A program made the translations under genes and the position numbers. Under the pieces are notes generated by a model. That model saw nothing but the letters and a program-made list of their open reading frames with translations. It was not told the origin of the DNA and made no database searches. From positions 1 to 30,084 of IMG/VR virus record IMGVR_UViG_3300037070_002798: DNA of 30,084 nucleotides, one strand, 5' to 3'. Positions 1-30,084 of the stretch are shown piece after piece (the stretch's first letter is position 1; each line of letters opens with the position of its first letter). This DNA comes from a virus.

Positions 1-673
1 CGAATGCTCCTCGAGCTGCCGAGAACCCGAAGCTCGCCGCCGCACCACCGGCTGTCGCGCCGAGACCGAGCGCACCGAGGGCCATCAACGATCCGCCACC
101 GGTCGGCACGGCCAGCGCGACGGCTGCGAGACCGGCGATTCCGCCGGCCAGCGCTGCCCATTGGGTGCCATCGTCCTGCACGCGCATCGTCCGATAGAAG
201 TGGCCAGGCTGGTTGGCCACCCACGTCAGTCCCTCGAGCGCTCCACCGACGACGGGCTCGATTCCGGGCACTCCTGCGATTCCTCGGGAGATGACACCGA
301 TCGGCTTGGCGACGATGCTGGCGAACGAGCCGAGCAGTGAGCCTTCCTCGCGGTCGGGCTGTTGATAGCCCATCTGCGCGAGTGCTTGCTGTTGACCAGG
401 CGCGAGGCGGGCGACGATCGCTCGCTGTGCGCCGGGGCTGAGACCCTTGAGCTGATTGGCCAGGTTGTCGGAAGTGGCCATCGCGTACATTTGCCCGGCG
501 TTGGCGACGAGGTCGTCGGTCGACACGTTCGACATCCCCATCGCAGTGAGCGCGGGGAGGTCGTCGGCCATGTACGGGTTGTTGGCCGCGACGAGGCGGA
601 TCCTCTGTGAGAGCTGGCGTTGATCGACGACGTTGCCATCGGTCTGCGCGCTTCTGTCTCTGACGTAGACCAT
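1..673 (-). CDS. Gly/Ala-rich putative virion protein, C-terminus beyond window
   Basis: This frame is open from the ATG at 673 to the left edge and gives 224 residues without a stop. The first half is polar and helical. From about residue 172 there is a long stretch rich in Gly, Ala, Leu and Val (roughly 172-217) that could be one or two membrane-active segments. The start codon shares one base with the stop of the upstream gene (TGATG), so translation is probably coupled within the late operon. I do not recognise the family. Its place downstream of the portal suggests a minor head or ejection-type protein, but this is inference from position only. Confidence 0.7.
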   Translation of the reverse strand, partial: MVYVRDRSAQTDGNVVDQRQLSQRIRLVAANNPYMADDLPALTAMGMSNVSTDDLVANAGQMYAMATSDNLANQLKGLSPGAQRAIVARLAPGQQQALAQMGYQQPDREEGSLLGSFASIVAKPIGVISRGIAGVPGIEPVVGGALEGLTWVANQPGHFYRTMRVQDDGTQWAALAGGIAGLAAVALAVPTGGGSLMALGALGLGATAGGAAASFGFSAARGAF

Positions 674-1095
674 CAGGCTTGTGCTTTCCGTGCGAGCTCA
701 GCGAAGTACGGATCGCCCGTCGATGCGCTGAGTCGACGGAGCATGTCTCCTGCGGGTGTGCCTTGAACGACACCGAGCGCCTCTGGCCCCGGACCCGGCC
801 CGCGTGACAAGCCGGCAGTGATCGGTTCCTGCGGACGCGTGGTGTCGCGATTGAGCAGTCCGGTCTGATCGGCGAGCCCGGTCGCCGCCGCCATGACCTG
901 ATCCTGCGAGTACTGCTCGGGCATCGGTGCTTCCGGCATCGCCACTGCGCCGGTCGGTGCTCCGGTCTGCATGTTCGGGGTTGGCAAGGCCATGTTCAGC
1001 TGTTGCTGCTCGACGCCCTGGCCGTAGGTCTGCGGCGCCACCTTGGGCATCGGTTGCGCCGGAGCGCCCGATTGAGTCTGGCGCTTGCGAGGCAT
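673..1095 (-). CDS. Pro/Gln/Ala-rich small protein downstream of portal
   Basis: A 140-residue protein with a basic N-terminus followed by a low-complexity stretch rich in Pro, Gln, Met and Ala (about residues 10-65), then a more ordered C-terminal third. It begins at the last base of the portal stop and overlaps the next start by one base, so it belongs to the same leftward operon. No catalytic motif is visible. Low-complexity proteins next to portals can be scaffold- or assembly-related, but nothing here proves that role. Confidence 0.75.
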   Translation of the reverse strand: MPRKRQTQSGAPAQPMPKVAPQTYGQGVEQQQLNMALPTPNMQTGAPTGAVAMPEAPMPEQYSQDQVMAAATGLADQTGLLNRDTTRPQEPITAGLSRGPGPGPEALGVVQGTPAGDMLRRLSASTGDPYFAELARKAQA

Positions 1096-2933
1096 CAGCC
1101 TGCCCCTTGCTGACTCATTGCTGCCATGACCTGTCGCATCGCCCCGGCGTTGGCCGGCGGTGCGATCTCAGGTGCAGCACCAGGTTGCTGGTCGGCTGCT
1201 GGACCACCGGTGAGACCGGGCATGGTCTCTGGCGCGGCGGTCATCCCTTCCTCTGGCGGCGGAGCAGGAGTGGCCTGCAGCTTGCGGAGCTCCGTGTCGA
1301 TCAGCTCGACTGCCGAGAACACATCCAGGCCATCTTTGAGCTTCTTGGCCACCATTGCCAGGATCGTCGGCGGCAATGCGCCGGTCATCACCTGTTGGGT
1401 GAGCCCGGCCATCACTGCGGCCTCGAGCTCCTCCTCGCGCGTCTGTGCTGCTTCGGCATCGGCGTTGCCGATCATCGGGTGCTGCTCTTGGAACGTCTGC
1501 CGGGAGATCGCCTTTGCCCCGTACAGCGAGCCGAGTACCTGCGTCAACTGCATCACGTCGGCGCCCGAGATGTAGTAGCTGACGCTGTTCTCCAGCGTTT
1601 CGATGTGCTCGCTCGGGACGAACTCGACGAGCTTGCGGTTGTTGGCATAGCCGCAGTACATCGAGTACTTCTTCGATGGCCAGTAGCCCGTGTAGGTGGC
1701 CAGGATCCCACGGTTGAGCATCGGCAGGTATGCCTCGGTTACCTCGTGGAGCTCTTGAACTCGGGGGTCGAGGGCCATGCTCGAAAGAGCATCGATCCCG
1801 CGACCAGTGCGAAGCGCTCCGTAGGTCTCCCCACCCAGCTGAGGGACAAGCGACGTTGACGTGCGGAAGTTCCGCTCGAGTCGGTCGATGAGCTGGCCAG
1901 TGGTTGGATCTGGTGTACTTCGCAGAACTCCGACTGCGTCGGCGTCCTCGATGATGTTGACTTCTCCACTGCGGCCATCCTTCCATTCGCCGTGGACGAG
2001 CTTGGGTTCGGAGCCCTTGGAGCCGATCACCCATGTGTCGGGGAAGATCGCCTTCTCCTGGGCGACGATGTTCAGCGCCATCATCTTGGCCTGCAGGTCG
2101 ATGTTGCCGAGCAGGGAGCCGATCCGCGACGCGATTCTGCCGAGACTGACGTTGTGCGGCACGCACACCGGCGGCATCTCGGCGTAGTTGTGCAACCGGG
2201 CCAGCTCGAGATCCGGCGCGACGGTGGTGTTGTACATGTGGTTGGTGCTGAACGTCTGCGTCTGGGTCTCGCAGGGTCCGAGCAGGCCCCACACGACATC
2301 CTCGTGGTCGTACCACTCGACGATGTCCCACAGTCCGGTGACATCGCGCGTGCCGATCGGCCCGCCGTTCTCGGACTTGGTCTTGGGGAACCGGTCGCGC
2401 AGGAACGCGCCGGAGTGGCGAGTGACGAAGCAGGCGTAGTTCGGATCACGCAGGCTCTCGTTGGCCATCGGCTCGACATAGCTCGAGAGTGGGTCACGCA
2501 CCTCGATGCGCGGCATCTTGGCCACCATGTCGGGGATGACGACGATCGCTGCGGTGTGGTAGGCCGTGAGGTGCCGGTAATACCGGCGCCGGCCGAGCGA
2601 CCACCGCGACTGTTCGTAGGTGGCATTGATGATCTGAGCGCGGGTCGCGCCGTAGGCCCGGGAGCCCTTGCCACGGTCCTTGTTGAACTGCATCGGTGGC
2701 GAGAAGATCGTCGGCGCGACGCTCGAGGCGCGCAGTGCGATCTGGTCGATGGCCTCGCCGACGAGCGCCGGGGTCAGCTGAGGCATCTTCGGCTCATTCT
2801 TCAAGTCGACCATCGGCATCACCCACTCGCCCTCGTAGCGGATGAGGATGTCGCGCATCCGCTGGAACAAGGGGCCCTGGTCGGACTGCATCAGTCGAAC
2901 TGCTTCGACGATCTGAGACCATTGGTATGTCAT
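1095..2933 (-). CDS. Phage portal protein
   Basis: A protein of 612 residues directly downstream of the terminase large subunit, in the usual terminase-portal order. The chosen ATG at 2933 overlaps the terminase stop in an ATGA arrangement. A longer upstream in-frame extension would run inside the terminase gene and has no support. The central part is typical of large portal proteins, with basic helical segments, a hydrophobic patch, and an aromatic-rich region around the wing/clip. The last 60 or so residues are a disordered Pro/Ala/Gly/Gln tail. The portal forms the dodecameric ring at the capsid vertex through which DNA is packaged and ejected. The call rests on length, gene order and overall composition. 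Confidence 0.85.
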   Translation of the reverse strand: MTYQWSQIVEAVRLMQSDQGPLFQRMRDILIRYEGEWVMPMVDLKNEPKMPQLTPALVGEAIDQIALRASSVAPTIFSPPMQFNKDRGKGSRAYGATRAQIINATYEQSRWSLGRRRYYRHLTAYHTAAIVVIPDMVAKMPRIEVRDPLSSYVEPMANESLRDPNYACFVTRHSGAFLRDRFPKTKSENGGPIGTRDVTGLWDIVEWYDHEDVVWGLLGPCETQTQTFSTNHMYNTTVAPDLELARLHNYAEMPPVCVPHNVSLGRIASRIGSLLGNIDLQAKMMALNIVAQEKAIFPDTWVIGSKGSEPKLVHGEWKDGRSGEVNIIEDADAVGVLRSTPDPTTGQLIDRLERNFRTSTSLVPQLGGETYGALRTGRGIDALSSMALDPRVQELHEVTEAYLPMLNRGILATYTGYWPSKKYSMYCGYANNRKLVEFVPSEHIETLENSVSYYISGADVMQLTQVLGSLYGAKAISRQTFQEQHPMIGNADAEAAQTREEELEAAVMAGLTQQVMTGALPPTILAMVAKKLKDGLDVFSAVELIDTELRKLQATPAPPPEEGMTAAPETMPGLTGGPAADQQPGAAPEIAPPANAGAMRQVMAAMSQQGAG

Positions 2934-4669
2934 AGCTGGACTCCGATCGGGATGATGGGCTGTGGACGACCTGCTCCGTATGGTAGGCCCTGGCGCTTCC
3001 AACTGGTGGGAGCGCGCCCTAGCACATGACGCTGCTCTTGCCAGACGATCCACGCGAACCACATCGTCATCACCCGGTCCTGGCGCAACCGCGAGCCGCG
3101 AGCCAGTGGTCGCCATGCCTTGAGCTGGCGACAGAGCTCGTCGATCGGGATGCGTGTTCGCTTCTCGTCGAAGTAGGGCAGGATGATCTTTCCCGCCTCC
3201 CAGTCGCCGGCCATCGAAGCGATGCCGATGTTCTCGTCGTACTTGTTGATGTTGGTCAGGTGCTCGCGCATCCGGAAGCCGTAGCGGTCCTTGAGGGCCA
3301 GCAGTCTGTCGTCGCGAGCCAGACCGCGCTGGAAGTTCATCGCCTCGATTACGAGGGTGGTCACCCGGTAGTGCGGGCTGAGGAGATCCAGTGCTCGGCG
3401 GATCTGCTCGACGATCTCCTCATTGCGGAGCAGCTTGTCGGATTCCCAGTTGGCGACGAGGCGCATCGTGTCGGTAGTCGGCGCCCATGCGTCGAGTGTG
3501 CACTTGCCGGGATCCAGGCCGGGGTCGAGCGAGAGGATGATCGGTGGCTTGAGCAGGCTCTCGAACTCGAAGTGGTTGAGCTTGTGCGACTGGCTGAGGG
3601 CCCGGGCCTTGCCCTCATCGGAGAAGGTGCGCTTGGTCTTGGACTGACCGGGGCTCATCATGTAGTTGCGGTCGAACGCCTCGTTGCCGGCCTTGCGCCG
3701 GATCCGGTCCAACCCATCGAGGGTGAACTGCGCGGGCCACAGCGGTCGCTCGTTGCCATCGGCGTCGTAGATGATCGCCGGGAACTTGATTACTTCGAGG
3801 ATTCCATCGAGCTCGTCGTCGTCCAAAAGCTCCTCGTAGAAGTCGCCGTGGTCTACTCGGGTGCCGGCGATGGAGGTGATGCCGGTTTCTCCTGGCCGCG
3901 AGAGGGCGTCCTGACGGAGCCATGCAATCTGGGGCTCAGTGCGTCCCAGAGTCTTGAGCGATTGGATATCGTCGATGTGGAGATGATCGGTGCGGATGGA
4001 GACAGTCGAAGAATTCCATCCGATCGCGAGCATGGAGTGGTCTCGTTCATCTGATCCTTGCTTCTTCATCACGCGGAAGTGGTTGTTGTTCCACGGCTGG
4101 TGGAACTGGGATGACCGGCCGGAGCCGGTGTCTTGGCGGAACGGGCCCCATTCTTTCACAAGCAGAGGAAAGGGCCCGTTGAGCTCGAGTCGGTTGCGGA
4201 CACGGCCGACGATGCGCTTGGAGATCGAGTCGGACTCCGAGGCTGTAGTGTTCCTCCACTCGGGCACCCGGCAGATCTTCTCCGTGGCGTAGTCCTCGAA
4301 CGTGGTGGTCTTGCCATGGGCCGGTGGCCACAGCGCCATCAAGATGTTGCCGGGCTGCATACATTCGACGGCATTGATCCACTGCTGCTGGAAGTCGGCT
4401 CGCACACGCCCGAAGTAGCGCAGCGCGAACTGGGCACTGGTCAGATCGGAGCTGGCGACTCGCTGTTGGTGCGTCGCGCGGATGATGTCGACCTTCGCCG
4501 CCCAACGCTTGTCACGCTGTTTCCACTTCCGATAGGCGGAATACGACACACCTATCGACGGATCGCTGAGCGCCTCGAGTACCGTCATGCCACCTTCGAT
4601 CAGGTGGAGACAGCGCTCTTTGCGTTGTTCCGTCACCTCATTGCGACGGTCGCCCATCATCTTGGCCAT
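2930..4669 (-). CDS. terL: Terminase large subunit (ATPase and nuclease)
   Basis: This 579-residue protein drives ATP-dependent packaging of concatemeric DNA into the prohead and cuts it. An N-terminal helix-turn-helix-like segment (about 25-55) precedes the ATPase domain. A Walker A-like PPAHGKTT is at residues 115-122 and a Walker B-like LHIDD at 230-234. The C-terminal RNase H-fold nuclease shows Asp382 in LSLDPG, Glu442 in LVIEA, and a late Asp531 before MTMWFAW, matching the three-acid pattern of TerL nucleases. No small terminase subunit is recognisable nearby; the N-terminal HTH may take over DNA recognition. No strong ribosome-binding site precedes the start. The stop overlaps the portal start by 4 nt. 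Confidence 0.93.
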   Translation of the reverse strand: MAKMMGDRRNEVTEQRKERCLHLIEGGMTVLEALSDPSIGVSYSAYRKWKQRDKRWAAKVDIIRATHQQRVASSDLTSAQFALRYFGRVRADFQQQWINAVECMQPGNILMALWPPAHGKTTTFEDYATEKICRVPEWRNTTASESDSISKRIVGRVRNRLELNGPFPLLVKEWGPFRQDTGSGRSSQFHQPWNNNHFRVMKKQGSDERDHSMLAIGWNSSTVSIRTDHLHIDDIQSLKTLGRTEPQIAWLRQDALSRPGETGITSIAGTRVDHGDFYEELLDDDELDGILEVIKFPAIIYDADGNERPLWPAQFTLDGLDRIRRKAGNEAFDRNYMMSPGQSKTKRTFSDEGKARALSQSHKLNHFEFESLLKPPIILSLDPGLDPGKCTLDAWAPTTDTMRLVANWESDKLLRNEEIVEQIRRALDLLSPHYRVTTLVIEAMNFQRGLARDDRLLALKDRYGFRMREHLTNINKYDENIGIASMAGDWEAGKIILPYFDEKRTRIPIDELCRQLKAWRPLARGSRLRQDRVMTMWFAWIVWQEQRHVLGRAPTSWKRQGLPYGAGRPQPIIPIGVQL

Positions 4670-4723
4670 AGCAGAATCCAGCCGGGCCGAGGGACCGAAC
4701 GACCCCCGACCCGGCGAGGCTTG

Positions 4724-5074
4724 TTACTGGCCGTCTTTGAAGGTCGTACCTTCGACGGTCACGCCGGTCGAGGCGCCGGATGCGATCATCGACAGCGACA
4801 CGTACACGGAGCGGCCCGACTTGAGCACCACCGTCCGGGCGCCTGCGGCGGCGGCTGGGATCGTGATGTTCTCGGACGCACCGATGACGGCCGGAGTGGC
4901 CGTCGCGGCAGCGATGGCTGCAGCCGAGGTGTTGCCGGTGAACACTCGGCAGGTGATGACCTGCGTTGCGTGCAGGTTCCTCACTGCGACTTGCTTCTGC
5001 TTGCCTGTCAGGGTGTAGACGGCCGCAGCTGCGCCGACTACGTCTGTGAGGCTGTTGACGCCTGTTGTGGCCAT
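4724..5074 (-). CDS. Small beta-rich structural-type protein
   Basis: A 116-residue protein rich in Ala, Thr, Val and Ser with alternating hydrophobic residues, suggesting a beta-sandwich. A strong Shine-Dalgarno sequence (AGGAGGAA) sits just upstream of the ATG at 5074, which points to abundant translation. Placed between the fibre-like gene and the terminase, it could be a head decoration or tail-associated protein. I recognise no named family. Confidence 0.8.
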   Translation of the reverse strand: MATTGVNSLTDVVGAAAAVYTLTGKQKQVAVRNLHATQVITCRVFTGNTSAAAIAAATATPAVIGASENITIPAAAAGARTVVLKSGRSVYVSLSMIASGASTGVTVEGTTFKDGQ

Positions 5075-5140
5075 TGTTCCTCCTGGGAAGTGGTGACCGA
5101 AACGGTATCAGTTCCGAATCGATCAGACGTGGAGCGTCAG

Positions 5141-5455
5141 TCAGCCCTGTTCGGCGAGCGCGGCGCGTTCCGCACGAGAGGTGTGGACCTTGGAGACCTC
5201 GTGCTTGACGCCGGCGCGGTCGGTGATCGTCACGAGCTGGTCGTCGTAGCCGAATCCCATCTCGGGCAGGACCGGCTCGGTCGAGAAGTCAGGCAGTGTC
5301 ACGCCACCGACGACGGCCGGGCTCGGCGGAGTCGGGCGGTTGACGTGGGCCGGGATCAGCTCCTCGACAGGCTCAGGCTTGGGTGCCGGCTTCTTGCGAG
5401 GAGCGGGCTTGGGGGGAGCAGCGGCCTTCTTGGCAGCTGACTTGCGAATTGCCAT
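5141..5455 (-). CDS. Lys/Ala/Pro-tailed small protein
   Basis: A 104-residue protein with a very basic N-terminus rich in Lys, Ala and Pro (about residues 1-35), followed by a short ordered region. I prefer the ATG at 5455 over an in-frame ATG at 5494, because the longer form overlaps the upstream gene. A -10-like TAACGT on the minus strand (5463-5468) lies 7 nt before this ATG and there is no Shine-Dalgarno sequence, so a leaderless internal transcript is possible. The basic tail could bind nucleic acid. Function unknown. Confidence 0.65.
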   Translation of the reverse strand: MAIRKSAAKKAAAPPKPAPRKKPAPKPEPVEELIPAHVNRPTPPSPAVVGGVTLPDFSTEPVLPEMGFGYDDQLVTITDRAGVKHEVSKVHTSRAERAALAEQG

Positions 5456-5475
5456 GCGCGAAACGTTAGCGCGGC

Positions 5476-6747
5476 TCAGCAGAGCAACAGGCACATCTCG
5501 TCATCGCTGGTCGGCAACGGTTGCGGCTCGGCCTCGACGGGCTCGATGAGGATGGGCGGCATGATCTCGGCGGCCGGCTCGAGTGTCGGCTCGATGATCG
5601 GCGGATAGTTGAGCCGGACCTCGCGCACCGACTCGTGCTTGGAGCGCGGTGGTTTCAGCGGCGAGCGCGTCGATCCGCCACGACGGGTGCGCGGCGGTGG
5701 GAGCAGGCCGACTCCGAACATCGCCCCGCCGGCCGAGTCGGTCTCGTCGGCAGTCTCGATCGCCAGCGTGTGCCGGGCGGTGATCGTGCCGGCCGAGTCC
5801 ATCTCGAGGGCGAACAGGATCTCGACGGTCTGGCCGGTGAGGCGAACGATCGGCAGAGCGCTGTCGGTTTCGGAGCCGACGCCGATTGCCTTGGTCTTGC
5901 GTCGTCCGAGGGCGCCTGCGGTATCGGTCTCGGTCGCGATCCCGATTGCTCGTGTCTTGCGCCGGCCGATCGCCAGAGCCGTGTCGGTTTCCGAGGCGAG
6001 GGTGACCGCCCGGGTTTTGCGCCGGCCGAGGGGTTGGGCTGTATCGGTCTCGGTTGCTGCGGTGACTGTCTTGGTCTTGCGAGCTCCAAGTTGAATTGCA
6101 GCGTCGGTCTCAGCTGCAACTGAAAGGGCCTTTCGCTTGGACCTTCCCAGCGCGCCGGCCGTGTCGGTCTCGAGCGCCGTATTGGCTGCAGCGCTCAGAG
6201 CTCCACCACCGAGGCTGCCAGTGATGACCAGTGCGCTGTCGGTCTCTGTTGAGATCCCGATGGGCTTGGTCTTGATACGTCCGAACGTGCCGGCCGTGTC
6301 GGTCTCTGTGGGGAATGTGATCGCCTTGGTCTTGCGCTTGCCGATCGGCTGCGCGGTATCAGTTTCGCCCGAGATCCCGACGAGGCGGGTCTTGTGTCGC
6401 GCTATCGGCTGGGCCGTGTCTGTCTCGGCGGCGAGAGTGATTGCCTTGGTCTTGCGTCGACCAATCGGCATCGACGTGTCGGTCTCGAGAGCGATGTCGA
6501 TGGAGAGGCGTTTGGCGAACTGGATCGCCGTGTCGGTCTCGGTCGCGATACCGATTGCTCTGGTTTTGCGGCGACCGAGAGCCAGCGCCGTGTCGGTCTC
6601 GGTGGAGATTCCGAGTGCGCGGGTCTTGCGCCGACCGATCGCGAGAGCGGTGTCTGTTTCGGTGGCGGTGTTCGCCGGTTCAGTGAACGGGCCTCCGCCA
6701 CTCGCTGAGATGCCCGCAGCGGGGAGTGGCTGCCAGAGCCACGACAT
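5476..6747 (-). CDS. ETDTA-repeat fibre-like protein
   Basis: A 423-residue protein built mainly of 16 tandem copies of a roughly 20-residue unit, consensus ETDTAxxxGRRKTRAIGIAT, between residues 30 and 343. Each unit alternates an acidic ETDTA turn with a basic RRKT stretch, and most units keep exact 20-residue spacing; units 8 and 14 are longer. The N-terminus is a short Trp/Pro/Gly-rich segment. The C-terminus is a Pro/Glu-rich tail ending in CLLLC. Regular short repeats of this kind suit an elongated beta-helical or fibrous virion protein, for example a fibre or receptor-contacting spike. I have seen similar ETDTA repeats in actinobacterial phage and prophage proteins, without a proven function. 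Confidence 0.85.
   Translation of the reverse strand: MSWLWQPLPAAGISASGGGPFTEPANTATETDTALAIGRRKTRALGISTETDTALALGRRKTRAIGIATETDTAIQFAKRLSIDIALETDTSMPIGRRKTKAITLAAETDTAQPIARHKTRLVGISGETDTAQPIGKRKTKAITFPTETDTAGTFGRIKTKPIGISTETDSALVITGSLGGGALSAAANTALETDTAGALGRSKRKALSVAAETDAAIQLGARKTKTVTAATETDTAQPLGRRKTRAVTLASETDTALAIGRRKTRAIGIATETDTAGALGRRKTKAIGVGSETDSALPIVRLTGQTVEILFALEMDSAGTITARHTLAIETADETDSAGGAMFGVGLLPPPRTRRGGSTRSPLKPPRSKHESVREVRLNYPPIIEPTLEPAAEIMPPILIEPVEAEPQPLPTSDDEMCLLLC
5719..6660 (-). repeat. 16 tandem ~60-bp coding repeats (ETDTA units)
   Basis: The DNA coding for residues 30-343 of the fibre-like protein is a tandem array with a 60-bp period. On the plus strand the phrase GTGTCGGTCTC or a close variant recurs at nearly every unit. 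Units differ at the DNA level, so the array is old or under diversification, not a fresh duplication. Copy number could vary by slippage or recombination. Confidence 0.9.
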
Positions 6748-6750
6748 GAG

Positions 6751-7098
6751 CTACGCCACCTGGCGGATCGACCAGGCGATGGTCCGATCGGAACCAGCAA
6801 GACGGTCGAGGGTCACGTCCCAGCCGTGCATCAGCACCAGCGACGGCAGAACGCAATGAGGCTCCGACTGCACTCCGAGGAAGTAGGTCCGGTAGACGAC
6901 GCGCTGCGTGCCGCCCGATGTGACCTTCTCGTAGACCTTGAGCTCGTACTCATCACCAGCAACCATCGCCGAGAGGTCGAGGAACGTCTGAAACACACCA
7001 TCATCAGTCTTTGCTGCGATCGACGTGGAGTTGTTCGTCAACGAGTACTCGGTTGTCGAGATGCTTGCCGAGTTCTCGTACAGTGCGGTGATAGCCAC
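6751..7098 (-). CDS. 115-aa virion-associated protein, GTG start
   Basis: The start is a GTG at 7098, chosen because AAGGAGA lies 4-5 nt upstream and the protein then begins MAITALYENSAS. The sequence (an N-terminal beta segment, then KVYEKVTSGGTQRVVY, then a short C-terminal domain) resembles small proteins I recall from structural modules of actinobacteriophages, usually left unnamed. Its stop lies 3 nt before the fibre-like gene, so the two are probably made together. A head- or tail-surface role is inference. Confidence 0.8.
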   Translation of the reverse strand: MAITALYENSASISTTEYSLTNNSTSIAAKTDDGVFQTFLDLSAMVAGDEYELKVYEKVTSGGTQRVVYRTYFLGVQSEPHCVLPSLVLMHGWDVTLDRLAGSDRTIAWSIRQVA

Positions 7099-7108
7099 GT
7101 CGTCTCCT

Positions 7109-7951
7109 TCAACTCAGGGCGTAAGCGGCCATTGATAGGTTTGAGTCTGCTGTTCCCGAGCATTGCAGTCGTCCGTATACGGTCGAGCCTGCCGCAACCC
7201 CTCGTGCAGTGAGACCTTGAGGGCATCGGGTAGCCACTGTTTCTGCACTAGTGGTGCCCACCAACTGCTCCTCGATCAGCATTGTGTCACCACCGGCACT
7301 CCCGGCTGATAGGTCCATGCCATAGGTTTGTGTAACCATCGTCGAGTCGCTGACGCCGAACCCGGCCTGCCACCACCACGCCTGCCGAGTGACAGTGCCG
7401 AGCGACGTCCATGAGCCTTCCGAGGCCGTGCCGGACGTAACCGCCGTGCCGGACGACGAAGCACCAGTGATGCCAATCGACTCGACAACATGTCCTTTGC
7501 GGCTCACGTCAGGGTTTCGGGGTTCGCCTTGCAGAACTGCGAACACCCGCATGGTCCCCGCTGTTGCGTTGTTCACCGCTGCTCGGACTGCGATCGACGC
7601 TCCGGCCGGAATGTGTAGCGGGAAGTAGTAAGAAATGCCCGGGTTTTGGTCTCCCGCACACGAAACCATCAGGTCAGCGATGATCGTCGTGTACGAGGTC
7701 CCAGCGGCCGGGTCAATACCAACGTCCATGAGCATGTTCCTGGCTTGCGCCGGGGACGATCCGGCGTGGCTGACTACCTGAATCCCCCACACGTCATTTA
7801 CGACCAGAGCACCGTCGATCAGTTCAACCCATGACCCCTTTGCGTTACTAGCACCGGGAGCAACAGACGTGCCTTTCGTGGACGACGGTCGACCTGCCGC
7901 CGTATCAAGAGTCCACAGGAACTCCGGTGAACCCGGAACCACGAGGCTCAT
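7109..7951 (-). CDS. 280-aa beta-rich putative structural protein
   Basis: The ATG at 7951 overlaps the upstream stop in an ATGA arrangement; a longer in-frame start is unsupported. The protein is rich in Gly, Ser, Thr, Ala and Val with short alternating strands and several Trp residues (a WWW run near the middle), as in carbohydrate- or surface-exposed beta-sandwich proteins. It lies just before the 115-aa and ETDTA-repeat genes, so a fibre- or spike-associated role is plausible. I recognise no named domain. Confidence 0.75.
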   Translation of the reverse strand: MSLVVPGSPEFLWTLDTAAGRPSSTKGTSVAPGASNAKGSWVELIDGALVVNDVWGIQVVSHAGSSPAQARNMLMDVGIDPAAGTSYTTIIADLMVSCAGDQNPGISYYFPLHIPAGASIAVRAAVNNATAGTMRVFAVLQGEPRNPDVSRKGHVVESIGITGASSSGTAVTSGTASEGSWTSLGTVTRQAWWWQAGFGVSDSTMVTQTYGMDLSAGSAGGDTMLIEEQLVGTTSAETVATRCPQGLTARGVAAGSTVYGRLQCSGTADSNLSMAAYALS

Positions 7952-8331
7952 GCGAGAGTGATGGCCACAGTGCGCTCGTCGCCGGGCGCCAATGACTGCA
8001 CGGTGCACTTGAACCCTTTGAGGGTGGTGACCTTCTTGAACCTGTTGCCGCCAACAACCCAGTTCGGGCCGCAGACGACACCCTCCACGGCCGAGAACGT
8101 CGCGCCGTTGTACAGGGGGTTCTCGGTGACGACGATGGTGGACGCCCGTGTGGCGACCGGAGCCGGGTTGTGGAAACGGACCGTTGTGCCACCTCTTACG
8201 AAGTCGAGTTCGGCGCGAGGCACGACCGTGCCGGGCGACGGTGGGATGGTCGGAAAGTCCGACGCGGCGACAACGCCACCCGATAGGACGATTGTGGCAG
8301 CCAGGAGCGTGCCAGTCAGGAACCTTCTCAT
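7948..8331 (-). CDS. Secreted DUF11-like protein with signal peptide
   Basis: I chose the ATG at 8331 because AAGGAGAT lies 8 nt upstream and the protein then starts with a textbook signal peptide: MRRF, a hydrophobic core (LTGTLLAATIVLSGGVV), and a likely cleavage near AAS-D. The remaining 100 residues look like a single DUF11/CARDB-like beta-sandwich with two cysteines (in VVCGP and FKCTV) and the ending LAPGDERTVAITLA. It would be exported by the host Sec system. A secreted protein inside a structural operon is unusual. The 3' end overlaps the next start by 4 nt. Confidence 0.7.
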   Translation of the reverse strand: MRRFLTGTLLAATIVLSGGVVAASDFPTIPPSPGTVVPRAELDFVRGGTTVRFHNPAPVATRASTIVVTENPLYNGATFSAVEGVVCGPNWVVGGNRFKKVTTLKGFKCTVQSLAPGDERTVAITLA

Positions 8332-8389
8332 TGTTGTTATCTCCTTAGTTGGATGAAGCCGCGACGAGGATGCTGTGAGTGCCATCGGG

Positions 8390-8434
8390 TCAGGGAACCA
8401 CGTCGATCGACGGTTGAGTGTTCAGGTAGCGCAT
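8390..8434 (-). CDS. Possible 14-aa leader peptide
   Basis: In the 119-base gap between two late genes there is a minus-strand mini-frame MRYLNTQPSIDVVP preceded by TTGGAGG at good spacing. It lies just upstream of the secreted-protein gene. It could be a translated leader or merely a chance frame behind a Shine-Dalgarno-like sequence. Nothing else supports it. Confidence 0.25.
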   Translation of the reverse strand: MRYLNTQPSIDVVP

Positions 8435-8450
8435 AGCAGCCTCCAAGAGG

Positions 8451-8912
8451 TCAGCTCGCCCGGTAGAACACCGCGATGGTCGCTGTGATATCCGAGCCAT
8501 CCGGGGTGATCGCGAAGTCGTGCTGGGTGACCGGGATCACGTTCGAGTCGGTGCCACCGGTCGAATCGGAGTCGTAGCCGAACACGAGATCGGTCCACGC
8601 CGTGCCCGCTGCGATCGCCGTCCAGGTCTGGTCGGCGCAGTCGATGTCGGTGCGGTCGTTGGTGTCGTCGATCGTGATGGTCAGCGTGCCGTTGGCAAGG
8701 CTCTTGCGCGCGTAGCCACCGTTCGTGACCTCAGCGGTGTTGGCGTCGGACTCGATCAGCGCGAACGTGTCGAGGTCCCGCAGCGTCGCGTCGGTGGCCG
8801 ATGTGTTGATCGCCTCGATGACGAACACCGAGTTGGCCGGGTCGTTGGCTTCGACTCGCGCAGCCCACTCGGCCGCTTTGCCCTTGGCTTGGTTGTAGAC
8901 GAAATCGGCCAT
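8451..8912 (-). CDS. 153-aa structural-module protein
   Basis: The protein starts MADFVYNQAKGKAAEW and contains a DDTNDRTDIDCADQTW segment and a C-terminal GTDSNVIPVTQHDFAIT segment. I recognise this combination from conserved proteins in actinobacteriophage structural modules that lack a proven function. It is mostly beta in character, with an acidic middle. It follows the 130-aa gene with one base between stop and start, so the two are coupled. A minor virion component is the best guess. Confidence 0.8.
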   Translation of the reverse strand: MADFVYNQAKGKAAEWAARVEANDPANSVFVIEAINTSATDATLRDLDTFALIESDANTAEVTNGGYARKSLANGTLTITIDDTNDRTDIDCADQTWTAIAAGTAWTDLVFGYDSDSTGGTDSNVIPVTQHDFAITPDGSDITATIAVFYRAS

Positions 8913-8913
8913 G

Positions 8914-9306
8914 TCAGCTCACCACCAGATCTGCGTCGTAGTACCAGCGCACCTCGCTGGTCGGATCCCCGGCCTTGTCGGTCGGCTTACCCGCGCTGTC
9001 GTACTTGCCCGGCTGGCCGACCACCGCGTAGTGGTAGTCGGAGTCCTTCATCCGCAGCACGAGCTCGTCGGCGTGGACGAAGGTGTGGACCTTGGCGAAC
9101 GGCTTGTCGGCCGGGCCCGCCGGCGCGACGACCGGGCGCGGGTTGTTGATCGTGATGAAGTCCTGGCGCTCGGCGTAGTCGACCGGGACCGAGATCTTGG
9201 TCGGTGGGTCGCCAGGCTCGAGGGCGTCGTTGAGGAAGATCGCTCCGCCCTCGCGCAGCAGGCGGATCCTTAGACCGTGTCGCCGGTCAACGTTGGGCTT
9301 GGCCAT
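8914..9306 (-). CDS. 130-aa hypothetical late protein
   Basis: A 130-residue protein with a mixed alpha/beta composition and a C-terminal half rich in charged and aromatic residues (VRWYYDADLVV at the end). It is tightly packed between neighbours, with one base to each. I recognise no motif. It often helps to read it together with the following 153-aa gene, since the pair is adjacent and co-oriented. Function unknown. Confidence 0.75.
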   Translation of the reverse strand: MAKPNVDRRHGLRIRLLREGGAIFLNDALEPGDPPTKISVPVDYAERQDFITINNPRPVVAPAGPADKPFAKVHTFVHADELVLRMKDSDYHYAVVGQPGKYDSAGKPTDKAGDPTSEVRWYYDADLVVS

Positions 9307-9307
9307 C

Positions 9308-9601
9308 TCAGTCCTCCATCGCCTCGACTCGAGGCTTCACAATCTCGTCCACAACGTACAGGATCGTGCCGTCGTCGTCGCGCACCGGTCGCCGGACGCG
9401 CGTCGCCAGGATCAGTTGCTCGGTCTGCCGACCATGCTCCTCGACGCATTGTTCGAGCTTCTCGAGACGCAGCATGATCGTGTTCAACAGAGCATGGATG
9501 CCGATGGCGTTGCCGCCGAGCTCGAGCATCGCCTGCTCCGCTGCAGCCACCTCTGCCTCACGGCGAAGGATTGCTTCACCGGCAGCCACGATGTCGTTCA
9601 C
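9308..9601 (-). CDS. Small helical late protein, GTG start likely
   Basis: About 97 residues starting at a GTG (9601) just after the upstream stop. An extended frame further upstream would lie out of frame inside the preceding gene and reads as low-complexity shadow. The N-terminal two thirds are strongly helical (runs such as AGEAILRREAEVAAAEQAML and LNTIMLRLEKLEQCVEEHG), probably a short coiled coil. The C-terminus is beta (TILYVVDEIV). No ribosome-binding site is convincing. Function unknown. Confidence 0.6.
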   Translation of the reverse strand: MNDIVAAGEAILRREAEVAAAEQAMLELGGNAIGIHALLNTIMLRLEKLEQCVEEHGRQTEQLILATRVRRPVRDDDGTILYVVDEIVKPRVEAMED

Positions 9602-9611
9602 GACCGAGATG

Positions 9612-9884
9612 CTAGTCGTCCGGGTCGCGGTTCGGTGAGACCGTGCCGGGCGAACGCGAGATGGCTTCCAACTTGGCCATCTCCAACAGGCCGACGACGG
9701 CCGAGGTCGGCAGATCGCATTGCAGATACAGCATCCACTTGTGCTCGCCGTCAGGGGTGACGTAGCCGACAACGGCAACCATGCCTTCGATGAACGAGCC
9801 ATCGGGAATTGCAGTGCAACCCTCCAGCCATTGTCGGTCGAGATCGTCGGCCTCAGCAGGGATCGCGGTGAAGCGATTGCCCAC
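9612..9884 (-). CDS. 90-aa hypothetical late protein, GTG start
   Basis: It starts at GTG 9884, whose first G is the last base of the upstream TAG. The product is acidic and mixed alpha/beta (GMVAVVGYVTPDGEHKWMLY in the middle). It resembles small regulatory or head-associated phage proteins in size only. Coupling to both neighbours by overlap or short gap supports expression. Function unknown. Confidence 0.7.
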   Translation of the reverse strand: MGNRFTAIPAEADDLDRQWLEGCTAIPDGSFIEGMVAVVGYVTPDGEHKWMLYLQCDLPTSAVVGLLEMAKLEAISRSPGTVSPNRDPDD

Positions 9885-10036
9885 TAGTACAGCTCGATCT
9901 TGTCATCGGTCACCACGACACCGAGGATCCGAAACTCATCACGCCCCGAGAGCTTGAAGGTCAGATCGATGTCGGCCAGCTTGCCGGTGCCCTTGTCGAC
10001 CTTGGAGATCGCGTCGATCAGGTCGTGGATCTTCAT
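9884..10036 (-). CDS. 50-aa hypothetical late protein
   Basis: The ATG at 10036 overlaps the upstream stop in an ATGA arrangement, giving a 50-residue protein beginning MKIHDLIDAISK. It has an N-terminal helix and a short beta hairpin. A longer in-frame form would lie wholly inside the upstream gene. No recognised family. Confidence 0.65.
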   Translation of the reverse strand: MKIHDLIDAISKVDKGTGKLADIDLTFKLSGRDEFRILGVVVTDDKIELY

Positions 10037-10362
10037 TCGGCGGAGTCCTGTGTGTCGTCGATGATGTCGTAGCCGAAGATGATCGGTAGCCACTCGCTGA
10101 ACTCGTCATCGATCGGCTCGTCGAGGCACTCCATCCCGAAGTGCATCGCGATCAGATCAGCCTGGGCCTTGTTGTCGCGTCGGATCAAGCAACGCATCGA
10201 CGGTCGGCCGATCGAGCGCATCGTTTCGCACTGCTGCCAGAACTTGCCCATTTCGAACCCCGCTGTGTACGGGATCGGCTCGAACGGACCACCATGATCG
10301 GAGCAGGCCACGAACGGCACGAGCAGCTCATAGTCCTCGTGGTCGAAGGGACGATCCGTCAT
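10033..10362 (-). CDS. 109-aa acidic hypothetical late protein
   Basis: The start MTDRPFDHEDYELL at 10362 shares a base with the preceding stop (TGATG). The product is acidic with a cluster of Trp, Phe and Met residues and an Asp/Glu-rich C-terminus. No catalytic motif can be seen. It is the second gene of the leftward operon, right after the secreted protein, so it may act early in the late programme or with that protein. Function unknown. Confidence 0.7.
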   Translation of the reverse strand: MTDRPFDHEDYELLVPFVACSDHGGPFEPIPYTAGFEMGKFWQQCETMRSIGRPSMRCLIRRDNKAQADLIAMHFGMECLDEPIDDEFSEWLPIIFGYDIIDDTQDSAE

Positions 10363-10703
10363 CAGAACACGTTGCGAAGGATCGCCGCCGCCGAGCTCGC
10401 CCGAACACTGCCGACGTTGCACGACGCCGCGCTCTGCCCCGAGAACACCCACGACCCGGAACGAACGGTGATCACACCGGTCTGGCTGCGGCACAAGAAG
10501 CTGACCTTGCACTGTTGCAACGGATTGCCGGGATGGACCGTGGCGATGGCGTAGGCACCGACACTGGTCTGCCCGGCGACCGCGCAGGTCAGGTAGGCGT
10601 CGGCCGTGGGCGCCGGCCGGATGCTCTCGGAGACCACCACCGTCGACAGCACAGCGGCACAGATGACGAAGAACCGAGCAACCAACTTGAAGGCATAGGA
10701 CAT
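10362..10703 (-). CDS. Secreted small Cys-containing protein, first gene of late operon
   Basis: A 113-residue protein with an N-terminal signal peptide: MSYAFKLVARF, a hydrophobic core (FVICAAVLSTVVV) and a likely cleavage after TADA. The mature part holds four cysteines (LTCAV, QQCKV, FLCRS, ASCNV), suiting two disulfides in the oxidising exterior. The ATG at 10703 lies 7 nt after a TAAGGT -10 box with no Shine-Dalgarno, so the mRNA is probably leaderless. It is the first gene read from the leftward promoter. A longer frame upstream would cross the promoter. Function unknown; an envelope or superinfection role is speculation. Confidence 0.75.
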   Translation of the reverse strand: MSYAFKLVARFFVICAAVLSTVVVSESIRPAPTADAYLTCAVAGQTSVGAYAIATVHPGNPLQQCKVSFLCRSQTGVITVRSGSWVFSGQSAASCNVGSVRASSAAAILRNVF

Positions 10704-10738
10704 GTGTACGACCTTACACCACCGCAAGAAATCTGCAA
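10704..10738 (-). promoter_or_regulatory. Leftward late promoter with palindromic operator
   Basis: On the minus strand TTGCAG (10733-10738) is followed after 16 bp by TAAGGT (10711-10716), and the ATG comes 7 nt later. The 16-bp palindrome GTGTACGACCTTACAC (10704-10719) covers the -10 box exactly. It matches sites at 22287, 22815 and 23820 in its outer GTGTA and TACAC halves. Binding of a regulator here should block or tune the late operon. Confidence 0.6.
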
Positions 10739-10745
10739 CGACCTC

Positions 10746-10776
10746 TTGACGCGCCCCGATGGTGAGGGAGTACAGT
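10746..10776 (+). promoter_or_regulatory. Rightward early promoter candidate
   Basis: TTGACG (10746-10751) and TACAGT (10771-10776) are separated by 19 bp, a little long but acceptable. It points toward the gene at 10894 and is divergent from the leftward promoter. The TACAGT hexamer also occurs at the regulator gene near 23805. Confidence 0.5.
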
Positions 10777-10783
10777 ACGCGAA

Positions 10784-10835
10784 GAACGCCGACCCCATAT
10801 CCCCGAGCTTCGACTCTCGAGGGGGACCGGCGTTC
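10784..10835 (+). promoter_or_regulatory. Structured 5' leader hairpin
   Basis: GAACGCCG (10784-10791) pairs with CGGCGTTC (10828-10835), and CCCC/GGGG continues the stem past a small mismatch. The remaining loop contains a second CCCCGAG/CTCGAGGGG pairing option. The structure lies downstream of the predicted rightward promoter and upstream of the first gene, so it could act as an attenuator or a small RNA. No long U-run follows. Confidence 0.45.
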
Positions 10836-10893
10836 CAGATGAATCGCTGGGCCCATCGTAGAGGATCCAGCCTGAACAGGCAAGGAGAATCCG

Positions 10894-11157
10894 ATGGGGA
10901 AAGGCTCGAAGGTCGATACGGGAACCCGTAGAGATCTCGACCGAACCCGCGTCATTGCCCGTTTCGCCGGCATCTGCCGGGGTTGCAACCAGCACTATCC
11001 AGTCGGCACACCGGTCACACCAGTGAAGGGCCTCGGCGCTGCGACGCTATGGGCACACTGGCAGCCCGACCTCGCTTGCTCGAAGGCAGCCGACTCCTTC
11101 ATCCGATCAACCATGATCGGCGCCGCCCAAAATCGGCAGCATCGCAAGCACAAGTAA
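10894..11157 (+). CDS. Small zinc-ribbon-like protein, first rightward gene
   Basis: An 87-residue basic protein with CRGCNQHYPVGTPV near the middle and a later Cys (LACSK), as in small phage zinc-binding proteins that begin with FAGxCRxCxxxIxxG. AAGGAGA lies 6 nt before the ATG. The C-terminus is rich in Arg, His and Lys (QNRQHRKHK), so nucleic-acid binding is plausible. It stands alone before a long non-coding stretch. Confidence 0.75.
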   Translation: MGKGSKVDTGTRRDLDRTRVIARFAGICRGCNQHYPVGTPVTPVKGLGAATLWAHWQPDLACSKAADSFIRSTMIGAAQNRQHRKHK

Positions 11158-11295
11158 CTCGCCCCAAACCTTGCGGCCGAGGTACGACGGCCGACCCGAA
11201 TGGATGCTGAATCAGCCAGTGCCTCACCTTGGCCAGTGGGATCCGCAGCTGAGATGCCGAAAGGCCCCTCTCCACCGGTGCAGCGAGGGACGAAG

Positions 11296-11304
11296 TGTGG
11301 ACAA
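11296..11304 (-). promoter_or_regulatory. DnaA-box match (TTGTCCACA on minus strand)
   Basis: A perfect match to the actinobacterial form of the DnaA box, TTGTCCACA, read on the minus strand. It lies 273 bp from a second match in the same non-coding region. A single 9-mer can occur by chance. Confidence 0.4.
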
Positions 11305-11576
11305 GGTGGAGCAATGACGTGTGAGCCGTGCGAGACGGCCGGGAGAACGGATGTGGCAGCCGTTCGGGAGGGGCCATCGCTGGATCTCGAACCACAGCCA
11401 CCCACGAGGGGGAAAGAGCTGCTCACTCACCGTCACAGAACCGGAAGATTGGACAGGACGGTTATATATGGATACCCCCACCTGGCAGACCCCCCCTATC
11501 GCTCACGTACCCCTATTCCTGCCTCCCACCTGCACCTCAGCACGCCTCTCCCGCACCCTGGAGCCACCCCCAGCCC

Positions 11577-11585
11577 TGTGGATAA
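11577..11585 (-). promoter_or_regulatory. DnaA-box match (TTATCCACA on minus strand)
   Basis: A perfect match to the classical TTATCCACA DnaA box on the minus strand, in a non-coding pyrimidine-rich stretch. It has the same orientation as the match at 11296. Confidence 0.45.
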
Positions 11586-11832
11586 GTGGTGCCTGTTGCC
11601 TTCTGCTGCCCCACCCTGCACGTTCATCCTCTCACGAGCTTGGCTCTGCTCGTGCTCTGTGACGGTCCTGCAGCCTCCACGTCTGGCTGGTCCTCACTCA
11701 GCACCCTTCCCGGTCTGCGGATGGCTACAGCGTGCCAGAGGGGCTGCCTCTCGCCCTCCTGGCCCGCACACGCTGGCTGCGCTACACGTTGGGATCTCGT
11801 GGCAACAACGCCCACACGAGAGGATCTCCACC

Positions 11833-12132
11833 ATGACCAGTTTCGCCCCACCCGACCCCGCTCTCCGAGTCGCCATTCCCGCATGGGCGCTCACGTCCTG
11901 CATCGAGTGCGACACTCCTGTGCTCAATTTCGCGAGCAACTCCCTGCCGTACTGCACGCCATGTGCCGATGCCCGCCTGGTCGCCGCCGAGGCACCCGCA
12001 CCGTGGGGGAACCTCACCAGCCTCTCGCGCTCCTTCGCCCATGACGAGGGGCTGCCCTGCTACTGCGTCGAGTGCGACAACGCTCGTCACCTGGACGAGA
12101 TGGCTGAGTGGCTCAACGGTGGTCTCGCATGA
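11833..12132 (+). CDS. 99-aa protein with three CxxC knuckles
   Basis: I chose the ATG at 11833 after GAGAGGAT; the upstream in-frame extension is compositionally unlike a protein. The product carries CIECD and CTPC (a four-Cys zinc knuckle, roughly residues 20-42) and a second CYCVEC cluster near residue 77, followed by an acidic C-terminus. Small phage zinc proteins of this kind often bind nucleic acid or a host protein, but no family is recognised. Its stop overlaps the next start (ATGA). Confidence 0.7.
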   Translation: MTSFAPPDPALRVAIPAWALTSCIECDTPVLNFASNSLPYCTPCADARLVAAEAPAPWGNLTSLSRSFAHDEGLPCYCVECDNARHLDEMAEWLNGGLA

Positions 12133-12287
12133 GTCTCCAAGACCCGATCTGCGGCCACCCGGTCGAGTGGGACACATGCCCTGGTTGCGGCCAGCCCTTC
12201 GCTGCCCAGTACCGCACGTTCGAGGCCTTCGAGTGCGCAGGCTGCGAAGAAGCGAACTTCGAGAGCGCCCGAGGCAGTTTCCGCTGA
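12129..12287 (+). CDS. 52-aa zinc-ribbon protein
   Basis: The ATG overlaps the upstream stop by 4 nt. The protein begins MSLQDPICGHPVEW and has CPGCGQPF and CAGCEE, a compact four-Cys zinc ribbon spanning about residues 17-39, with a short acidic and basic end. Overlap with its neighbour and intact Cys spacing support a real gene despite its length. Probably works with the preceding Cys-rich protein. Confidence 0.65.
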   Translation: MSLQDPICGHPVEWDTCPGCGQPFAAQYRTFEAFECAGCEEANFESARGSFR

Positions 12288-12697
12288 CCATTCAAGGTCG
12301 CCTCAGCGGCCCCCGAGTCCCGACTAGGACGAAGCTCCCACTCTGGCCGGCGCTTGAGTACCTACCTCTCAGACCGCCAGCAGGGGGTACTTCCTGCCGA
12401 TCGAAGGCTGTCCCATGGACGGTCACGGCTATGCCGAGAGCATCCGCACAGACCCGGCAACGGCCCGCAACCTAGCCACCCGAACAAGGCATCCACTGCC
12501 CTTTCGGACAAGGCGTTGCAACTCGACACCCAGCTCGTCCACAGGACGGACCAACGGTCACCCGAGCGCGAGCGCAACGCCCTATCCGAAAGGGCAACGG
12601 GCCCGTATCCGGCTGGCCAACCTGCACGCCGAGAGCCGGGCCTGCGCTTGGCTGCACGTAGGAGCCGATGCTCGGCGACCCACACCAAGGAGGACAC
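12288..12697 (+). other. Gene-poor stretch with inverted repeat and possible gene remnant
   Basis: No intact gene is convincing. From an ATG at 12415 one frame begins plausibly (MDGHGYAESIRTDPATARNL). The most protein-like text then shifts to another frame at about 12480 (ALSDKALQLDTQLVHRTDQR), and returns to the first frame after about 12600 (ARIRLANLHAESRACAWLH). This may be a decayed gene or chance. The inverted repeat 12498-12519/12574-12595 sits in the same interval. Confidence 0.3.
12498..12595. repeat. 22-bp inverted repeat, 20/22 matched
   Basis: The arm at 12498-12519 (GCCCTTTCGGACAAGGCGTTGC) pairs with 12574-12595 with two mismatches, leaving a 54-base loop. The loop carries TCGTCCACA (12535-12543), one mismatch from a DnaA box. 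It could form a cruciform or an RNA hairpin. Confidence 0.65.
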
Positions 12698-13090
12698 ATG
12701 ACCACCCATCCACCCATCGAGAGGATGCCCGCCCGAGAGCGCGCCGCCCTCGACGCCCCGTTCCGGTCGTACCTCGACCCGAACACCCACCACTGGCCAG
12801 GATGCGCCGCGCGACACGCCGACTGCCGCTGCTACTGGCCGGAGCCTGCCCTCGACGAATTCGCCGTCAACCTCCGTGACGGAGACCGCGCGATTCTGGC
12901 AATGGCCCTCGACACCTCGACGACCGAACCCCTGCCCCCGATCGAAGCCTACGGCCCGGTCATGGCAGTCCGCGTGACCGTCCTCGAAACCGTCGAAATC
13001 GCCCCGGGGTGGACCGTCACTCGCGAGTCCGTCCGTATCCGTTCCACCCGCACCTTCTCAAACCACACCACCACCAAGGAGCAGCAATGA
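12698..13090 (+). CDS. 130-aa hypothetical early protein
   Basis: The ATG at 12698 follows AAGGAGG at good spacing; the longer frame is rejected. The N-terminal third contains a His/Cys cluster (HHWPGCAARHADCRCYW), possibly a metal site, followed by an acidic beta region (AVRVTVLETVEIAPGWTVT). It is coupled by overlap to the next gene. Function unknown. Confidence 0.7.
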   Translation: MTTHPPIERMPARERAALDAPFRSYLDPNTHHWPGCAARHADCRCYWPEPALDEFAVNLRDGDRAILAMALDTSTTEPLPPIEAYGPVMAVRVTVLETVEIAPGWTVTRESVRIRSTRTFSNHTTTKEQQ

Positions 13091-13815
13091 CCACCACCCG
13101 ACAGGACCGAATCAACGCCGAGATCGAAGCCGACCTCGCAGAGCTTCCCACAGCGGAGCAGATCATAGAGCAGGCGCAAGCCGACGCCCTCGCCCCCGAG
13201 GATCTCGACGTGCACGAAGCCGAGGAGCTCGCCGCACACATGGCCACCATCGAGCGGTATGGACAGTTCACCGCCTCTGGCTTCTCACCCTTCCTCGTTC
13301 GCCCGGTCGAGGTTGACGCCAGGGAGTACAAGCTTGCGAATCCCCGAGTCGCCCCGCCCGTTGCCCTCCGCACGATCCAAACGGCGATGAAGGAGGCGCA
13401 AGCCAACCCGGACAACGTCCTCCGACGAGTGTCGCTCAACCTCTCCCACCTCGATGACGTGCAGGACCCCTACGACACCCCCGCACCGCACATCGTGGCG
13501 GTCTACACCGAGGAAGGCAGCCCGTCGCACGACCGTGGCACCGTGGTCGCAGCGATGCTCTACCAACCGACAGTCCGTGTCGGCACCGATGGCCGATGCA
13601 TTGCCAGCTACTACAACGCACGCGGAGTGTCCGGTCTGGTCGCAGAGTTCACCGACTATGAGCAGGCAGAGGACGCAATGACCGCCCTCGACGAAGCGAC
13701 CCGAGGCATGCGCCGCCTCTCCGCCCTGCGCGCCCGCCGCAACCAGTCGAGCGATGACCTCGACACCGAGACCACCGACCGCGCTCCCCGCCCCCCGAAG
13801 CGTCCGGTCTGGTGA
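13087..13815 (+). CDS. 242-aa hypothetical early protein
   Basis: The ATG overlaps the preceding stop and follows AAGGAG. The N-terminal 70 residues are acidic and helical (ADLAELPTAEQIIEQAQADALAPEDLDVHEAEEL in short runs). The middle is mixed alpha/beta. The C-terminal 50 residues are basic, then disordered and Pro-rich (PRPPKRPVW). No catalytic motif is visible. A terminator-like hairpin follows within 10 bases, so it ends a transcription unit. Confidence 0.75.
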   Translation: MTTTRQDRINAEIEADLAELPTAEQIIEQAQADALAPEDLDVHEAEELAAHMATIERYGQFTASGFSPFLVRPVEVDAREYKLANPRVAPPVALRTIQTAMKEAQANPDNVLRRVSLNLSHLDDVQDPYDTPAPHIVAVYTEEGSPSHDRGTVVAAMLYQPTVRVGTDGRCIASYYNARGVSGLVAEFTDYEQAEDAMTALDEATRGMRRLSALRARRNQSSDDLDTETTDRAPRPPKRPVW

Positions 13816-13822
13816 CCGAGCC

Positions 13823-13854
13823 GAGGCGCCCACCTTCCCCGGGGTGGGCGTCTC
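13823..13854 (+). terminator. Terminator-like 12-bp hairpin
   Basis: GAGGCGCCCACC (13823-13834) pairs with GGTGGGCGTCTC (13843-13854), one G-U included, around an 8-base loop. No T-run follows directly; an AAAAAATTTTT block comes 10 bases later. It lies just after the stop of the 242-aa gene. Termination without a U-tract is common in high-GC genomes. Confidence 0.55.
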
Positions 13855-13921
13855 GCCCTCGCCCAAAAAATTTTTCCTCGCTTCGCTCGGAGCGTAGGCA
13901 CCCGATCGGTGGCGCGAACGC

Positions 13922-14095
13922 CACTCATCGAGGGTCGAGCACCACGTCCTCGCCCGGCGAGACCAAGAGGCACCTCGCCTGCGGCCGCGCACGACACTCG
14001 TCGAGGGTCCGGCACCAGCTCCTCGCCCAGCGAGACTCAGCTGCGGCCGTGCGAGCCGGCTAAGGGCGCGAGCTCCAGCTGCCCGGCGAGAACGC
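13922..14095 (+). repeat. Degenerate ~73-bp direct repeats
   Basis: The unit beginning CACTCATCGAGGGTC at 13922 recurs as CACTCGTCGAGGGTC at 13995, 73 bases later. Shared internal blocks include GCACCA, CTCCTCGCCC, GCGAGAC and CTGCGGCCG. A partial third copy (CTCCAGCTGCCCGGCGAGAA) is seen near 14071. Mismatches and small indels show divergence. No spacer/repeat pattern of a CRISPR is present. Confidence 0.6.
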
Positions 14096-14188
14096 GAGCC
14101 GGAGCCGGCGGAGCCGGCGCTGCGCTTCCAGCTGCGGGCGCGCGGAGGAGAAATCTCCGTCCGAGCACATGGAAAGCTGCGCCGACGT

Positions 14189-14251
14189 GAGCCACAGTTG
14201 AGTGTTGGGCCCTGGACCCGTCCCCCGGGGCCCAACACTGAGCCGTGGCTC
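14189..14251. repeat. 63-base near-perfect palindrome
   Basis: AGTGTTGGGCCC (14201-14212) pairs perfectly with GGGCCCAACACT (14228-14239). Outside it, three further pairs (GTT/AGC, one wobble) and GAGCCAC/GTGGCTC (14189-14195/14245-14251) extend the helix to about 22 bp with two mismatches. The loop is 15 bases. It lies 59 bases before the ATG of the next operon, so it may be a terminator, an attenuator or a protein-binding cruciform. Confidence 0.75.
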
Positions 14252-14309
14252 TAGCCAGCCTGCTCTGCCGAGCACATCATCATTCACGCCAACGAAAGGA
14301 GCAACGGTC

Positions 14310-14795
14310 ATGTCCACGACGGACGTTCATTACACGATCCTCGAGAACCTCTCGACATCGTTCGATCTCATGTCGATCACATCGATCGACAAACCGGCGG
14401 CGATCGCGATGATCGGCCAGCCAAGCGAAGGGGATCCAGCCGGCTACACGGTCATCAGTGGCAAGAGCCTGACTGTCGTCAGTGCTGCTGGTGAGCTGAG
14501 CCGTTGGATGCAAGACCGCGAGTGGGTACAAGCCCATGCTGCGCCGTTCATCGCGCCGGCGAGTGCGGTGTTCGCCTTCCGGTGGGCCGAGCCAGGCGTC
14601 AACATGGTCGTCGGTTGGTCTGTCGGTGGTTCGACTGCCGGTCGCATCGAAGCACATCAGCACCCTGAGGTGCCGTGTCGCATCGTGCTGAGCCCAGCCT
14701 CGCCGCCTGCCCGTCCGATCTTCCCGTCCAATCATGCCCTCTCGGTCATTGTCGCACTCCGCGACGAGCACGAGCTATGCGAAGGAGTTTGGTGA
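14310..14795 (+). CDS. 161-aa hypothetical early protein
   Basis: The ATG at 14310 follows AAAGGAG at 7-8 nt. The longer upstream frame crosses the large palindrome and is rejected. The product is mixed alpha/beta with a hydrophobic central strand set (YTVISGKSLTVVSAAG; AVFAFRWAEPGVNMVVGW). It opens a long chain of overlapping small genes. I recognise no domain. Confidence 0.7.
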   Translation: MSTTDVHYTILENLSTSFDLMSITSIDKPAAIAMIGQPSEGDPAGYTVISGKSLTVVSAAGELSRWMQDREWVQAHAAPFIAPASAVFAFRWAEPGVNMVVGWSVGGSTAGRIEAHQHPEVPCRIVLSPASPPARPIFPSNHALSVIVALRDEHELCEGVW

Positions 14796-14986
14796 TGAAC
14801 CAGTTCATTGCTATCCATGATGCCCCACCCCTCGAGTTCGAGAAGCTCAACGACGATGTCAGCGTGCTGCGTGCCAAGCAGTCGGCCGTCAATGGCATCA
14901 CCCTGTTCTTCGGCACGCCGGCCAAGGCTCGCGCCTGGCTATGGGCAGGACTGGCCGCTATCGAGGCATCGTCCCATCATGAGTGA
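14795..14986 (+). CDS. 63-aa hypothetical protein
   Basis: The ATG shares its A with the previous stop (TGATG), and GAAGGAG lies 11 nt upstream inside the previous gene. The product begins MNQFIAIHDAPPLEFEKL and has an alpha/beta look with a Trp-rich C-terminal helix (ARAWLWAGLAAIEA). Function unknown. Confidence 0.65.
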   Translation: MNQFIAIHDAPPLEFEKLNDDVSVLRAKQSAVNGITLFFGTPAKARAWLWAGLAAIEASSHHE

Positions 14987-15104
14987 CACCTTCATCCTCA
15001 TGGACATCCAGTTCTTCTTCCAACCACCAAACGAGGAGCCAGCCGATGAAACCCCGCCACCCGAGACTCGAGTTCATCAACAGCGACGGCGAGATCGCAA
15101 GTAA
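14979..15104 (+). CDS. Possible 41-aa protein overlapping its neighbours
   Basis: A short frame MSDTFILMDIQFFFQPPNE begins inside the end of the 63-aa gene and runs into the next gene by 59 bases in another frame. The hydrophobic N-terminus and Pro/Glu-rich middle are peptide-like, but the last third is Arg-rich shadow of the following gene. It may serve only as the translated lead-in to the next start. Confidence 0.3.
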   Translation: MSDTFILMDIQFFFQPPNEEPADETPPPETRVHQQRRRDRK

Positions 15105-15345
15105 CAACCTTGAGATCGTCGCCTTCCTGCGCTATCAGCACGTCGGCCGCCTCTGTTGGGACTGGTCGCTACGCACAGTGACACTGGTGCCTCGTCGCCA
15201 TGACGACCGGCGCCGAGCAATCGAGTACGCGCCCTCGGTCGGCAACCTCATCGCCTTCGGGCATGGGATGACCAAGACCAACGCGCTGTGCCGCGCCCAA
15301 ACTGCGTTGACCACCTACCTCCACGAAAGGGACACCAACCGATGA
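15046..15345 (+). CDS. 99-aa basic hypothetical protein
   Basis: The ATG at 15046 follows AGGAG at 7 nt. The product begins MKPRHPRLEFINSDGEI. It is basic, has several Trp and Arg residues (RLCWDWSLRTVTLVPRR), and ends in an amphipathic helix. Its stop overlaps the next ATG. Function unknown. Confidence 0.65.
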   Translation: MKPRHPRLEFINSDGEIASNNLEIVAFLRYQHVGRLCWDWSLRTVTLVPRRHDDRRRAIEYAPSVGNLIAFGHGMTKTNALCRAQTALTTYLHERDTNR

Positions 15346-15563
15346 TCCTGCACACACACATGCTCATCGAGCACGATCGCCCCGCTCAGGTCATCACCAT
15401 CGGCGAGGACTACCGCTGGCGCTTCGACGCCCGCCCTGGCGACACCATCATCGTCGTCATGGATCCTGTCGGTGAGCCCATCGTCCGTTGCGATGACATG
15501 GGCGGCGAACCGATCTTCAACCCACACACCACCATCCACACCTGCGAAGGAGTCGACTTCTGA
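15342..15563 (+). CDS. 73-aa acidic hypothetical protein
   Basis: The ATG overlaps the previous stop (ATGA). The product is short, acidic and beta-rich (GDTIIVVMDPVGEPIV), with His residues near the N-terminus. Its stop shares a base with the next start. No motif recognised. Confidence 0.65.
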   Translation: MILHTHMLIEHDRPAQVITIGEDYRWRFDARPGDTIIVVMDPVGEPIVRCDDMGGEPIFNPHTTIHTCEGVDF

Positions 15564-16321
15564 TGAGCGACAGCCTTGATCCCATCCGAAACATCGCTGC
15601 GGGCAAGTCAACAACCCACGCCCAAGACCAGCTTCTCGCACTCGCCATCCTCAAGCTGGCCGACGAGAACACCGAGCTGCGCAACCGCGTCGTCAGTCTC
15701 GAGCTCGACCGCGACGCGCACACCAAGCGCATCGACAACGCGTTCTATGTCAGCGAACGACTCGAGGAGCTGATCACCGACAAGGCCAAGCGTGTCGAGA
15801 ACTGGGCTGACATCATCGAGGCCCACGGTGGAGCCATCGACGCTCACACCGAACGCATCGGTCGTCACGACGGGGAGCTCACCGATCTTCATGTGCTCAC
15901 TGACAGCCACACGGAGCGCCTGCACGTCCACGACACCGATCTCGTGGCATGGGAGCACGCGACGGACTCGTTGCAACGGATGCACCAACGGCACAGCGAC
16001 CGCCTCACTCAGCTCGAGCAGGACTGCCTGATCGTCAGCAACCAGCACGTCGATCGGATGGGTGCCATCGAGACCTGGCTCGGCAACGTTGCCGAAGTCG
16101 TCAGTCGCGTCGAGATTCGCGTCAGCGACATCGAGGCTGACCTGCGCGCACTGACAGAGCGGATCACCGCCTACATCCAGACCAACACCGAGATCGCGCA
16201 TACCGTGCTCGGTCTGATCACCAAGCAAGCCGACCAGATCGAGCGTGCCCAGCAAGGCGTCAACACCGTCGCCACCGACCTCGAGCACTTTGCTGCTCAC
16301 GGCGAATTGCCCCCGTTCTGA
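15563..16321 (+). CDS. 252-aa coiled-coil protein
   Basis: Nearly the whole protein is predicted by eye to be long heptad-patterned helix. A first block runs from about residue 20 to 75. A His-rich middle follows with recurring H-T-E-R-I/L and H-D-x-x-L phrases (about 90-150). A third block runs to 245. It has no catalytic motif and no membrane segment. Proteins of this kind often form rods or partner-binding scaffolds. Placed in an early operon before SSB, it is unlikely to be a tape measure. Confidence 0.75.
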   Translation: MSDSLDPIRNIAAGKSTTHAQDQLLALAILKLADENTELRNRVVSLELDRDAHTKRIDNAFYVSERLEELITDKAKRVENWADIIEAHGGAIDAHTERIGRHDGELTDLHVLTDSHTERLHVHDTDLVAWEHATDSLQRMHQRHSDRLTQLEQDCLIVSNQHVDRMGAIETWLGNVAEVVSRVEIRVSDIEADLRALTERITAYIQTNTEIAHTVLGLITKQADQIERAQQGVNTVATDLEHFAAHGELPPF

Positions 16322-16818
16322 TGAGCACCAACAGCATCTTCGACCGCTACGACAACTGGCTCGCCGACCGCGATCGCCTCGTGCCTGGCGCCAAGTACAG
16401 CCGGGCCAAGGGAATCATCGACGCTCGCGCCATCGACATCCTCACCGAGGCGATGGGCCGTCTGAGCGCAGCGAACCGTGCACTCACCTCCGCCGCCGTG
16501 TGGTGGGCCGAGGGTCCGTGTCCCGGTCTGACCTGCAACGAGGCCGACTGTGTTCATCTTGCGTTGCGTCATCTCGGTGCTACCGATGAGGTCATCAACG
16601 GCTTCATGACCAGCCACGCCTACACCGACGACGATCCCGCCGACACCCACATGGTCGACGGCTCGGTCGACGGTTGCGGATGGGCAGACCGTGACCCGTT
16701 CGTGTTCGAGCTCGACGACAACGCTGCCGACGATCTCATCGCCGACGCTGCTGTCGTGCCACTGTTCGAGATCGTCGGCCTCCGCTACTACGATCCCGAG
16801 ACAGGCACACTCAAATGA
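16321..16818 (+). CDS. 165-aa acidic hypothetical protein
   Basis: The start shares a base with the preceding stop. The product has a helical N-terminal half and a Cys-containing middle (CPGLTCNEADCVHLALRHLG), possibly a metal site. An Asp-rich C-terminal half follows (SHAYTDDDPADTHMVDG; FELDDNAADDLIAD). The acidic profile would suit a DNA mimic, but that is only a thought. Its stop overlaps the next ATG. Confidence 0.7.
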   Translation: MSTNSIFDRYDNWLADRDRLVPGAKYSRAKGIIDARAIDILTEAMGRLSAANRALTSAAVWWAEGPCPGLTCNEADCVHLALRHLGATDEVINGFMTSHAYTDDDPADTHMVDGSVDGCGWADRDPFVFELDDNAADDLIADAAVVPLFEIVGLRYYDPETGTLK

Positions 16819-17087
16819 CGCACATCAAGAGCCGGTTCGTGTACGAGCGCAGCCTGCAGCGCGACGTGGCCCATGTGCTCGGCAACATCCGGGCCCACGT
16901 CCCCCAATCCCACTACTTCACCGTCGACCGCATCATTCGTGAGCTCGTCGACCTGTTCCATGAAGTCGATCCTGTCTTTGACATCGATGACTTCTGCCGT
17001 CGCGCCAACGCGCACAGAGACCTTCCTCGCATCGAGGTAGGAGCCAGCCCAACCACTGACACCACAAGGAGACAGACACATGGCTGA
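16815..17087 (+). CDS. 90-aa hypothetical protein upstream of SSB
   Basis: An alpha-helical protein containing RDVAHVLGNIRAHVP, then SHYFTVDRIIRELVDLF, then FDIDDFCRRANAHR. I recognise this pattern from small unnamed proteins in actinobacteriophages. It overlaps the SSB start by 8 nt, so translation of SSB may be coupled to it. A replication-accessory role is inferred from position only. Confidence 0.7.
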   Translation: MTHIKSRFVYERSLQRDVAHVLGNIRAHVPQSHYFTVDRIIRELVDLFHEVDPVFDIDDFCRRANAHRDLPRIEVGASPTTDTTRRQTHG

Positions 17088-17517
17088 GAACACCGTCACA
17101 CTCATCGGCAACCTGACCCGGGAGCCCGAGCTCAGGTTCACCGCCGGCGGAAAGGGCGTCGCCAACTTCGGCATCGCTGTCAACCGCCGCTACCAGCAGA
17201 ACAACGAATGGGTCGAGCAGACCTCATTCTTCAACTGCGTGGCATGGGACACGCTCGGCGAGAACCTCGCCGCCTCTGCCACCAAGGGCATGCGCGTCAT
17301 CGTCACCGGTCGCCTCGAGCAGCGCAGCTATGAGGTCGAGGGCGAGAAGCGCAACGTCGTCGAGGTGATCTGCGACGAGGTCGGACCCAGCTTGCGTTGG
17401 GCCCGGGCCGAGGTCGAGAAGATCACCACTCCTCGTGACGGCGAAGCCCCGTCGCGGCAGCCCGCAACCAGCGGCGCACCATCCCGGGCACAGGAGCCCG
17501 CCGAGGAGCCCTTCTGA
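17080..17517 (+). CDS. ssb: Single-stranded DNA-binding protein
   Basis: A 145-residue OB-fold SSB. It binds and protects single-stranded DNA during phage replication and recombination. Family signatures are clear: LIGNLTREPELRFT at the N-terminus, VANFGIAVNRRY, FFNCVAWDTLGENLA, and GMRVIVTGRLEQRSYE. A disordered Pro/Ser/Gln linker (about 115-138) leads to an acidic tip ending EEPF, the partner-docking tail of bacterial SSBs. AAGGAG lies 9 nt before the ATG. A strong hairpin follows the gene. Length is typical for a phage SSB. Confidence 0.95.
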   Translation: MAENTVTLIGNLTREPELRFTAGGKGVANFGIAVNRRYQQNNEWVEQTSFFNCVAWDTLGENLAASATKGMRVIVTGRLEQRSYEVEGEKRNVVEVICDEVGPSLRWARAEVEKITTPRDGEAPSRQPATSGAPSRAQEPAEEPF

Positions 17518-17616
17518 TCACAGCGTCGTGATCATGGTGAGTGCCAATGGCGGCTGGCTGCAACAGGGGAGCACGGAACAGAAGCCGATCTCCGCCCCGC
17601 TCACCAACATCCGAGC

Positions 17617-17651
17617 AGCCGGCGCCAGTCATGTCCCAACTGGCGCCGGCT
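17617..17651 (+). terminator. Perfect 13-bp hairpin after SSB
   Basis: AGCCGGCGCCAGT (17617-17629) pairs perfectly with ACTGGCGCCGGCT (17639-17651), with a 9-base loop. It lies 100 bases after the SSB stop in the only sizeable gap (17518-17723) in this part of the operon. There is no U-run, so it is a terminator of the U-less kind or an mRNA-stabilising structure. Otherwise nothing is seen in the gap. Confidence 0.65.
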
Positions 17652-17723
17652 CTCGTGCACTCTCCCACCAAGGACCGTGCGCTCAACAGCGTACTGTCGA
17701 ACACCCACACCAAGGAGGCACAC

Positions 17724-18128
17724 ATGCCCTACGAGACCGTCAATCAGAGCGTCGCCAAGGTCCACGTCGCGTTGCCCGTCGCACCCCGGAGCACACGGAC
17801 TGATGCGCTGGCGGAGATAGCCGTGCTGGTCAACCAGCGCTACCTCAACGTCGAGCCCGTCGCCATCGAGTACGAGGATGGCAGCGTTGTCGCTCTCGAC
17901 GACGACGATCACATCAACGAGGATGTCAACGATCCCTTCTCCATTTGGGTCAACCGTCTGAGCAACGGACGCATCAGCTTCCAGCACTGTACTTCTCGAG
18001 GTGCGTTCAGCTGTGACCCGACCAGCACCGGAGCGATGCTGTCGTCGATCATCGAGGCAGTCAACTCGCACGCCGGCACCGGCACGTGGGCGCTGGTCAA
18101 CCTCGAGACCGGACGGACAGTGTCATGA
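17724..18128 (+). CDS. 134-aa hypothetical early protein
   Basis: AAGGAGG precedes the ATG in the recurring CCACACCAAGGAGG context. The product has an Asp-rich middle (VALDDDDHINEDVND) and an alpha/beta C-terminal half. It opens a new set of overlapping genes after the SSB terminator. No motif recognised. Confidence 0.7.
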   Translation: MPYETVNQSVAKVHVALPVAPRSTRTDALAEIAVLVNQRYLNVEPVAIEYEDGSVVALDDDDHINEDVNDPFSIWVNRLSNGRISFQHCTSRGAFSCDPTSTGAMLSSIIEAVNSHAGTGTWALVNLETGRTVS

Positions 18129-18337
18129 GTCTCGATACGACCATCACCGAACTCAACGACATCATCCAAGCTCTCGAGTTGGAGCACGAGCACGCCGAGA
18201 ACAGGAAGGCCGAGCTCAACACCGAACTTAAAGATCAGATCCTTCTCGCCGATCGAATCTACAACGACCTCGACCTGACTCGAATGGCTCTCATTGCCGT
18301 TCAGTCGGTCCTTGGAATGTTGGGAGGAGAGACATGA
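18125..18337 (+). CDS. 70-aa helical protein
   Basis: The ATG overlaps the previous stop. Residues 5-50 form an acidic, heptad-like helix (ITELNDIIQALELEHEHAE), with a hydrophobic C-terminal helix after it. Probably a small coiled-coil dimer. Function unknown. Confidence 0.65.
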   Translation: MSLDTTITELNDIIQALELEHEHAENRKAELNTELKDQILLADRIYNDLDLTRMALIAVQSVLGMLGGET

Positions 18338-18537
18338 GCTACGTCAACGTCACCGATCTCGATGGCCCTTGCGAGGGCCCGCACTGTGACCAGCAGGTCA
18401 CCAACGTCGTCACCCAGGAGGTAGACGAGGTGCTCAGCCCGGAGATGATCCGCACCCGCGCGATCATCTGGTTCGTGTGCTCCGACCACATCTCCTGGGC
18501 CGAGGACGAGGCACGTTCGATGGTGGTGGTGCACTGA
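18334..18537 (+). CDS. 67-aa hypothetical protein
   Basis: Starts by ATGA overlap. It has an early Cys pair (GPCEGPHCDQQV) and a late Cys-x2-His (VCSDHISW), a possible small zinc-binding fold. Stop shares a base with the next start. Function unknown. Confidence 0.65.
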   Translation: MSYVNVTDLDGPCEGPHCDQQVTNVVTQEVDEVLSPEMIRTRAIIWFVCSDHISWAEDEARSMVVVH

Positions 18538-18722
18538 TGGATCCCGACGTGGCATTCGCCATCGCCTTCGATCCCCTTGCTTCCAACCGTGACCGCCACG
18601 AGCACGCCGTTGCGCTGCTTGGCTGGCTGTACGCCGGCGGATTCACTCCCGCTGCCTGCCAATCGACACGCTCCGAACTGGTCGACGATCTCATCGTGAT
18701 CCGCAACGGATCCAGACCATGA
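18537..18722 (+). CDS. 61-aa hypothetical protein
   Basis: Starts MDPDVAFAIAFDPL and is largely helical with a hydrophobic centre (AVALLGWLYAGGF) too short and polar-flanked for a confident membrane segment. TGATG overlap with the upstream gene. Function unknown. Confidence 0.6.
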   Translation: MDPDVAFAIAFDPLASNRDRHEHAVALLGWLYAGGFTPAACQSTRSELVDDLIVIRNGSRP

Positions 18723-18943
18723 CCGGCCGCACCAAGAACACCGTGCTCCAGGAGATCGCCTGGATCTTTGAGATGAACACCGCCGACGACAACACCTGGG
18801 ACAGCAACGAGATCACCGAACGCATCGCCGACATCCTCAAGGACGAGGGACATTTTCGAGAGTGCGACGATCATGGCGTGTTCCCTGCACTGCTCGTTAC
18901 CTGCCCACGGTGCGAGCTCGACAACGAGGAGGATGATGACTGA
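18719..18943 (+). CDS. 74-aa acidic protein with CxxC
   Basis: Mostly helical and acidic, ending CPRCELDNEEDDD. A Cys (RECDDH) further upstream plus the terminal CPRC could form a zinc site. It overlaps both neighbours. Function unknown. Confidence 0.65.
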   Translation: MTGRTKNTVLQEIAWIFEMNTADDNTWDSNEITERIADILKDEGHFRECDDHGVFPALLVTCPRCELDNEEDDD

Positions 18944-19154
18944 GCTTGCCGACCTACCCCGAACACCATCGCGCCGGCGCATCGAGCGCCTACCAACCAA
19001 GCGCTTCGACTTCGACGTTGACGAAATTCAGACCCTTGTCGCTGCGCTCAAGTCACACCGCTACACCATCGAGGTCAACGGCATGAGTGCCGCCGGCCGA
19101 TCCGCCATCACCAACATCGTGCTGCTCCAGCACAAACTCGAACGGAGACTCTGA
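18936..19154 (+). CDS. 72-aa hypothetical protein
   Basis: Two ATGs in a row (18933 and 18936) follow GAGGAGG; I list the second because its spacing is less cramped. The N-terminus is basic (RTPSRRRIERLPTKR) and the C-terminal half helical (MSAAGRSAITNIVLLQHKL). Overlaps the upstream stop. Function unknown. Confidence 0.55.
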   Translation: MTELADLPRTPSRRRIERLPTKRFDFDVDEIQTLVAALKSHRYTIEVNGMSAAGRSAITNIVLLQHKLERRL

Positions 19155-19155
19155 C

Positions 19156-19569
19156 ATGGGACTCGACATCAGCCACGACGCCTACCACATGAGCTACAGC
19201 ACCTTCTCCAACTGGCGCAACGCGCTGGCCACCGCCGCTGGTTACGAGCTCGTCAAGTTCAACAACGGTGGCTTCGAGCATGAGATCGCTGACGCTGTGC
19301 TCTACAACGACTTCACCAGTGCCAACTACGAGGGCACCTGGTCGCGCAGCGAGAAGCCAGAGGATCCGCTGATGTACCTGCTGGTGCACTCCGACTGCGA
19401 TGGCTACCTCGAACCGGATGATGTCGAGTTCCTCATTCCGCGCCTCGAGCAACTGATCGACAAGCTGCCCAAGGACATGGACTATGCCCACTGGCGCCAG
19501 ATCACCACGCAATTCATCGACGGCGCGCAGCGTGCCGTCGATGCTCACGAACGATTGGAGTTCTACTGA
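19156..19569 (+). CDS. Conserved phage protein, 137 aa (MGLDISHD family)
   Basis: The sequence opens MGLDISHDAYHMSYSTF and contains LLVHSDCDGYLEPDDVEFLIPRL. I recognise this HSDCDG-type signature from an unnamed family spread over many phages. Predicted alpha/beta with an acidic surface. The ATG follows the previous stop by one base, and its own stop shares a base with the next start. Function unknown. Confidence 0.75.
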   Translation: MGLDISHDAYHMSYSTFSNWRNALATAAGYELVKFNNGGFEHEIADAVLYNDFTSANYEGTWSRSEKPEDPLMYLLVHSDCDGYLEPDDVEFLIPRLEQLIDKLPKDMDYAHWRQITTQFIDGAQRAVDAHERLEFY

Positions 19570-20114
19570 TGGGAGAGCCAGTCCACTGCCGCATCACCAT
19601 CCGCACACCCGACACCTGGAAAGCCAACGGCAAGATTCCATGGTTCGTCGACCAGATCCTCGAGGAGATGTACGAGTTCACCGACATCACCATCGATGAC
19701 CACCCCGACCAGAACGCCACCGAGTACGAGGTGCAGGGCTGCCTCAACTACGGCATCGGCGACAACGACACCGCCGCTATCCTCGAGGTACTGCGCGAGC
19801 TCGGCGTCCCCTTCGAGACACACCAGGAATCCACACCCGAATGGGGTGAGGAGATGGAGTTGTTCGATGGCACCGAGAGCTACAACGCGATGACCGTCAG
19901 TGATTGGCCGGTCCTCGAGCACACCACATGGCAGGCCATCAAGCGAGAGGCCGGCGATGCGATCACTCGAATCATCACGATCACCGATGAGTGGTTTACT
20001 CACCGTCAACGCCGGCTCAACGAGTGCTCGATCGAACACCTCGGTCACCTCTGCCCACCCGATCCCGACGATCGCCAGCTCGCGATCGACAACATCCTGG
20101 GAGTACCAACATGA
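19569..20114 (+). CDS. 181-aa hypothetical protein
   Basis: An acidic alpha/beta protein with a beta N-terminal region (PVHCRITIRTPDTW), an ATEYEVQGCLNYGIGDND segment and a long helical C-terminal half. No catalytic signature. Coupled to both neighbours by overlap. The late Cys-containing stretch (NECSIEHLGHLCPP) might bind metal. Function unknown. Confidence 0.7.
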   Translation: MGEPVHCRITIRTPDTWKANGKIPWFVDQILEEMYEFTDITIDDHPDQNATEYEVQGCLNYGIGDNDTAAILEVLRELGVPFETHQESTPEWGEEMELFDGTESYNAMTVSDWPVLEHTTWQAIKREAGDAITRIITITDEWFTHRQRRLNECSIEHLGHLCPPDPDDRQLAIDNILGVPT

Positions 20115-20272
20115 GCACACGCGTCAATGGATTCCCCGACCGCAGGTTCAGCAACGAACGCATCGAGCGCGAAGCCGACTCACTACTGCGCCTGCTCGCC
20201 CGAGCACATCGCATCATGGACCAGCGCGGCTACCCACCCGTCAACCGCCCCGTCTACGAGGTGGCAGCATGA
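20111..20272 (+). CDS. 53-aa basic helical protein
   Basis: Starts by ATGA overlap. It has an Arg/Glu-rich helix (SNERIEREADSLLRLLARAHR) and a short Pro-rich end, as in small dimerising or DNA-contacting proteins. Too short to classify. Confidence 0.55.
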   Translation: MSTRVNGFPDRRFSNERIEREADSLLRLLARAHRIMDQRGYPPVNRPVYEVAA

Positions 20273-20481
20273 GGTGGTGGGCGTGCGACGAGGGCCACTC
20301 GAACTCACTGCGCACCAACCGCACCACCGGCATCACATGGGATACCTGCCTGCAATGCAAGCCCTGCCTCGATCGGTACTACCGCATCGAGATCGATGTC
20401 GACGAGGATGATCCCGACCGCCTCGTCCCTCCCCCCGAACCCGATCACCAATCCCACACCACCAAGGAGACACACCCATGA
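20269..20481 (+). CDS. 70-aa Cys-containing small protein
   Basis: Begins MRWWACDEGHSNSLR and has CLQCKPC in the middle, which with the early Cys and His could bind zinc. The C-terminus is Pro/Asp/His-rich and disordered. It overlaps the next gene's ATG by 4 nt, placing the AAGGAG of that gene inside its coding end. Confidence 0.6.
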   Translation: MRWWACDEGHSNSLRTNRTTGITWDTCLQCKPCLDRYYRIEIDVDEDDPDRLVPPPEPDHQSHTTKETHP

Positions 20482-21509
20482 GTCACGAGTACGACACCGG
20501 ATTCCAGGTCCGCAAGGCAGCCTGGCACGGTCTCGGCAACACCCTTGCCGAAGCACCGAAGAACATCGACGAGGCACGCGAAGCGGCCGGCGTCACATGG
20601 GAGCCGCGCAAGGTGCCCGCCTACCAGCAGGTGCAGGAAGTCATCGGCGTCAAGCCGATCTTCAACGAGTGGGGCCACCCGATCGACTTCGAGGAGGTCA
20701 CACAGACTGCCTACGTCGAGGTGCCCAACGCTGCGCTCATCGAACGCGACGACACCGGCGTCGTCATCGGTCACGGTGTCACCCAGGAGTACGAGCCGAT
20801 TCTCAACCAGACCATGTTCGAGATCTGTGAGGCGCTCGCCGACGAGGGTGCTCAGTGGGAGACCGGCGGCTCGCTGCGTGGAGGCTCAGTGGTTTGGGCC
20901 CTGATGCAACTGCCCGAGCCCTTCATCCTGCCCGGCGACAACAGCGAGTCGCATCCGTTCGTCAGCGTGGTCAACCACCACGACGGCAGCGGCTCGATGC
21001 GTGCCCAGTCGGGCAACGTCCGCATCGTGTGCATGAACACCAACATGATCGCTGACTTCCAGAGCCAGCGCGCGCAGACGCAGTACACCTTCCGGCACAC
21101 GAGCAACGTGCAGGAACGGATCAACGAAGCACACGAGGTCATCCGTGGCACACGCTCCGACTCCGCCGGCTGGCGAGAGATCGCTGCCGAGCTCCACGGC
21201 TATCACGTCGATGCCTCGGTGTACGCCAACTTCTTGGATGCGTTCTTCCCACTGGACCCCGGCAACATCCACTCCACCCGAGTCGTCAACAACTGGGAGA
21301 ACGCTCGAGCTCGGTTCACCCAGGCATACAACAGCGCCACCAACGAGACCTTGATCGGCACCGGGCTGGGTCTGCTGAACACAGCGACCGAGTACGCCGA
21401 CCACCTGCGCGGCTACCGCAGCCGCGACACGTACATCACCCGCACCATCCTGCGCCCGGAGCCGATGAAGGCTCAGGCGTTGAAGATCATCCGGGAGGTG
21501 TGCGTCTGA
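20478..21509 (+). CDS. DUF932 / TIGR03299-family phage-plasmid protein
   Basis: A 343-residue protein of the DUF932 (TIGR03299, phage/plasmid-like) family. The diagnostic start is GFQVRKAAWHGLGNTL. The family core includes YEPILNQTMFEICEAL, GGSLRGGSVVWALMQL, VSVVNHHDGSGSMR, and VRIVCMNTNMIA. The family is widespread in phages and plasmids; no biochemical role is firmly established, though DNA-linked functions are often assumed. Length is normal for the family. AAGGAG precedes the ATG in the recurring ACCACCAAGGAG context, suggesting strong translation. Confidence 0.9.
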   Translation: MSHEYDTGFQVRKAAWHGLGNTLAEAPKNIDEAREAAGVTWEPRKVPAYQQVQEVIGVKPIFNEWGHPIDFEEVTQTAYVEVPNAALIERDDTGVVIGHGVTQEYEPILNQTMFEICEALADEGAQWETGGSLRGGSVVWALMQLPEPFILPGDNSESHPFVSVVNHHDGSGSMRAQSGNVRIVCMNTNMIADFQSQRAQTQYTFRHTSNVQERINEAHEVIRGTRSDSAGWREIAAELHGYHVDASVYANFLDAFFPLDPGNIHSTRVVNNWENARARFTQAYNSATNETLIGTGLGLLNTATEYADHLRGYRSRDTYITRTILRPEPMKAQALKIIREVCV

Positions 21510-21826
21510 TGGTCACCGACCTCAACGGCCAGATCGACCTGGCTGCCCGCCACCTCAACGCCCTGATCCGCAAACAACAGGAGCTCGAGGCGCTGCCGGA
21601 CCTCACCGAGTACGAGATCGGCAACGTGATCTGCTTCGACGCCAAGTTTGACAACAACCCGCTGACGTTCACCTACGTCAGCTACAAGGCACCGGATGGC
21701 AAGTGGTACACCACCGGCACCGGGCCGAGTCGAGCATCCGACGAGTACATGCGTGCATGGATCGCCGGCCACGCGCCCAAGACCGGCGCCAACATCCACC
21801 GAGTCACTAGCTGGGAGACAATCTGA
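21509..21826 (+). CDS. 105-aa hypothetical protein
   Basis: The chosen ATG at 21509 shares a base with the DUF932 stop. The protein has an N-terminal helix (QIDLAARHLNALIRKQQELEAL) in two short runs, and a beta region with FTYVSYKAPDGKWYTTG, reminiscent of small phage proteins with a PDGKWY turn. Function unknown. Confidence 0.7.
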   Translation: MVTDLNGQIDLAARHLNALIRKQQELEALPDLTEYEIGNVICFDAKFDNNPLTFTYVSYKAPDGKWYTTGTGPSRASDEYMRAWIAGHAPKTGANIHRVTSWETI

Positions 21827-22284
21827 TGGGAGCAACCAACTTCCACACCGGCCCATGGAAAGCCGACACGGTCAGCGAGGCCTACAACGAGGCAGTCGAA
21901 GCAGCGAACTACGAGTACGGCCACGGTGGCTACACCGGCGAGATCAACGTCAAGTCCGGGTACTGGGAAACCACGCTGCCCGCCGGCGTCGAGCCCTCGA
22001 TGTTCTTCGAGTACCTCGCCGACATCAGCTACGGCGACGAGATCGAGCCCCTCGGTGATCGGCCGACCCTCGAGACCCTGCCCGACTACGCCACCAAGTA
22101 CGGTCAATCCGAGGAGTGGCTGGCAAGATTGACCGCACGCTGGGATGCGTTCAACCTGCTCAGAACCACAGCCGACAAGGCTCAGCTCAAGCGCGCCGCC
22201 GAGGTCTACGACGACAAGTGGGGCCCAGCCGTTGCCGTCAAGACTCCCGATGGCTGGCACTTTGGTGGCTACGCCTCGTGCTAA
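21826..22284 (+). CDS. Conserved phage protein, 152 aa (YEYGHGGYTG family)
   Basis: The signature ANYEYGHGGYTGEI is one I recall from unnamed proteins conserved across actinobacteriophages, in which a helix with an ExxYEYGHGGY motif is followed by a short Gly-rich turn. The C-terminal half carries DKWGPAVAVKTPDGWHFGGYAS. Coupled to the upstream gene by TGATG. The stop is immediately followed by a palindromic operator and a new start. Function unknown. Confidence 0.75.
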   Translation: MGATNFHTGPWKADTVSEAYNEAVEAANYEYGHGGYTGEINVKSGYWETTLPAGVEPSMFFEYLADISYGDEIEPLGDRPTLETLPDYATKYGQSEEWLARLTARWDAFNLLRTTADKAQLKRAAEVYDDKWGPAVAVKTPDGWHFGGYASC

Positions 22285-22286
22285 CT

Positions 22287-22302
22287 GTGTAAACTGTTGC
22301 AC
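22287..22302 (+). promoter_or_regulatory. Palindromic operator over a leaderless promoter
   Basis: GTGTAAACTGTTGCAC directly abuts the ATG at 22303. It contains a -10-like TAAACT (22290-22295) 7 nt before the start. It matches the perfect palindrome at 23820 at 14 of 16 positions. No -35 is clear. Its gene has no Shine-Dalgarno sequence, so a leaderless transcript beginning at or near the ATG fits. Confidence 0.6.
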
Positions 22303-22632
22303 ATGGAGACCACCACCATCGAGGGACGAGTCTGCGCTCACTGTCGGTCATGCGAAGCACTCATCGTGTGGACGCTGACCGAGAAGGGCAAGCGGATGCC
22401 CGTCGATGCCGAGCCCGTTGCTGGGGGCAACCTGCGGCTCGACCATGAACGACCTGTCCACTCGTTCGTGGTCGAGCCCTCGTTGCTCGACGAGCTCGAC
22501 ACCACTGACGACGGCAAGCGGTATGTCTCGCATTTCAGCACATGCCCTGATGCGGCAACGTGGCGCAACGGCGAGCCGGCGCCCAACACACCCGGACCCG
22601 AGAAGTACCGAACCATGCACAGGAGTTTCTGA
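22303..22632 (+). CDS. Zinc-finger-like conserved phage protein, 109 aa
   Basis: The protein has CAHCRSC near the N-terminus, then LIVWTLTEKGKRMPVDAEP, then GGNLRL, and ends with RYVSHFSTCPDAATWRN. This arrangement (Cys cluster, GKxMPVD, YVSHFxTCPxA) is a family I recognise in many actinobacteriophages, likely zinc-binding. I chose the ATG at 22303 because of the -10 box 7 nt upstream; a TTG two codons earlier lacks support. It is the first gene after an operator. Confidence 0.8.
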   Translation: METTTIEGRVCAHCRSCEALIVWTLTEKGKRMPVDAEPVAGGNLRLDHERPVHSFVVEPSLLDELDTTDDGKRYVSHFSTCPDAATWRNGEPAPNTPGPEKYRTMHRSF

Positions 22633-22820
22633 TGCACGTCCTTGCTGCCATCATCGCTGCTGGATTCAATGGCTATCCCGTCACTGCGGCAACCTATGGC
22701 ATCAGCCGCGAGTTCATCGAGAGCGGAGGGCACCGTCTGTGGTTCGTGATGATCTTGGACCGTGACTGCCCTGCTGATCAGATGTACGGGATGAAGCCCT
22801 CGACCATCCGCAGTGTGTAA
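22632..22820 (+). CDS. 62-aa hypothetical protein
   Basis: Starts by TGATG overlap: MHVLAAIIAAGFNGYPV. The N-terminal hydrophobic stretch is short and could be a core strand or helix. Its stop codon TAA is embedded in the operator at 22815-22830. Function unknown. Confidence 0.6.
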   Translation: MHVLAAIIAAGFNGYPVTAATYGISREFIESGGHRLWFVMILDRDCPADQMYGMKPSTIRSV

Positions 22821-22830
22821 GCTGTTGCAC
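22815..22830 (+). promoter_or_regulatory. Palindromic operator upstream of Acb2/Tad1-like gene
   Basis: GTGTAAGCTGTTGCAC, one base from the perfect palindrome at 23820. TAAGCT (22818-22823) can serve as a -10 box. The Shine-Dalgarno AAGGAGA and ATG of the next gene come 24 bases later, so this transcript would have a leader, unlike that at 22303. Confidence 0.6.
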
Positions 22831-22853
22831 CAACCCAACCACCAAGGAGAAAC

Positions 22854-23057
22854 ATGCAAGAGCACATCATCCAGTTCTTCCGCTACGACCATCTGCCGGA
22901 ACATCTGCAGCTGATCAGTCAGCCCTTCCATGACATGGCTCACGATCTCATCGCCAACCTGCCGAGGAACCCGGAGCGCACCGTCGCTCTACGCAAGCTG
23001 CTCGAATCGAAGGACGCAGCAGTTCGCGCATTCATCGCGCAGGAGGTGGACCAGTGA
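22854..23057 (+). CDS. Acb2/Tad1-hairpin-like protein, candidate anti-defence sponge
   Basis: A 67-residue, two-helix protein with the pattern F-x-Y-D-H-L-P-x-H-L-Q (residues 9-19), PFHDMAHDL, then NPERTVALRKLLESKDAAVRA in two short runs (39-59). I recognise this as the small family labelled Acb2/Tad1 hairpin domain, common in actinobacteriophages. Characterised Acb2 and Tad1 proteins bind cyclic-nucleotide signals of CBASS or Thoeris defence and so block it. Whether this member binds a ligand is not shown. Regulation: an operator lies just upstream. AAGGAGA precedes the ATG. It overlaps the next gene by 4 nt. Confidence 0.7.
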   Translation: MQEHIIQFFRYDHLPEHLQLISQPFHDMAHDLIANLPRNPERTVALRKLLESKDAAVRAFIAQEVDQ

Positions 23058-23410
23058 GCCTCTCTCCATTCGACGGTCGCGATGTCATCACATCCAGCGT
23101 CGCCATCCGCAACGCCGGCGACGGGCTCAGCCAAGCCATGTCGATCGAGCACACCGAGTTGCACCACGGCCAGACGGTCTACGTGGTCCTCGAGTGCGAG
23201 GTCACAGCCGTTGAGTTCCCGGTCATCAAGGACACCGAGAGCCTGAATCGCAAGCACATCCTGCGCGCCGGCGTCGCCACGTTGGTCAGCAAGGCCGACG
23301 TTGACGTGGCCATCAGCGCGCAGCGCAAGAAGATCGACGAAGCCAAGGGCATCCAAGCCCTGCCACTCGGCGAGGATCCAGACGATGATCCTCTCGGCGT
23401 CGACGACTGA
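23054..23410 (+). CDS. Conserved phage protein, 118 aa, upstream of nuclease gene
   Basis: The pattern RNAGDGLSQAMSIEHTELHHGQ, YVVLECEVTAVEFPVIKDTESLNR, HILRAGVATLV resembles an unnamed protein conserved in actinobacteriophages, usually close to a Cas4-like nuclease gene. Mostly beta, then a helical end and an acidic tail (DPDDDPLGVDD). Start overlaps the previous stop. The stop TGA at 23408-23410 touches the first base of the tRNA-like 3' segment. Function unknown. Confidence 0.75.
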   Translation: MSLSPFDGRDVITSSVAIRNAGDGLSQAMSIEHTELHHGQTVYVVLECEVTAVEFPVIKDTESLNRKHILRAGVATLVSKADVDVAISAQRKKIDEAKGIQALPLGEDPDDDPLGVDD

Positions 23411-23475
23411 GGTCGGGGGTTCGAATCCCTCCAGCAGCTTGCTGCTGTAGCTCAGCCAGGTAGAGCAGGGCTCGT
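23410..23475 (+). ncRNA. Circularly permuted tRNA-like gene (3' half before 5' half)
   Basis: Upstream segment: variable loop AGGTC (23410-23414), T arm GGGGG-TTCGAAT-CCCTC (23415-23431), and acceptor 3' strand CAGCAGC (23432-23438). After TT comes the downstream segment: acceptor 5' strand GCTGCTG (23441-23447), T8-A9, D arm GCTC-AGCCAGGTA-GAGC (23450-23466), then AGGGCTCGTG. The acceptor strands pair over all 7 bp. Consensus positions (U8, A14, G18G19, TTCGAAT) are in place. The anticodon stem cannot be closed by simply joining the ends: only CAG/CTG pairs. So it may be a permuted tRNA needing unusual processing, a tRNA mimic, or a remnant of an att-type event. RNase P and RNase Z cuts would free the acceptor ends. 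Confidence 0.6.
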
Positions 23476-23796
23476 GTCCGCCGGATCCGAAAGACCGGCG
23501 GGCACTGCCTGTTTTGCACCCTTGGCATCGGCCAATGGAGTCTCACCTCTCTCACGCACGGCAACGATGTACTTCCCACCCGCCGGAGTGACGTGTACCG
23601 AGCCGATCATCGCGTTCCAGTCGACGAAGCCTGCCTTGCGCAGCACCTCGAGCTGTCGAACGATGAGCGTGTGAGAGACCCGCATCAGCCGTGACACCTC
23701 ACTGGCAGTGCACGCCTTGCGCTCGGCTCTGATCTCCTTGATTGTCTCGAGGATCTCGCACGCGTACTGGTCACCTGTTGATCGGGTTCGTGTCAT
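23452..23796 (-). CDS. Winged-helix transcriptional regulator (small MarR/ArsR-like fold)
   Basis: A 114-residue protein with an N-terminal helix (GDQYACEILETIKEIRAERK), then a winged helix-turn-helix: CTASEVSRLMRVSHTLIVRQLEVLRKAGFVDW with a wing GSVHVTPAGGKYIVAV (residues about 28-78, in these two runs). It should bind DNA as a dimer. I prefer the ATG at 23796, 8 nt after a TACAGT -10 box (leaderless); a GTG at 23814 is possible. It is the only leftward gene in the area and lies beside the perfect palindrome GTGTAAGCTGTTACAC, so it is the best candidate for the regulator of the four sites. Its last 18 or so codons are antisense to the terminator and tRNA-like 5' half. Confidence 0.75.
   Translation of the reverse strand: MTRTRSTGDQYACEILETIKEIRAERKACTASEVSRLMRVSHTLIVRQLEVLRKAGFVDWNAMIGSVHVTPAGGKYIVAVRERGETPLADAKGAKQAVPAGLSDPADTSPALPG
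23466..23515 (+). terminator. Strong hairpin terminator following the tRNA-like 5' half
   Basis: GTGTCCGCCGG (23474-23484) pairs with CCGGCGGGCAC (23495-23505), 11 bp with one wobble, loop ATCCGAAAGA. CAGG(G)C (23466-23471) pairs with GCCTG (23507-23511) below it, and TTTT follows at 23512-23515. It would end the rightward transcript between convergent genes. Its base uses the nucleotides that would be the tRNA anticodon stem. Confidence 0.65.
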
Positions 23797-23804
23797 GGAA
23801 GCAC

Positions 23805-23835
23805 ACTGTAACACCCAAGGTGTAAGCTGTTACAC
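23805..23835. promoter_or_regulatory. Divergent promoter-operator of regulator and nuclease genes
   Basis: The perfect palindrome GTGTAAGCTGTTACAC (23820-23835) overlaps a rightward TAAGCT -10 box. The leftward -10 TACAGT (23805-23810) carries a further half-site, CTGTAACAC, read on the plus strand. Both directions share the 30-bp region, so one protein could control its own gene and the nuclease operon. Confidence 0.65.
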
Positions 23836-23855
23836 ACCACCACCAAGGAGAGCAC

Positions 23856-24869
23856 ATGATCAATCGCAGCAACGAGGATCTGCCTCGCAAGGGCAGCGAC
23901 CGCCTACCCATCCCATCATCCGAGCAGCAGATTGCCGGCCCCGTCGCCCACGCGTGGTGGGAGCAGTACCAAGCAGGGCCCGACTTCCGTCGAGCTCGAG
24001 CCATCGAGGAGCTTCCACTGCGGGCCAGTGCGGTAGCACTGCGTTGTGATCGTGCCTTCTGGTACAGCCTCGTCGGCACCACACCGACCAACGCCACCGA
24101 TGCAGCCGGCGTGTTCCGCATGAGACTCGGCACTCTCGTCCACGATGAGCTCGCGAGCGTCGGTGTCCTCACTGGCGATGTCGACGACAAGAACCTCAAG
24201 CAGGGATGGTTCGAGGAGGAGGCCATCGATCTCTCCTCCATCATGCCTGGCTCCGCTCATGGTGACTGGATCCACTACCTCGACGGCAAGCCCACCGAGG
24301 TGGCAGAGATCAAGACCGTTGGTGGCTACGCCTTCAAGCTCATGGCATCGAACTTCAACGGTCCACCCGAGGGGCCCAAGTGGGAACACGCGATGCAGGC
24401 CGCGCTCGTCGCGGTGGCGATCGGTGCGCAGAAGATCCGGCTCGTGTACTTCGCGATGGAGAACCTCGCGCCCTCACTGGCCGAGGCTGTTGCTGCTGAT
24501 GAGTTCGGTCGGTTCTGCGCCGAGTGGGTGTTCGACATGGACGAGCCATTCCCCGGCGCATCCAAGACGTTGCGTGAGGCAGTGCACGTCGAGGCCAAGC
24601 GAGAGATCCGACTGCTCGCACTGGCCACGCCCACCGAAGATGGCATCATCATGCCCGAGCGTGTCCTGTCTCACCCGGACTACCCCGGCGGCTCCATGGT
24701 CATCGACCCGAAGCCCGCCAAGGGCAAGGCCAAGTGGGTCAAGTACAACATCGACGGCGAGGTTGTCGAGACCGGCACCACCTGGATGTGCGAGTACTGC
24801 GACTGGCTCGACCAGTGTGTCTCCGATGGTGGTGCGTCCGTCACGATCTCGAAGAAGGTGGACGCGTGA
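23856..24869 (+). CDS. Cas4-like PD-(D/E)XK nuclease with probable Fe-S cluster
   Basis: A 337-residue protein with the RecB/Cas4-type nuclease order: Cys64 (LRCDRAFW), GTLVHDEL with His96, Asp137 in HGDW, the E-I-K motif Glu151-Lys153 in VAEIKTV, and Gln181 in HAMQAAL. A C-terminal CEYCDWLDQC (Cys312, 315, 321) joins Cys64 to make a four-Cys set as in Cas4 and AddB 4Fe-4S nucleases. It probably resects DNA ends in phage recombination or replication. No other cas gene or repeat array is nearby. AAGGAG precedes the ATG. A regulator operator lies just upstream. GTGA overlap with the next gene. Confidence 0.85.
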   Translation: MINRSNEDLPRKGSDRLPIPSSEQQIAGPVAHAWWEQYQAGPDFRRARAIEELPLRASAVALRCDRAFWYSLVGTTPTNATDAAGVFRMRLGTLVHDELASVGVLTGDVDDKNLKQGWFEEEAIDLSSIMPGSAHGDWIHYLDGKPTEVAEIKTVGGYAFKLMASNFNGPPEGPKWEHAMQAALVAVAIGAQKIRLVYFAMENLAPSLAEAVAADEFGRFCAEWVFDMDEPFPGASKTLREAVHVEAKREIRLLALATPTEDGIIMPERVLSHPDYPGGSMVIDPKPAKGKAKWVKYNIDGEVVETGTTWMCEYCDWLDQCVSDGGASVTISKKVDA

Positions 24870-25159
24870 TCAGCCAAGACGCATTCAACGCGCTGCGTGG
24901 CCGCATCTGGGCGAGCGCTTCGGCCAAGGTGCATCGCTGTGTCCCGTTGCCGCCCGCCACACTCGACGAGCAATGGTTCGACACGCAGGACGAGGTCGAC
25001 GAGTACAACAAGGCGGAGTCCGAACGAGATCACGCTGCCGAGCAAGCCCGCGCCGATCAAACATGGGAAGCGTGGGAGTACGTTGCCCGCGCTCTTGGCT
25101 GGGATCTTCCCTCTGCCGAGGAGGTCGCTTCTCAGCCTGTGGTGTGGTGTCAGCCATGA
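24866..25159 (+). CDS. 97-aa hypothetical protein, GTG start
   Basis: The GTG at 24866 overlaps the nuclease stop (GTGA), giving a protein starting VISQDAFNALRGRIW. It is acidic and helical, with a Glu/Asp/Ala-rich middle and Trp residues near the end (WEAWEYVARALGW). No motif recognised; coupling suggests a partner of the nuclease operon. Confidence 0.65.
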   Translation: MISQDAFNALRGRIWASASAKVHRCVPLPPATLDEQWFDTQDEVDEYNKAESERDHAAEQARADQTWEAWEYVARALGWDLPSAEEVASQPVVWCQP

Positions 25160-25500
25160 CCCAGCTCTCATTCCCCGAGCCGCACGCGCGTCGCACTGAT
25201 CCGTACACCAGCGACAAAGCATTGAAGGCCATCGCCAAGGACACGACGCTGATGGCATCGATCTGGGAAGCAATGAGGTATGCGCGCAGTCTGAACGCCT
25301 ATGCCAACGACACGTACATCACCGAGCGCATCGAGCAGCAGACCAACACACGCCAGCAGCGCAGTGTTGTGGCGCGCTCTCGTGGCTTGCTCGAACAGGC
25401 AGGCATGATCCGTCGCGTCGGTGTGATGGAGTGGCGCGGCCGAGAGTTCATGCACTTCGAGATCGATCCCAACAACCCCAAGGAGAACCCCAATGGCTAA
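25156..25500 (+). CDS. Putative winged-helix DNA-binding protein, 114 aa
   Basis: The N-terminal RRTDPYTSDKALKAIAK matches a frequent opening of small phage helix-turn-helix proteins (TDPxTSxxA). A helical region and a wing-like RRVGVMEWRGREFMHFEI follow. It probably binds DNA, as a regulator or replication accessory. ATG overlaps the previous stop. A longer upstream frame in another reading is shadow. Confidence 0.7.
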   Translation: MTQLSFPEPHARRTDPYTSDKALKAIAKDTTLMASIWEAMRYARSLNAYANDTYITERIEQQTNTRQQRSVVARSRGLLEQAGMIRRVGVMEWRGREFMHFEIDPNNPKENPNG

Positions 25501-25693
25501 GCGCCAGAAGTACACCGTCCCGTTCATCACCGAGACCATCGAGATGTTCGAAGTCGAGGCCATCTCCGCAGCCGAGGCCACCATGCTCGGCGTCCGGTTG
25601 AAGGACAGCGGCGCCGAGGCCACCCACTCGCGCGTGTCGAAGTTCAAGATCGGCACGGTCAAGCCCACGGTCGTCGAGGACACGACCGACTGA
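25493..25693 (+). CDS. 66-aa hypothetical protein
   Basis: AAGGAG lies 7 nt before the ATG, within the end of the upstream gene. The small alpha/beta protein begins MAKRQKYTVPFITETIEMFEVEAIS and ends acidic. The strand-helix-strand look (FEVEAISAAEATMLG) resembles small phage domains of unknown role. Confidence 0.65.
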   Translation: MAKRQKYTVPFITETIEMFEVEAISAAEATMLGVRLKDSGAEATHSRVSKFKIGTVKPTVVEDTTD

Positions 25694-25694
25694 T

Positions 25695-26063
25695 ATGGAA
25701 CTTCATATCTTCGCCCAGGGCAAGAACGATCCACCACCGACCACGTTCCCTCAGCCGATCATCGATCTCTCCGAGAACCCTGCGATGACAGTGATCGTCA
25801 TGGAGGGTGGCATGCAGTCGGGTGAGCCGGCTGTGATGATCTTGTCGTGCGACGAGGAGGGCACGGTCGCCATCCAGACCAGCCTCGACAAGTTCATGAC
25901 CGCAGCGTCAACGATGGCCGCGCTCGCTGAGACCCACTGGGGATGGGCGCGGCCCGAAGGGCACTTCACGATGATGCCACCCGACCGCGCCACGCAGAAG
26001 AAGATGCTCGAAGCCATCCGCAAGGAGCTCGAAGAATGGGAGGACATCGATGATCCGGCGTGA
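25695..26063 (+). CDS. 122-aa acidic hypothetical protein
   Basis: The ATG comes one base after the previous stop. The protein is Met-rich and acidic, with AMTVIVMEGGMQSGEPAVMI and a helical, Glu-rich C-terminus (MLEAIRKELEEWEDID). It overlaps the RDF-like gene by 14 nt. Function unknown. Confidence 0.7.
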   Translation: MELHIFAQGKNDPPPTTFPQPIIDLSENPAMTVIVMEGGMQSGEPAVMILSCDEEGTVAIQTSLDKFMTAASTMAALAETHWGWARPEGHFTMMPPDRATQKKMLEAIRKELEEWEDIDDPA

Positions 26064-27084
26064 GATCACACCAATCGCCAACATCACCCGTCGCGCGCCC
26101 GAGGCAGGGCGCATCCGCATGGGCGACAAGGGTGGCACGAACGGCAGCCAGCGCGGGCTCAATGCATTCCGGTTCACCTCGCCGGATCGACCCATCCTCG
26201 AACAGATCGCTCAGGTCTACGGCGGCAACGTCACGGCCTGGTCGGATCCCAAAGCCAGTCCCTCGAAGCAGTGGCAGTTGTACTCAGAAGCCACGGAGAT
26301 CAACGTCATGCTCATTCCCGGCGGGTTCGACACACAGTACGAGGCATGGTCTGGTGGCGGGATCAAGCGCCGGTGCGATGGAGTGGTGTGCTCCATCGCA
26401 CAGGCTGCTGGCGATGACTACGAGATGGTCGAGATCCCCTGCCCTTGCCGTGAGCAGGAGCTCATGCAGTGCGATGCCCACTCCCGACTGACTGTCGTGC
26501 TCCCCGAGTTCAGCTTCCTTGGTACCTGGCGGCTCGAGTCGAAGGGTTGGAACGCTGCGCAAGAACTGCCCGGGATGCACGACATGATCCTGGAGATGGA
26601 TCGACGTGGCCGGTTGGTCGACGCGGTCCTGTCGATGGAGAAGCGCGAGAAGATGGTCAACGGCAAGAAGAAGAACTTTGTCGTACCCCGTCTGGCTGTC
26701 CGCTCCTCGGTCGTGGAGATGATCTCCGGGCCAACAACCCTTTCAATCGGCACAGGGCCACACAGCCCCCAATCCGGGCACCCTGAGCTCACCGCCGGAC
26801 GCCATGGATACGCACCTCAGACCGACGCTGACGGTATCGACGGTCCACCCTATGACGACATCGCCGAGGCCGAGCTCGTCACCGATGAGCAGCTCGGCAT
26901 CGAAGCCGCGCTACGCGCCGACGCCGAGAACTTCGGGCTCGACCCCGATTCGTACCTCGATGCGGTGCGCGCTGGCGTCAACGGAGACTGGACCCGGATG
27001 GCGAACTGCTCGGTCAAGGTTCGCGCCGGTGACCTCGAGCCAATCAACATCGCCGATGGGCGAGTGCAGTGGAGGACACCGTGA
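26050..27084 (+). CDS. phiC31 gp3/RDF-like protein
   Basis: A 344-residue protein with the family's order of motifs: RIRMGDKGG near the N-terminus, FRFTSPDR (40-47), VYGGNVTAW, RRCDGVVC (107-114), CPC...C (131-141, probable zinc ligands), then LGTWRLESKGWNAAQEL (157-173). In phage phiC31 gp3 is the recombination directionality factor that turns serine integrase toward excision. The family also occurs in phages without integrase, where it may have another DNA-related role. The C-terminal 110 residues are acidic and less conserved-looking. No integrase is in this window. Confidence 0.75.
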   Translation: MIRREITPIANITRRAPEAGRIRMGDKGGTNGSQRGLNAFRFTSPDRPILEQIAQVYGGNVTAWSDPKASPSKQWQLYSEATEINVMLIPGGFDTQYEAWSGGGIKRRCDGVVCSIAQAAGDDYEMVEIPCPCREQELMQCDAHSRLTVVLPEFSFLGTWRLESKGWNAAQELPGMHDMILEMDRRGRLVDAVLSMEKREKMVNGKKKNFVVPRLAVRSSVVEMISGPTTLSIGTGPHSPQSGHPELTAGRHGYAPQTDADGIDGPPYDDIAEAELVTDEQLGIEAALRADAENFGLDPDSYLDAVRAGVNGDWTRMANCSVKVRAGDLEPINIADGRVQWRTP

Positions 27085-27293
27085 GCACCATGCTGACCTG
27101 GTTTCGTGGCTGGGTCGACACCTACGTCTGCCCGCAATGTCAACAGCGGATCCGCCTACTCGGCCCATTCCGTAGAGCACATCCCCCCATGTGCTGGCAC
27201 AAGCACACACACTTCCGTGGCTGGGGCCCACGGATCACCATATTGGAGGCAGGAAATGAAAGCGCTCATCATCGCGATGCTCCTGACGGCTAG
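27081..27293 (+). CDS. 70-aa zinc-finger-like protein, GTG start
   Basis: The GTG at 27081 overlaps the preceding stop. The protein has CPQC (about residues 20-23) and CWHKH about 20 residues on, a C2-CH or C2-H2-like metal site. The N-terminus is Trp-rich and slightly hydrophobic. The last 13 codons overlap the next gene in another frame. Function unknown. Confidence 0.6.
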   Translation: MSTMLTWFRGWVDTYVCPQCQQRIRLLGPFRRAHPPMCWHKHTHFRGWGPRITILEAGNESAHHRDAPDG

Positions 27294-27657
27294 CCCGCCG
27301 GCACCTATCGCAACGGCATCGGCGACGTGCGAGTCGTTCACGATCCACGTCGAGAACCTCGTCCCCGGCGATCGAGTGTTCGCCAACCAGGGATCCAATC
27401 CGCCCTATCACGTCGCGGTCAACGAGGCAGCAGGCACAGCCGACGCGGTACTGGCAGCATCGATGAACCCCTGGTACTACGCCGATGTCCTCGTGCAACG
27501 CGACGGCCAGCTGATCAGCTTGTACCGCGCGCTGGTCGATTGTCAGACACCACCAATGATCCTCGAGCCTGTCGTGGCAGTGGCCGAACCACCCGTTCCA
27601 CCCTCATTCGAGGTCAGCGTTCTGTTCCCGGGCCTCGAGCTCGCCCCACCCTGGTAG
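27256..27657 (+). CDS. Secreted 133-aa protein with signal peptide
   Basis: TTGGAGG precedes the ATG. The start MKALIIAMLLTASPPAPIA is a signal peptide with a likely cut after ATASA. The mature part has two cysteines (ATCESF and VDCQT) about 90 residues apart, beta-rich text between them, and a Pro/Val-rich tail. It would be exported to the cell surface or outside. This is the third secreted product in the window. Function unknown. Confidence 0.7.
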   Translation: MKALIIAMLLTASPPAPIATASATCESFTIHVENLVPGDRVFANQGSNPPYHVAVNEAAGTADAVLAASMNPWYYADVLVQRDGQLISLYRALVDCQTPPMILEPVVAVAEPPVPPSFEVSVLFPGLELAPPW

Positions 27658-27666
27658 GAGACCACC

Positions 27667-27822
27667 ATGAATCAAGTCAGACGAGAGCGTGCTATCCATG
27701 CCGTGAAGGCAGAGCAGGCCCGCCGTGATGAGCAGCGTCGCAATGAACGCAAGCGCAAGCAGGCCGACCAACGCAAGAAGAAGCGAGCATTGGTCGAGGC
27801 ACGACGGCGGGCGTTGCGATGA
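27667..27822 (+). CDS. 51-aa very basic Arg/Lys-rich protein
   Basis: TAGGAG lies 6 nt before the ATG. More than 40 percent of residues are Arg or Lys, in a single predicted helix (RRDEQRRNERKRKQADQRKK). It probably binds nucleic acid, for instance DNA or RNA backbone, by charge. Its stop overlaps the next ATG (ATGA), which supports real expression. Confidence 0.6.
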   Translation: MNQVRRERAIHAVKAEQARRDEQRRNERKRKQADQRKKKRALVEARRRALR

Positions 27823-28220
27823 GTGAGCGCACCACAGCAGGGATCGTGGCCGACCTGCGAGAGTTCGCCGAGTTGTTCCGCAAGTCAGGTCTTGCTCAAC
27901 CTGACGAGATCGGAACCGCTGACCAGTGTGAAGCCTCCCTGTTGGAGGCCGCTGACGCCTTAGAGGCAGCGCAGGAGGCGGTTGTCCAGGAGCGCCACCT
28001 CGGGCAGTTGATGTACTTCGCGCAGCAGCGTTGGCAGTCGATGGCCGAGGACTTGTGGGAGTACATCCAAGAATGGCACATCGACTCCTGCTCGATGCAC
28101 TGGATCAACGGAGCCGGGATGCACCCCGAGTGCTCATGCCACCGCGTGATGGAGGCGAAGTGGAACGAACTGGTCAACGCTGACGATTGGGCCGACTTCG
28201 CGGAAGGGGAAACACCATGA
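27819..28220 (+). CDS. 133-aa acidic hypothetical protein
   Basis: Helical and acidic, with a Glu/Ala-rich central helix (LLEAADALEAAQEAVVQE). A C-terminal His/Cys cluster (WHIDSCSMHW; HPECSCHRVM) could hold a metal. Overlaps both neighbours. No family recognised. Confidence 0.7.
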   Translation: MSERTTAGIVADLREFAELFRKSGLAQPDEIGTADQCEASLLEAADALEAAQEAVVQERHLGQLMYFAQQRWQSMAEDLWEYIQEWHIDSCSMHWINGAGMHPECSCHRVMEAKWNELVNADDWADFAEGETP

Positions 28221-28621
28221 GTCACCTATCCGACCCCGACAGGCTGGAACGGCTCGCCGTCTATCTATGCAACGAGCCGATGGACACCACCCCGACCGAG
28301 GTGGCCGATGCGCTTGAGGATGCAGCGGCAAGAATCCGTCGCAACCAAGAAGTCCTTGCCGCCCTCCACGCCCTACGTCCGCCGTGCCCCACATGCGGCG
28401 GGAAGGGCGAGATCGGCGGCGCTCCTGACGATGAGGAATGGGAGTACCGCTACACGTGGGGCAACCCCGAACCGTGCCCTGACTGCTCCGATGGCAAGGT
28501 GTCATGGGAACGGCTCGTCAACGTGTTCAACGCGCTATGGGATGAGGGCATCTTTGCAGCCACCTATCACCAAGACTCCGGCGCCTTCGACGCAATCCAT
28601 CTATTGCGGAACACCCGATGA
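28217..28621 (+). CDS. 134-aa protein with DnaJ-type zinc motif
   Basis: The chosen ATG at 28217 overlaps the previous stop. A helical N-terminal half (DALEDAAARIRRNQEVL) precedes CPTCGGKGEIGG and, 24 residues on, CPDCSDGKVSW. The two CxxCxGxG-like knuckles match the zinc repeats of DnaJ-type proteins but no J domain is present. It may be a chaperone-like adaptor or nucleic-acid binder. Confidence 0.75.
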   Translation: MSHLSDPDRLERLAVYLCNEPMDTTPTEVADALEDAAARIRRNQEVLAALHALRPPCPTCGGKGEIGGAPDDEEWEYRYTWGNPEPCPDCSDGKVSWERLVNVFNALWDEGIFAATYHQDSGAFDAIHLLRNTR

Positions 28622-28905
28622 CCCACGACCACGACGACCCACTCGAGCTCACCATCGGCTGCGATGCCTGCATCGAACGACGGGTGATCAGCGGAATCGC
28701 TGCTGCATTGAAGGATTGGAACGATGAGATGGATGACTGGGCCTGCTGTGGCGAGGAACCAGAGACTCAGATCCCACGAACCCCGATCACCTTCTCTCGC
28801 ATGGTCAAGGTCTACAAGCAGCTGCGCAACTGGGCCTTGGCCGAGCACGAAGCTCGGCAATGCGTGTCGATGTGGGCCGACGAACTCCGTGGAATCAACT
28901 CATGA
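28618..28905 (+). CDS. 95-aa acidic protein with Cys pairs
   Basis: Contains GCDACIERR near the N-terminus and WACCGEEPE in the middle, a possible zinc site, followed by a helical C-terminus. Acidic overall. Overlaps the HNH gene by 4 nt. Function unknown. Confidence 0.65.
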   Translation: MTHDHDDPLELTIGCDACIERRVISGIAAALKDWNDEMDDWACCGEEPETQIPRTPITFSRMVKVYKQLRNWALAEHEARQCVSMWADELRGINS

Positions 28906-29252
28906 AACGCGGCGCTCCACTCAAGAGAACACCACTCGCCAGAGTCGGGCGCAAGAAGAAGGGCAAGGCACTCGCGCGATCACAAACGGTAGCTCGAGTG
29001 CGCAACCGTGACCGAACCTGTCGGTTCTGGTACTACGTGCCGCCCGCGCCGGCCAAGCTGCACTTCACCATCAACACCGAACGTTGCTCCGGCCACCTCG
29101 ATGTGCACGAGATCACCCCGCGTTCGGTCTGGCCAGACGGTGACTTGAACGACGAGAACTGTGTGCTGCTCTGTCGCTATCACCATGACTGGCTCGACCA
29201 CCACCGCGACACGGCCGAGTTGATCGGCCTCTACCGAAGGACCAAGCCATGA
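28902..29252 (+). CDS. HNH endonuclease, 116 aa
   Basis: After a basic N-terminus (RVGRKKKGKALARS) comes an HNH core: Cys40, LDVHEITPRS with His69-Glu70, then ENCVLLCRYHHDWLD (Asn86, Cys91, His94-His95). HNH nucleases cut DNA with a beta-beta-alpha metal site. Being a free-standing gene in an operon of early genes, it may serve in packaging or DNA processing, or be a homing-type enzyme. It begins by ATGA overlap. Confidence 0.85.
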   Translation: MKRGAPLKRTPLARVGRKKKGKALARSQTVARVRNRDRTCRFWYYVPPAPAKLHFTINTERCSGHLDVHEITPRSVWPDGDLNDENCVLLCRYHHDWLDHHRDTAELIGLYRRTKP

Positions 29253-29482
29253 CCACCGATCACATCCAAGTTCTGCTCGACATGGTCGAGGACGAGATCC
29301 CCGACATCCTGATCAGCAACGGCGGCGGAGATCCGAACGTGCCGCCGTGGTACGCCATGGCCTACTGGTATGAGCCATCGAACGCTCCGCCCGAGGACGG
29401 TCACTGGGAGCTGGATGTCACCGGACTCACGCTGCGCGAGCTGCTCTGCAACATCATTGCTCACCCACGGTTTGTTCAATGA
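29249..29482 (+). CDS. 77-aa acidic hypothetical protein
   Basis: Between the HNH and RusA genes with ATGA overlaps at both ends. Begins MTTDHIQVLLDMVEDEIPDIL and has an aromatic-rich middle (WYAMAYWYEPSNAPP). No motif recognised. Confidence 0.65.
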   Translation: MTTDHIQVLLDMVEDEIPDILISNGGGDPNVPPWYAMAYWYEPSNAPPEDGHWELDVTGLTLRELLCNIIAHPRFVQ

Positions 29483-30012
29483 CCGAGCCGCTGTCGTTCT
29501 TCGTCCAAGGCCACCCGCAGACCCAGGGTGGGATGCGTGAGGTCACCACCAAGAACGGCGGTCGCGCCCTCATCACCACCGGGAGTGTCGATCTCAAACC
29601 ATGGCGCAAGAAAATCTCGGACACCGCCCGACTGGCAGCGAACCTGGCCCACTGGGAAACCCTGGTCGATTGCCCGGTGGCTGTGACGCTCCGGTTCTTC
29701 ATACCCATGCCCAAGAGCCGCCCCGCCCAGGCTCGGCACGACCGCATCGCTTACGCGATCAAGAAGCACGACATCGACAAGATGCAACGCGCCGTGCTGG
29801 ACTCGCTCACGACGGCCGAGATCTACAAGGACGACGGCCAGGTCGCCCGCTCCCGGCTGGAGAAGTACGAGCTCGTCGGTGAGCAGTACTGCGGTGTCGA
29901 GGTCATCGTGTGGGAGCTCGAGGTGCTCGAGATCAACCCACTCTTGGAGATCCGCGATCGGCGCGAGGCCAACCGAGCCTCACTGCAAGTGCTGAACCTG
30001 CGCCGTCGCTAG
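29479..30012 (+). CDS. rusA: RusA-like Holliday junction resolvase
   Basis: A 177-residue protein with the RusA fold signature: F-x-V-x-G-x-P near the start (FFVQGHPQTQGGMR), a basic region PMPKSRPA, then KKHDIDKMQRAVLDSL (98-110) and KDDGQV (117-122). This is the family's D-x-D...K...D...DDxQV pattern of metal-binding acids. It cuts four-way DNA junctions, probably resolving branched replication intermediates before packaging. Length is somewhat longer than E. coli RusA because of a helical, basic C-terminal extension. Coupled to its neighbour by overlap. Confidence 0.88.
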   Translation: MTEPLSFFVQGHPQTQGGMREVTTKNGGRALITTGSVDLKPWRKKISDTARLAANLAHWETLVDCPVAVTLRFFIPMPKSRPAQARHDRIAYAIKKHDIDKMQRAVLDSLTTAEIYKDDGQVARSRLEKYELVGEQYCGVEVIVWELEVLEINPLLEIRDRREANRASLQVLNLRRR

Positions 30013-30084
30013 CGAAACAGGAACCAGGCAATCAGGATGAGGATGCACCCGCCGACGAGGAGCTCGATGAGCGCGAGCCCCTCG
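30009..30084 (-). CDS. C-terminal end of a leftward membrane-protein gene
   Basis: The minus strand is open from the right edge to a TAG at 30011-30009, which overlaps the RusA stop. The last 24 residues are EGLALIELLVGGCILILIAWF plus LFR: a single membrane segment followed by a short basic end. The genes converge with no terminator between them. Its start lies outside the window, so function is unknown. Confidence 0.5.
   Translation of the reverse strand, partial: EGLALIELLVGGCILILIAWFLFR

Follow-up and report, generated by a model that had tools for sequence, protein, structure and literature searches.

A virus record of 30,084 bases (the window, meaning the whole stretch of DNA analyzed) carries a short element in which a perfect T arm and a perfect D arm flank a fully paired, capped acceptor-like stem. 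This element is very likely the tRNA-like part (the effector module) of a bacterial Y RNA of the YrlA type. The original prediction had read the same bases as a circularly permuted tRNA gene in a phage and had listed a tRNA mimic with a capped acceptor stem as its second option. The observation itself is confirmed, but the permuted tRNA gene is not supported, and the mimic turned out to be the right choice: the best model is YrlA, and the family is capped throughout. The claim of a permuted tRNA in a phage is therefore replaced by that of a phage Y-RNA tRNA-mimic module that annotation pipelines miss. We are confident about what the module is but not about its Ro partner, because neither a Ro-binding flank nor a Ro-like gene is visible.

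Y RNAs have been reported before in mycobacteriophages (PMC12282133, which cites Chen et al. 2014) and in phages (PMC7765460); the YrlA type and its carriage by phages are already known. What is unusual here is a module without a visible Ro60 partner protein or Ro60-binding arm. Some copies have no recognizable Ro60 partner, which makes solo action of the tRNA mimic testable. The comparison set also suggests DUF2828 as a second family of Ro60-like partners.

The module and its genomic setting

The window is a linear record with high G+C content and is possibly a fragment. It encodes tailed-phage markers (terminase, SSB, RusA, DUF932, and Gp3-like genes), its terminase is distantly related to those of Streptomyces phages, and it represents an actinobacterial-type phage. 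The features of the locus are as follows.

23054 to 23410, + strand: protein gene upstream of the module, 118 aa, not assigned to a family
23394 to 23487, + strand: match to RF02553 (YrlA), 44.4 bits, under the gathering score of 69
23395 to 23399, + strand: CGGCG, which may pair with CGCCG at 23479 to 23483 as the 5' side of a basal (Ro-side) stem; from the YrlA alignment, uncertain
23403 to 23476, + strand: scores 62.8 bits against covariance model R1 (phage tRNA-like module), which was built from 35 sequences, the window among them
23411 to 23414, + strand: GGTC, linker resembling a variable loop, on the 5' side of the T arm; abuts the TGA stop (23408 to 23410) of the 118-aa gene
23415 to 23431, + strand: T arm, GGGGG-TTCGAAT-CCCTC; stem strands 23415 to 23419 and 23427 to 23431
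23432 to 23438, + strand: CAGCAGC, strand of the acceptor-like stem homologous to the tRNA 3' side
23439 to 23440, + strand: TT cap closing the acceptor-like stem
23441 to 23447, + strand: GCTGCTG, strand of the acceptor-like stem homologous to the tRNA 5' side; 7/7 Watson-Crick
23448 to 23449, + strand: TA linker from the acceptor-like stem to the D arm
23450 to 23466, + strand: D arm, GCTC-AGCCAGGTA-GAGC; GCTC/GAGC stem invariant in 35/35 modules
23452 to 23796, - strand: convergent winged-helix/ArsR-like regulator gene, 114 aa
23474 to 23505, + strand: 11-bp hairpin, GTGTCCGCCGG...CCGGCGGGCAC, between the convergent genes; fold of -20.3 kcal/mol

Direct reading of positions 23410 to 23466 (+ strand) bore out the order originally described: T arm, seven-pair acceptor stem capped by TT, and D arm, with the halves permuted. 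The A of AGGTC (23410) is also the last base of the upstream gene's TGA, so the stop codon contacts the module. As we read the locus, the module belongs to the 3' UTR of this short phage gene. The strand opposite the D arm and the hairpin encodes the final codons of the regulator. In the window sequence, the acceptor strand is not followed by a CCA, and no promoter-like site was found. ARAGORN reported no tRNA anywhere in the 30,084-base window, and Rfam at gathering thresholds reported nothing. Therefore, automatic annotation would miss the module.

The hairpin at 23474 to 23505 is probably a terminator or 3' end. It competes with the putative basal stem, and in a 136-nt fold (z of -2.6) its extended form also pairs with the D-arm strand. 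This makes the module and the terminator-like fold mutually exclusive in the predicted transcript.

Three syntenic relatives have the same regulator gene and an upstream gene that is 74% identical (over residues 1 to 110 only). None has the module in the same interval, where another hairpin takes its place. Therefore, the module was gained here or lost there, in the manner of a cassette.

Relationship to YrlA RNAs

In a permissive search with 451 bases, the top Rfam family for the locus was RF02553, the bacterial Y RNA YrlA (44.4 bits; E = 9e-9). Ro-linked copies also score below the 69-bit gathering score (Sparky, 36.6; Methylosinus, 49.9). As described in PMC8394870, YrlA consists of a Ro-binding stem at its base and a tRNA-like domain made of D, T, and acceptor arms. 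The window element shares with the YrlA RNAs of rsr-yrl-rtcB operons the permuted T arm, capped acceptor-like stem, and D arm, the GGTC linker, and the invariant GTTC.A..C and TAGCTCA...GAGC. However, it scores below the gathering cutoff, its Ro-binding basal arm is unrecognizable, rsr and rtcB genes are not seen, and its TT cap is among the shortest.

The same module was found in mycobacteriophages Sparky and Rey, Pseudoalteromonas phage J2-1, and Xanthomonas phages XaC1 and 10KY502B (two clear copies and one weak copy in the last) and at about 28 sites in IMG/VR contigs. The phage copies are unannotated, except that 10KY502B is partly annotated as tRNA-Thr. Phages widely carry the tRNA-mimicking module of bacterial Y RNAs.

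We aligned 35 phage and viral modules. Selection had required at least six acceptor pairs, which makes the overall figure of 97.5% of cells paired partly circular. The two-sided changes and the acceptor-pairing control described below are free of this circularity. Two-sided changes occurred at 11 pairs, in 135 cells compared with 46 in shuffles, and the covariation score was 0.64, against 0.15 when shuffled and at most 0.18 when slid. In the T-arm helix, 98.3% of cells were paired and four of the five pairs had changed on both sides; in the acceptor-like helix, the values were 95.5% and all seven pairs. The GTC of the linker is almost invariant. In every relative, the acceptor-like stem is capped, by 2 to 12 nt, and several of these caps are TTCG or GCAA. 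All 16 pairs and the invariant positions are intact in the window copy. A search with the exact pattern of the window's own module matched only L121 among the viral contigs and nothing in the genome contigs, and a pattern that included its 3' flank had no matches.

Genes and flanks that accompany related modules

A TROVE/Ro60 protein is encoded in 16 of the 22 tested viral contigs with the module and also in Sparky and 10KY502B, making 18 module-bearing contigs in all. In mycobacteriophage Sparky, the module adjoins the Ro60 gene, whose product matches Deinococcus radiodurans Rsr (2NVO) with 374 bits. Ro-linked phage modules have TACTTC or GGTTAY 14 to 22 nt upstream of the T arm. The contigs whose modules have these flanks (18) carry TROVE, and DUF2828 was found in none of them. 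A plasmid BLAST with the window locus found copies on Methylosinus and Xanthomonas sacchari plasmids (Rfam YrlA scores of 49.9 and 72.1, respectively), where they lie between a Ro60-type vWA gene and rtcB. Their position corresponds to the classical rsr-yrl-rtcB arrangement, as known from Salmonella (PMC7790460). The Methylosinus copy and the window have in common GACGAC..GGTC upstream and GAGCAGGGCTCG downstream.

In phage 10KY502B (L005:518-626 and 974-1078; record positions 20178 to 20738), three consecutive YrlA-like RNAs precede the TROVE gene, and one of them is misannotated as tRNA-Thr. In Rey (L003:747-1122 and 1916-2339), a tmRNA, a GOLLD RNA, and a Y-RNA-type module share a stretch of about 1.6 kb in a single tRNA array.

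The modules of J2-1, XaC1, L042, L066, and L128 are without TACTTC/GGTTAY and instead have an ACAGCAA-type flank together with a DUF2828 gene. A fresh search for ACAGCAA-flanked modules found DUF2828 in 11 of 15 new contigs (10 above the cutoff) and TROVE in none; with near-identical contigs collapsed, DUF2828 was present in 9 of 11. The module regions with an ACAGCAA-type flank and DUF2828 (PF11443), none of which has TROVE, are L004, L006, L042, L066, L128, L169, L171, L176, L192, L197, L214, L230, and L259. In most ACAGCAA RNAs, a stem of 7 to 10 bp closes around the ACAGCAA, and its sequence varies by contig. The exception to the division is the second module copy of a TROVE contig, L054, which also has the ACAGCAA word. 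An AlphaFold2 model of one DUF2828 protein, of modest confidence (pLDDT of 68), had its best PDB matches to the TROVE domain and Ro60, including the Ro60 of Thermus phage phiLo. DUF2828 may therefore be a candidate second Ro60-type family of Y RNA partners, with its own RNA flank.

Several other copies, two in L016 (4964 and 7338, reverse strand) and those at L089:1132 and L003:1495-1574, have neither known flank, and TROVE, DUF2828, and vWA were not detected with them. The two L016 copies have a common GAGCT..TGCTTATTTCTA flank and perhaps represent a third class.

The Ro side of the window module

The window belongs to neither flank class. Upstream of its module, neither TACTTC/GGTTAY nor ACAGCAA was found, and the 30-kb contig (a linear record, possibly incomplete) has no TROVE, Ro60-vWA, vWA, or DUF2828 gene. 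The Y RNAs beside the Ro60 genes of Sparky and Xanthomonas phage 10KY502B contain the same module, also phage encoded and intergenic, but a TROVE gene accompanies them and their flanks are GGTTAT or GGTTACTTC/TACTTC; the window has neither such a gene nor such flanks. The putative basal stem was no better than shuffles (z of -0.4), although Ro-linked Y RNAs fail the same duplex-energy test.

YrlA is a substrate of DusA and TruB and ties Rsr to PNPase, according to PMC8394870. By analogy, we propose that the upstream gene's transcript, either whole or trimmed to a short RNA, would fold into the two arms and the capped acceptor stem between them. Such a fold would mimic the elbow and acceptor arm of a tRNA while offering neither ends that can be aminoacylated nor an anticodon, and tRNA-acting or RNA-decay factors (TruB, DusA, and PNPase) might recognize it as described for YrlA. 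If the host, or an unsequenced remainder of the phage, provided a Ro60-type ring, the factor would be tethered in a normal Y RNA RNP. Without Ro60, the module alone would be a decoy.

Two readings of the missing Ro side are compatible with the identification of the element as a Y RNA module. One is that the window holds a decaying or truncated Y RNA, which was gained by recombination between the convergent genes, lost its Ro-binding arm or had it overwritten, and is intact only because the event was recent. Besides the lack of a Ro flank and a Ro gene, this would account for the mismatched 27-43 closing pair, for the absence of an adjacent basal helix (unlike the other 34 of the 35 modules compared), and for the competing hairpin that takes up the D-arm strand. 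The absence of the module from the syntenic relatives also favors it and would fit either decay or recent gain. Even so, all 16 pairs and the invariant positions are intact, and a likeness to a Y RNA from an rsr-rtcB operon is still evident in the sequence immediately on either side. We regard decay as possible but rather unlikely.

The other reading is that the module works independently of Ro and, by itself, sequesters a tRNA-acting host enzyme (e.g., an anticodon nuclease or PNPase) during infection. A perfect module beside an unrecognizable Ro part is what would be expected, and a competitive-inhibitor role has been proposed for the YrlA tRNA-like domain (PMC7790460). Mycobacterium phage Rey is a further parallel: its genome is complete and has the module, yet TROVE, DUF2828, and vWA were not detected there. 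Rey differs in having an adjacent 6-bp basal helix and an array of tRNA, tmRNA, and GOLLD genes, whereas the window module stands alone. However, an anticodon nuclease would find no anticodon arm to read, and the host may supply Ro60 or a Ro gene may lie beyond the contig. We think that a Ro-independent decoy is unlikely. The more specific proposal, in which a tRNA mimic that has lost the Ro60-binding half of a Y RNA engages a tRNA-acting host enzyme without a Ro60-type ring, either as a stand-alone decoy or as part of a 3' UTR, seems to us unlikely as well.

Comparison with tRNA genes

The Y RNA identification also has to be weighed against an origin from true tRNA genes. Circularly permuted tRNA genes of algae and archaea likewise place the 3' part before the 5' part, and circularization restores a complete tRNA, including the anticodon arm. 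The order of the halves and the seven acceptor pairs would fit such a gene, processed here to a functional tRNA. However, the original prediction had already recognized that plain joining does not restore the anticodon stem, and this is correct for the whole family: neither the window nor any relative has an anticodon stem or loop. Moreover, the acceptor-like stem is kept capped with many different caps, the top Rfam model is YrlA rather than tRNA, and relatives adjoin Ro60 genes. This makes a permuted tRNA gene (such genes are cited in PMC10085705) very improbable.

The chance expectation for such an arrangement in 30 kb is about 1e-13. The real null is instead the junction of two tRNA genes, since the order of parts there looks identical. 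Our control was a scan of viral contigs for T arms with a D arm after them, in which acceptor pairing was not required and pairs were counted at a fixed offset, and it yielded 107 distinct places. Tandem tRNA pairs had seven acceptor pairs in 0 of 68 cases and six in 3, whereas places without a tRNA on either side had six or seven in 21 of 25. With its seven pairs, the window goes with the latter group. Therefore, the acceptor pairing is not the product of two adjacent tRNA remnants, and the original statement that two unrelated tRNA fragments would not pair in this way holds. Nor is the pairing peculiar to the window: the possibility that no related genome keeps it, which would have told against the prediction, fails across the family, in which all seven acceptor pairs covary, and stands only in the sense that the syntenic relatives have no module at the same site. 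Thus, although tRNA arrays are common in phages and BLAST matches land on tRNA-tRNA junctions, a chance pairing in the remnant of two tandem tRNA genes or an attachment site is scarcely credible, given the control, the family-wide covariation, and the lack of a tRNA gene elsewhere in the window.

Other observations at the locus

A permuted group I intron-exon arrangement, which also places the 3' exon before the 5' exon, was considered and rejected, as a coding gene reaches the module and Rfam finds no intron. Matches of the D arm and its flank to Streptomyces plasmids were set aside, as they fall inside genes for HTH proteins. Two similar operator-like palindromes of the GTGTAAGCTGTTACAC type lie at 22816 to 22835 and 23818 to 23836, upstream of 22854 and 23856, respectively. 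The winged-helix regulator, whose gene lies at 23796 to 23452, probably binds to them.
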